From: Platerodrilus igneus
Taxonomy: Eukaryota > Arthropoda > Insecta > Coleoptera > Lycidae
Direction of reading: 5' to 3'
Length of the DNA stretch: 64,000 nt
NCBI GenBank assembly: GCA_036346225.1
Contig: JARFIW010001365.1
Coordinates: 244,001-308,000, forward strand
Position 1 is the first letter of the stretch. Each line of letters opens with the position of its first letter. Below, piece by piece: positions 1 to 64,000 of the stretch. The notes beneath the pieces are model-generated. The model had not been told where the DNA came from and ran no database searches. It saw only the letters and a program-made list of their open reading frames with translations. A program made the position numbers and the translations under genes.

Positions 1-2
1 CA

Positions 3-647
3 GAGCGTAAAGATGCTGATATTCGACGCGGTCCTCCAGGCCGAGGATTTGTGCTAACGTTGGATGGTGATGGGTACGATATGCAGCAAAGAAGGTTAGT
101 GAATTCATCAGACCCGAAAGAAGATGGTGATTGTGTTAATCAGAGAAGCACTATAGTATTCAAGTCTGGAGAAGAAACAATTAGTTTTCGTAAAAGAAGG
201 CTAGTGGATGTAATGGATCCTAAAGACGATAGTGATCGTGTTAATAAGAAATCTGTAATCAAGCTCGTGAATCAAGCCTTTTCATACTGTCTAAAAAGTT
301 CTGATGATATACAACGTATAGATAAAGCCTTCAATGCAAGAAACCAGCGTATCGCAATGCTTGCTCAACCAGTTGAGCCATCTGATGCAGTTAATAAACA
401 GTATGTAAATGAAAAATTGGATAAGCTTGTATCTGACTTTAAAACGTTTATACAGTTTTTTATTAATTTGACTGCAACTTCTGAGACAAATGAGAAGGAG
501 CTCGGTCTTGCAATAGCATCAATTTACGAAGCGTCACCAGCAGCTATAAAAAACAAATACTACAAACCAAAGCTTCAGTTTATGTCAAAGGTGCAATTGG
601 ATAAAGATAACCCTATTAGTTTAGCAACAGTGTTAAGCAAAAAATGA
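3..647 (+). CDS. Fibre-like repeat protein of the Polinton fragment (5' partial)
   Basis: The reading frame is open to the window edge, so the true start lies upstream; the first in-window ATG is not needed to explain it. The first residues include a GPPG stretch, reminiscent of collagen-like spacers, followed by three spaced copies of a motif of the form R-R/K-L-V-x-x-x-D-P-K/E-x-x-D-x-V-N (starting near 85, 205 and 345 bp). Such repeats resemble those of phage tail-fibre and collar proteins and occur, as far as I recall, in ORFs beside Polinton integrases. The remainder is predicted helical. The stop codon overlaps the integrase ATG as ATGA (644-647), which supports joint expression. Virion-fibre function is inference; the family is not firmly recognised. 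Confidence 0.6.
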   Translation, partial: ERKDADIRRGPPGRGFVLTLDGDGYDMQQRRLVNSSDPKEDGDCVNQRSTIVFKSGEETISFRKRRLVDVMDPKDDSDRVNKKSVIKLVNQAFSYCLKSSDDIQRIDKAFNARNQRIAMLAQPVEPSDAVNKQYVNEKLDKLVSDFKTFIQFFINLTATSETNEKELGLAIASIYEASPAAIKNKYYKPKLQFMSKVQLDKDNPISLATVLSKK

Positions 648-1552
648 GTAAAGAAATCATCGTTAAGGAATTATTTAAACCTGCAAGAAAAACTTTTCAG
701 CGTTGTCATACAAATCTGAAACATGTGAAACGTGATCTTATCCAATCGGACTTGTGCGAAATGCAGCCTTACTCGCGTGTGAACAATGGGTACAGATATA
801 TTATAATAGTGGTGGACTGTTTCACAAAATATGCTTTAGCAGAAGCTTTAAAAAATAAAACCGGATCAGAAGTTACAAATGCTATGAAAAAAATATTGGA
901 CAAAATGCTGCAAGGAGAAAATAACGTAAAAATCAATCTACAAACGGATTTTGGGAAAGAGTACTACAACCACTGGTTTAAAAATCTTATCCAAAATAAT
1001 ACGATAAACCATTACTCCACGTATTCCGCAATCAAAGCTAGCATGGTTGAGCGATTAATCAGAACAATCAAAAACAAATTGTACAGAAGATTTTACTTGC
1101 AAGGCAGTCATAAATGGGTGAATATTTTGCCTAAGGTTATGGAAGAATACAATAATACACCGCATCGGGCTATTAACATGACACCTATGGAGGCAGAAGA
1201 ACATCCGGAAAGAATAAAACTTTACACCGCTAACAGCGCTTCTAAAAGTCGCAAGAAGTTGTATAAGGTTGGAGACATTGTGCGTATATCAAAATATAAA
1301 GCAGTATTCGATCGAGGATTTCACCCAAACTGGAGTACAGAACTATTCAAAATTGTTAAAGTACAACAAACGAGACCGATAACCTATCTGCTGCAAGATT
1401 TGGAAGGTCGGCCAATTCTACGTGCTTTTTACGGTGATGAAATTCAGCTTACAGCAGCACCTGACACGTACTTAGTGGAAAAAGTTTTACGGAAACGGAA
1501 GCACGGGCGCGAATTATTAGTGTCGTGGTTGGGGATGGTAAAGTTGGATTAA
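644..1552 (+). pseudogene. Polinton-type DDE integrase, C-terminus frameshifted
   Basis: A 302-residue retroviral-type integrase core. The catalytic Asp-Asp-Glu set is visible as D36 (SDLCEM), D102 (TDFGKEY) and E136 (MVERLIRT), with 33 residues between the last two. It resembles the Maverick/Polinton integrase family, which includes the C. elegans transposon-derived protein F54H12.3. After the core is an SH3-like region (about 200-255) and then the start of a chromodomain-like tail (about 275-300, with YLVEKVLRKRK). That tail breaks off after VSWLG: a +1 shift at about 1533 would continue the expected domain, but the annotated frame runs into TAA. The enzyme would insert the element and make 6-bp target duplications. 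The core is intact; the lost tail suggests inactivity. Confidence 0.85.
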
Positions 1553-1692
1553 GAAAACAGACTTGCTTTAGTATCATCCAGATAATTACCGGGATGAAAA
1601 ATTCATAAAGGAGGGAGTAAAGTCCCTAAACTGGGTATATAGGAGAGATTTGCTTAGAACCCCATTCCCATCTGTGATTTGAAGCAGGAAGC

Positions 1693-2181
1693 ATGTGTTT
1701 CATAATCGATTTACAAGGATATCAATACAAAACTAGTGATTTCTATTGCAAGGAGATTGCCATTTTGGATGTAGCGAATAATGTAATATGGCATGAGATA
1801 CTGGACATGGCTGTGGAGTATAGCACCCTAAGTGATGATTTCAAAAAGCAAGTTCGGTGGTTAAAGCAAAGAATCCATGGGCTTAGCTGGGATGGACAGT
1901 CCACAAGTGGATATACAAATGTAGGCGATTTGCTGAAAGAAGTCATACCACCCGATGCTACTATCTATGTTAAAGGCGAACAGAAAAGACAGTTACTATC
2001 AAAATATTTATCAAACAACATTTTAAATATGGAGAGTGTATTCTCACTTCCAAGGCTCAAAGAATTAAGAAGATTCGGTAATAGGTACAATCACTGTTTA
2101 AACCATTGTTTGAATAATTTAAGCTGTTCTAAAGAAAACGTATTGCTATTGAGGTCTTTTGTTAATGTATTAAATTTTTAA
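1693..2181 (+). CDS. Exonuclease-like ORF of the Polinton fragment
   Basis: A 162-residue ORF starting 140 bp after the integrase stop, same strand. It opens with FIIDLQGY followed by KEIAILDV, then WLKQRIHGLSWDG, a YVKGEQKR motif and a C-terminal Cys/His-rich stretch (NHCLNHCLNNLSC). I recall similar ORFs scattered through insect genomes with the pattern D-x-Q-G-F/Y ... K-E ... H-G-L-x-W-x-D-G ... Y-V-K-G. The early Asp and the spacing suggest an RNase H-like or DEDD-exonuclease fold, but I cannot confirm catalytic residues. The frame is uninterrupted with a tidy stop, so it is intact or only recently dead. A short duplication (HCLNHCLN) is visible near the end. Function remains unassigned. 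Confidence 0.55.
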   Translation: MCFIIDLQGYQYKTSDFYCKEIAILDVANNVIWHEILDMAVEYSTLSDDFKKQVRWLKQRIHGLSWDGQSTSGYTNVGDLLKEVIPPDATIYVKGEQKRQLLSKYLSNNILNMESVFSLPRLKELRRFGNRYNHCLNHCLNNLSCSKENVLLLRSFVNVLNF

Positions 2182-2692
2182 TAAAATATTTTGTGAGAAT
2201 TGTTTTTTATTCTAGCAAAAGCATACCTTTAAAATTTGAAAAAAAAATATATCTGTAAAACAGCGCATTACTTTGGAAAAATTAATGTTTTAAAATACAA
2301 ATAAGAACCAATAACAGAATACATAATAATTGGTGTTTGCAAATAAATTCAGTTCTACTTTAATAATGTTTTAATAATACTTACCCTTAAACCTTCAAAA
2401 CTTTCCACAAAAGAACTACGCGAAACGACGGTTTAAAATTTCGATGTACTATAACACAAAAGCGTGCGAAACTAATAGAATTTTTCTAATTACACCGCGT
2501 TATATACGTTTGAAATCCGTTAATTATACTACTAAATGGCGTTTGTATTTTCCCCAATCGAGGCCAAAATAGAGCGCTCATCGTATGATTAATAAACCCT
2601 CCAGCAATGATGCGGGAATTTTCTAATGGGTGGCATTGAGCATATCTATTGTATTTTTCAAATCACATAGCTGCTAATTAATAAAAAGAAAG
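2182..2692. other. AT-rich, no gene seen
   Basis: Mostly A/T-rich DNA with scattered stops in all frames. It is probably the untranslated end of the Polinton fragment between its last ORF and the terminal-repeat-like segment. No RNA gene or motif recognised. Confidence 0.4.
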
Positions 2693-2796
2693 GCTACTTT
2701 CACTATACGTCACATAATTGTAAAGCAATTAGTTTGTCCTCTATGCTACTTTCACTATACGTCACATACTTGTAAAGCGATTAGTTTGTCCTTGTC
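2693..2796 (+). repeat. Two-copy tandem duplication, 52-bp unit
   Basis: A unit beginning GCTACTTTCACTATACGTCA occurs at about 2693 and again at about 2745, with only a few differences. It lies between the last Polinton ORF and its terminal-repeat-like segment, so it is likely part of the element's subterminal region. Confidence 0.8.
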
Positions 2797-2859
2797 TATG
2801 TATTTTCCAACAATTTAGCATTGTGCATGTAATTATGTTAAAACCAGAAAAAAATTTTA

Positions 2860-3130
2860 AGTCAGTTTACAGATTCGGATTCTACATAAAATTCTAGACT
2901 AACAAGATGTATTGCATGTATAAAAAATTTATAAGAACGCTCAAAAACCACTACAGGTAAGAAATCTTAAAAATGGGGTAGCTCCCTGGGGGATGGCGCA
3001 ATCTAAAAAATTCCTAGAAATTCGGGTAGCTGAGAAAAATCTAATATTAATTGATACCAAACAAGGTAGGTTTATCTCGAAAGATGCATTGGCTAGACAA
3101 AGAAAACTATTTGGTTTAGATGTGGGAGCA
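2860..3130 (+). repeat. Polinton terminal-type segment, also in the foldback at 32.6-34.2 kb
   Basis: This stretch, including TTATAAGAACGCTCA, a GTAAGAAATCTTAAAA run and GAAAAATCTAATATTAATTG, aligns closely with 33420-33680 and 33750-34020 on the same strand and with 32755-32990 inverted. A GGGAGCAAATGTGGG motif repeats just after it (about 3183-3223). Its position beside a Polinton integrase suggests it is the terminal repeat of that element. Confidence 0.75.
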
Positions 3131-3250
3131 AATGAGGGATCCCTCCTCCTCATTTCCTCCTTATGGGGATTTACATGTAAATGTGGGAGCAAATGTGGGT
3201 TTTGGGAGCAAATGTGGCGGCAGGATTGTCAATTATACTCTACTTGCACA

Positions 3251-4374
3251 AACGGTGGGGTTTGCTGCACAAACTAGGGCAAACTAGCACAAACGAATGT
3301 ACCCATTTTCACTCCCCTATGTGAAAGTGGGGGTGCCGGTAAAATTCACCAAATTAATTGAATATAGAGGGGATTGTTTTTTTATTGATTAAAGATTAAT
3401 CGACGGAACAAACGTCGATTTAATTTCAGCCTAGTTATATTAGTTTAAAATATTAAAGGATACATGTGTTGGTATTAGAGTATATTAGAAAGGGCAATAA
3501 ACCGATTATGAAAAGTTGGTAGTTAATGGTTTTTGTTTGTTTATTATGAACGACGTTTCCAACAATTAAGATTTATAAATGTCTTATATAATTAAATATT
3601 GGGAGCAGGAAATATGCTGAGTAATTAAAAAGTTTGCTGATGGATTAGGGCTAAAGTTTTTTTCAATAGGATTTATTTTAGCAATACATGGCCAGATTTA
3701 ACGATAAAAATTGCGTTTCAAGAAGACAAATTTATATTTTTATTGATATTGTTTTATACTGATAGAGTTTAAGTTTAGGTTGAAGTTATTTGAATTCATT
3801 TAGGTAAAGTCAATTAAAGATATTCAGCTACCCCAGTGATGCAGTCTTGTTTGTGAAAATCATTCTATTTTGAGATTTTTCTTTAAATATAACAGAATTA
3901 AAGTGTTTTAAGGTATTTTTGAGCAAAGTAAATATGAGATTATAAAGTTTAGATCACCGAATGCTGTTTTTGACGTTCCTCCCCCCTCGATTTTGACAAA
4001 GTTAAACCTTTTAGAATATGTGTTAATGTAAAGTAGTTTTGCATTTCAATTATTTTATTTATTAATTTTATTCATTTATTATTTTTAATTTTCTTGATAT
4101 ACTATATTCGAATTTTTATATTTTTTTTTATATTCAATATTAACCCACTTCTGTACCACTACAGTTAGCCGACGCACCCCTATATTGCTACGAGATCAAC
4201 ACCCCTTCTGTAAAACCGAAGGTTATTAACTTCATGTACAGTTTACCTATAACAAGTTCTCAGACCAATTCGTCACAGCCAGAATTTAACTGTCGCCTAA
4301 CGTTTAGAATCATATACACTAGACGATGATATGATGCTAACAAAGGTAATACTATTGAACCTATAGAAAAAGAC
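3251..4374. other. Non-coding, nothing recognised
   Basis: No convincing ORF on either strand. A short inverted motif (TTCACTCCCCTATGTGAAAG, about 3307) lies near the probable end of the Polinton fragment. The rest is T-rich sequence with poly-T runs around 4070-4130. Confidence 0.4.
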
Positions 4375-4814
4375 ACGAATCCTGATTTCCAACCATTTAA
4401 TACAGGCACTCTACTTTTACTTTCACAAGATGAACTTAACGACTTGGTAAGAAATTTAAATTTGTCAAAGGCTCAAACCAAACGGTTGGTATCTAGGTTG
4501 TTAGGTTAAAATCTTGGCATACGCTTGAATGGAGTTCTCCACCCCTCAGTTCCTGCTGTCTACATGAAGAAAATAAGACAATATAAAAATGTTACTTGAA
4601 AAACTTAAGTATACAGAACATAGATGGAGCATATGTGGTGATTTAAAAGTCGTAGCACGTTAGAAATGCATTTGGGTTATACCAAGTGCTGCTGTTTTCT
4701 TTGCGAATAGTACAGCAGAATAAAATATAAACACTATTTTGTAACAGATTGGAAAATACGATGAAAGCTTGTTGCTGGAGAAAAAAATGATACAAATCCT
4801 CCTATCGTTGATAC
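4375..4814 (+). pseudogene. Decayed gene of an uncharacterised insect family, 5' part (split by BEL)
   Basis: Fragments in shifting frames match a family of uncharacterised, multi-copy arthropod proteins I know only by sequence pattern. They include LLLSQDELNDLVRNLNLSK (about 4410-4470), a KKIRQYK motif (about 4568), RWSICGDLKV (about 4624), then LGYTKCCCFLCE (about 4672). Several stops and frameshifts interrupt them. The segment ends exactly at the GATAC target duplication of the BEL element. The continuation is at 11035: joining across the duplication restores one frame reading PIVDT then KMVLLPPLH. Function of the family is unknown; its high copy number in some genomes suggests a mobile or virus-like origin, which I cannot show. 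Confidence 0.65.
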
Positions 4815-5048
4815 TGTTGCGGCGAATCCGACCCTACCCCTTCATACGTCACAACAACGAACAAGAATACACTAGCACCCCATTCGAATTGGTTTCAGAC
4901 GCTTGCACGGTCAAGATGCTCTGCTCAGTTACAGCTAAAAATATTTGTTCTACTTAACATGTAGTTATTTTTACAATTGTATATACTACAAATAAATTTG
5001 TGTACTTTACGTGAAATTCTAAAAACTGTCACTTTAATCACAAACATC
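4815..5048 (+). repeat. BEL 5' LTR
   Basis: A 234-bp LTR beginning TGTTGCGGCGAATCCG and ending CACAAACA, preceded by GATAC. It holds the element's promoter and polyadenylation signals by family knowledge. An A/T-rich block with AAATAAA-like sequence near 4990 may serve the latter. I could not recognise a standard tRNA primer site just after 5048. Confidence 0.95.
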
Positions 5049-5459
5049 AATGGTCTTTCAGAAGCTCGAATACTTAATTAAAAACCAGCGATAAATTACT
5101 GCTACATACATCAACGTTCAAGGTTGAAGTTACCTGCTTAGAATTGATGGTTAATTTCATCACATTACTGCAAGTTCGTTTGACCAATTTTACCTGCTTT
5201 CGTTCAACACAAGGTCGACGGCGTGCAGCCTTTTACAATACAACTGGTTTGTATACAAAAACACCATCACTTCAGGAAAGGTATGTGACCTCCTTTTAAT
5301 ACTTCATTCCAACAATTTTATAGGAAAGCCTGTATTTTGTTTACAACTTTCAAACAGCTGTAAAGCTCTAGTTAATTACATAAACCACAACACGCTTTAC
5401 GGTGTTTCTTTGCAACTTGCATTTTTTACTTATTTGTTACATTTTACGTATTTATCACA

Positions 5460-6205
5460 ATGTCTAATACAGACAAAAACAAGTGTACAGCAATTAAAAG
5501 TTATTTAACACGATTCTATAATTACTTTCATTCAGTTAAAAATGCAGATTATGATTTGAATGAATTACAAGACCGTTTAAATAAAGCTGAAGCACTTTTA
5601 GATGAATTTAATACGGTTCAATAACTTATTGAAAATGCTGATGAACAATGCGAATCTAATTATGCTACTTTACATGCGCCACAGAAAGAAAAGTAAAAAA
5701 TGATTTCTTTAAAATTACGGCAACTGTCAAAAAATTCATTTGTGATAAAAACGGTAGTGTTAAAGCTGGTTCTCTAACGAGCAACATTAACAGTGACCAC
5801 AGTGGTCAGAACTTCGCCAATTTTCGTTTACCGAAATTAGTTCTGCCTTGACGGGTCTTTTGATCAATGGTTATTTTTTAGAGACAGTTTTGTGTCAATC
5901 ATTCATTGAAATACTAGCATTTCTAACATCGCTAAATATCATTATTTGCGCCTTCAACTGATCGGAATTGCTGCTGATACAATCAAATCTTTAGTGGTCT
6001 CAAACGCTAATTATTTGATAGCTTGGAAATTAATTCAAGAAAGGTTTGAAAACAAACAGTTGTTGGTCACTAATCACATTAACGCACTTTTTAATTTACC
6101 TTCCCTCACAAAAGAATCACAGGAAGCCTTGCGACTACTATTAGATGGCATGCAATAACACCTACGCGCTTTAAGGGCTCTCGAACGTCCACTGAACACT
6201 GGGAT
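5460..6205 (+). pseudogene. BEL gag, N-terminal and DUF1759 region
   Basis: An ATG at 5460 opens a 54-codon helical N-terminus that stops at 5622. The same frame continues, with further stops, into a region typical of the DUF1759 gag domain of BEL elements (FDQWLFF near 5855 and an open stretch at 5946-6158 with AWKLIQERF and NHINALFNLP). A frameshift near 6190 passes into the next frame, where gag continues with LITNKFD. Gag packages the element RNA. The multiple stops make it a pseudogene. Confidence 0.85.
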
Positions 6206-8155
6206 GATTTGATTATATTCTTAATTACTAACAAATTTGACAACGTTACGCGACGCGCGTGGGAAGCGGAAAACCAAACTGGTGACCTACCAAAGTTACA
6301 AAACTTAATTGATTTTTTGAAAGAAAGATGTCGAATTCTTGAATCTTTACACGTCAATATTGACACGAAACCGCAACAGTCGGTTACACCACAACGAACG
6401 AACAAAGCTTCTAAATCGTTTGTTACAACTTCTACAAAAACATGTTCTTTGTGTTCTAACAATCACATAATTTACTATTGCACAGAATTTACAAAACTCG
6501 ATGGCTCGAACAAATTAAACACTGCTAAACGTTTACGGCTATGCATCAACTGTTTAGGTGCTAATCACTTAACAAATAATTGCAAGTCTACAAGGTGTCG
6601 TAAATGTGAAAAATTCCACCACACTCTTTTATGTTTTAAAAACAACAATGCAAATGTGCAGTCTACTTTTGCACAAAACACTTCTCAGAACCTTACTACT
6701 GTTGCTGCAAATGAGCAACTCATTCCTACAACGTCAGCTGCACCTGTTAGTCTGACCGTTAATACTTCTGCGAAGTTACAAGTTTTACTTTCCACTGCAG
6801 TTGTCACAATTCTTGACGCTTTTGGCCATCCACACCACTGCAGAGTTCTTTTAGACGACGCAAGCCAATCGAACTTTATATCTCAACGCCTTTGTGACAT
6901 TTTACAATTGCCAAAACGCAACACAAAGATTTCCATTTTTGGAATTAACCAATTGAATCATGATGTCAGTCACATTGTCACAGTCACAAGCAAATCTAAG
7001 GTAAACAATTTTGGAACAACACTTAATTGTTTAGTCTTGCCAAACATTACTGGTCATTTTCCAAGCACTTACATTCGCAACACGTCATTAGACATACCCA
7101 AATATATCAAACTTTCTGACTCAAATTTTGGTCACCCTGCTCCAGTATATTTATTAATTGGTGCAGACACTTTTTGGGATTTATTAGGCATTGGGAAAAT
7201 TAAACTTGGCGACAATGGTCCCATTTTACAAAAAAGTAAACTTGGTTGGCTCATTTCGGGCAAAATTTATACACAAAATACTATTTCCAATACGTTACAT
7301 TGTTATCACTCTTCTAATGCTACTTTAGAAGCACAATTGTCTAAATTTTGGTTACTTGAAGAATATCCAAAAATAAAATTCTTTTCTGACGAAGAAAACT
7401 TTTGTGAAACACACTTCAAACAAAACACATCTCTTAATGATGATGGTCATTTTATTGTAAAAATTCCAATTAAGGAATCTACACCTGAATTAGGAGATTC
7501 TAAAACTACAGCTACTCAGCGCTTTCTTAAACTAGAACTTTTGTTTTTACTTGAGAAAAACCCAGGTTTAAAACAACAATATCATGATTTTATCCATGAG
7601 TACATACAATTAAACCACATGTCACTTTGCAGTGATCAACAAGACAACTCTGGATTCTTTCTACCACATCATTGCGTTCTTAAAGACACTTCCACTACTA
7701 CCAAATTACGGGTCGTATTTAATGGCTCTGCTAAATCTTTCTCTGGATACTCGCTAAACGATTTAATGTTGGTCGGTCCTAATATACAGGACAACTTATT
7801 TGATATTCTACTTAGGTTTAGAAAACGCAACAGTGTTTTAAGCGGCGATATTGCAAAAATGTACCGACAAGTATTTATTCATGAGGAACAACGCCACTTA
7901 CAAAAGATTTTATGGCGTTTTGACTCAAACAGCGAAATTCTTGCTTACAACCTTAACACTGTTACTAACGGTACGGCTTCTGCGTCATCTTTAGCCATCA
8001 GAGCTCTTCATGAGGTTGCACATAGACACATACATGAAAATCCCAAAATTGCTTCAATTATACTTCACGATTTTTATGTAGACGATCTTCTCACTGCAGA
8101 AGATACTGTTGAAGAGGTCAAAAAAATAAAAACTGAAATTACTACTTTTCTATAA
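6206..8155 (+). pseudogene. BEL polyprotein: gag zinc knuckles, protease, reverse transcriptase
   Basis: This is the longest open piece of the element (about 648 codons). Residues about 79-141 carry three Cys/His clusters (CSLCSNNHIIYYC, CINCLGANHLTNNC, CRKCEKFHHTLLC), the nucleic-acid-binding end of gag. Near residue 216 is the aspartic protease motif VLLDDASQSNFIS, where the usual D-T/S-G/A is read as D-D-A. From about residue 500 comes the reverse transcriptase with LRVVFNGSAK, the SGDIAKMYRQV motif and the catalytic YVDDLL. The frame ends in TAA at 8153-8155 in the middle of the polymerase domain; the same frame goes on downstream, so this is a nonsense mutation. Confidence 0.93.
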
Positions 8156-8836
8156 TCCTACGGATTTCCTCTTCGCAAATTTGTTTCAAATGACAAATCT
8201 ATACAATACGATTGTGAGTCAAACATTGTACACTTAGGTGACACAGGACAAAGTAAAACCTTAGGATTATTTTAGAACTCTCACAATGATATATTGCAAT
8301 TTGCAATTAATGTTCCACAACACACATCCAAGGCAACCAAACGACAAATTTTGTCATACATTTCGATGATTTTTGACCCGCTAGGTCTCCTCTCACCTGT
8401 AATAATTACTGCCAAAATTATCTTACAGCAGCTTTAAAAATTAAAAGTAACATGGGACGAAACCGTTCCTGCAAACTTATACTTGCAATGGCAAAATTAT
8501 CGCTCTCAACTGGAGCAATTAAACACATTAAACATTCCAAGACAGGTGACATGTTCTAATCCCGTTTCTGTTCAGTATCATTGCTTTTGTGATGCTTCAG
8601 AGGCAGCCTATGGCGCTTGTATTTTTATACGTTGCATGGATGTTCTTGGAAACACTACTTCAAATCTTTGTAGCGCAAAAACAAGGGTTGCACCTTTAAA
8701 ACTCATTACAGTTGCTAGACTGGAATTATGTGGTGCTCTTCTTTCAGCTGAACTTTCAAACAAGGTAGTTACGTCTAGTAATATACACTTTGAAAGGGTC
8801 TTTTATTGGTGTGATTCTACCATAGTTATCTCTTGA
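8156..8836 (+). pseudogene. BEL polyprotein: rest of RT and RNase H (Pao type)
   Basis: It continues in the same frame as the preceding piece, with two more in-frame stops (about 8273 and 8435), then 118 open codons from 8483. Recognisable blocks are FDPLGLLSP, the RNase H region with CDASEAAYGACIF and the later CDSTIVIS, all typical of Pao-type polyproteins. The TGA at 8834-8836 falls where this family has Trp (ISW), so it is probably a TGG-to-TGA change. RNase H would remove the RNA strand during reverse transcription. Confidence 0.88.
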
Positions 8837-9530
8837 ATAAATACATCTCCACATTTATTAAAAACTTTCGTTGCAAACAGTTTCACAAATACAGAACCTA
8901 ACAAATACTGATTCCTGGAGGTACATCAACACTTTACACAATCCTGCTGATTTACTGTCAAGAGGAATTGATCCTAAAACTTTACTGAATTCGGAACTTT
9001 GGTTTCATGGTCCGAATTGGCTTATTTGGCCTGAAAATAATTGGCCTGTTTACTCTTATCAATTAAAAAATTCTGAAATTCCGGAAACTCGTCCTACAAC
9101 TTCAGTACTTATATCCACTTCCTGAGATTTTGATCTCATAAATCGATTTTCTTCATTAACTAATCTATAACGAGTTTTTGCTTGTATTCTTACATTTAAA
9201 AACAATTCTTTAAAACCTAAGAACATGCGTACTACTGGTCCGCTAACAACACAGGAATTAGCTGATTCTTTAAACACACTTGTTAAAATTGTACAAATAC
9301 AAACATTTCCTGACGATTACAATAAATTACTTAAAACTGGTCAAGTGAATAACAAAAGCAAACTTTTAAGCTTAAACCCATTTCTTGATCCACTTACAAA
9401 AATTATTAGAGTCGGTGGTCGTTTGGAAAACTCCAACTTTAATTTTCTTAAAAAACACCCAGCGCTTTTGCCTGCAAAACATTATTTTTCTACCTTAATT
9501 GCTCAATATGAACATTTAATGAACATTTAA
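8837..9530 (+). pseudogene. BEL polyprotein: linker and integrase zinc-binding region
   Basis: After a frameshift near 8875 the reading continues in the next frame, with blocks LHNPADLLSRG and LWFHGPNWL that are standard in BEL elements. It has stops at 9123-9125 and about 9168. It then runs 9225-9530 with LNPFLDPLTKIIRVGGRL and HPALLPAKH, the H2C2 zinc-binding region ahead of the integrase core. A second frameshift near 9535 returns to the original frame. Confidence 0.85.
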
Positions 9531-10618
9531 GACTGTTACCCTGGTCCACAGGCCTTATTGCCTCAATTATAGAAAGATTCTGGCCTATATCTGGTCGAAA
9601 CTTGGTGAAAAAGGTCGTGCATGACTGTGTACGATGCTTTCGTTTTAACATAAAACCTGAACAACACATAATGGGAAATCTTCCAAATTCCCGTACAACG
9701 CCTATGCGTCCATTTTATTACTCCGGTGTCGACTACGCTGGCCCATTTTCCCTTCGTGACAGAAAGGGTAGAAACTTCAAAACAACTAAGGCTTACGTGT
9801 CTTTGTTTGTCTGCTTTACCACAAAGGCTATTCATTTGGATGTCGTAAGTGACTTTACAACTGAAGGTTTTTTAGCTGCTTTGCGCCGTTTTATGGCTAG
9901 ACGTGGGAAATGTGTTGAAATATTCTCTGACAATAGTACAACCTTTGTGGGGGCAAATAATGAAATTAAAAAATTTGTTGACATCCGCTACACTAAAATT
10001 TCTAATGATCTCTCTGACGATGGAGTTCAGTGGAAATTTACTTCACCTCGTACGCCACATGTCGGTGGTTTATGGGAGTCAGGCGTGAAATCCGTGAAAC
10101 ACCATTTAAAGCGTGTGGTGGGTAACGCGTCAATTACATTTGAAGAATTTTGTTCGGTTCTTTGCCAAATAGAGGCTTGCCTTAATTCTAAGCCCATTTA
10201 TCCTTTAACACAAGATCCTAATGATACTAATCCTCTTACTCCTGGTCACTTTTTGATCGGCGAACCTTTGTGCACAATACCAGATCCGAATTTGTTGCAC
10301 TTAAATGAAAAACGATTATCGAGATTTCAGCGAATGCAACAGCTTACACGACACTTTTGATCCAGGTGGTCAAAAGAACATATCTCGAATTTACAAACAC
10401 GCGTTTGGAAAGAAAATTTTCCGCAACTATTAAAACCTGGTACACTAGTCATCATTAAAGAAGACGGTCTTCCACCCCTCAAATGGCGGCTTGGAAGAAT
10501 CATTGAAGTTCATTACGGACTTGATGGAATAATTCGTAGTGCAACTATCAAAACCACTTCGGGCAACTTTAAACGTCCAGTAGTGAAACTTTGTGTTCTA
10601 CCTAATCAAATCTCATAA
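9531..10618 (+). pseudogene. BEL integrase core and DUF5641 tail
   Basis: Blocks FWPISGRNLV (about 9580) and HDCVRCFRFN lead into the integrase core at 9602-10360. Catalytic residues are visible as D in YSGVDYAGPF, D in IFSDNSTTFVGAN and E in GLWESGVKS. A TGA at 10358-10360 replaces Trp; the same frame then reads on through the C-terminal DUF5641 region (RWSKEHISNLQ, LKWRLGRI) to TAA at 10616-10618. The integrase would insert cDNA with a 5-bp stagger, matching the GATAC duplication seen. Confidence 0.92.
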
Positions 10619-10795
10619 CGAGATGTTTATTTTAATGCTTTTGACATTCAGTATTGTATTTTTTTCGTTACAAGCATTTACATATTGTAAGTGTAGTTAC
10701 TTTTATGAACTTTAATTTATGTGTGCCTATGTGGTTTAAACACTTTACAAAACTTTTATGGTTTTCATACTTCTTTTGAAACCTTAGAAGATTTC

Positions 10796-10806
10796 AAGGA
10801 GGGCGG
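10796..10806 (+). promoter_or_regulatory. BEL polypurine tract
   Basis: AAGGAGGGCGG lies four bases before the 3' LTR. By family knowledge this primes plus-strand DNA synthesis. Confidence 0.75.
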
Positions 10807-10810
10807 CTTA

Positions 10811-11034
10811 TGTTGCGACGAATCCGACCCTACCCCTTCATACGTCACGACAACGAACAAAATACACTAGTACCCCATTCGAATCGGTTCCAGACGCTTG
10901 CACGGTCAAGACGCTCTGCTCAGTTTTCCTACTTGTTCTACTTAACATGTGGTTATTTTTACAATTGTATATACTACAAATAAATTTGTGTACTTTACGT
11001 GAAATTCTAAAAAATGTCACTTTAACCACAAACA
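10811..11034 (+). repeat. BEL 3' LTR
   Basis: A 224-bp LTR beginning TGTTGCGACGAATCCG and ending CACAAACA, followed by GATAC. It is nearly the same as 4815-5048. One internal deletion of about 10 bp after CTGCTCAGTT accounts for the length difference. Confidence 0.95.
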
Positions 11035-11600
11035 GATACAAAGATGGTTTTGTTACCACCTCTGCACATAAAACAGGTACTGATGAAGAACTTTGTCGAA
11101 GCTGCAAATGAACATAGTAAAGGATTATAATGCCTGAGAGAGCAGTTTCTAAGACTAAGTGAGATATAAATAAAAAAAGAAATTTTTATTGGGCCGCAAA
11201 TTCGTCACATTATAAAGAACAGTGTATTTGATTTAAAACTGACCGAGATTGCGTCTGATCCATGAGTGTCGTTTAAAGTGACGTGTTCCAATTTCTTGGG
11301 AAATTAAACGGCAAAGAATTAAGAACAAATTGTGAATGTTTTAATTTCCACATACAGCGATATGAGTTGCAACATATCTGTGAAGATTAATTTTCTCCAC
11401 TCGTATTTAGACTTTTCTCCTGCAAATCTATAGTCTGTAAGTGACGAACATGGTAAAGAGTTTCACAAAGAGATTATGTCTTGTGAAAATCGATATCAAA
11501 GGAAGTGGAGACCCAGATAATTGTTGGAACCCAGTTAGGAATATTCCAGATGTACCCTACAAACAAAAATCATATGCCAAAGAATTTTGAGATTTAGTAG
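11035..11600 (+). pseudogene. Decayed gene of an uncharacterised insect family, 3' part
   Basis: It starts at the right copy of the BEL target duplication and continues the gene broken at 4814. Readable blocks in several frames are LLPPLHIKQVLMKNFVEA (about 11051-11105), FIGPQIRHIIKNSVF (about 11176), SFKVTCSNFLGN (about 11270), CNISVKINFLHSYLDF (about 11368), VSDEHGKEFHKEIM (about 11440) and RYQRKW (about 11492). These occur in the same order as in the uncharacterised arthropod family I recall. Many stops and shifts show it is long dead. It lies about 400 bp upstream of the trypsin promoter, same strand. Confidence 0.65.
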
Positions 11601-11962
11601 TGACTTGGTATGCATAATTTGTATAAAAAATATAAACATGACATAATAAAACGTTCCACTATAAAAGTATGAATAACTTTTGCCCGAATGGTGATAGCAA
11701 AATTATATTAACAGATTCATAATCAGCGGGACAAAATCCTACGATTAACACGCATCGCACATTAGGTAACAAAAAACAAAATGCAATTTTCTATTAAATA
11801 CAGGTGAACTAGATTGCGTTATTTCATAATGAAGAAAGTTCAAGAGCGTAGTCTAATCAATAATTTTCCTATTCATTGCTTTCGTAGGGTTTTTAACAAA
11901 TAGATAAGCGTTTTAGAATATTGTTGACTAATAAAATGTTTGGAGATTAAGATTAGGATAAT
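11601..11962. other. Upstream region of the protease gene, nothing coding
   Basis: AT-rich, no ORF recognised. It runs from the end of the decayed family gene to the TATA-like box and would hold any proximal regulatory sites of the trypsin gene. I see no specific factor site that I would defend. Confidence 0.4.
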
Positions 11963-11970
11963 GTATATAG
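11963..11970 (+). promoter_or_regulatory. TATA-like box of the trypsin gene
   Basis: GTATATAG lies 41-48 bases before the ATG at 12011. With a start site about 25-30 bases downstream (near 11994-12000) the 5' leader would be very short, as is common for insect digestive protease genes. Confidence 0.55.
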
Positions 11971-12010
11971 TCAAAGCATTCAGCAGAAGGCGCATTTACA
12001 AATCTGCAAA

Positions 12011-12059
12011 ATGATACTGTACGCTGTTTTGCTGTGCTTGCCGTTCATCAATGCTATTC
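12011..12059 (+). CDS. Trypsin-like serine protease, exon 1 (signal peptide)
   Basis: The exon encodes MILYAVLLCLPFINAI and ends in phase 1 at a GTAAGT donor (12060). The start has a good context (CAAAATG). The product is a hydrophobic secretion signal, as expected for a secreted digestive or haemolymph protease. The next exon follows a 57-bp intron (12060-12116) ending TTGTAG. The exon is intact. I chose this ATG because it is the only one giving a signal peptide in frame with the IVGG exon. Confidence 0.8.
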
Positions 12060-12116
12060 GTAAGTAGTGACCCAATACTTTTAGATATACTTTACTATTG
12101 TATACTTGTATTGTAG

Positions 12117-12187
12117 CTGTTTCGCCTCACGACCATGAAAGAATTGTAGGTGGAACCAAAGTAGTTCTAGGTGAATTACCGTATGTG
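12117..12187 (+). CDS. Trypsin-like serine protease, exon 2 (IVGG activation site)
   Basis: After splicing the frame reads PVSPHDHERIVGGTKVVLGE then LPYV. The R-IVGG junction is the activation cleavage site of trypsin-family zymogens; the new N-terminal Ile would form the salt bridge that activates the enzyme. The propeptide is short (about 8 residues). The exon has a clean acceptor (TTGTAG) and donor (GTAAGT at 12188) and ends in phase 0. It has no stops and looks functional. The frame continues at 40087 after a 27.9-kb intron full of transposons. Specificity cannot be judged because the S1 pocket exons are not in view. Confidence 0.88.
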
Positions 12188-12189
12188 GT

Positions 12190-12860
12190 AAGTACAACTT
12201 TACACTTTTATTTGGTCTTTCTTACACATTAAAGGTCTATTAGTGCCAAAAACATTCTTTTACGGCTATGAAGTCGCTATGTTTGGTTAGTAGTGGGCGG
12301 CTTTGTTATAACAAATTTTTTTCGTGTACATAACACGGTACAATATCTGACGCGAAACACATAAAATTTACTAGATTAAGAAGCAAATAAATGAGCGGTA
12401 TCGGAATTTACGCAATCCTTTTAACATTTACTTTTAGCACGTGCTGCTTTTCTTCTCGCGCGGTTTATTTGTTGGTATCTAAAAATGTTTCATAGTATGA
12501 GAAAAATTTTGTTACTTATAAAAATGGACTTTCATTGAAATGTGAACAAAAATATGATGAAGTGATCAATCCAAGAATTAACTAAGATAGCATTAAAACT
12601 ATCTACCGTGCAACTATGAACATCTGAAAAGTATTTGGGATGAATTTTTTTCGTTAGAGAATATCAATTTTACAATTAAGCACTTTGCTGAAATAAACTA
12701 GCTATAGCTAGTTTGATAAGGCGAGTTAAACGGTTTTATCTGTACTACATACTATATAATGTGCCAATTTGACTAGGGCAATTTGCCTTGTTTCAGTTAA
12801 GCAAACCTTTCAGTTTTACCTTAACTAGTTCCTTCCTACCTAAATTTTTGAATTTCCTTA
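12190..12860. other. Intronic, nothing recognised
   Basis: AT-rich intron sequence after the exon 2 donor, without coherent ORFs or repeats shared with the rest of the window. Confidence 0.4.
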
Positions 12861-12861
12861 T

Positions 12862-14505
12862 CATCATTAGATCTTCAATCCTGGAACTGCTTAGACGCGT
12901 ACCATCATTTTTTCCTATTCTGAACTAACTTACAGATTTCCCTGAGATTTGCACAGTTTGCATCTATCACTAACTGATCTAGGTCTACATCTACCTCTTT
13001 TTTTCTATCTCTGCTTGTAATATATTTCATACTGTTCCCCAAAAATGCCTTAGAACGTATTCTGCCCTTCTATTTCTCCTATTTTTTTCTACACACACCC
13101 TTGTTCCTCTACTATTTTTCTAACCTATTTGTTAATAACTTTGTCTATCCATCCTTATACATCTGAAGCACAGCATTTCAAAAGGCTGCTACAGCTTTTG
13201 TGTCTGCTTTTCAGACTGCCCGTATTTCATAGGCATACTGTGCTGTGCTCCATACATATGATTTCAACAATTTTCTTCTTATTCTACGTTTGTTGTCCAT
13301 CGTAGGTGCTGTTCTTTCTTGTTAGATACAGTTCGGTCCCCTTCTATTGTTTTACAATTATATACCCTATTTCTCCGACATTCATAGGTTGTGAAAGGGG
13401 GTAAGCAGCCTATGGCTGCCAAGTTCCCCCAGCACTTAAACATTTCCCAATTTGATATTTTTTTCAATATATTTTTCACACAGTCAAAATTAGTTGCAGA
13501 TATTTCACAACCAACATCTGCAATTGTTTATAATAATCATAAGACTTATCTGCACTTATTTTTTCGTCATTAGGTTTTTCGTCACAGAGCTGGTTGGGCA
13601 CGTACCTGCACTTATTTATATTCTGAGCTAGCCTACACAGTTCCCCGAAATTCTCACACAGTATACAGCTCGGTTCGCTTTCTATTGTTTTCTAATTGTA
13701 TGTCCTATTTCACCGAGATTCAGTGAAGGGGATTAAGCAGCCTGTGGCTGCCAAGATCCCGCAACACTTAGACATTTGCCGAATTGATAGTTTTGCAGTA
13801 AATCCGTTCACACAATTAACATTATTCTAAAATATTGCACAACCAATACCTGTAGTTGCCTATAATAATCATTAGGTTTAAGTACAGTTACTTTCTTCGT
13901 CATTAATTTATCCATATTGGGACTGATTGGATGCGTACCGCCATTGATTTCTATTCTGAGCTAGCCTACACATTTTCCTGAAACTCCTACAGCCTACACC
14001 TTTCACTATCTTTGTGCAGTAGTCTAACCTAAATCTACCTCTTCTTCTGTTTTTCCTATCTCTGCTTTTAATATATTCCACACTATTCCCTTTTACCGTA
14101 GTATGTGGCCTATCTCTCCTATTTTTTACCGTTTTTCACATATTTCTTTCTTCCCCTACCATTTATAGTACCCTTTCGTTCCTAACTTAGTCTGTCCATG
14201 ATATCTTCTTCATATGTCTGTAGCACCACATTTCAAAGACTTCTACATTTTTCTTGTCCGCTTCTCCTACTGTCCAGGCTTCACAGCCGTACAGTGCTGT
14301 GCTCCACACATATGTTTTAAGCAAGCTTTTCCTTGTTTCTATGTTTGTTGTCTTTGAACACGGTAGTTGCTTTTTCTTGTTAATTGTGGCACGACCTTGT
14401 ACTAATTTATTCCTTGTTTCCGTGTTTGTTGTCTTTGAATACAGTAGTTGCTTTTTCTTGGTAAATGTAGCACAACCTTGTTCTAATCTTTGTTTTATAT
14501 TTCGT
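12862..14505 (-). mobile_element. RTE-type LINE 3' cluster (copy C)
   Basis: On the minus strand this is the 3' end of an RTE-like LINE, followed by two further tail units of the same kind. The ends lie near 12862 (TATCATCATTAG, the reverse of a TGATGA-type tail), 13580 and 13910. Between them are two related spacers of about 200 bp, each containing AAGCAGCCT.TGGCTGCCAAG. The same order with the same junctions occurs at 44046-46480 (minus) and 49195-51360 (plus). The coding part is reduced to C-terminal RT remnants (14250-14505, reverse strand). The 5' end is truncated at about 14505. Confidence 0.75.
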
Positions 14506-17084
14506 TAAATATTAATAAATTTAAGTTCTGAATATTTATTGTAGTTAACTATTTAATACATTTAAAATAGCATAAAACATACACATTCGGCTATGGTGTA
14601 TATTCCTTTAATTTCATTGGCAGTGGTGTTATCTATTAAGATGAATTGATCTATGTTCAAGGTACTTTAAATGTTTAAACATAACTATGACAATTAAATT
14701 ACTAAAATTTTGAAATTAGACAACTTGTTTAGCTACTCAAATTTTTTATTAACATTCTTGTATTGAATTTATTATCAACTTACGAAGTCTTTTGCTTTAT
14801 TTAAACGAGGACATATATAAGAGCTCACACACAACGACCAAAAATTAAGTGAATAGAAAACAGTTACCGATAGATAATACTGTATTTTACAAGACCCCTT
14901 TATTACATATGTCGAATTAAATTGACAAAAGCACGTAACACCTGCACACAACGCCTGTTTCAAATCAAAACTAAAAGACCACCATTTGAACTTCCTCAAA
15001 CCATTTAAAAGGTCTTACTCTTAAAGACACAAATTGACCAACTTATTGTATTTCCAATTTTTTGCTGAGATATCAAACCGCCATCTAGATTTGAATTCGA
15101 ACGCCACGCCGTTTCCAGATTTAAGTATTCGCATTAGTTGAAAGTACTATTTTGTTTACACTATTGTTGATTACATTATTTTTACAATATATTTGCTGCA
15201 CACGAATTATTACTAAAATGACTTCACACGGCGACAATTAAAGTAGAGGACCCATAAAATGTGAAGGCTTGCATTTATCACGAGGAATTATTCTTCTCGT
15301 TCCAAAAGAGCTTTTATCGAAAAGTGAGCCTCTTATTCAAAAATATCCACTCCGAATCTACTTAACCAGGTCTTACTGTAGAGTGACATAATGAAGCGAG
15401 TACACCTGTCGGCGTCCAATCAGTAACCGCTGTAAAATTTGTGTTTCTAAGAACATTATACCATTCACTTAAGCACTCATATCAATTTTCGATGAGTGTT
15501 TTTTAAACTTATACAGAGATTAGATACCATTTAATATTTAACGAGAACACTTTTCTATCGCAGAATAAATTATTATGAAATGAAATGATAACATAAATTT
15601 TAAGGTAAATCATTTTAAATAATTATTTCACACTGTGATTTACTAACGAACCTACATTTTTATATCTATGTATGAAATACAATACCAACGGAGAATAACT
15701 GACGCGCTAACAAACAAGCTTAACGCAATTATGAGCAACGAAAATTAAGCTTGTTACACCATTAAGATAATTTTAAAAAATGCAAAATTCTTTAAATTAT
15801 AAAATTCCTTACTTTCAAATTCAGACATCAGATTTGAAATGAAAAAAACTTAACATCAAATCGATGTGCTTGCAATAGTAATTCCGTCGTTAAAAAAAAA
15901 CTTTTGTCTACTTCCTGTGGTCGCGTATTATCGCACAATAGCAACCGACTCGATCAAGCTTAATAGGTCAATTAAAAATCTGGATTTGAATTCGGAACAA
16001 ATCCTTCACAACCGTTCCGTTTATGGAACGAAACGAGATGGAGAAAGTTCCATAATGAAGTTTTAGATTTCCTACTAATGTTTATAACTTTTATGCCAAA
16101 AAATGCCAAAGGTGCTATTCACTATCAAAGCGCCTAATTGTTGTAGCAAATTAGATGCAATGACAACGTAAGAAGCTCAAAAATACAGGCGATTGCAGAA
16201 CGTTTAAAACTTAAGAGTGTATTAACTGTGGCAGGATACTTTCAAAAAGTTAACTTATTAAAAACAAAGGAAGACGAATTGATGAGGAATATTAAAACAC
16301 TAATGAGTGAATATTTGTTGGTATCCTGTGCTAAATTGGCGTTAGTTACCTGTATTAATTTTGCTCTACAGTTTTGGCCCCCATAATATCTAGCAGAAAA
16401 CTCTATAAAGTACTCCGTTAAAAATCCTGTTTCAGTAAAATACAGAAAATTTAACCGTAGTTGCCGACTAACTCATTGAGGGTAAGTGTTTGAAGAGGGT
16501 TCCAGAATACTATTGGGAATAAAATCTGTCTTGATCGGGAAATACCATGGATGCCACCTAATACACAGGGTTGCTAGGGAGTAGCACTAGGAAAAATAAC
16601 AAGAGGATGCCATAGTCTGAGACCAGGAGAGTGATTCTGGCTTAAAAATGTATCTGAAAAACTATTAAGGACAATATTACTTAAACATAAAATAAACTTT
16701 AAACATAAGAACACATAGATCTACTTAAGACTGGTAGCTGCAAAGAAGGTTTCTAAAAGCAAATGGTAAGTCATTGGACTATTCAATCACGCTTCTAGGT
16801 AATTACAAAACAATTTATTACAGCAAAACTGTAACTATACCGTTATATTAATAGAAACAAAAAACCAAATGTACATATGTTTTTACACTATTATACTGGA
16901 CTTGTTTCTAGCTCTATAGCACACTTACGTTTTTATTACAAAACATAATACAGGCTTAAGCAAGTATCAAAAATCCAATATACGCGAATCTTTTTAACTA
17001 GACTCTTAACCTAAACATACAGATGTACTACATGTACGTTTCATCAGTTCATACACTAAATTTTAAATGTTTTCTGTATACAAA

Positions 17085-17086
<2 letters not shown>
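14506..17086. other. Intronic, nothing recognised
   Basis: About 2.6 kb of AT-rich sequence. No ORF longer than about 75 codons resembles anything known to me and no repeats were matched elsewhere in the window. Confidence 0.4.
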
Positions 17087-17140
<54 letters not shown>

Positions 17141-17185
17141 TTCACACTCACTCACTCACTCTCTCTCCCTCTCTCTCTGTCTGGT
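17087..17185 (+). repeat. CT-rich microsatellite
   Basis: An almost pure (CT)n run from about 17087 to 17137, followed by imperfect CTCACT and CTCTCC repeats to about 17185. Confidence 0.97.
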
Positions 17186-18339
17186 ATAGTGATAGATGGA
17201 TTTATAAGGACCTGACGGTTGATTGACTACCGTTACGGTAGACATCATAAGATGCCTAGGGGAAATTCGCCAACTTCAACAGGGTTATTTCCAACACCAA
17301 CTTGATGATCTTAGAGTCAATGTATTTTCCGAACATGATTAGACCACATTTAGCCTTACCTTCTAATCAAGGTAATTTACCTAACAAAGCCGTATGTTGA
17401 TTGTTTTGATGTTACGTGCGAAGTGCTCTCCAAAAAATGGATCTACCCTTCCTAAAATAATTTGAGTCTTCATCGGCAAACTTTGGATAAATGAATTAAT
17501 ACTGCAAAAACAAAATATCCCGTGTCTTATTTTTCTGTTTAATCTACGAGTATATAGCTACTTAAACTTACGTATAGTGGAGCTAGAATCAGAAATAGGG
17601 ACTTTTATGTATTTGAGTCGGCACAAATCTGCATATGAACTGTCTTTGCGCTCTGACGATGAGATCACTAGCGCCAGCATAATACTTTATTAAACAAAAT
17701 AGATGAATCATGAACTGTACTAATTTAAAACAAAGTTACGAAGATGGCATCACTTCTAACCTTTAAAAACTGATAGTGAATTTGACAACTTTTTAATATG
17801 AACCATGTATGGTACAACAATTCTACTTTGCATCAAAATTGAAGTAACCTAAAAATTATATTTCTTAGAGGAAATAACCCAATCCTATTGGTGGAATTTA
17901 CTAATACAGAAACTTTTAAAATAAAATATGACTATAAGTATTTCTAAAGATCGCCGCAATGTAGCAGTAACTAATGCACCAGTTAGCTGCCATTTGTGAG
18001 GGGTGGGGTCTGTAAAAGCAAACGCATATCTTTTTAGTGGTATACTTTTACTAAATACCCTTATAACTACCTGGAAGGGTATTTAACTTTGTGTCTTATA
18101 AAAGGCCGTTGAGCGCCAACGCATCTGGATAATCCTAAATAGCCTCTTTGAAGAATGGGTGCTTCAAGAGATCATTTAATTGTTCTTGGTGCAGTTTTAC
18201 GTTGACCTATCTAGTATATTAGCGAACATAATTATCACAGTAAATAATAACCGAAAACAAAAAAATACGAACATCTAACCCTACTTTGGCCAAATATGCG
18301 TGGAACTAAAAAATAATGTATATTTATCAATAGACAGTC
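17186..18339. other. Intronic, nothing recognised
   Basis: No coding or repeat signal that I can support between the microsatellite and the 5' region of the RTE element. Confidence 0.4.
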
Positions 18340-18737
18340 AGTCCCTAAAGTAGGGAATAAAGAATACTACTATAGTAAGCCTGCTTATCGTAAAAGGCGA
18401 TCAAAAGACGCAGCAAGGGGCAGCAGCCTTGCTAGCTAAAAGATATTGGAGGAGGGTCGGTTGGTCTCGGGAGATCCCCAATAATTTACAAGCTTGTTGA
18501 GGGTTGGCCGTGACGGATACGGCTTTCTGCTAAAAATTTTAAAAACTGCGTTGTGTAAAGATATGGGAGCCTACCACAATATTTCCCAGGTGTGCGTAGC
18601 CTAAAACACGAAATACATATGATGGAGAGCTTACAAATAAAATTCTTGCCCGGAGGTAAAATATTCCCTCATTCGGATCTCCGGGAGGGGTACTTGGAGC
18701 TCGTCATCTTAAAAATATAAAACAACAGTCCGATTTA

Positions 18738-19443
18738 GTGATAGGGACTCGGAATGTAAGGTCATTACTTAGAGTAGATAAGTTAACGAATTTATTAGTC
18801 GAAATGAGAAAAGGAAAGCTGGACATTTTAGGTATTAGTGAGGTGAGATGGACAGATAGTAATGACTTTTGGAAAGATAATTATAGAATAATTACAACTT
18901 CTTCAACTAATGGACAGGCAGGGGTAGGAATAGTGTTAGGTAAAAGATTAGGACATAAAGTTAAAGAGTACTTACAATTTAGTGATAGAATAATTGTGGT
19001 TAGATTGAGTAGAAAACCCACAGACACTGTTTTAGTACAGGTTTACATGCCAACAACTCAGTACGAGGATGAGGAAGTAGAAAAGGTATACGAGGATATA
19101 AATATTATAGTGAGAAAAGTAAAAGGAGATGAGAATTTAATAGTTATGTGCGATTTTAATGCGTCAGTGGGAGAAGGTAGTGAGGGAAAAATGGTAGGAA
19201 AATTTGGGTATGGCAGACGAAATGATAGAGGAGAAAGATTAGTTGAGTTTTGCCAGGAACATAGATTAGCAACTAAACACCCTATTCGAACAACATGTTA
19301 GGAGAAGATATACCTGGAAAGCGCCAGGTGATAGGGCTAGATACCAAATAGAGTATATTTTAGTTAAACAAAGATTTAGAAACCAAGTTAAAAACTGTCG
19401 TAGTTATCCAGGGGTTGACATAGATAGCGATCATAACTTAACA
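18738..19443 (+). pseudogene. RTE copy A endonuclease domain
   Basis: Reads GTRNVRSL, LDILGISEVRW, AGVGIVLGKR, VQVYMPT and MCDFNA, the ordered motifs of the APE-type endonuclease in RTE LINEs (usually annotated as craniofacial development protein 2-like). The frame breaks near 19290. The following frame carries RRRYTWKAPGD, RARYQIEYILV and DSDHNL, the C-terminal catalytic motifs. The last bases before 19444 abut the mariner; coding resumes at 20721. This domain nicks target DNA. Confidence 0.88.
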
Positions 19444-20718
19444 CATCACTCAATAAGTCCGTAGGATAACTAAGAAAAACACATTTTTTTGGCGAAATTC
19501 GATTTTATTCATCAACATACATTCCTTCAAGAGTGATACAATCAGTCCAACGCCGTTCTAGCATTTCGATACCTTTTTTGTAAAACAATTCGTCTTTGGC
19601 CTCAAAATAAGCTTCAGTTTCAGCGATCACTTCTTCATCCGAGCCAAATTTTTTTCCGACGAGCATTTTTTTCAGGTCTGCGAACAGGTAGTAGTCGCTG
19701 GGGGCCAAATCTGGAGAATACGGTGGGTGCGGAAGGAATTCGAAGCCCAATTGGTGCAATTTGGCCATCGTTGCGATCGACTTGTGACACGGTGCATTGT
19801 CTTGGTGAAAGAGAATTTTTTCTTCTTCATGTGGCCGTTTTTGGCAATTTCTTCCTTCAAACGCACTAATAATGCCATGTAGTATTCGCTGTTGATTCTT
19901 CTTCCTTTCTCAAGATAGTTGATGTACAAAATTCCGTGCGCATCCCAAAATACAGACGCCAAAACCTTACCAGCCGACTTTTGCGATTTTGGTCGCTTTG
20001 GACGTGGTTCTCCGGCTGCAGTCCACTCAGCTGACTGCCGATTAGACTCTGGAGTGTGGTGGTGGATCCATGTTTCATCCATTGTCACATACCGACGCAA
20101 AAGTCCTTTTATTCCGGTTGAACAGCTCCAAACAGCTCTCAGAATCATCGACACGTTGTTGTTTTGGTCCACTGTGAGCAAACGCGGCACCCACTTTGAG
20201 AACAGCTTTCTCATGGACAAATGTTCATGCAAAATAGTGTGCACACTGCCTTCTGATATCTTCAAGGTGTCAGCTATCTCACGCAATTTTACTTTTCTGA
20301 TTTCCAAAACGATTCGGTGGACTTTTGATGTTTTCCGGTGTAACCACCTCAATTTGCCTTCCAGAGCGTTCAGCATCGTCAGTGTCTGTACGGCCACGTT
20401 TAAAATCAGCAAACCACTTCTCCACCGTTTGCCTCGATGGAGCAGAGCCCGGATAACACTTATCAAGCCATGCTTTGGCTGCGATGGTATTTTACCCTCA
20501 AAAGCAATGATAAATCAACACGCGAAATTGCTTGGAATTCATTTTTTTGAAAAACTCAAAAGTATCGTCACTTGAACCTCTGTAACTTGTAAACTAATCG
20601 TCGGATTGTCATGAAATTTTGACAGATATCTTTTTAAGGTTAGTACTTCCTACAAATCATATGGATTATTACATAGCAACGCCATCTATGTATCATCCTA
20701 CGGACTTATTGAGTGATG
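19444..20718 (-). mobile_element. mariner-family DNA transposon inside RTE copy A
   Basis: Terminal inverted repeats of at least 22 bp (CATCACTCAATAAGTCCGTA at 19444 and its complement ending at 20718) flank a transposase on the minus strand. The right flank is TA and the left flank CA, which fits the mariner TA duplication with one change. Total length of 1275 bp is normal for mariner. The transposase is frameshifted, so the copy is non-autonomous. Confidence 0.92.
19505..20542 (-). pseudogene. mariner transposase, frameshifted
   Basis: The ATG at 20542 starts MNSKQFRVLIYH, followed by helix-turn-helix blocks (APSRQTVEKWFADFKRG in one frame, LREIADTLKISEGSVHTILH in another). The catalytic core shows the first Asp in VTMDETWIHHHTPES, a WDAHGILYI block, the second Asp in a shifted frame (HQDNAPCH, about 19800) and the third in YSPDLAPSDYYLF, the D,D34D arrangement of mariners. 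At least two frame changes occur: one in the N-terminal third and one in an A-rich run near 19815. Length and motifs otherwise fit a typical transposase of about 345 residues. Confidence 0.92.
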
Positions 20719-20720
20719 TA

Positions 20721-22820
20721 GTAGTTAAAATGAAGTGTAAACTAAAATTCAAAAAATTGAGAAAGGTTAAAAGAGAGGGATGGGATCTAGGTAAGCTTAA
20801 TGATAGTAGGGTAAAAGAGGAATATAAACAAGTATTAGATAATAAGAGCAAAGAGATAGCTGTAGGAGGGAACGTAGAAAATAGATGGAAAAAAATAAAA
20901 CTGACTGTATATGATACAGCAACACAGACTATAGGTAAGAAAAAAATAGAAGCGAGAAAACCGTGAGAGAATAGATGAAAGCTTAAACCTTTCAGAGAAG
21001 TGGATAGTGAAAGTAAGCAAAAATATAATACAGTTAGAAATAAGATAGTACATGAGTGTAGAAAAGCTAGAAATAAATGGATGGAGGAGAATTGTAAGGG
21101 AATACAAGATGATTTGAGAGTAGGTAAGACAGACAGGGCTTACAGGGTAGTTAAAAAGTTTTTTGGGGAAGATAGGAAAAAATATAATGGTATTAGAGAC
21201 GAGAATAATGAGCTTCTAATAAATAAAGTTGAGGTAGCAAATAGATGGAAAAGATATTTAGAAGATTTATATAAGGGAGACGATATGGATGAGTTAGGGA
21301 ACGACCAAGAAAAGGATGTAGAAATAGGGTTCTCAATATTAAGAGAGGAATTTGATAGAGCTTTTTGGAATCTTAAACTAAATAAAGCGCCAGGGATAGA
21401 CGATATTCCCGCAGAATTAATAAAATATGCAAGTCAGAAAACTTCAGACAGATTATATGAACTAGTAAAAGTAATATATGACACAGGTGAGGTTCCAATA
21501 GATTTCGAAAAAAATATTATTATCCCAATCCCAGAAAAGTCAGGAGCTGATAGGTGTGAGAATTTTAGAACGGTTAGTTTGACTTCTCATGCTTCCAAAA
21601 TACTAACAATAATAATTAAAAATAGAGTAGAAGCTTTGACTGAGAATTATTTAGGCGAAGACCAATATGGTTTTTGTAAAGACAGAGGGACTAGAGAACC
21701 AATACTAATGATTAGGGTAATTATCGAAAAAAGGTTACAAAAGAATAAAAAGACTCATTTTGCGTTTGTAGATTTAGAAAAAGCATTTGATAGCGTTAAT
21801 TGGATTGTTATGTTCAGGGTTTTGCGAAAAATAGAAATCTCTCATAGGGATAGAAAAATTATTTACAGTCTATATAAAAACCAAAGCGTAGTAATAAGAT
21901 TTGATGAAATAGGAAAGGAAGCTAAGATTAGAAATGGTGTTAGACAGGGTTGTATACTGTCTCCCTTGATTTTTAATGTTTATATTGAGGAAGCTTTAAA
22001 CTTAGCTAGAGAGAGAAAAGAGATAGGTATTAGTGTACAGGGACAGAAAATAGACATGTTACGTTTTGCAGATGATATAGCCATTATAGCAGAGTCTAGA
22101 AAAGAGTTAGGAGAGTTTTTAAATATTTTAGATGAGATACTACAGAGTAACTATAGTATGAGAATTAGTTCAGAAAAGACAAAGATAATGAAAAGTGAGT
22201 TACAGCCTAGTTCTAAACCAAAACTAAAAATAGGTAATACCGAGTTAGAGGAGGTAGATGAATTTTGCTATTTAGGTAGTATAATTATAAAGGATGGACG
22301 TAGTAGAACGGATATAGTAGCTAGAATAGCTCAAGCTAGAAAAATGTTTTTAAAAAAGAAAAACTTACTAATAGCTAATAGTATTAGTTTAGATAATAGA
22401 AAAAGTTTCTTAAAGTCGTACGTATGGAGCGTTCTACTATACGGTAGTGAGACTTGGACAATTGAAGAGGTAGATAAAAAAAAGATAGAAGCTTTTGAAA
22501 CTTGGTGTTTTAGAAGAATGATAAAGATTAGTTGGACAGATAGAGTAACAAACGAGAAAGTTTATAGAAGGATAGCTGAGGGTCCCTGTATGTGGAAACA
22601 ATTAAAGGTCAGGAGAGATAGAATGATAGGGCACCAGTTAAGACATGAGAGACTATTTAGTAAAGTCTTAGGTTATATACTACCAATTAAAAGTAGGAAG
22701 GCCTAGACAAAGCTATATTAGTCAAATTATTAGAGATTTAGGTTGTGAAGGGTATATAGACCTTTTTAGACTAGCTCAGAATAGAAAAGAATTTAGAGTT
22801 GCATCAAACCGACTTTAAGT
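20721..22820 (+). pseudogene. RTE copy A reverse transcriptase domain
   Basis: Coding resumes after the mariner with a basic linker. A long open stretch (about 21000-22706, 568 codons) holds the RT: LNKAPGIDDIPAELIK, FAFVDLEKAFDSVNW, RNGVRQGCILSPLIFN and the catalytic FADD in MLRFADDIAIIAES. The C-terminal block with LLYGSETWTIEEVDKKK, FETWCFRRM and ISWTDRVTNEKVYRRI is typical of RTE LINEs. A frameshift near 22680 moves the final 35 residues (GRPRQSYISQIIRDLGCEG) to another frame, ending at about 22818. It would copy element RNA at the nicked target. Confidence 0.9.
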
Positions 22821-22867
22821 AAGTTCGAAAACAAAACAAAAAAAAATAAATATCAGTTAACTAAATG

Positions 22868-23052
22868 TCACCATGACATAACCCACAATTAGTTAGCGGT
22901 CCGGCATGTTGGTAGCGATTCGCTGCTTAAGCCTTACCATAACATATAATTGAATAAACGTTACCATGACATAACTCACAATTAGGTAGCGGTCTGGCAT
23001 GTTGGCAGCGATTCGTTGCTTAAGTCTTACCATAACATATAATTTAACACTT
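22868..23052 (+). repeat. Two-copy tandem repeat of about 95 bp after RTE copy A
   Basis: A unit with CCATGACATAACYCACAATT, GCGGTCYGGCATGTTGG and CTTACCATAACATATAATT occurs at 22868-22963 and again at 22964-23052, about 90% alike. It separates two RTE 3' ends. Confidence 0.85.
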
Positions 23053-23189
23053 TTCCTTTTTGAAGCAGATAACCAGGTTATATTTCATTTCCTTATAAAT
23101 GGTAACCATGTAAACATGTTAGAGTTCTTTAACAACCACCAGGTTGCTAATATCTATGTAGTGCCAGGTGGATAGGAAAAAGATAGAAG

Positions 23190-23348
23190 GATATAGGAAG
23201 ACCTAGACCAAGCTATATTAGTCAAATTATTAGAAATTTAGGTTGTGCAGGGCATGTAGAGCTTTTTAGATTAGCACAGAATAGAAAAGAAGTTAGAGCT
23301 GCGTCAAACTGACCTTTTATAAGGTCGAAAACAAAATGATGATGATGG
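23190..23348 (+). mobile_element. Second RTE 3' end, duplicated tail
   Basis: The last 150 bp of RTE copy A (from AGGAAGACCTAGACCAAGCT to the AAGGTCGAAAACAAAA end) recurs here with small differences. It finishes in ATGATGATGATGG, the trinucleotide tail expected of RTE LINEs. It is a truncated second insertion or a tail duplication. Confidence 0.85.
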
Positions 23349-25815
23349 TATTATCTATTATATTACTTAGGTGGATTTGAATTCTATTGATTCTTTTATT
23401 ATTCAAGTCTTCATATCAGTTGATCGTATTATTTTAGGATTGATTGGTTTTTGAACGAATGGTTAATTTCGTCCATTTCCTTCTCTGATTTAGAGTAATC
23501 CGGTAAAATCTTATCTTGTATCTCATTTCTGAAACATGAGGCAGTTTGAGATAGATGTATTTTGTTGGTGCGTTATAAAAATAATTGTTTAGGATTTCTC
23601 TTTGGATATATGAGTTAGCTGAGCTGCCATAAACTAATTTTCAGGAAAAAAACGGTCAGCTAAAATTGAACTTTGATTTCTATTTTTCGTTGAGATGCGC
23701 TGTCATCTTAGATATTGTTATATATCCGAGTTTTAAGGAGGAACTTTATGATAAAATTTTATGGTAAAGTCTTATGGCGAAATTTTATGGTAAAGTTAAG
23801 CACATCTTAATAAGTTTGGTTCTTCTTTTTCAATTTGGTTTGTTGTTAAAATCCCAAATCAAATACTATTTATGACTGGTGATTAAGGGAAATTTAGTTT
23901 TAATTTTTAATTCGTATTTATACTCCTTGCAACACAAAAACCTGAAGAAAACAAAAATTTTTGTTTTGGAATGCATCCTGGATATGTTTATTTCATTACT
24001 TTCAACTACACACAGAAATTAACTCCTGACGGACCAGCGAATTCTACCAGTTGATATTTGTTTGGTATGAAGATTTCGCAATTATTTTCGAATTTCCATA
24101 ACTAAAGTTCTTATAAACAGAAATTAAAATAAGGTAATATCTATTATTATGCATTGCCCTGAACTCAGGTATGTGCAACATCTATTTTATCTAATATCAT
24201 CTGTCGTGATTTGTATCAATAATTTGTTAGAATGTAATGTATTAAATTATTCAGTTACATCAAGAAATTTGTAATTTAGTGCAGCTATCAGAGCTACGCT
24301 TGAATAACCAGACTGATCTTTGTTAAGTTTAATCGATGAAAGATAAAAGTTTTATGGAATTTTTCGTCAAATACTACCTGTTCCGTCCTTGTAAATAGTT
24401 TATAGTTTAGGATTTTATTATTTACTTGGGCTTGCTTGCTGTTCTCAATTCGACGCGATAGATTTAAATTTTGTTAGTCAAATTTCCCCAATGCGTTTAT
24501 TTGATGTATATTAACCTTGTGAATGGTAAACGTCTGTAGCGCGCGGACGCACCAGATTATCGATTTGGAATATCCAAGGAACTTGTTCAACGAATTCGCT
24601 CAACGAGATTGGCAGTGCCCGCATTAGCTTGTTCAAGTATCGTAGAACCCGCAGATAGTAAGAGTATCGTAGAGACCGCATTATTAAAAGAATGTTGTAG
24701 AACAGCCGTAGCAACAAGTTGCTCTAATATGTGAAACAGCTCAACAAATATCCTTGAAGAAACCGCATATCCTCGCTTATTAAAAGCCGCTGAAAATGTT
24801 ATCGTAAAAACCGCAATCGTACTTTATAGTGCCGTCTTGTTTGTGAATTGTTACACACCGCGTTGGTGTTTGCTTCGTTATGTTCATGTGCCGCGTCCCG
24901 TGTGCACGTGTTACATACCGTTAATTGGATATTATACACTTTGATGAACCGCCCTAGTTCGTGTGCTGCAAGCTTTTAATTGGTTACAACTTTTTCATCG
25001 TTGCCGTTGCAGGTGAGTACTAAAAATAAACGCTACTTTGCTGGTTTGTCATGTGCATGAACACTAATTAATTGTGTTGCTTGTTGAAACACGCTATAGA
25101 AAAAATACAGTCCACACATCTCGCTTTTTGAGTTATTCGAAAGTCAACGCCGTACACTACCTATAAACCGGTTACTTTGTTTCAGTAGTATTAAATCATA
25201 CTCACATTTAATTAATTGGGATTAGAGTACTTTTACATATTCTTTGTGTATGTAAGTATATTGCTTCTCAATGCGACCTCTAACGGTTTACGTTAACTGT
25301 GATAATCTTTTTATACCAGCTAAAAAGAAATAGAGTGCAGCTGCGCGGACCCATTTTACTCACTGAGAAGTGTTTGAAACATTCCAAGATAAAGTGCCTG
25401 TAAATGTATGAAAATCTAAATCCTAAACATTTCTTTACCTCTCTATTATAGCATTACTGTAAAAACTGTATACATATTGAAAATACATATACTACATACA
25501 TTTATTTTCAAAAAATACCGAATAATTTTTTGGATTAAGTACATAAAAAAAGTTAAAGCTCGGACGAGAATTTTCAAAGTGAGACGAATTTATAGGAAAT
25601 ATTTTGAAAAACAGTAGACATATTTCAATCCCAATTCTTTTTGACTTCTATCGTGAAATTGTGATAAACTTAACAATATGCCTTAATTTATAAAAGAGTA
25701 GTTTTCCAGCTATCGAAAATCTATATACGAGTGCTATTTTCCTCTTCAAGTTCCGTTTGTTTCTCTAAATATACGGCGTAGTCACAGGAAGCAGGACTGC
25801 GCGTTTTACGGTTAC
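23349..25815. other. Intronic, nothing recognised
   Basis: About 2.5 kb of AT-rich sequence. A slightly GC-richer patch at 24530-24990 with recurring short phrases (GTAGAACCCGC, GTAGAGACCGC, GTAGAACAGCC) may be the remnant of an unrecognised repeat. No ORF supported. Confidence 0.35.
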
Positions 25816-25819
25816 ATAG

Positions 25820-26551
25820 TCTTACGTTTTAAAACGAATTCTTACATTTAAAAATGAATTCTTACTGTTAAAATGTTCATAAATACATCGCGCAAGCGCG
25901 ATGAAAAAGCGACGCCACGGCGTTTGGTAACGCTAACCTTTATACAGATTTTGCGCGTCCATCTGCCAATGACGTCACCAATAACCAATTAAATACGCAA
26001 TTATCGGAAAAATATATAAATTTAAGACTATAGATTATACAGCAATTACTCACATGAATATGTCCCTGGGTTAAAGTTGGCTTCTGTTCAAGTTTATCAG
26101 GATTACTAATGGCCCTTTTAAGGCAGTTAAAGATAGTGACTGCTCCGGTGCTGTTGGTGGAGCATGGACATCCGGCTCGTTCTAGGGTCGTGAACTCGGT
26201 TCGGCCACGGCTACATATTACCTACCTATGTAGGGAATGGACAGGAAACCAGGTAAAGGGCGACAAACAGATAAACAAGCAAGGAAATCTACATAGATAA
26301 AGATGAGGCACGATACGATACCTAAAACGTCCACTCCACTCGAAGGTTCTGGCAAAAGCCACGTTAAAGCGTCTAACGGAAACACTTCTCCACTTTTGTC
26401 TTTCACGCGTCGGCGCGAAGTTATTCGTCCAACCCACTTTTGATGTAACGAAAATACGCGCACCAAGTCTTTTAAATTTATGGCACGAAACTTCCGCACA
26501 TCAAAATTAACCTAAAACAATGTTTAAGTGCCAATTGATTGGCACGTAACA
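25820..26551 (-). repeat. Solo LTR, family X (copy 1)
   Basis: 732 bp flanked by a perfect 4-bp duplication ATAG (25816-25819 and 26552-26555). Read on the minus strand it begins TGTTACGTGCCAA and ends in GTAAGA. It is the reverse complement of 44886-45662 along its whole length. Length, 4-bp duplication and absence of internal genes suggest a solo LTR of a Ty3/Gypsy-like element. The GA end instead of CA is unusual and is shared by both copies. Confidence 0.8.
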
Positions 26552-26555
26552 ATAG

Positions 26556-27860
26556 CTCCCCCACAACAAGCGATTACATTGCTGATTCCTATCCATCAGT
26601 CGTTGCCAAACTACGGGCGAGTAAGGATGGCCGTTACGCTCAATTTTCCCACCAATTGTTAGTTGCGCAGTGTGATTTTATTTCTTCAAGCTGTAGAAAG
26701 TACTGCGCTGAAGTCCATCGAAGAATGAGTGTAGTGTTTGGTGAACACCGTATGAGTGATAGTGCTGTCAGAAAAGCTGTCACAAATTTGGATGGTGGAA
26801 CAGTCATCCATGACAAACGTGGTCAAGGACGCAAACCGGTCGCTACAATAAATTTGGTAGACGTGGTTGACGAAGCGATCCAGGAGAAATGGAGGTATAC
26901 GATTAGTATTCCGATACGACCGACTGCTTGAAAAGTGGCAGGTGAGCATTTTTCACAAAAATTACGCCCTCGTTCGGATGAGAGGTTAAATGGAGGTCCC
27001 GTGTGTGAGCGTTGTCACGCATTTTAAAGATCCCTAGCTTGCCTGGAACGGCAAGGGTTCGCCAAAATTCTAAATTTCCACGCAACAAAAACTCACCTCC
27101 TGGCCAATGCAGTACCTTCGGGTGGAGCATTGGAAATGTAAAATGCACGGTGTGCGATTGATTAGTGAACTGTCTATAGGATTTCCAGACATTTCAAGGT
27201 CTTTCTTGTACAATATTGTCACCACCAAGCTAGGATATCAAAAAAGTGTGCCCGTTGGGTTCGAAAAATATTTAGTGAGAACGATAAAATGAAACGAACG
27301 GCTTCGACCTTAACTTCCATCACGCATCATGACAACGAAAAGAAACAGTTTCTTAAAGTCTATTATTACTAGGGATGAGACTTGGGTCCTGTACGACAAT
27401 CCAGACACTAAAGAACAGTCAAAGCAATGGATGCACACGCACTCTCCCAGCAAGCCCAAGAAATTCCAACAAAGTTTGACCAAGTGGAAAACAATGGCTA
27501 CAATTTTTGGGAACACAAAGGTGTGCTTCTTGTTGATTTCATGGAACAGGGAACAACAATAACAAAGTAAGTTTACTGTGTGACTCTACGTCGTTTCCGG
27601 AGAGCGATACAAAACAAACGAAGAGATATGCTCTCATTTGGCGCGGTCTTGCTCCACGATAACGCACAACCGTATAGTGCGAATGTGACTAAAGAATTTC
27701 TCCAACATTTCAAGTGGGAAGTTTTCAACCACCCCCCTTATACCCCTGCTTTAACATCACCTCTTTCGAGAAATGAAGGCATGATTAGGTGGGTAACGCT
27801 TCGCTGACAACCAAGAGCTTCAAGATGCTGTAGAGACCTAACTGAGTTCACCTTTCTTCT
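26556..27860 (+). pseudogene. mariner-type (SETMAR-like) transposase, SINE-interrupted
   Basis: The coding part begins about 26640 and reads EVHRRMSVVFGEHRMSDSAV with VDVVDEAIQEKWRYTI, the paired helix-turn-helix region. It is cut by a SINE (about 26916-27165) and resumes with SELSIGFPDISRSFLYNIVT. The catalytic region has D1 in ITRDETWVLYDNPDTKEQS and D2 in LLHDNAQPYSANVTKEF. The third Asp region (expected YSPDLAPSD) reads YTPALTSPL and is lost. Frameshifts occur near 27245, 27500 and 27560. A solo LTR lies directly upstream, so the 5' terminal repeat was not found. Confidence 0.85.
26916..27165 (+). mobile_element. tRNA-derived SINE (copy 1, head truncated) inside mariner
   Basis: It matches the body of the SINE at 29729-30033 from CGACTGCTTGAAAARTGGCA to CCTTCGGGTGGAGCATT, but begins at the very end of the tRNA-like head. 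The flanks CGATTAG and CGATTGATTAG look like a partly altered target duplication. Confidence 0.85.
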
Positions 27861-27861
27861 T

Positions 27862-28470
27862 TAATTCTCTTGCTAGTTCAAGACTAGTAAAAAAATTATT
27901 AGTACATTCCTCCCATATTTTCGTCAACCCTATATCATATCTAATACCAGGCGTTTTCTGTGATTGTTTTGCCGCTTCTCATTTATATACTTTATCACTG
28001 TGTATCTGACAGTTGTAAACATACGATGTGTGACTATCACAGGCCGTCCAGATTTTTATGCCATATATGTCAGATTTTGATGGCATATATTGCTTGAAAA
28101 GATATCTCCCTCTAAAGAGCATCACTTGTTCGTAAACTGATATATTTTTGTAAGGAATGTATGCATCTTTGGAGCTCGGCCGCCATAATTCAAAAAGCGT
28201 TCGAATTGGCGCTAATTTATTCAAATCTTTATTCTTTTTTCTGGTTGTAGCATTATCAAAACCAAGGTATTGTGAAATTGTGGTAAACCTGTTCCTACGC
28301 ATATAGTTTTGTTGAATATTGCGTGCCCGTCTTCAACGTTCGACAAATTTGGTATCTCCGTTATAAAATTTATAAACGCATGTCTATACCAACAGACCAA
28401 TAAAACGCTGAAATTTTTTGAAATCTATATATTTCCATAACTTGCCATACTATAGGCGACCATCCACATT
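27862..28470 (-). pseudogene. piggyBac-like transposase fragment
   Basis: On the minus strand, 27979-28302 reads MRRNRFTTISQYLGFDNAT, LNKLAPIRTLFELW, VYEQVMLFRGRYLFKQYMPS and YGIKIWTACDSHTSYVYNCQ, the central piggyBac domain. A preceding piece (RARNIQQNY, about 28310) and a following piece in another frame (RYDIGLTKIWEECTNNFFTS, about 27870-27925) extend it. The catalytic Asp region around YEQVMLFRGR carries Y-E-Q where active members have I-D-E, so it is inactive. No TTAA-flanked termini were found. Confidence 0.8.
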
Positions 28471-29039
28471 TGTTCATTAAATGATTCAGTTTATAATATT
28501 ATCTCTAAAATACAGATGAAATCAATTGGAAGTTGTATCTACATTTCGATATGCGTATCTGGTGGGACGTCCCTGTTGAATCATAACATTCCGTGGTGGT
28601 CTTTGTCCTGTTTTGCGTTTTTGTGGCTTTAAGTACCACTTTTCAAATTTATCTTTTGATCTACAATATAACAGTCTGTCAAGGTAGTATTTTGATATTT
28701 AATGATATAATGCGTTCCTTAAAGTTACAGTGACAATTAGTGCTCTGGTGTACTTTAGATGAGAGTCGATAGATAGTAGGTTTGACGATACCTTCAGGGA
28801 ACCCTAAGTAACAATCAGATTTGTCCAGAGAATAAGAATTAAGTACCATACGGGCGCCAGGAATGTACAAGCAACCAGAAACAACGAGAAAAGTTCCACA
28901 GTTCTCGGGCCAACACAAAGTAATTCACTTTAACCAAGAAATAAAAAATTAACTTTTCCAATAACCTAATTATCCAATTTATTTTAACAAAGGTGATTCA
29001 AGTACAAAACTCATAAATCCCTAAAATAGATTATGTTGG
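28471..29039. other. Possible piggyBac remnant, no clear gene
   Basis: Minus-strand ORFs here are short and unmatched. A basic stretch near 28560-28640 (minus) with GQRPPRNVMIQQGRPTR could be a decayed transposase piece. I would not call a gene. Confidence 0.3.
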
Positions 29040-29728
29040 GTTAAAATCAGCCGCGGCTACTCCATGAAGGCTCAAAGGCTGGAGCCCCTCAGGTTATTTT
29101 AAGGAATAGATACCGTAAATAAACTTTTCGGCATAAATTAATTCATCCTAAAATGATTACTCAAAACTAGAGATCGAATGCATAAATGCTTTCAACCCGG
29201 CATTTTTAAGTGGTCTCAGTAAATAAATTGTAAATGCTACCTACATTTACGATGATGAATGATGCCGGAAACAGATATAAATAGTAAACATATCCCGCCG
29301 TCGTCCTTTCGTAAACAATCACATCTAACCGTTTTATTAAAAATTAACACCAAAATGCATATAATTCTTTTAAGATTTATGGTTCAAATGATCAAATGTA
29401 ACACTGATATTAATATTTTAAAATTATTTAAAACGATTACGTTTCTCACTATATTTATTTTACATCCAACATTTAAGCAATAATAAATAAATACCTGTCT
29501 TAGACATTTTGACAGTGCTCTCTTCACATTAACAGAACTCCTTGATTCTCTTTAGTACATCGGTGTAAGGGAGGGCTCCATTCTATTAAGCCGGGCTTTA
29601 ATGTAAATCTTATAGAAAATCGAACGACGACGAATTCTGTTGAACGCAAATAATAATAGCTTCAGATAGCTTTAACAGGGCTCTCATTATTAGAGCTCTT
29701 AGCCGCAGTATCCGTTGGTATTTCAAGG

Positions 29729-30033
29729 TGGGCGTTGCCGTGGATCAATGTAGTAAGCGTAAGACTACGGATCCCAAGGTCCTGGGTTCGAATCCCGACA
29801 CGGCCGACTGCTTGAAAAATGGCAGGTGAGCATTTTTACAAAAATTACGCCCTCGTTCGGATGAGAGGTTAAATGGAGCTCCCGTGTGTGAGTGTTGTCA
29901 CGCACGTTAAAGATGCCTACCTTACCTGGAACGGCAAGAGTTCGGCAAAATTCTAAATTTCCAGGCAACAAAAAAAACTCGCCTCCTGGCCAATGTAGTA
30001 CCTTCGGGTGGAGCATTAGAAAATCACATTTAA
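29729..30033 (+). mobile_element. tRNA-derived SINE (copy 2, full length)
   Basis: The most complete copy. A tRNA-like head (about 29737-29807) has a B box, GGTTCGAATCC, and complementary outer arms (GCCGTG / CACGGC). It is followed by a body of about 225 bp ending CCTTCGGGTGGAGCATTAGAA with a short A-rich end. A target duplication GGTATTTCAAGG is perfect (29717-29728 and 30034-30045). It lies inside the hAT element. Related copies: 26916, 36478, 44604 and 51680. Confidence 0.92.
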
Positions 30034-30182
30034 GGTATTTCAAGGCGTATTTGTTGTTGTCCGGTACTAATTTGCGTGAGCGTAGATATTATTTCACTTG
30101 TTTTCATTGAAAGTAAAGACCCTGTTTTTTTTTTAACGTAGCCGTAGTGTATAATTTTGATTATTATTTTGAATTATTCAAG

Positions 30183-32288
30183 ATGACTGAAAATAATATT
30201 CGTAATATAGTCGAAATTAAATTTAAAACTCTTCCATTAGCAGAAAAGGTGAAAATTAAGAACCTAGGCCGTCCGACACCGGATTTAAATCTGAAACAGG
30301 TAGATATGGTTGGAAATCGTAGTTTCACAAGGCAGTTTTTAAAAGAATTTTATAAAAAATGTCAGTGGATCTCCGGATGCTCACAATCGAATGCTCTATT
30401 TTGTTTTTCTTGCCATTTATTTTATTGTGACGGAATGGACAAAACATGGTCGGAAAAAGGCTTTAAAGATCTGAATCATATAAACGATCAAATAAAAAAG
30501 CATGAAATTAGCAAGTACCATATAAAGTCTTACACGGATTTGGCTATGCTAGGTTCCGTGAACATTGCGGTTTAGTTAGATTCCGCATATAGGCTGAACA
30601 TTATGAAGCATAATAAGCAGGTGACTAAAAATAGATACATGTTTTAAAAAATTGTCAATTATATTAAATTTTGTAGAAAGTTGAAATTGGCATTGAGAGG
30701 ACACAATGAAAAAGAAGATTCCGAAAATCGTGAAATTTTGTTAGAATTAATTGATTTTACTTCGGAATTGGATGTAATTTTAAAAGAACATTTACACAAA
30801 GCGAGTGTATTTAAAGGTACATCTAAAACTATGCAAAACGAGATTCTAGAAAGCATTGTATCGTCAAGAAATTCAAGATCAAATTAAAGGTAGTGAATTT
30901 TTGGCAATTCAGTGCGATGAGACGACTGACATTTCAAATCAATTTCAAATGGTAATTATAGTTAGATATTTTTGCAGTGGAAATATTTATGAGAGATTTT
31001 GGACATTTCTACGAGTAATAGATAAAACAGCTCACGGTTTAACGGAGTATATTGAGCAGGAATCAGATTAATTGATATTAAACTAACCATGTAAACTAAT
31101 CGCTCAAACTTATGACGGTACAAATGTTATGAGTGGTTCTGCTAGTGGAGTTCAGTCAAAAATAAAACTTAAATATAAAAATGCCAATTTTGTTCACTGT
31201 TATGCCCATCAATTAAATTTAATTATGCAGAAAGCAACTAGTCAAATTGCTAAAGTTAAAAATTTTTTTTCTAATTTATCCGCAATTCCTGCTTTTTTTC
31301 TCATTCTACTCACAGGTGTGATGTGCTAAAAGAAATAGTGAAGCGAAAATTGCCCACTGTTGCTGCCATACGTTGGAATTATAATATTCGTATTGTGAAC
31401 GTCGTATATGAGAATAGAGAAATACTAATCGAATGCTTTGAGGAATTAGAAGAAAAGTGCAATAAAACTATTACCTGCAGGGAAGCATATGGTTTGGTAG
31501 AATTCTGGAAGATCCTGATTTTGTGTTTTTTCTCATTTTATTTCATAAAATTCTTCCACCTGTTGACATATTATTTAATCAGTTTCAAGCTAGAGATACA
31601 GACAGTGTTGCACTGAAGAGAAAAATGGAAGACTTTGAAAGGATAATAACATCTGCTAGAAATTCAACTGATAAGATAGAAAAAAATATAATCTGTAATG
31701 ATACTAAACGAAGAAAAACTAGTAACGTGGAAAATCGGAATTTGATTGCTAAAGAAGTGTGCGATACAACACTTGTTCAGATGAAGCACAGGCTCTCATA
31801 CCGAACTCATTTAGAAGCCGCATTTTTAGTAGACGTAACTAATTTTGATACTTACTCAACAAAATTTATAACATCGCATTTTCAATCGATTGTTAAGTGT
31901 TATCCGATGTTACAGCCAGACAAATTGAGGACTGAATTGGAAAGTGATGTACTCAAGAACGGATTTTAAAAATATTTTAGGCGGCCTAAACATGCTTTCC
32001 TGGTTGACCCAAAATGGGTTAAACGAAACATTTGACGAAACAATAAAATTATTAAAAATTATAGTCACCACCCCAATGTCCACTGCCGAATCTGAAAGAT
32101 GTTTTTCAACTCTTAATAGGATTAAAACTTAGCTAAAGAACACAATGACCGAAGAACGTCTTAATGCCTTAGCAATGATGTCAGTCAACAAAAACTTAAT
32201 ACATAACATTAACAATTTTGACGAAAAAGTTATAGACCATTTTATTGCTCAGAAAGACAGAAGGCTTGATTTCGTATACAAGCAGTAA
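30183..32288 (+). pseudogene. hAT transposase (ZMYM1-like), degenerate
   Basis: From the ATG at 30183 the first 130 codons give a TTF-type zinc-finger region with ALFCFSCHLFYCDG. Later frames give the DUF4371 domain (LRGHNEKEDSENREILLELI, then FLAIQCDETTDISN with the catalytic Asp) and NANFVHCYAHQLNLIMQKAT. Near the end is the dimerisation domain (TTPMSTAESERCFSTLNRIKT, then MTEERLNALAMMS), stopping at 32286-32288. At least six stops or frameshifts break it. Domain order is that of zinc finger MYM-type protein 1-like hAT transposases. Confidence 0.9.
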
Positions 32289-32608
32289 AATTATTATTAC
32301 GTGACAATTAGAGTACAGTGTGTGACTTTTTGTACATAAACCTATAAACAAGTATATAAAAATTAATGGGTCTGTGTGAGTGACTAGGCTGAATACACCA
32401 AACCACTGAAGGTGAGTGTTGCTTATGTTATCTTGTATTATATTCACGCCATAAGCAGTTAGAGCCCCTCAAATAAAATCACTACGAGCCGCCACTGGTT
32501 AAAGTATAAACCTCTAGTGATTTTCAAATTTATGTGAATATAACACGCAATAAATTAATGAGCTGTAAATACTACCCTACACTAGTAGGTGGTTTTGGCC
32601 GGTTCTGG

Positions 32609-32725
32609 CTCCTCCTCCTCCTCCTCCTCCTCTTCCTCACTCCTCCTCTTCGCTCCTCCTCACTCCCCTCCTCCTCCTCACTCATCCTCCTCCTCACTCC
32701 TCCTCACTCCTCCTCACTCATCCCA
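32609..32725 (-). repeat. CTCCTC minisatellite, left arm of the foldback
   Basis: Imperfect CTCCTCCTC/CTCACTCCT units immediately inside the left terminus. The reverse counterpart is at 34045-34175. The short Ser/Leu-rich ORFs across it are artefacts. Confidence 0.92.
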
Positions 32726-33153
32726 ATTTTAAGATTTTTTTATAGCCAACATTCTGAACCAAATAGTTTTCTTCGACTAGCCATATTCATCTTTCGAGAT
32801 AAACCTATATTGTTCGGTATCAATTAATATTAGATTTTTCTCAGCTATCTGAATTTTTAGGAATTTTTCAGATAGCATCATCCCCCAGAGAGCTACCCTC
32901 ATTTTAAGATTTCTTACCTGTTGCTATTTCTGAGCGTTCTTATAAATTTTTTTAGTCATGCAATACATTAAATTAGTCTACAATTTTACGCAGAATTCGA
33001 ATGTGCAAACAGATTTAAAATAGGACCACGCCCTGCAGAGTTATACCACTTTAAAGCTCTCAAACCTCTAAATTTTGCTCTTTGCGCTATAAGCAAAACT
33101 AACAAATAGTTTTCTTTGTCTAACCAATGCATCTTTTGAGATAAACCTATTTT

Positions 33154-33223
33154 GTTTTTTAGAATATTCAAAACCATAACTGTTTAAAATTAAAATGTTA
33201 TGGTTTTGAATATTCTAAAAAAC
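33154..33223. repeat. Perfect 27-bp hairpin at the foldback centre
   Basis: The arm 33154-33180 (starting GTTTTTTAGAATATTC) and its exact reverse complement at 33197-33223 are separated by 16 bp. It marks the symmetry centre of the left-hand part of the element. Confidence 0.95.
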
Positions 33224-33389
33224 AGTGCATCACCGTTTGAAAAATGGTTTTAAATATTAAATTCTTATGGCTTTATAAAGGACTCATTTCTAAAATCTCC
33301 ACGGTTTTTGATTTTTGGTTTGGTTTAAGCATATGTCATAGACGAGCAAAAATTTTTAATGTGATTTGGGGGCTTTAAAGTGCAACTTT

Positions 33390-34020
33390 ACAGAGCGTGG
33401 TCCTATTTTAAATCTGTTTGCAGATTCGGGTTGTGCGTAAAATTGTAGACTAATTTAATGTATCGCATGTAAAAAAATTTATAAGAACGCTCAGAAATAG
33501 CAACAGGTAAGAAATCTTAAAATGAGGGTAGCTCTCGGGGGATGATGCTATCTGAAAAATCTAAAGAGATTTGGGTAGCAGAGAAAATTCTAATATTGAT
33601 TGATACCAAACAAGATAGGTTCATCTCAAAAGATGCATTAGTTAGACAAAGATAACTATTTGTTAGTTTTGCTTATAGAGCAAAGAGCAAAATTTAGAGG
33701 TTTGAGAGCTTTAAAGGAGTATAACTCTGCAGGGCGTGGTCCTATTTTAAATCTGTTTGCAGATTCGAATTCTGCGTAAAATTGTAGACTAATTTAATGT
33801 ATTGCATGACTAAAAAAATTTATAAGAACGCTCAGAAATAGCAACAGGTAAGAAATCTTAAAATGAAGGTAGCTCTCTGGTGGATGATGCTATCTGAAGA
33901 ATTCCTAAAAATTCAGATAGCTGAGAAAAATCTAATATTAATTGATACCGAACAATATAGGTTTATCTCGAAAGATGAATATGGCTAGTCGAAGAAAACT
34001 ATTTGGTTCAGAATGTTGGC
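33390..34020 (+). repeat. Two tandem subrepeats of about 333 bp in the foldback right half
   Basis: The unit starting near CGTGGTCCTATTTTAAATCT occurs at about 33398 and again at about 33731, then runs through the same GCTCAGAAATAGCAACAGGT block. The left arm has only one copy (inverted). It is the same unit seen at 2860-3130. Confidence 0.88.
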
Positions 34021-34044
34021 TATAAAAAAATCTTAAAATTGGGG

Positions 34045-34175
34045 CGAGTGAGGAGGAGTGAAGAGGAGCGAGCAGGAGTGAGGAGGAGGAGTGAGGAGGA
34101 GGAGTGAGGAGGAGTGAGGAGGAGGAGGAGTGAGGAGGAAAAGTGAGGAGGAGCAGTGAGGAGGAGGAGGAGGTG
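34045..34175 (+). repeat. GAGGAGTGAG minisatellite, right arm of the foldback
   Basis: Runs of GAGGAG and GAGTGAGGAG, the inverted counterpart of 32609-32725. Short ORFs on either strand are low-complexity artefacts. Confidence 0.92.
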
Positions 34176-34206
34176 CCAGAACCGGCCGAAACCACCTACT
34201 TACACT

Positions 34207-35595
34207 CACACTCAAATATCAGCAGTATACAAAACACAGTTAAAATCATCTGAACACAAGTCAGGCAGGCATATATCAAAGCCAGTACTGTTATAATCAA
34301 ACCAATAATAATCAGAGTACATGCAGGTTTAATGGTCACAAACGCGCTGCACTATCTATTGGTATAATAATGATTAATCAATAATCGCTCGGAAAAAGAT
34401 TTACATTAATTCTTTACGGTAATTGCAATAAGAATCACAAAAAGTTATTCACATAATGTCCTGAAGGGATCACGGATTAACTAAATTCCAGTTAATAACG
34501 TACTTTCAAGATTGCCGAGGACAACCCATCATAAAGCAATAACTAAAAATACACAGTTAATGTAGAACGTAGTTACATGTTCTGCCTAATGTATGCTAGC
34601 TGATTTAGCTTTAAATGATATAAAATAAATATACATCTGATCGCTAGCTATTATCATACAACCTGTTTAGAGCAAATCTGCCATGCGAGCCTTACCCAGG
34701 GATGTCCAGATAAACCAAACAGCATTCACCGCAAACAGCAGGTACTTAATCTTGAATTAATGGGTTTATAAAACTTGCATACTACATAAAACGGCAACTA
34801 GGTTTTCGCTGGAAGCTAGAACTCTTGAATTAGCGTTGCATATTATTTCATAGACTGTTGATTAAAACTTCCAAAAACCTAATCATGAGTGCAGATCACA
34901 AGGGAAAATACCAGAATGGTCAACACCATACAATGGAACAATACGATACTAGCACCACGTCAAACACTCCTTAAAATAAAACTTGACCAGATCTACACAA
35001 CGACACATGCAAAACCGAAGAAAATGTGTGTCCGAGTTCTACATAAAATTCGTAACAATGACCAAAGATCCACTTCAAATTGGTGAAAACGCCGTAAATC
35101 CCCTGCAAGCGAAAACAATCTCTCCAACAGCGATAAACCAATTAGAGAGAACATTAAGAGCGCCAGGTGCTAGTTAAAATATGTTATTAGGAACGAGGCA
35201 ACAGCAAAATTACCAGCACGCCAAGAACCTTGCAGTTCTTCAAAAGGTCGTTCTAAAAGAGATCTCGGTTTTCACTTGCGCGTCTTATCAGACGCAAAGT
35301 AGATAGTCTTTCTATGTTAAACAAGAACTTTTCACATGAATACGGACTGGTACAGAAATGTAATTATTAAAACGTAATCATCCTATATCAGAAATCAAAA
35401 TCAATCAACACCATATTATAATGACAAGTGCGAATAAAACGAACCAGGAGATATAGAAAGGCGACCAGCTTCGAAAATTAAATCAAAATGATGTGAAAGG
35501 AGGCGAGAAGCACAGAGAATAATACCAAAATAGAAAAGTAAAGAGCGGGACGTTTTAATTGTAATGATCGGTCTTTTTCAAGACTAATTTAGTTA
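34207..35595. other. Intronic, nothing recognised
   Basis: No repeats shared with the rest of the window and no ORF I can assign. Short open frames near 34889-35177 have ordinary composition but no family resemblance. Confidence 0.35.
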
Positions 35596-35602
35596 CTTAC
35601 AA

Positions 35603-35785
35603 ATAATAATGCTGTGTATTATTGTCCTTGTTATCGAAATCCAACTCCTTATCAGAAATATTTTCCGAATCGCATTCTGATAGCTGTTCACTAGCATCCT
35701 CTTCGCCATCAACATCTACATTATCAATAGAAGTATTAGAGTCTACATCTTGGCTGTCAGTTTTTTCAAACTTAAAACCACTTTA
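35603..35785 (-). other. Acidic open stretch ending at a donor-like site
   Basis: On the minus strand an open frame gives a strongly acidic peptide (DVDSNTSIDNVDVDGEEDAS and later SECDSENISDKELDFDNKD) of about 60 residues that runs into a GTAAGT at about 35603. It could be a lost exon or the acidic N-terminus of a piggyBac-type transposase, which often begins like this. No further coding was found beside it. Confidence 0.3.
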
Positions 35786-36189
35786 TCAAAAGTTCTTCCG
35801 CACCTTTATCACCAATACGAACTGAACTTCTACCAGCTATGATCACTAAATAAACGAGCAACGCAACCAATGCGACTGAATACCCGGAAGCAGCAACACT
35901 CGTAGGGGAAGCACGAAGCTGGTTATGAAGTTACGCTGTGGAAAACAATGGCTATGCCGATATCTTATTTTACACTAGCGAAGAGTCGATGTTCTAAAAC
36001 GTAGGTGTAGATGCTGGGAGAGTTCTTTACTTTTTCTTTTTTTTTATAGAGGTAAAAGATTTTATATCTGCTGCGTGGGACTCTTCCCTGCCGAGGCAAG
36101 GACATACCCAATAAAAATCCACTTTGATATTGTCGGAGGCTTTTACGGCCGGAGTCATTATAAATATTTATGATTGCCATAAGACACCT

Positions 36190-36477
36190 TTTGGCTTAAA
36201 TGGGCTAGTGAGTCTGCTAGTTCAGAAGTAACTCTACATACTCTTTACAATTTAACTTGTCTACTTAATACTATTATTCCTATCTTTATTTTTTTTTCTT
36301 GTCCTAATGAAGCCCCTTACAAAAGTGAGCGAAACATCGACCTTACTTTATAAAATATCTCGGTCCCAACCTGGAACCATGAAATACTTATATTCCACTT
36401 TGGTGTCGGATTCCAGATCCCTTGTCAAAGACTTTATAGGGATCCCGTGACTAGCATACCTGGACTAGGTCCTTCAC
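36190..36477. other. Possible repeat remnant
   Basis: Contains AGTGAGCGAAACATCGACCT and a TATAAAATAT...CGGTC...AACCTGGAA phrase that I associate with an insect interspersed repeat, but there is no second copy in this window to prove it. Confidence 0.3.
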
Positions 36478-36640
36478 CTTATATGTGGTTTTCCAATGCT
36501 CCACCCGAAGGTACTACATTGGCCAGGAAGCGAGATTTTTTTTACCTGAAAAATTTGGAATTTTGCCGAACCCTTAGCTGTTTCAAGGTAGGAATCTTTA
36601 ACGTGCGTTGTCCTTGCGAATTGGAAAAACATGAGGTTAT
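36478..36640 (-). mobile_element. tRNA-derived SINE (copy 3, truncated)
   Basis: The reverse complement of the SINE body: TTTTCCAATGCTCCACCCGA at about 36488, then CATTGGCCAGGAAGC and CTTTAACGTGCG. The head is missing. It abuts the 3' end of the Jockey LINE, so one may have landed in or beside the other. Confidence 0.8.
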
Positions 36641-36669
36641 GCGCAGTTTATTCCTTTCGGACATCTGAT

Positions 36670-38890
36670 GGAATCGCAGCAAAAATCATTGCCGGAGCAT
36701 CAACCGTGGTTGTCTATATCGTTGCCATAGTACATCTTCATAGGCTCCCAGGGCTCGTATGAACTGGTTTTCGTGATCTTCTAGAGATCCGTAAAACCTT
36801 ACTGCGATCGATCGGAGCCATTTCTTAATGGTTTGCAGGTATGCCTCTCTGTAAAGCTGAGCTCCGAAGACTGTCCTTGTTCTAGATCACTTGAAGCTTA
36901 CGCATATGCGTTTCCGCTGCGTTGCCCCACACCACTGATGCGTATGCAAACGTCAGTCTGGTTATTGCCTTGTACAGCCTAAGCTTGTTTGAAGTGTTTA
37001 GCCTACTTCGGCTATTGGGTATAGCAGAGCCATAACTCCCTTGGTCTTGTTTGCCACATAATAGATTAGAACTTTCCAAGTGAGCTTCGAATCATAGATC
37101 ACCCCTAGAAACTTGACGTCTGAACGCCAAGGTATCGGTTCGTCAAATGCTCTGACGTCGTCTCCAGGTCGATGACGTCGCTTAGAGAAGAAAACTGCCA
37201 CGCTCTTTTCTGGATTGACCTCGACTTGCCGGAGTCTTAGCCACGCGTCGAGAGCGTCCATCGCCGCTTGCAGTCTCTGCATGATCAGGTGCGGAGCACG
37301 GGACCTGGTTAAAATGGCTGTGTCGTCGACGTATAGTGTCTACAGTTTTCGGTAGGACGCTCACGAAGATGCCGAAGGGTGCCGGCGACAAGAGAGAGCC
37401 TTGGAAAACCCCAGTCCTAATTCGACCGCACTCCGTCCAGGCTGATGCAAAACCATCTATCGTGAAGATAAAATTGCGTGAGTTGGACGAGAGCGCGTGG
37501 CAACTCCCTCTCCAGCATCTTGTAGAGTAGGCCATTATGCCAAACCTTGTCCAAAGCTTTAGACACGCCCAGGAACACCGCGCCTGTTGACTGTCGCCAG
37601 TTGAAGCCTTTTGCGATGTGCTCCACCATTCGCAGTATCTGGTGAACGGTGGAATGCCCTTTACGGAATCAAAACTGCTCGTCGTGGATCACGTGGTGTT
37701 CCTGCATCTCTGCCTGGAGTCTCCTTAGAAAAACGGATTCCGCTATCTTCCCAATTACCGAGAGCAAGTTAATTGGCCGGTAGTTCTGTGGGAATGTCAC
37801 AGATTTGCCTGCTTTCCGCAGCACTATGACGTCCGCCGTCTTCCACGTGGATGGGAAGTCGCGGAGTCTCAACATGGCATTGATTATTCCGGTTAACACC
37901 CGAAGGGCGTTTTCCGGCAGCGTTTTCAGAGTCCGGTTGGAGATTCCGTCCGATCCAGGAGCCTTTCTGAACCTTAAGGTCGTAATAAGGTCCTTAACTT
38001 CTTCAATTGTGGTGCGGTCAATTTCCTGAAGGTTGTCGTTCTTTACCCTCCGTCGGATGTCGCGGTGAACCTGTTTGATGTGCCGAAGATCTGCGTGGGC
38101 ATAGTTCGTCTCGAACTGACACTCTATGTCCTCTGTGAAGACTTGTGCCTTTTTAGAGGCTGAATAGGTTAAGCTTGTTTTGCCATGGATAGGAAGCATT
38201 TGAGACGTCTTATTCCGCAGTACTTTCGACATCCTCTACAGAGAGTTGTCTTCGGCTCGCAGGTCCTTCAGTCTGGCATTCCCAGGTCTCGTTTCGGTGC
38301 CGCCGAATCGCTAATCGTATTTCAGTGACCAATCGATTATACTGAAATCGTTCCGCAGAATCCCAGGTTGTTTGCCACTGACGCCTAACACGGTTCTTCT
38401 CCTAGATAAGATCACGGATGTGTAAAGGGAGAATGTCTCTCTTATCCGCTACCGGTCTCATGGAAATGGCTCTACTGACCGAGGTCTGTATGCATTCCAC
38501 GACGTGGTCAACTTGCGCCTCTAGCGCGCCAGTCGTCGGGATATCGTTAGACATCCCTTCGACCGACATTGCTAGACGGGCGGCAACGCCGGCCACGAAA
38601 CCCAAAAGGTTTCGATGGTGGCCGGGGTTCGCTCCCCTCCGAGATTGAATAGCACTGGGTTTCGTCAGAAATGAGGTCGCTAACGGCCCAGGTCCCCGTA
38701 TTTAACGTCACATGGTGGAGCATCGAGACGTCTAGTACATCTGGCCTGCCTCTATTGCCGCACTGAGCGGGTTCTGCCAGTTCTAAGACCTCGACATCAC
38801 GTCCGTCAGCAAACTGTCGGAGTATGCATCCATTGCGATTTGCTACCCGACTGTTCCAAGACGTATGTTTGGAGTTAAGGACCCCTGCTA
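36670..38890 (-). mobile_element. Jockey-type LINE, 5' truncated and degenerate
   Basis: On the minus strand: the end of an endonuclease domain (about 38890-38640: KHTSWNSRVANRNG, GRPDVLDVS), a linker, then a Jockey-clade reverse transcriptase and a C-terminal tail with AYASVVWGNAAETHMRKLQ. The 5' end is missing, as usual for LINE insertions. The stretch is visibly GC-richer than its surroundings, which suggests a later arrival or a different source composition. Confidence 0.88.
36882..38605 (-). pseudogene. Jockey reverse transcriptase
   Basis: In order: ITTLRFRKAPGSDGISNRTL and FPQNYRPINLLSVIGKIAES (38232-37669), HHVIHDEQF, the region around STGAVFLGVSKALDKVWHNG (37629-37417, where active members have LDVxKAFD), TGVFQGSLLSPAPFGIFVS (37535-37182) and VEVNPEKSVAVFFSKRR with DVKFLGVIYDSKLTWK (37282-36998). 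The YADD box region near 37320 is broken (VDTIRRRHSHF in the wrong frame). Several frame changes link the pieces. This is clearly the mobile-element jockey polymerase family. Confidence 0.9.
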
Positions 38891-40080
38891 AGAGTTCCTT
38901 AGTAAACCTGTTCTATAGTTATTTGCAACTCAAAAACAAATCAATTAGCATATCACTGTAACTAAAATCTTGATATTATAAACATTGTAGCCGTCATAGT
39001 CGAATTACATGTAGCACTTTGATTGTCCAAAATAGGTTCTTTATTTATGCATACATTGCAGTTACGTTTACAATAAGCAAATTAAAATATAATTCACTAC
39101 TTCGAAACACGTATAGAGCGACCACAAAACGTTAGTAATATTTTTATATTAATTTACTGTGTTTAGTAATAGGGGTCAGCAGTGATCCCAGCGCAATTTC
39201 ATGTAACGTTTTTAATTAGTTCACAAACCTTAGGCGATATAAAAACTATTTGTTACCAAAATATATAGATTGATGCGCTGTGTAAAGTCAATTCTTTTTA
39301 AATTGTAGAATAAGTGGTGTCTGTATGTTTTTATTGACCAACGGCATTTTAAAACAGTTAATCAAATAAAATACACTAACCTGTAATGGTTGTCATTTGC
39401 GCTGGTATGAAAAATGTAATGGACTGTAATCTGCGTCTGCCTGACCGCCGTAAACTGCATAAACGAAAGTTTACTATTCTTGAGGCGTTTTCACTAATGC
39501 AAAACTCATGGTCAAAGCACACCGAACTGAGTCTTACGGTCACTCCCGTTGCCAAGTTAATAATGTTCTGTCTAATGCGCGTCGTGAACTGTGTACACGA
39601 ACACAAAAAGGCACTCACGCGCACTCCTTCCAATATACAAAGTTGTATGTATATGTTATAGAATAGGCGATAACAGAAAATAAACTTTGATAATGTAAAT
39701 ATCAAACCAGAATAATATAAAGTGATCGTATGTCACCAAAAATGCTATAAAATGCATAACAGGTCGTATTAAAGATATACGACCTTAAATGAGATATGGG
39801 GTCTATACTGATCTCGTAGTATTATAAGGGTTAACTTATTTTCGTTTATATCTAAAAGTATGGCGTAGTGTAACAAATTTCTTCATCGTTTTGTAGTACG
39901 TTTTGCTTAGAATGTATCGTATAAAATAAATCTAAGTGTAGTTATTATTTAGTAAAACAACGTTATCCTGTCTACGATTTAAATACAGTTTTAAGTTACT
40001 TAACCCTCTTATACCTTAAAATAATAAAATATTAGCTTTGAGACAAAGAACTTACCATACATACTTATAGTGTATTATAA
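38891..40080. other. Intronic, nothing recognised
   Basis: AT-rich sequence from the truncated Jockey 5' end to the exon 3 acceptor. Two overlapping short ORFs near 39386-39700 on opposite strands have no resemblance I know. Confidence 0.4.
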
Positions 40081-40086
40081 TTTCAG

Positions 40087-40178
40087 GTTTCACTGCGTGT
40101 TGCCAATGCACATATATGTGGTGCTTCTGTTTTGTCCAAATACCATGTATTAACAGCAGCCCACTGTGTTGTACGACA
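40087..40178 (+). CDS. Trypsin-like serine protease, exon 3 (catalytic His)
   Basis: Acceptor TTTCAG, then VSLRVANAHICGASVLSKYH followed by VLTAAHCVVR, then donor GTAAGT in phase 2. TAAHC holds the catalytic histidine; the Cys in HICGAS and the one after His form the conserved disulphide. It joins in frame to exon 2 (LPYV). The Asp- and Ser-bearing exons should follow on the same strand, but I found neither an N-D-I-A-L-like nor a G-D-S-G-G-P-like segment before 64000, so the next intron is also long or the gene is incomplete. Confidence 0.88.
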
Positions 40179-40601
40179 GTAAGTATTAAAATCAATAAAC
40201 GACATTATAAATATTAAGTTAAAATTTTTTTATGTGGGTATGTTCTTCTATAGTTTATTACCAGTTTTCAGATTCGGAATCCTTGACCAAAAAGTATATT
40301 ACAGTAATTTAATGACGACTAGATGCACTTTATCCCACTACGGTACCCAAATTTCCAAAATAGCTATGATCTTATACAGGTACTTGTAAGGCCGTTTTTA
40401 ATTGAAAGATGTTGCTAATTTGCTTCAGCAAGTTTGGAATCTAAAGACATTTTAAATAGCTCGCCTAAAATTTACGTCTATTAAGCTGTCTGAGCCAAAT
40501 TATCCGAACACATCAAAATATATATAGGAATTATTTGCTAATTATTTGCTTTTTTGCCGATAAAACCAATTGTTTTACTATATCTGTAAAAAAGCTACAA
40601 G

Positions 40602-40881
40602 TGGCTAGATAGCTTAATATTAAGCTATCTAGCAAACTAAAAAAAATACCTACACAAAATAAAATAAAAAATTAACAATATGTAAATTATTTGCTATTTT
40701 ATTGCTACCATTTGCAAAAGAAAAAAAATCAAATTTTCAAATAATAAGATGAATATCAATATCTACAAGAGTAAAAGACTTTAAAGAAGTTAATTACAGG
40801 CATGACTAAAAGATACCTACGTTTTATGAATTATTTACTCTTAAAATATGCATCTCCCAAAATATCAGAACACATCAAAAC

Positions 40882-40927
<46 letters not shown>

Positions 40928-42830
40928 GGAATTATTTACTAATTATTTGCTTTTTTTGCTGATAAAACCAATTTTTTTACTATATCTGTAAAAAAGTTAC
41001 AAGTGGCTAGATAGCTTATTATTAAGCTATCTAGCCAACTAAAAAAAATACCTACACAAAATAAAATAAGAAAATTAACAATATATAAATTATTTGCTAT
41101 TTTTTTGCTACCATTAGCAAAAGAAAAAAATCAAATTTTTAAATAATAAGATAAATATCAATATCTACAAGAGTAAAGTACATTAGAGAAATTAATTGCT
41201 AAGGTGACTAAAAAATACCTACGTTTAATGAATTATTTACTCTTAAAATATGCAACTCCCAAATTTTCAGAACATATCAAAAAATATATAGGAATTTTTT
41301 GCTAATTATTTGCTTTTTTTGCTGATAAAACCAATTGTTTTGCTATATCTGTAAAAAAGTTACAAGTGGCTAGATAGCTTATTATTAAGCTATCTAGCCA
41401 ACTAAAAAAAATACCTACACAAAATAAAATAAAAAATTAACAATATGTAAATTATTTGCTATTTTTTGCTACCATTTGTAAAAGAAAAAAATCAAATTTT
41501 CAAATAATAAAATAAATATCAATATCTACAAGAGTCAAGTACATTAAAGAAATTAATTGCTGGCATGACTAAAAAATACCTATGTTTAATGAATTATTTA
41601 CTCTTAAAGTATGCAACTCCCAAATTATCAGAACACATCAAAATATATATAGGAATTATTTGCTAATTATTTTCTTATTTTTGCTGATAAAACCAATTTT
41701 TTGGTATATTTGTAAAAAGTTACAAGTGGTTAAATAGCTTAATATTAAGCTATCTAGCCAACTGAAAAAAATACCTACACAAAATAAAATAAAGAAATTA
41801 ACAATATATAAATTATTTGCTATCAAATTTTCAAATAATAAGATAAATATCAATATCTACAGGAGTAAAGTACATTAAAGAAATTAATTACAGGCATGAC
41901 TAAAAGATACCTACGTTTTATAAATTATTTACTCTTAAACATGCAACTCCCAAATTATCAAAACACATCAAAATACATATAGGAATTATTTGCTAATTAT
42001 TTTCTTTTTTTTTGCTGATAAAACCAATTTTTTTGCTATATCTGTAAAAAAGTTACAAGTGGCTAGATCGCTTAATATTAAGCTATCTAGCCAACTAAAA
42101 AAAATACCTACACAAAATAAAATAAAAAAATTAACAATATATAAATTATTTGCTATTTTTTTGCTACCATTTGCAAAAGAATAAATCAGATTTTCAAACA
42201 ATAAAATAAATATCGACATCTACAAGAGTAAAGTACATTAAAGTAATTAATTGCTGACACAACTAAAGCATTTACAATGTTTATGAATTATTTGCTCTTT
42301 AGATATGCAACTCCCGAACTTTTTGCTCGCCAAATTAGATGTTCAAACGATAATAATAATATAAGTTGGCCTGAGACTACAAGAGTAAAGTGCCTTTAAA
42401 AAATTAATTGCTTCTATCATGATTTCATAATCATGTAGCTAAATTTATTTGCTCTTAAATTATATATATCCTGAATTTTTTGCTCACGAAATTAATATAA
42501 AAAACGACAAAAGGCCATTATTGTCGTTTGAACATTTAATTTCGCGAGCAAAAAATTTGGTGTTGCATATTTTAAGAGTAAATAATTCATAAAACGTAGA
42601 TATCTTTTAGTCATGCCTGCAATTAATTTCTTTAATGTACTTTACTCTTGTAGATATTGATATTTATTTTATTATTTGAAAATTTGATTTTTTTTCTTTT
42701 GCAAATGGTAGCAACAAAATAGCAAATAATTTACATATTGTTAATTTTTTATTTTATTTTGTGTAGGTATTTTTTTTAGTTGGCTAGACAGCTTAATATT
42801 AAGCTATCTAGCCACTTGTAACTTTTTTAC
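40602..42830. repeat. Near-perfect 34-bp palindrome, once per subrepeat
   Basis: Each unit contains TGGCTAGATAGCTTAAT followed by its exact complement, near 40602, 41003, 41368, 41728, 42060 and 42780 (the last in the inverted unit). The palindrome is better kept than the sequence around it. Confidence 0.88.
40884..40922 (+). repeat. TA microsatellite inside a subrepeat
   Basis: A (TA)n run of about 38 bp that lengthens the second foldback subrepeat relative to the others. Confidence 0.95.
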
Positions 42831-42953
42831 AGATATAGCAAAACAATTAGTTTTATCAGCAAAAAAAAGCATATAATTAGCAAATAATTCCTATATATAT
42901 TTTGATGTGTTCTGATAATTTGGCTCAGACAGCTTAATAGACCTCTAAAATTT

Positions 42954-43940
42954 TGTGTTTACGAAATAAAACTTTACAGTACTAAAATTATGCAAGTAAT
43001 ATACAGGAAAATAATCTATGTTTGTGCTAGATTTCAATCTTCTATAGCATACTAATCAATAAACGAATATGTTACAAGATTTGTGAGCTTCTTAAACAGT
43101 GTTTTATTTAGTTTAAGTCAATTGATCCACCATGAAGAAGTATTGACCATTGTAAAAAAACTGGGGTCGAAACTTTTAAGGGATTGTAACGATTTAACAA
43201 GTCTGGAACAATAAAAATGAAGATTTTATGCCTATATGCGTGCGCACGTTCGTACACGTGTTAGAACGGCCATTGTTGTCTGCTCCAACTAAACGACGGC
43301 GAAAACAATTGTTATCTATTAATACAACTTCTACCAGTTAATACAATACCAAAAACCAAATCAGGGGTAGCATACATCTAAATAATTTCTTGCTCGTTAA
43401 TAACTAAACATTTTAGTAAACAGTCATCGCGTTCAACTGACTAATCACTTAAATATTGGAAATTAAATTGATTTAGTTAGGTCCACCCGACTGTCTGATT
43501 ACATATTACAGTGTCGGTCTCAGAAACCGTCCCATGTCCAGAGACGAACTAAAAGTTCACACACGTTTTCACTTAAAGTATCTATTTGTACTATAATTCT
43601 TAATAATACATAAAAGAATTGTACATTTTATTAAGATTTTGGCAAATTCAGTAAATATCCTGACGCGGAGAGGGAATTCATAATCCCGCAAATAATTAAA
43701 GCTAAACGTGGTTAACTTAATTCCAGAGGAATCAATTAATGAATACTACATATTAAAGATATCCAAAGACAAAACACAAAATCTGGTTCAAATGCACATT
43801 TTGACCTTAACCAGAACAGATAACGACGAAACCAAAAATACAATAATTTAAACAAAATACTTAACACTCCTAAATCCAGGCAAAGCAATGTATTTCACAT
43901 CAAGTCAAGCATTAATTACTGAATAAAAGTAATGCAGTAT
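42954..43940. other. Nothing recognised
   Basis: No coding, RNA or repeat signal I can support. Confidence 0.4.
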
Positions 43941-43944
43941 AATA

Positions 43945-44045
43945 TTGGTATGCTTAGATTTGCAGATGATATAGTGGTAATAGCATCTAGCAAGCAAGAG
44001 CTAGAAGTAGCTTTTAATGAAATGAAAAAGTTCTAACAGAGAGAT
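43945..44045 (+). pseudogene. RTE reverse transcriptase scrap
   Basis: Encodes MLRFADDIVVIASSKQELEV on the plus strand, the catalytic FADD box of an RTE RT, directly abutting the minus-strand tail of copy B. It is a small inverted scrap of the same family. Confidence 0.75.
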
Positions 44046-44603
44046 CATCATCATGATCATTGGGTCTTCAGTCCTGGAACTGGTTAGACGCATACCGTCA
44101 TTATTTCCTATTCTGAACTAGCCTACAGATTTTCCTGAAATTTGCACAGTCTGCATCTATCACTATCTGTTCTAGGTCTACATCTAACTGTTTTTTCCTA
44201 TCTCTGCTTGTAATATATCCCATACTAGGCCCCAAAAATGCCTTAAAACGTATTCTGCTCTTTTATTTCTTTTATTTTTTCCCCCAGATATCCTTGTTCC
44301 CCTAATATTTCTATAACTTATTTGTTATTAACTTTGTCTGTCCATCCTATTATCCTCATACATCTGAAGCGCAGCATTTCAAAAGGCTGCTACCGTTTTT
44401 CTGTCTGCTTTTCAGACTGTCCGTACTTCATATGCATACTGTGTTGTGCTCCACACATATGCTTTCAAAAATTTTCTTCTTGTTCTATGTTTGTTGTTTT
44501 TTATCATCGGCGTTGTTCATTCTTGTTAAATGCAGTTCGGTCCCCTTCTATTGTTTTACAATTATATACGCTATTTCTCCGACATTCAGCGGTTGTGAAG
44601 GGG

Positions 44604-44638
44604 TACCTTCGGGTGGAGCATTGGAAAATCACATGTAA
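44604..44638 (+). mobile_element. SINE fragment (35 bp) with 13-bp target duplication
   Basis: TACCTTCGGGTGGAGCATTG and the following AAAATCACAT are the last bases of the SINE. They are flanked by GGTTGTGAAGGGG at 44591-44603 and 44639-44651. It is an extreme 5' truncation that still shows a proper target duplication. Confidence 0.9.
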
Positions 44639-44885
44639 GGTTGTGAAGGGGGGAAAACAGCCTATGGCTGCCAAGTTCCCTCAGCACTTACCGATTTAAT
44701 ATTTTTTCTAATATATCTTTTCGCAGTCAACATTAGTTGCAGATATTTCACAACCAACACCTGTAGTTGTTTATAATAATCATCAGATTTATCTGCGCCT
44801 ATTTTTTCGCCATTAGGTTTTCCATCTCAAAACTGGTTGGATACGTACCTGCACTTATTTATATTCTGAGCTAGCCTACACAGTT

Positions 44886-45662
44886 TGTTACGTGCCAAAT
44901 TAGCACTAAACATTGTTTTAGTTTAATTTGACGTGCGGAAGTTTCGCGCCACAAATTCTAAAGACTTGGCGTATATTTTCGTCACGCCAGAGGGCGTTTG
45001 TGCGAGATCGCGCGGGAACTTCGCGCCGACGCGGAAAGAACAAAAAGTGGGAGAACTGTTTCCGTGAGACGCTGTAACGTTACTTTTTTGCCTGAACCTT
45101 CGAGTACAGTGGACGTTTTCGGTAACGTATCGTTATCTTTATCTATGTAGATCCTTGCCTTGCTTATCTGTTTATCGCCCTTATACCATGTTTCCTTATC
45201 CGTTCCCTGCATAGGTAGGTGATAAATCTGTAGCAGCCTAGGGAGAACCGGAGTAATCCACGACCCTAGAACGAGCCGGATGTCCATGCTCCGCTAACAG
45301 CTAACCGGAGCCGTCACCATCTTTAACTATCTTAAAGGGGGCTCTAGCCGTTTGGTAGGCGTACCCTTCGTTAATTGCCTTAAAAGGGGCCATCAGTAGC
45401 CTGATGGACTTCAACAGAAGCCAACTTTAACTCAACCCCGCAGGACGTCGGATTTCTTATGTAAGTAAACTATTGTCTTAAATTTATATTTTCCGATAAT
45501 TGCGTATTAAATTTGTGCATTGGTGACGTCATTGACAGATGGGCGCGCCAAAATCTGTACAAAGGTTAGCGTTACCACCCGCACGTGGCGTCGCTTATTC
45601 CGCGCTTGCGCGATGTATTTACGACTTTAAAATGTAAGAATTTAAACTTTTAAACTGTAAGA
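44886..45662 (+). repeat. Solo LTR, family X (copy 2)
   Basis: 777 bp starting TGTTACGTGCCAA and ending GTAAGA, flanked by AGTT (44882-44885 and 45663-45666). The uninterrupted target is visible at 13640 in copy C. It contains GC-rich patches (CGCGCCGACGCGG, TGGGCGCGCC) in an AT-rich setting. Family match: 25820-26551 reversed. Confidence 0.88.
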
Positions 45663-46339
45663 AGTTCCCTGAAATTCCCACACAGCCTGTGTACATCTCA
45701 ATTCCCCTTTCTTTGTTTTCTAATTTTGTGCCTTATTTCACCGAGATTCAGTGAAGGGGGTTAAGCAGCCTGTGGCGGCCAAGATCCTCCAACAATAGAC
45801 ATTTGCAGAAATAATGGTTTTTCCAGTAAATCCTTTCACACAATTACCATTATTCGAGAATATTGCCCAACCAATTCTTGTAGTTGCTTATAATAATCAT
45901 CATGCTTAAGTACGGTTACTTTCTTCTTTATTAATTTATCCATCTTGGGACTGGTTGTATGCGTACCTCCTTTGATTTCTATTCTGAGCTAGCTTACACA
46001 CCGCCCTGAAACTCCTGCAGCCTGCATCTTTCACTATCTGTGTGCATTAGTCTAACCTAGGTGTACCTATTCTTCTCTTTTTTCCTATCTCTGCTTCTAA
46101 TATATTCCGCACTATTCCCTCATGCCAAAGTATGTGGCCTATTATCCTATCTCTCCTATTTTTTACCGTTTTCCACATATTTCTTTCTTTCCCTACCATT
46201 TTAGTACCTCTTCGTTCTTAACTTTGTCTGTCCATGATATCTTCATCATACGTCTGTAGCACCACATTTCAAAAGATTCTATCTTTTTCTTGTCCACTTC
46301 TCCTACTGACCAGGCTTCACAGCCGTACAGCGCTGTGCT

Positions 46340-48790
46340 CTACACATATGTTTTAAGCAATCTTTTCCTTGTTTCTATGTTTGTTGTCTTTGAACTCAGT
46401 AGTTGCCTTTTCTTGTTAAATGTAGCACGGTCTTGTGCTAATCTTTGTTTTAAATTTTTTGTGCTTTTTCCATCTAGCGTTATTTGGCATCCTAGGTAGC
46501 AGAAATCCTTAAACTTTTGTAAGTTCGTTTTACATATTTGTATTCTTGTTTTTGATATATTTTCCCCTTCTTTGTATACTAGTATTTTAGTTTTAGTTTC
46601 GTTAATTTTCATACCGTATCTCTCTGTTAGAACCGTTTCCATTTCATTAAGAGCAGCTTCTTACTTTTCTTTGCTAGACGCTATTACCGCTATATCATCT
46701 GCAAATCTAAGCATATCAATTTTTGTCCCTGCATAGTAATTCCAAATGTCTTTCTGCTTTTGACAGTACTCATTGCCTCATCAATGCACAAGTTAAAAAT
46801 TAATGGGGATAGGGCACAACCTTGTCTCACCCCTTTACTAATGTTTACTTCTCTACGTTCCTCCTCTAATTCTACTACTGCTGTTTGCTCTTTGTATAAG
46901 CTATGTACTATTTGTCTATCCCTATAACTCATTTCAATCTTTTTGAGTATTTCGAACATTTTTTTCCCATTGACAAATGCTTTTTCCAGATCTACAAACC
47001 CTATATACACGCTTTCCCTTTTTTCTATTGTTTTCTCCATTATCACTCTCAGAGCTAAAATAACCTCCCGAGTTCCCGTTTCGCCTAAATCCAAATTGGT
47101 CTTCTCCTAGTATTTCTTCAGCACGTTCTTCCATTCGTCTATGTACAATTCTAGTTAATATTTTGGACACGTGTGCTGTCAACCTTATTATTCGAAAATT
47201 TTCACATTTATCCGCGTCTTTCTTTTTTGGTATGGTTACTATGATGTTACGTTTTAAATCTTTGGGTATCTCGCCTGTCTCACACATATAACTGACCAGT
47301 TGGAAGAGACGTTCTGTTACTGCTTGTCCAGCGGCTTTTAGAGTTTCTGCTTACACCTTATCTGCACCCGGCGCCTTACCATTTTTCAGACTTTTTAATG
47401 CTAATTCAAACTCATCTCTAAGTATAGGATATCCAAGTCATCATTTCCAATGTCAGATTCCTGTTCTAATGCAGTTAGTTCCACTCCTGCATATAGATTC
47501 CCTATATATTCTCGCCATCTACCCACTTTCTTTACATTATCTATAATTACGTTTCCTCCCGCGTCCCTTATATTTTTTCTATACGGTTTTATATCCCTAA
47601 AATTTATTTTAATTAGTTTGTACGGTTTTGTCTTTCCTATTTCCATCTTAGTTTGTACCTTTTTGCACTTTTCATCAATCCATTGTCCTGTAGCTTTTCT
47701 ACATTTGCGAATAATTTCCCATTTTATGGCTTTGTATCTTTGTTTTCATGTTTCGTCTGATTTATTTATGTATTTTCGTCTTTCTTCTATTAGATTCAGG
47801 ATATCCTTTGTTATCCATGGTTTCTTATTTACTCTTTGTGTATACGCCAGAATATCTCTGGCCGCCATGTCTAGGCTGGATTTAATGTTATTCCATTCTG
47901 TTTCTACTTATTTAGTATCAGATATTTTCTCGATATCTTTAGCCAATTCATTTAACTTTTTCGAAATTTTCTTGAATATCTTAATCTTTTAGTTTCTTTA
48001 AGTCTAAGTGCTTTTTTCCGTTTCTCTTTTTCAAATTTTTAAATTTAAGTGCGGCCTTCATAATTACAATGTTGTGGTCAGTGTCTATATCTGCTTCTGG
48101 TTAGCTTCTGCAGTCTTTTACTTGATTCCTTAACCGTTGTCTAACAAGAATGTAATCTATTTGAAATCTTCATATTTCTCCTGGCATCTTCCACGTATAT
48201 CGTCTTCTAGCATGATGTTGAAATAATGTGTTTGTTATGATTAACTTGTTCTTGTTGCAAAATTCTACCAGCGTATTTTCCCTTTCGTTTCTCGTACCTA
48301 AACCAAATAAACCTACTACCACTCCTTCCCTATCTTCACCTACCACTGCATTAAAATTCTCCGTAATTATTAAATTTTAGTGTCCTTTTACGTATCTTAA
48401 TATGTCTTCGATTTCTTTGTATATCGCTTCTACCTCTTCGTCACTGTAGTTAGAGGTGGGCATGTTTACTTGTATTATTACTTTGTTTACCGGTTTAGAT
48501 TTTAATCTAAGCATGAGTACTCTTTCATTCTTTTGTAAGTAATTTTCTACACAGTATCCTATCTTTTTCCGCATAACTATCCCTACACCCAAATTTCCTT
48601 CCTGTGCTCCTGTATGAATTACTCAGATGTCTCCACTCCAAAAATTTTCCGCCTCTGGCCATCGAACTTCGCTGATCCCTACTATGTTTAGTGATAACCG
48701 ATTCATTCCGATTTTTAGGTTCTCTGGCTTATCTACTTGCTTCATACTTCTAACATTCCACGCCTTGACTTGCAAAATGTTCCCGACTCT
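46340..48790 (-). pseudogene. RTE copy B endonuclease-reverse transcriptase
   Basis: Endonuclease motifs: NVRSM and GISEVRW (about 48770-48680), GVGIVMRKKIG and IIQVNMPTS (48592-48377), RRRYTWKMPG and DTDHN (about 48200-48080). RT motifs: KNGKAPGADKV (about 47370), NIIVTIPKKKDADKCENFRI (47287-46934), YIGFVDLEKAF, ISKGVRQGCALSPLIFNLCI (47094-46690), the FADD box near 46700 in a shifted frame, and DFCYLGCQITLDGKS (46642-46340). There are many stops and shifts. The order and spacing show an originally single long ORF of the RTE type. Confidence 0.88.
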
Positions 48791-49194
48791 TAAATTTTAA
48801 CTTTCCGTTTGCATCCTCCGAAGTAGTCCCCTCCCGGAGATCCGAATGGGTGACTATTTTAACTCCGGAATCTTTTACCTCAGAGAATGCCATCATTTTA
48901 TTATAATTTAGGTGCGCTGTGTACTTGGGAGGTAATATGTTGGTTTCCCGTTGCCTTCCACATTGTGGTAGCGTGTCTTAGACTGCCATACCGACTCCAT
49001 TGGTCTCTGCCAATCTAAGTACCGAAAGAGCCGCTGCCCTCTTTCGTGGACCTGTTTTAGTCTGCTTCCTCACTAACGACTCTACTACTTTGGTTGGACC
49101 TCTACTTTGGCTCTTTAGCTCATTAAAGCACGCAAGCCATTTCACCTGTTCTAGTAATCTAGAACTTTGGCAAGGTGCAGGTCTATTCGAAATG

Positions 49195-51360
49195 GAACAG
49201 AGAGATACGGTATAAAAATTAACAAAAATAAAACTAAAGTACTAGTGTGCAAAGGAGGGGAACATAAACCATACACTAGAATACAAATAGAAAACGAAAA
49301 CCTATAAGGGGTTAAGGAGTTTTGCCAAATAACGCAAGATGAGAGAAGTGCAAAAATATAAAACAAAGATTAGTACAAGGTCGTGCTGCATTTAACAAGA
49401 TAAAGCAACTACTATGTTCAAAGGTAACAAACATAGAAATAAGAAAAGGTTGCTGAATATATATAGCACGGCACTGTATGGCTGTAAAACTTGTAGAGTA
49501 GCATAAGCGGACAACCTTTGAAATGTGATGCTACAGACGTATGATGAAGATATCATAGACAGATAAAGTTAAGAACAAAGAATTCTAGAAATGGTAGAGG
49601 AAGACAAAAATACGTGGAAAATAGTAAAAATAAGAGAGATAGAATGATAGGTTACCTACTAAGGCATGAAAAAATAGTGCGGAATATATTAGAAGCAGAA
49701 ATAAAAAAAGGAGGGCAAGTACACCTAAGTTAGACCATTTAATGAAAGATGTAGGCTGTAGGATGTTTAGGGAAATGTGTAGGCTAGCTCTGAATAAAAA
49801 CCAATAGAGCTAAGCGTCCAGCCAGTTCCAAGACAAAACTAATCGCGAAAAAAAAATTGTGGTTAACCGTGATTACTATTATAAACAACTGTAAGCGTTG
49901 CTTTTGCAATATTGTCAACTAATATTGATTGTGCAAAAGTGTTTATTGGAAAAATATTATTTCGGTAAATGTCTAAGTATTGGGGGATTTTAGTAGATAC
50001 AGGTTGCCTAACGCTCTTCACATACCACCGAATATGAAGGTACGCGTCCAACCAGTGCCAAGATGGAAAACATAATGACCAAAAATAATTATACTTAAAC
50101 TTGATGGTTATAAACAACCACAGGTGTTGGATTTGCAATAGTTTTAAATGATGTCGATTGTGCATAGGGATTTATTGGAAAACCCTTAATTCGGGAATGG
50201 TTCAGTGTTGGAGATCTTGATAGCCGCAAGTTGCTTAGCCCCTTCACACAACACCGAATATCGGCGAAATAGAGTATATATTTAAAAAGCAATAGAAGGG
50301 GAACCGAGCTGAATCTAACAAGAAAGAGAAGCTGCTATGTAGTAGACAACAAACATTGAAACAAGGAAACAATTGTTAAAAGCATTTGTGTGGAGCACAA
50401 CACTGTATGGCTATGGGATAGAGACAGTAGGAAAAGCAGACAGAAAAAAGGTAGAAGTCGTTTGGAATGTGGTGCTTCAGATGAATGATGATAGTATGTA
50501 CAAAGTTAATAACAAAAAAAGTTCTAGAAATAGCAGGGGAAGATGGCTATGGAAAACGAAAAGAAAATAGACAAAGTGGAAGGGCAGAACACGTTCTAAA
50601 GCATTTGAGGAATAGTACAGGATATATTATAGGCAGAGATAGGAAAAAGAAAGGTGAGGGAGACCTAAAGCAGACTATTGTACACAGATAGCGAAAGATG
50701 TAGGCTGTGGGAAATGTGTAGGTGTTACATGCCGAAAATCGGCTATGTAAACATTTCTGTAAGTTTCAGATTTGCAAGTGAATTCGCGCCAATTTTTAAA
50801 AGATTGTGCGTGCATTTCCGTCACTTTAGATAGTTGCGTCGGCGCCCGAGATTGCGCAGACGCGAAGTGATGATTTCCGTCACGTCGGGACTAATCCACA
50901 AAACTTCGAATCGTGTGGTTATCTGTGTGCCTTTGTCTTCTTTTTTTAAATATGTAGGTTTCCTGTCTTGTACCTGTTATCGTTCCTCTTACCAGTATTC
51001 TTTACCGTACCGCTACAGAAGAGAGAAGACAAATTTAATTTGGTTTCGAGGGGGGCAAAAGACGACCCACGCCCAACAACGCTCAACTAACGCCAAAATA
51101 GCTGCAATGTTGTGAAGACCTCCACAGTTTACGTGAGTATCTTTTGTCTTTTCCTATAATCAAAATAAACATTTTTGCATGTAACATAAATATGACGTAA
51201 CCCCTTATTGCGCAACATTATGCATGTATTTATTATGTTACCAACTGTCGTAGTGGCTCTTATAAATTACACGCCAGGACTTTAAAAGTATACATTAGAG
51301 TATAAAACCATAGAGTATAACATAGGTTAGTTCAGAATAGGAACTGAAAACCCAATAATG
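49195..51360 (+). mobile_element. RTE-type LINE 3' cluster (copy D), holds a solo LTR
   Basis: Plus strand; begins inside the RT C-terminal region (GAGAGATACGGTATAAAAAT at 49199, matching copy B reversed near 46620). It passes through the same three tails and two spacers as copies B and C, and ends at ACTGAAAACCCAATAATGAT near 51360. A 600-bp solo LTR (50723-51322) interrupts the last tail. No usable ORF remains. Confidence 0.8.
50723..51322 (+). repeat. Solo LTR, 600 bp, TAGG duplication
   Basis: Begins TGTTACATGCCG, ends GTATAACA, flanked by TAGG (50719-50722 and 51323-51326). The RTE tail reads on across the gap. Canonical TG...CA ends and a 4-bp duplication fit a Ty3/Gypsy LTR. It shares the TGTTACRTGCC start with family X but is otherwise different. 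Confidence 0.88.
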
Positions 51361-51679
51361 ATGAGGGACGTACTATAATATAAATTTACTACTCCAATGA
51401 AATCAATACACCTACTAGAAATTCATATCAAAATTATGAATTGATAGTCTATACAACGTTAGTTTAAATTAATAATGTAACAAGAGTCCCATTCATTAAG
51501 GCGTTACTAAAAATTATACAGCGGAACCTCTGCGCTTGTACTGTTGTTTCGATAAACAATAAACATGCTCAACTTCTTCAGTGGTAGTTCGCATAATCTT
51601 AGAAATCTTAAAACTGCACCGGAAAATTCTACGCATAGGAGAGATACTAAATACTTTTGAAATACCTTTCCCCTATATT
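51361..51679. other. Nothing recognised
   Basis: Short AT-rich spacer between RTE copy D and a SINE. Confidence 0.4.
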
Positions 51680-51958
51680 TCAATTCTTCAATGCTCCACT
51701 CGACGATACTGCATTGGTCAGAAAGCTAGTTTTGTTATCTAGAAATCAAGAAAGCAAGGTAGAGATCTTTAACGTGCGTGACAAACACACACACACGGGA
51801 CCTACATTTTTTACCTCTAATCCGAACGAGGGCGTATTTTTGTGAAATATGCTCGTTTAATATTTTTCAAGCGTCCCTTGTCGGGAATCAAACCCGGTAC
51901 CTCCAGTTTAGTAGTCACACACAAACCAACTACGAAGCCGCTAAAATACTTGTACGCT
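51680..51958 (-). mobile_element. tRNA-derived SINE (copy 4, with tRNA head)
   Basis: Minus strand: a head with B box (GGTTTGATTCC reversed, about 51890) and a tRNA-like 5' half (GGCTTCGTAGTTGG at 51944 reversed), then the body including TCCGAACGAGGGCG and ATGCTCCAC. It is more diverged than copy 2 and holds a short CA run (about 51784-51798). Confidence 0.85.
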
Positions 51959-51999
51959 GAAACTCAAATTAGAATGATGAAACAAAACAATAATAATTT

Positions 52000-53520
52000 T
52001 GAAAGGTTTTTTATGCCTGACTACATAATCATTTTCATCGACCACTGCAATAAAATTCGTAAACGAAATACCACTATTTTTTGAGGAAAATGCTGAACTA
52101 TGCTAGTAAGAAGAAGAATATGTGTTTCTATTGGACCAACAATTCTACAAGAATTTTAAGAAACATTTTGAAATTAGAAGAATGGTCTTTTTACAATATT
52201 AAATTAAAATGTCATCATGCGTTTCTGAAAAGATGTGAACTTTCGTTAATAAGAAAGTAAGCGTGATTTTCAACCAGATCGATCACTGTAGAAGAAATTC
52301 TGCGAAATGCCACGGAACTAAGCACAATGCATATATAAGGATACCGATTTTTAATGCAGTTATATGTTTATGAGAAAAAGTGAATCTTTAATGATAAAAA
52401 ATAAAGATAGTTTTCAGCGGGACTAATCACTTCAGAAACTTTAAAGAAGTTATGGAATCACCACGATAAATTTAAGTAGTATTTATACAAAATATGACAT
52501 GCTTCTAAAATAGTGCAGGTCTTTGCCGCAGGAAAATGTAGATCTTCTTTAACCCGACAGAAAGTCTGTAAACAATGCTATACGGAAACAACCACCATGG
52601 ATATTAAATAAATGTAAGTCCAAATGAAATGATACGTTTACTAGAACATTACTTTCGTTAGAATGAAATAACTTCTATCAATCGGTCCAACTTATATTGA
52701 AGTAAATGTCGAAAATGGTTAGTATATCAATCAAAATTGATTTAAAACAGTTTTAAATCGAAATAAATGATGTTTTTACGCAAACGCAGAACTTTATTAG
52801 TAGGCATATGAATGATGTCTAATACCGAACAAAGAATTATGGAAAAAATTCTGGTTAAGGTCATGGAACTAACAACAATGGGTTTAAAACAATATTAAGT
52901 AAAAACGCGATGGCTTGTAAGATGATATATATTTTTGATAATATATAAATAAATATGACTTTTAATATTATTAACAGCCTTCAAAGAAATTATTACAAAG
53001 CACATGGAAACAGCCACAATTGATTTAGAGCAATCTTCAATCCAAATGTAGTGATCGAACTTATCGAACTTTAATAGGTAAATGGCAATGGCCTTCAATC
53101 ACAACAACCGTTTTAGAATTTTGCGAGGGTCATAGATGTAAAATATTCTTAAACCTCTAAATGTGGTTATATTATTCCAACTGTACTTCTGTTATTGTGC
53201 AAATAAAAATGGCGTTTAACTTTACCAACTCTTTTATAAAAACTCTGACAAAGCTGATTATATCAAGCACCATGAATGTAAAATATTTAAGTCCAAATAT
53301 GATTATACGATTATGAAACGATATTGATTTTCATTAATAGCAAAATGGAAACTGGTAGTGAACCAGACCAATGATTTTGGACGAAATTATGAAAGGTGAA
53401 GTTACCAGCACTATAGATTTACGACAATTTGAAATTCGAATGATTTGATATGCTTATGGTAAGATATGGACTTAACGTGAGGTGAAATAATGAAGCTATC
53501 AGTAACTTTTAACTATACCT
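52000..53520. repeat. Degenerate tandem array, period about 150 bp
   Basis: A recurring phrase of the form GAAATTATG...CATGGAAC.A.CACAAT..ATTTA..CAAT followed by AAATCCAAATG..TGATACG can be picked out at about 52290, 52440, 52570, 52850, 52985, 53230 and 53385. Copies differ by many changes. It looks like an old satellite or minisatellite block. There are no genes. Confidence 0.55.
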
Positions 53521-53899
53521 TACGTTGTAGGAAGTAGGGGAAGGCGCCCATCAATGAGACACCATACAGAAATATAGTAAATGATGTTGCAGCTTCTCTT
53601 AGTCAAATACAGATGGTACACTAATGACCGTTAATTTGTTGTTGCAATCTCAGTTAGCTGCGCTTACTAAGACTGATAACTTCTGTGCATAGAAAATATT
53701 ACTGAAAAGTAAATTTTTAATCAACCCTAATTGTTGTTTTGATTGGTAGGAAAGTGTATTTATACGGATTAATATTTTTTTGTGCAGTTCCCTACTACTC
53801 AAATATAACTCGACCCATAAAAAATATTTTCTTGCTTATTTACAGTGAGCCATTACTGAGACGCCTGGGACATATCTGTAGGAACTGCAGAAATCTACA

Positions 53900-54738
53900 T
53901 GTCTGTTATATGTTATTGAAAGAACAATTCAAAATATTATTTATTTTACGTAGGGATGTGGTTATTAAAAACGCTCTAAAATGTCAAAAATTAGATACAA
54001 ATGACGAAATGGCTATATCTCAGGCAGTTTATGCTGTTGTTCCTGGTATTTCTATTTGAAAGGCCGCACGCCAATTTAGAATACATCTCAAACATTGACC
54101 ATGATATATGAAAAAGCAGAAATCGCCCGAAGAAAAAATTTGTATCCGGCCAGATTATGAAGTGCGCAGAATGTTGTCAATGGAACAGACAAATTCTCTT
54201 GATTACATAATTAAAGGCGCTTAAATATTTTACGGACTACCTATGCTAGAATGTAGATTAGTGGCGTACCAAGTGGCTAAGTGCAATAAAATTGCTATTC
54301 CTAGAAACTGGGAAGACAAATTACCGGGTGTAGAAAAATGCATGCCATGCTTTATGAAAAAGCATTGCAGTTTGTCGTTAAGAACTTTAGAAGATTGCAG
54401 CTTATATAGGGCAACTTCGTTCAACCGACATAATGTGAACATTTTCTTTAAAAAGTTGAAGATAGTTTTTGACAGATGGTACGAAACTGCAACAGTTACA
54501 GTGCTAAACGCTATAAAAGTAGTGGCAGCAAAAGAGGCCCGAGAAGTTAGCTAAGTAATAAGTGCAGAAAATGGCACTTTAGTTACAACCTGTTGCATAC
54601 TTAGCGCTTTTCACCAACGGTCATAGTTTTCTCAGGGTGCACTTTAAACAGAACATGCTAAACGGAGCACCACTTGGAACATTGGGTTTAGTAAGTAGGA
54701 CTGGCTGGATAAATTGCGAGTTATTTGTAGAAGTCATT
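53900..54738 (+). pseudogene. pogo/Tigger-like transposase, N-terminal half
   Basis: Plus strand pieces in several frames: an early helix-turn-helix area (53960-54060), CENP-B-like DNA-binding blocks (54243-54440: MLECRLVAYQVAKCN, IPRNWED, LSLRTLEDCSLYRATSFNRH), then the start of the DDE domain (KVVAAKEAREVS, ISAENGTLVTTCCILSA, GLVSRTGWINCELFVE). It ends at about 54738, where a piggyBac gene begins on the other strand. The DDE domain continues at 58042. Numerous stops make it a pseudogene. Confidence 0.82.
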
Positions 54739-57700
54739 TTTTACAAAACATTTTTGTAGGCCGGTACCTTTTGCAGCCACAATATGCACAATGACCTGTG
54801 GTAGTACCTACGCTTACGTGAGATGATTCTATCAATTCTTCATCAATAAGTTCTCTGATTCTATCTTTCATTGTTTTGGGTAAATTTTGCATTTGCAATC
54901 TTGATTTGAGATGATTTTCGATTACATGAAACGATAAATACCGGAGGTATTGTCTTCTAGGCACACGTACTCCAATATTATTTGTAAAATACAATACTAT
55001 GGAATTATTTCCGCCTACATTCAAAATAGAATAAAAGATTACCATTCCACCTTCTGGTATTTCTAGCACAATCATAACTTGCGTATAATTTGTCAACTAC
55101 GTCCACGCCATCTTTTGTGGCATTATAATCTATAATCTTGAATCTGTATTTATATTGTCGTCGCGGTGTAAGCTAGATACCAATAAAACTTTTTTTTTGT
55201 TTTTTTTCTGGTAAATAAGATACCGAGGTAATGTCCTTCTAAAATCCAAACATACTAGATCCGATACGTCTTCCACTTGGACAAGAAAACTTTATAATCA
55301 ACTCTTGCTTGTATTTCCGGATAGTACCTAAATACGTTAAAATTAAATTCATTGAAAAGGCGCATCACTAAATCAATTCCTGTAAACCATCTATCACACA
55401 TTGCATTTCTGTGTGATCTTTTTATACACTTACACATTCTTTGAACCACAGCAGATGGGAAATTGTCAATAAAATGGGGTCCATCCGGCTGCTTTCCGAG
55501 ATAAACTTCCAAAGACATTGTATAAAATGTTTTAGAATCTGAAAGGGCAAAGATTTTTATGCCATATTTATTTAGTTTTCTCGGAATATACTGTCTAAAG
55601 CTACAGCGCCCCTAAACGCCTCTAGCTTTTTATCGATTGTAACGTTTTCAAAAGGTGTATAAGCAGTTTCGCATTAATGAATAACAGCTTCAAACAATTC
55701 TCTAATGGGTGCAAAGCTATCGGTTTTTTCTTCTCTACTCGAGTTTCTAAATCAGCAAAACGTAGATTTTGAAGAAGAAACAAAAACCTATTTTTTCTCA
55801 TAGCCAAATGAAACATCGCTACCCAAATTGCGTTAGTATTCCATAATTTTTCAACATTTAGACGGCTTGACTTAAAAATTCCGGCTAAATAAAGTAGTCC
55901 AATAAGAACCTGAACCTCGCACACGTTGGTGTGTTTGACATCTCTATCTCTACTGTTTACTACTGTATTTATACTTTACAACATCAATGTATTTATTAGT
56001 ACACTCCACAATTATCCGAATCATATCTACGTCAATAAAATACTGTCAAATTTCTAAAACAGAATTGAGATTTTTTATTGTTGCTTTAGCTACCGGAAAA
56101 TGTTTTATAATATTCAACGATCTAGTTCTAACGGTGTTACGTTTATTTTCGTACATAATTAATTAGTGTATATACAATAATTTTTATCTTAAATTCTTTT
56201 GGCGTTCAACACAAAAATTAATTCTGTTAATTAAAAAAAACCCTTTCGTGTATTAAAATTTGTATGGTAATTAATAATAAATATCCGATCTATGTCAGTT
56301 GATAAATCTTTTGTGCTTCATTAGAAAAATAAATATCCTTTCTAAGAATTTCGTCCCGTGGAATTTACGCCTTAATTAGATAGGCGACTTTCCAAGTATT
56401 TTAGTAATTAAATGTTGGTGTGTTTTTCCTTTTGAACAAATTCGGCGAATTTATTTTAATAAAATTAGGGTTTTGCTGGTTTATTTCCTTGCTTTGGTGC
56501 TTTAACAAATGTAACAATTCATTTCCTGTTCAATTAGCGATCAGAAAACACGTTGTTTTGTTTCGCTCGTTTTTTTGATGCGAATTTCCGGCACGCATTA
56601 TTTAGCGTGGTGAGTATATGGAGTTTATATAAAACCATACGTTTCGGCTTCATTAAATTAAATTATTGTTCGTAACTATTCTAGCTTCCTGCGGGGGACA
56701 CGTTAATCCCTTGAGCTTCTTCTGGGAATGCGAGGTCAAATGCGCTCCGCCTGGACGTAAGACCAGCGACTGGTTCTACCCCGATGCCAGTAACTCGAGC
56801 GTGAGTTCTGTTTTTGCTTTTCTTGGTAAGAGCTTCTGATTTCGGAACCAGAACGCCTGGGGTTATACCGCTCAGAGATGACACTTCTAAATTTAATTAT
56901 CATCGATTAAAAATTACTGAACTATTTTGATACTTACTGCTTTTTTTTGGATGAATGCTTTACTATTTGTTTTAAATAACTAAAAAAAAACTTACTACTT
57001 ATTAAAAAAAATTGTTTAAAGACTTGCTGGCACAATTGAAAATGTTGCCATTATGCGTGTAAATTTAGTTTAAGTAATTATTTACGATATTCTAGAGCTG
57101 TGGTTTTTAGGGTTGCGTTTGTTTCTCTTTTTTTCTCTAGGTACTGTCGGGGGTAGTTGCCTAAAAACTACAGCCCGCCATTTTCAGGGTAATTTTTTTT
57201 TAATGTTTAAGGGGTGTTTATAATGTAATATGTAAATTGGGGACATTGACTTTTTTGGGGTTGGGTTTTGGGAGTACTGTGTTCTGTATGTATATAGATA
57301 TTTTTTTAATTATAAGTTCTTTCTTTCCCGTTATATGTTTTGTTCTGAGTGTGAATGAGTGAGTGTTTATATATAAATTTTTTTTCTTTATTTCAGGTTT
57401 CTTTTTTTATTTAGCTATAGGTATAAGACCCCGCCCACTCGCCGCCTGAGCCCGGACGGACTTACTTTCTTCTTTCTTTTTCTTGATTTTTTATGTTACG
57501 TCAATGCACGTAGCAACGGTATTTGTTCGATTTAGTTTTTTTGTCTTTTCCAAGAAAATAAGCGCTAAATGAACTCTACCTACTTCTCTATCAGAAACAT
57601 CTTGTTCAGTATCACTATTGTGATCACTTACTTCTAGAGCCTCCTGTTCGTTTTTATCTGATTGCTCATCATGCACCATTGCCAATTGTTCAGGTTCATC

Positions 57701-57850
57701 TTCTTTTAGGCATTCTTCCATTAACGTTGCCAGTCGTTCCTTGACTGCTTCATATGAAACCATCATCTGCTTACAAAAATTAATTAAGGAATGAAATAAC
57801 AAACTCCGCCATTTATTTTGTACCAAATTCACGTATCAGCGTTTTATACA
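54735..57850 (-). pseudogene. piggyBac-type transposase gene, split by a solo LTR
   Basis: Read on the minus strand. The N-terminus (57832-57516) is acidic with SDHNSDTEQDVSDREVG and ends LNRTNTV. The LTR at 56135-57515 interrupts it. After the LTR the frame resumes with RTRSLNIIKHFPVAK. Then comes the central domain (55924-55622: VLIGLLYLAGIFKSSRLNVE; 55518-55255: MSLEVYLGKQPDGPHF, NAMCDRWFTGIDL). The C-terminus (55096-54735) has VPRRQYLRYLS and the cysteine-rich end GHCAYCGCKRYRPTKMFCKK. Frame breaks occur near 55600 and 55200. It sits inside the pogo-like gene; I found no TTAA pair at its edges. Confidence 0.85.
56135..57515 (+). repeat. Solo LTR, family Y, inside the piggyBac gene
   Basis: 1381 bp beginning TGTTACGTTTATTTTCG and ending GCACGTAGCA, with a perfect 4-bp duplication ACGG (56131-56134 and 57516-57519). 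It is the inverted counterpart of the LTR at 62550-63742 and, in part, of 58464-59036. Removing it plus one ACGG restores the piggyBac frame. It includes a GC-rich patch (56680-56880) present also in the 62550-63742 copy. Confidence 0.93.
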
Positions 57851-58041
57851 CTAGCACTCGCTGCGAACTCACAGTCCGTAAATTAACATAAAAGCAAACG
57901 AACACACTCTTCAGTAAACGGTCACGTACTAACACTAGGCAACGCGTCAGAGGCAGCTACTCAGAATGCGGACGGAATTTTAAAGTTATTGTCCCTACAA
58001 TATAGATAATTACATAGCTGCGGAGCATAAGTCCGCGCGCG

Positions 58042-58463
58042 TGTACTGAAACTACTAAAGAAAATTCTTCTTTACTAATATATGACTACCACAAAAGCCA
58101 CCTATCCATCAAAGTTCAAAATATTGCGAAAGATGCTGGAGTAACAACTCTAACTATTTCACAATACTCCACCCAGAAATTACAACCTCTAGATGTCGGT
58201 ATTTTTAAACTCTTCCAAGCTTACAATTCCAGAGCGATAGACAGTTGGCTGATGCATCATTCTGGACAATCGCTCTCTATTTATGAAGTTGCACAATGTG
58301 TAGAACGAATCCATGAACAAAACATGATTCTAGAAACGATAAAGAATGCATTTAGAAAAACGGGAATAATACCCTATAACAAAGATGTGTTCTGAGATAT
58401 TACTTCTTTGTTATGTGATAGATTGTACCGATTAATCAATAAAATTAACAATGGCCAACACCT
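58042..58463 (+). pseudogene. pogo/Tigger-like transposase, DDE C-terminal part
   Basis: Resumes after the piggyBac with TKENSSLLIYDYHKSHLSI, then KDAGVTTLTISQYSTQKLQP, LDVGIFKLFQAYN and IDSWLMHHSGQSLSIYEVAQ with ETIKNAFRKTGIIPYNKDVF. The D-N/Y-H-x-S-H and KLQPLDV motifs are those of pogo/Tigger/jerky transposases. A TGA follows VF (about 58393). The last bases, NGQHL, run into the target duplication ACCT of the Gypsy-like element at 58460-58463 and go on at 63743. Confidence 0.88.
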
Positions 58464-59036
58464 TGCTACGTACATTGACGTAACTTAAAATAAACAAGAA
58501 AAAGATAGAAAGGATGACCGGACTCAATCGGTGAGTGGGCGGGGTCTTATACCTATGAATAAATTCAAAAAGAAACCTGCAATAACTAGAAAAAAATATA
58601 TAAACACTCACTCATTCACACTCAGAACAAAACATACAAAGGAAAAGAAAGAACTTATAATTAAACAAAATATGTACACAACACAGTAAAGAATTATTCA
58701 TTAAAATGGCGAGCTGTAGTTTTTAGGCAACTATCCCCCGACAGTAACTAGAAAAAAAGAAACACACAACTCTAGATCATCATAAATATAAACTTAAACT
58801 ATATGTACATACATAATGGCAACATGTTCAAATGTACCCGCACGTCTTTAAGCAGTTTTCACTGTAATAATTAGTATAATTTTAGTAATTTATAACCAAA
58901 TAGTAAAGCAGTGCGAAAAGCGCCGGAAAAACCCAAAATAGTTCAATAATTTTCGTATGTAACAATTAAATTTAGCAATGCCATAGTTGAACGGTACAAT
59001 CACAGGTGTTCTGGTTCTGAAGTAAGAAGCAGATAC
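58464..59036 (-). repeat. Family Y 3' LTR, truncated
   Basis: Matches 62550-63125 closely (same orientation) and 56920-57515 inverted. Its outer end (reverse strand ...ACGTAGCA at 58464) is intact; the part corresponding to 63126-63742 is missing. Confidence 0.88.
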
Positions 59037-59790
59037 AAACTAAAGAAAACACTCCAACAACAAACAAACAAACTAAAAAGAATTCTCATCCGGCTCGACG
59101 GACCAAGGAACCGGATCAAAACCAAAAATGAAAAGGACATAAGAAAAGGAAAAGGAAAGGTAACAATCGTCGAGGACAAAGGTGGAATGGCATGGACACT
59201 GAAAAAGTCGTCAGAGGACGGATGTATCTCCAAAAGAAACACGAAAAATTATCAACCTCAAGAGAACAACCGGAACCAGGAAGAGAACTAACAGTGCAAA
59301 CCAAAATGACAAAGGTGTCAAGCCTCAAGTAAGAAAAAAAAGGACAACAAGGAAGCACGAGAAGCAGAGAGGAGGAACGCTGGTAAAAGGAAACAATGTA
59401 CTCTCAACTGCGGTATCAAAGGAACGCAACAAACGAAAAACTGACGAAAACGAATGCTGACTAGTCCTACAGTCGACTGAGTCATGGTTCCCGAATGAAG
59501 AAAAACGGACTAGAAAACACCTACCACAGGAGCGGATGGACGAAACACAATCGGTATAGGGACAGACGGCAAAGAAGACCAGCAAAAGAATAGGGAAAGA
59601 AAAGTGGAACAAAAGGAACGAGAGAAAAAGAAAAAAAGTCAAAAAGAATAACACCAACACCAAGTATAAAACCCAAAAACAAAGTAAAATCGTACAAGAG
59701 AAAATAAAACAGAATCCCAGTGTAGTTATGTATGAGCAAGTGTGGGCGTGTGCGTGCGTGGGTGTGTGTAGGTGTTATGCGTGTCTAAAG
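59037..59790. other. Purine-rich stretch, no gene supported
   Basis: Strongly A/G-rich on the plus strand. Minus-strand ORFs here are long only because they are Phe/Leu/Ser-rich. No retroelement motif was recognised. Confidence 0.45.
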
Positions 59791-59802
59791 TGTGCGTGTA
59801 TG

Positions 59803-60110
59803 TATGTGTTTGACCGCTGTAGTCGCCTCTTACGACAGGCAGGTCGTACTATGGGGCTATTCTATTCCCGGACCAACACGTGTGAAAGCAGTACAAGGAG
59901 AGAACGGAGGAAAGAAGAACCAAGAAAAGAACGGAAGAAAGAAGAATCAGGTAGAACTGTGTGTTTATGAAATGTGTGGGTGTATGTGTGTGTGTATAAA
60001 GTGTGGGTGTGTGTGTGTGTATGTGTTGGACCGCTGTAGTCGCCTCTTACGACAGGCAGGTCGTACCGTGGGACTATTCTATTCCCAGACCCACACAGGT
60101 GAAAAAAAAA
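59803..60110 (+). repeat. Duplicated motif block with GTGT microsatellite
   Basis: GACCGCTGTAGTCGCCTCTT and the following ACGACAGGCAGGTCGTAC, then CTATTCTATTCCC, occur at about 59811-59877 and 60029-60095. Each is preceded by a GTGTGT-rich run and followed by similar GTGAAA sequence: a tandem unit of about 218 bp. The motif resembles a conserved block I have seen in interspersed repeats of many invertebrates, but I cannot name the family. Confidence 0.85.
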
Positions 60111-60449
60111 AAAGAAATCAAACAAGAGAAACGCCAGTAAAACCAGGAAGTAAACCGAAATCGCAATATCCAAAAATCATGTCCGAAGGAAAGCAAAGTC
60201 GTCATAAGAATCTGGGGCACGAGGACCAGGTATTGGGCTTAAGTCGTTTACGCCGCCAGAAGGAAAATGAAACCAGATCAAGGACATTAGTGTTTTGCCG
60301 ACCTATATCCTTAGGTTCGGAAGGAGCATAGAATAAAGTCTGCCTCTTTTGGCAGTTTTCTGCCGAATAGGAATAGCAGGGGTGCAGTAGTTGTAGCACT
60401 AGGTTTAGGAAGTGGCAAGGATAGTTTAGAAAACTCAACACACGTCATA

Positions 60450-61335
60450 AAAGGACGTTGTGTATTGTTACGAGGGGGGGGGGGTTATGAAGGTCAACGG
60501 CAGAAAAGAAAACATCATGGATTGTCAGCATATCAACGGTGGAAAAAGAAAAAGTATTGGCTGTACGAGAACCAACCTGACGAAAAGAAACACCAGTGGA
60601 ACACACTTCAATTGCGTTAGAGAAAGGGACAGAAGCAATAAAATTTCATTGACGTTATGTACAGGACTAGAAGTATCACAGTTAGAAAAGATAACAGCAT
60701 TGGCTGTAAGAATATCAACCCTAGGAAAAGCAATAGAATCATGTAGAAGTTCGTCAGCATTAGATAACAGCACATCAGCTAGGATGTCACTAACCTTAGC
60801 TACAAGAACAGAAGTAAGTAGCATTTTGTCAGCATGAGAAAAGTGAGTAAGAGTAGGTAGCGAAACAGGATCAGGTAAAGCTTTAACGACAACAACAACA
60901 ACAGGCATCACAGCTACGGGTTCACTAACTTTAACCGGACCTTCTCTATTCGTATTAGGAATTATCTCCCTTCAGCTACGGCTGTGATTGCCGGCACAAC
61001 AGGAATTTCTTTAGTAGAAGCATTTAAGAAAGTAGAAACAGGTAAAATTTTGACAAAAACGGGAAGAGGCATTAAAGATACAGGTTCATGGACTTTAACA
61101 AGACCTTCGCAGACGCAATTAGAAGTTATCGTCACTTCAGCTACGGCTGTTTTTGTAGACACGACAGAAGTTTCTTAAGTTGAACAGTTTAAGAAAGCAG
61201 AAACATGTAAAATTTTGACAAAAACGGTAGGAGGCATTAAAGATACAGATCCATGGACTTCTACAAGACCTTTGCAGACTGAATTAGAAATTATGGTCAT
61301 TTCAGCGACCCTTGTGCTTGCAGACACGACAGAAA
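60450..61335 (-). other. Repeat-bearing internal region of family Y, possibly coding once
   Basis: A unit of about 190 bp is repeated from about 60985 to 61335 (AAAATTTTGACAAAAACGG, GAGGCATTAAAGATACAG and CCATGGACTT/TCATGGACTT recur). On the minus strand the best-kept unit is open and reads VFVKILPVSTFLNAS and VCEGLVKVHEPVSLMPLP. A second open minus-strand stretch at 60911-60525 has similar composition (Val/Leu/Ser-rich). No known domain was recognised. It follows the gag zinc knuckles on the same strand. Confidence 0.45.
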
Positions 61336-61900
61336 ATTCTTTGGTAGAGAAGCTAGCTGCAAGTCACTAATTCGAAGCATGGGTTGTAAGCGTGATGGAT
61401 GCACATTTTGGGGTGAGAGTGCATAAGTAGGGCGAGCATAAGAAGGAGTAGAATAGGAGGCAGAACTAGAAATGGAGGAAATTTTGTTAGAAGCTATATT
61501 TGCCGAAGAAGAGTAGGTTTTGATAGTAGGAGCGGGAGGACCTAAATGAAGTATCGAAGAGAACGTAGAATGAGAAGTAGAAGAAGTTAGGCAACTAGAG
61601 ATGAGGGCAGAATTTGAAGGATTATTCGAAGACCTATTAGTAGTAGGATTACAGTTGGGACAGTTATGGCGAGTAACTCCCTTATGTCCGCAACCATAAC
61701 AATTGAGTACTTTAGGACGAGTACAACGGGTCGAAACATGACCAGGTTTGTCGCAATTAAAGCATACGACCTGACGAGTAGGAGTAGAAGCAGGAGGAAG
61801 AATAGCAGAACAGGAGGAAGAATAGCAGAACGTACGAAAGAAGTATCGGATCTACTCGTAGGCGTAGGAGAAACCTTAACAACTTGTTCATGTGAAGCAA
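61336..61900 (-). pseudogene. Gag zinc-knuckle region of the family Y element
   Basis: Minus strand from about 61860: a Pro/Ser/Thr-rich stretch, then CFNCDKPGHVSTRC, a classical CX2CX4HX4C knuckle (about 61767-61726), followed at once by CYGCGHKGVTRHNCPNC (about 61705-61655). A long Ser-rich tail continues to about 61336. A 21-bp direct duplication at about 61796-61835 shifts the frame just before the knuckles. This is the nucleocapsid end of a retroelement gag; the matrix/capsid part upstream is not legible. Confidence 0.75.
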
Positions 61901-62300
61901 AAGTATTTTCTCAATAATAGTAGCCTTATAAATAAACTCGATAAAAACTCAAAAGAAAAGAAAATTATTGCGAATACAGGACAATTTAAAACATATCCGA
62001 CGGATAAACTTCGGGAACACCTATAGCAGCGAAACAACAAAATAGAAATTAGAATAGGGCTGTAGGATAAAGGAAAAATCGGAGGAAAAAACTAACTCTA
62101 GACGTGACGGGGAGATTAAAATGTACAGAGAAAGAAGGAAGAAAAAGAAAAATCTAGGGCGCCAGCGTTTTCAACGGACTAGGACTATTGGCGAAAACAC
62201 AAGTCCAATAATCTGAAATAAGCCAACCAATAATATTGAACGTAAAGGACAAAACATAAGTAATATCAGACCGAGAAAAATGCGGGTCATGTAGGAACTT
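61901..62300 (-). other. Upstream gag/leader region, not legible
   Basis: Between the leader repeats and the zinc knuckles. Minus-strand frames are all interrupted, so no start codon can be chosen. Confidence 0.4.
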
Positions 62301-62523
62301 AGACACTAACAATAATAAACAAAAAATCGAAGCAAAAATTAACTAAAAAAAACTCGGAGCCAAACTAATTAAAATAAAATCGGAGTCAAAGTTACATGAA
62401 ACACAATCGCAGCACAAGAAAATTAACAAAAACCAAATCGCCGAAGAAATTAACTAAACAAAATCGCAGCCGAAATTAATCACAAAAAGAATCGCAGCAG
62501 AAGTTAATTCCCAAAAAATCGCA
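62301..62523 (-). repeat. Short leader repeats after the primer site
   Basis: A phrase like CTGCGATTTT...TTAATT (minus strand) recurs roughly every 30-40 bp at about 62520, 62490, 62460, 62415, 62380 and 62350. It forms the 5' untranslated leader of the family Y element. Confidence 0.75.
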
Positions 62524-62542
62524 GCCCCACGCTAGGGCGTCA
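62524..62542 (-). promoter_or_regulatory. Primer binding site, tRNA-Lys type
   Basis: Seven bases inside the 5' LTR, the minus strand reads TGACGCCCTAGCGTGGGGC. It is close to the known Lys1,2 primer site TGGCGCCCAACGTGGGGC, with one inserted base and a few changes. Confidence 0.8.
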
Positions 62543-62549
62543 ATATTTA

Positions 62550-63742
62550 TGCTACGTACATTCGGTAACTTAAAAAAAACAAGAAAAAGAAAGAAAGGAT
62601 GACCGGGCTCAATCGGTGAGTGGGTAGAGTCTTATACCTATGGATAAATTCAAAAAGAAACCTGCAATAACTAGAAAAAAATATATAAACACTCACTCAT
62701 TCACACTCAGAACAAAACATACAAAGGAAAAGAAAAAACTTATAATTAAACAAAATATGTACACAACACAGTAAAAAATTATTCATTAAAATAGCGAGCT
62801 GTAGTTTTTAGGCAACTACACCCTGACAGTAACTAGAAAAAAAGAAACACACAGCTCTAGATCATCGTAAATATAAATTTAACCTATATTTACAAACATA
62901 ATGGCAACATTTTCAAATGTGCCCGCAAGTCTTTAAGCAGTTTTCACTGTAATAATTAGTATAGTTTTAGTAATTTATAACCAAATAGTAAAGCAGTACG
63001 AAAAGAGCAGGACACACAAAATAGTTCAATAATTTTCGTATGTAAGAATTAAATTTAGCAATGCCATAGTTGAACGGTACAATCACAGGCGTTCTGGTTC
63101 TGAAGTAAGAAGCGGATACAAAAAAAAAGAACTCACCCTCGAGTGACTGACATCGGGGTGGAGGCCGTCGCTGGTCCACGTCAGCGAGTGGGTAGGCCTA
63201 CGCCCAGGCAGAACGCATTTGACCTCACATTACCGGAAGAAACGACAGCTCAAGGGATTAACGTGTTCCCCGCAGGAAGCTAGAATAATTACGAACAATA
63301 AATTAATTTATTAAAATAATGCGTGCCAGCAATTCGCATAACGAAAACGAAACTAAGTAAAACAGGAGGGATGTTCTCTGATTGCTAGTCGAACAGAAAG
63401 TCAATATTAAATTTGTTTAGTTAAAGCACCAAAGCTCAAGGAAATAAAACAAGAAAACCCTAATTTATTGAAATAAATTTGCCAAATTCTTTAAAAAGGG
63501 AAAACATACCAGCATTTAATTAGTGAATACTTGGAAGGACGCCTATCTAATTATGGCGTAAATTCCACGTTAAGAAATTCTTAGAAAGGATATTTATTTT
63601 TAATGAGCAGAAAGATTAATCAAGTGAAATATATAGGATGTTTATTATTAATAACAATACAATTTTAAGCATGCAAAAAGGGATTTAAGTTAAAAATTAT
63701 TGTATATAAACTAATCAATTATTTACGAAAATGAACGTAACA
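62550..63742 (-). repeat. Family Y 5' LTR
   Basis: 1193 bp; on the minus strand begins TGTTACGTTCATTTTCG (63742) and ends GTACGTAGCA (62550). It aligns with the solo LTR at 56135-57515 along its length (inverted), including the GC-rich patch at 63130-63290. Confidence 0.92.
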
Positions 63743-63838
63743 ACCTTCAAGGCATTAAACATTGCATCGAGTTCGTCTATGGAACCATTTGTAATCCTTT
63801 TAATGCTACATATTACACTGATATCTGATATGCTTTCT
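63743..63838 (+). pseudogene. pogo/Tigger-like transposase, final part
   Basis: Begins at the right copy of the ACCT duplication. Joined to 58463 the frame continues QGIKHCIEFVYGTICNPFNA and stops at TGA 63836-63838. This shows the Gypsy-like element landed within the gene's coding sequence. Confidence 0.7.
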
Positions 63839-64000
63839 AGTAATACAAAAAATGTGAAAATTTTCAAAACTCCAGAAGAGATAACAGGATATGCAAAATG
63901 TACGGAAAAAATCTAAAAATAAACCTAGAAAGAAAGGGAAATGTATGACTACAAAAAATATCCCAGAACAACATAAACAATACAATAATCCTAAAGAAAA
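63839..64000. other. Window end, nothing recognised
   Basis: A-rich sequence after the pogo-like stop. It may be the 3' end of that element. Confidence 0.4.

Follow-up and report, generated by a model that had tools for sequence, protein, structure and literature searches.

A gene-free foldback element with Polinton-type ends in Platerodrilus igneus and its possible copy-back origin

Polintons (Mavericks) are thought to replicate by protein-primed strand displacement, and direct evidence that they do so outside the chromosome is, to our knowledge, scarce. Copy-back and snap-back defective viral genomes, in which one genome end is duplicated in inverted orientation at a turn point of short homology and which depend on a helper, have been described mostly for RNA viruses, with adenovirus cases too. 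Foldback elements and foldback MITEs such as Galileo and FB consist of long inverted arms with internal repeats and little between them; PMC3573991 places Galileo with the P elements. For Mavericks/Polintons, PMC8097293 names a protein-primed PolB, gives intact vertebrate elements a length of 12.7–24.6 kb with terminal inverted repeats (TIRs) of 46–1,447 bp, and describes a terminal motif of (AGT)2//(ACT)2 or (AG)3//(CT)3.

Here we describe a foldback of 1,617 bp (32584–34200) with termini AGTAGG and CCTACT and no genes, found in a window of 64,000 nucleotides (contig C1293, 244001–308000) of the 2.71-Gb genome of Platerodrilus igneus. Its family resembles the Polintons/Mavericks in a retroviral-type integrase, a 6-bp target-site duplication (TSD), AG...CT ends starting AGTAG and long TIRs. 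The foldback differs from them in being only 1.6 kb long, gene-free and palindromic, and its AGTAGG is near to, but different from, the Maverick terminal motif given in PMC8097293. The arm architecture recalls Galileo and FB, whereas the 6-bp TSD and Polinton-type ends do not, and no sister copies were seen at the 40 places scored of 1,175 candidates. The single inverted-duplicated end, the short-homology turn point and a probable dependence on a helper recall copy-back genomes, except that here the molecule sits in a chromosome as an integrated transposon copy. A fold-back junction within an intact TSD would record single-stranded synthesis and subsequent integration, and a survey of such junctions could therefore test extrachromosomal Polinton replication from genome sequence; copy-back would also give foldback transposons an origin other than deletion.

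Ends, arms and integrase-bearing neighbours

The features of the foldback, in window coordinates, are as follows.

32578–32583, no strand: left TSD, TACACT, identical to 34201–34206
32584–32626, plus: left TIR, AGTAGGTGGTTTTGGCC..., 43 nt, 95% complementary to 34158–34200
32584–33189, plus: left arm, 606 bp, with 388 bp of the right arm missing near its inner end
32609–32725, plus: left CT-rich subterminal simple repeat, limits approximate
32753–33021, minus: ~340-bp unit of the left arm, the stretch common to 2854–3120 (85%)
33176–33201, no strand: fold-back junction, with ATAAC at 33176–33180, a 16-nt loop at 33181–33196 and GTTAT at 33197–33201
33190–34200, minus: right arm, 1,011 bp; relatives run collinear with it (C301 at 93.5%, the integrase-bearing copy on C1356 at 87%)
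33405–33662, plus: ~340-bp unit of the right arm, inner (second) copy
33744–34012, plus: ~340-bp unit of the right arm, outer copy
34042–34175, plus: right GA-rich subterminal simple repeat, limits approximate
34158–34200, minus: right TIR, ending CCTACT, 95% complementary to the left 43 nt
34201–34206, no strand: right TSD, TACACT, identical to 32578–32583

A first-pass annotation of this DNA had proposed a small non-autonomous foldback with a 6-bp duplication and AG...CT Polinton-type termini. We confirmed the duplication as perfect, a 6/6 flank match being expected by chance at about 4e-4 at the base composition here, and the termini as AGTAGG...CCTACT; the judgement of non-autonomy also stands. 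Polinton membership is indicated by the 6-bp TSD, the AG...CT termini and a terminal region in common with an integrase-bearing element. The arms are inverted as described, but only one of them is about 600 bp long (606 versus 1,011 bp), and 'almost identical' was slightly too strong a phrase: past the CT-rich tract, 446 of 459 columns are identical (97.2%), and an inner stretch of 484 bp is 95% complementary. By eye, the arm alignment places the deletion point of the left arm at about 33153–33157. The left arm carries one copy of the ~340-bp unit and the 54-bp start of a second, and the right arm carries two. The proposal of recent movement did not hold up, with arms that differ by 2.8% and a nearest relative arm, among those read, that is 93.5% identical to the right arm (C301); because the arms differ at 13 of 459 columns, the event that produced the foldback was probably not very recent. 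Elsewhere in the window, at 40467–42954, a tandem array of ~330–370-bp repeats lies beside inverted copies (up to 94%) in a style like that of the foldback arms, and sequence comparison found no match between this array and the foldback.

Near the start of the window lies the right part of an integrase-bearing element.

620–1549, plus: integrase, Pfam rve, E 6.6e-9
1678–2178, plus: P4, 167 aa, adjoining the integrase, 92% over 160 aa in the C1356 copy
2854–3244, plus: right TIR end, ending CTCTACT, with the opposite end at C1293:239239, outside the window
3245–3250, no strand: TSD, TGCACA, the same six bases preceding the left end

Arm sequence had been reported beside this integrase at 2860–3130, and we recovered it at 2854–3120, 85% identical to the arm. 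A genome search with 3060–3250 located the left end of the element at C1293:239239, with TIRs identical over 187 bp; both ends read AGTAGAGTAT... and TGCACA stands on both flanks. By both termini and the perfect TSD the element is complete, at 8,006 bp (C1293:239239–247244; besides the left end, the part inside the window was read, the left 4.76 kb lying outside it), and it has the same kind of end as the foldback. Its length is outside the 12.7–24.6 kb range of intact vertebrate Mavericks, and it is probably not intact because it is shorter than that range. The integrase has 2,475 homologues at E ≤1e-10 among 4,177 candidates, and a chromodomain was also noted in 22 of the 120 homologues listed. 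In their outermost ~140 bp the foldback (AGTAGGTGG, CT-rich) and this element (AGTAGAGTAT) are unlike, so this very integrase is only a candidate for having moved the foldback.

A second integrase-bearing copy, on C1356, consists of the integrase end, P4, a 4.16-kb insertion, three units and the terminus AGTAGATGGTTATTGGCAAAACCAC, and is broken to the left of base 5852 of L051. The copy is 87% identical to the right arm of the foldback over 819 bp, agrees with the C301 palindrome described below at 24 of the first 25 terminal bases and, over 1,183 columns of subterminal DNA, matches that palindrome at 88%. CTACT is the terminal sequence of both integrase-bearing copies. Three further open reading frames in the window (6095–10360, 19672–20514 and 20979–22706) are transposon-like, and we take them to be of BEL/Pao, mariner and LINE type, respectively.

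Family members and large palindromes

A search of the genome with the arm, in which 40 of 4,822 candidates were scored, gave at least 141 matches, and family counts from this search are lower bounds. Both ends were read for 18 members. AGTAG/CTACT termini with a perfect 6-bp TSD are present in 16 of these, one has a TSD matching at 5/6 and one has none; the first-pass annotation had asked whether other copies carry 6-bp duplications, and no duplication of a different length was seen in these 18. Eight of them came from the arm search (the window element and those on C1294, C301, C1441, C727, C1483, C1 and C952) and comprise six perfect TSDs, the 5/6 case (C1294) and C952, which lacks one because its inverted repeat extends past the termini. 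The other ten, pairs from the TIR search with both ends listed, all have perfect 6-bp TSDs (10/10). For the remaining loci from the arm search, the sequence read covers one end or other parts of the element; on C1054 and C985, a motif search of the fetched pieces found no terminus. TIRs of 2.4 kb occur in the family. The inverted repeat that runs past the termini on C952 (L019/L020) and a 2.2-kb inverted repeat without a recognisable terminus on C985 (L017/L018) may be inverted duplications, nested or chromosomal, or may stem from the assembly. On C405, a PolB-like fragment (L035:546–1163; PF03175, E 1.6e-5, 24.4 bits and thus below the cut-off of 25.8) sits just outside the left terminus (1361) of a family member, which has possibly inserted in a Polinton polymerase gene.

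The large palindromic relatives, together with the fold-back junction, go beyond what the first-pass annotation had noticed. Members on C1294, C301, C1 and C920 are palindromes through their own centres, so inverted dimers of a single end are a recurrent feature of the family. Some of the larger relatives are palindromes of 13–16 kb with a gene for a protein of ~785 aa; that on C301 is 16 kb long and that on C1294 has arms of ~7.3 kb, not counting a Ty3/gypsy insertion, both being described, like the other large elements, from separate pieces. The insertion on C1294 (L022:2940 to L023:2234) is Ty3/gypsy-like, has 420-bp LTRs (98%) and lies inside one arm of the ~15-kb palindrome. Members on C141 and C1087 have the TIR of the window integrase element at 94–96% identity, and close to each end they contain DNA of the ~785-aa-gene family.

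The fold-back junction

Both arms of the foldback reach one parental point and turn there at the 5-bp inverted repeat ATAAC/GTTAT. Five sequences from four relatives (C301 in both arms, C952, C1356 and C1327) run collinear with the right arm through ...CCATAAC-ATTTTAATTTTAAACA-GTTAT, with small loop differences on C952 and C1327. Past the repeat, the foldback turns into the reverse complement of the preceding sequence, whereas the relatives carry on. In a genome scan for the junction, with 40 places scored of 1,175 candidates, the foldback itself matches throughout and is the one place where the junction is crossed, which does not bear out the MITE-like family that had been suggested. The other 39 matches begin at 33176 (38 places) or 33177 (one), and the junction therefore seems private to the window copy. 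Secondary alignments on the other strand at some scored places reflect the palindrome; six of these, on the minus strand, pass the turn point at 77–79% identity, overlap places already counted and are taken as weak AT-rich extensions.

Random joins within the arm of one relative gave an overlap of at least 5 bp in 0.8% of cases. Four relatives with unique loops (L032, L033, L039 and L040) each have, among the ten longest matches shown, one collinear and one novel junction between arm and loop, the novel junctions having overlaps of 0 (with one odd base), 2, 4 (followed by an 8-bp stutter) and 2 bp, respectively; L041, examined for a novel junction, gave no clear case. These four junctions fit long-loop copy-back and off-centre deletion in a larger palindrome equally.

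Origin of the palindromes

Our preferred reading, to which we give a probability of roughly 0.57, is that the foldback, palindromic and non-autonomous, belongs to a Polinton-type family, arose as a self-primed copy-back product and was integrated in trans by a Polinton-type integrase. Protein-primed strand-displacement replication of a longer relative would supply a single strand. A strand begun at a terminus would stop about 1 kb in, and its 3′ end, GTTAT, would pair with ATAAC 16 nt upstream and be extended back to its own terminus, a step that we infer here over deletion. Such a product would carry the same terminus twice and so keep what the integrase needs, and an integrase acting in trans would insert it with a 6-bp duplication; the left arm would afterwards have lost 388 bp, or would never have had them. 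As copy-back predicts, both ends of the foldback correspond to a single end of the parent, with the arms meeting at one turn point, and unbroken sequence across that point is also present in the integrase-bearing copy on C1356.

The main rival, which we consider possible although unlikely, is loss of the middle of a longer element, palindromic or with long TIRs, that left two arms almost adjoining; slippage at the hairpin base between the two GTTAT copies, which are direct repeats in a palindrome, would yield the same junction. That the nearest arm read belongs to the 16-kb palindrome on C301, that 2.4-kb TIRs exist, that the left arm is 388 bp short and that the four unique-loop relatives fit off-centre deletions all speak for such a loss, and an off-centre loss in a larger palindrome could, less easily, give the window junction too. 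However, deletion needs two breakpoints that lie, in arm coordinates, no more than ~20 bp apart, it still requires a fold-back origin for the larger palindromes, and the unbroken sequence occurs also in the C1356 copy, which is not known as a palindrome.

Fold-back synthesis could instead have taken place in the chromosome, mending a host double-strand break in an integrated copy, with the palindrome moving later. The repeat past the termini on C952 and the 2.2-kb repeat without a terminus on C985 are what a chromosomal inverted duplication would be expected to look like, but the foldback and six other long-TIR or palindromic elements lie inside their own TSDs (six perfect, one at 5/6) and were therefore inserted as units, and we regard this origin as improbable. 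We hold it very improbable that the foldback belongs to another DNA-transposon superfamily with 6-bp duplications that captured Polinton-like repeat units. The outer ~140 bp of the foldback are unlike those of the window integrase element, relatives carry the unrelated ~785-aa gene, and tblastn at E 1e-5 of the pieces of six relatives found no integrase except a 25% match in L023, within the inserted Ty3/gypsy element. This explanation is already weakened by the CTACT ends of both integrase-bearing copies, by the C301-type terminus of the C1356 copy and by the members on C141 and C1087, which join the TIR of the window integrase element to DNA of the ~785-aa-gene family.

A wider extension of copy-back synthesis, offered tentatively and with some doubt, is that Polinton-type elements of this lineage replicate as free linear strand-displacement DNA and leave integrated copy-back genomes, some of them the 13–16-kb palindromes, and that at least one palindrome acquired the ~785-aa gene and turned into a high-copy parasite of the integrase-bearing element. 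If so, chromosomes would preserve a fossil record of a DNA virus-like element's defective interfering genomes.

The ~785-aa protein family was seen at L021:2861–4825 (minus strand) and L022:920–1354. DNA of its gene gave 3,372 candidates in this genome, and the 40 scored are all at least 96% identical. At the protein level, 27 homologues (P0001–P0027) were found at E ≤1 among 7,993 scored candidates; five are named by organism, namely Cacopsylla, Cinara and Laodelphax (Hemiptera), Schistocerca, and one filed under the sharpshooter symbiont Baumannia. Its fold has a likeness to rolling-circle initiators that is weak and within noise, together with possible OB folds, and its sequence carries the motifs D-x-DITQDF, R-x-K-x-YNKF and GITRxExTIYN.
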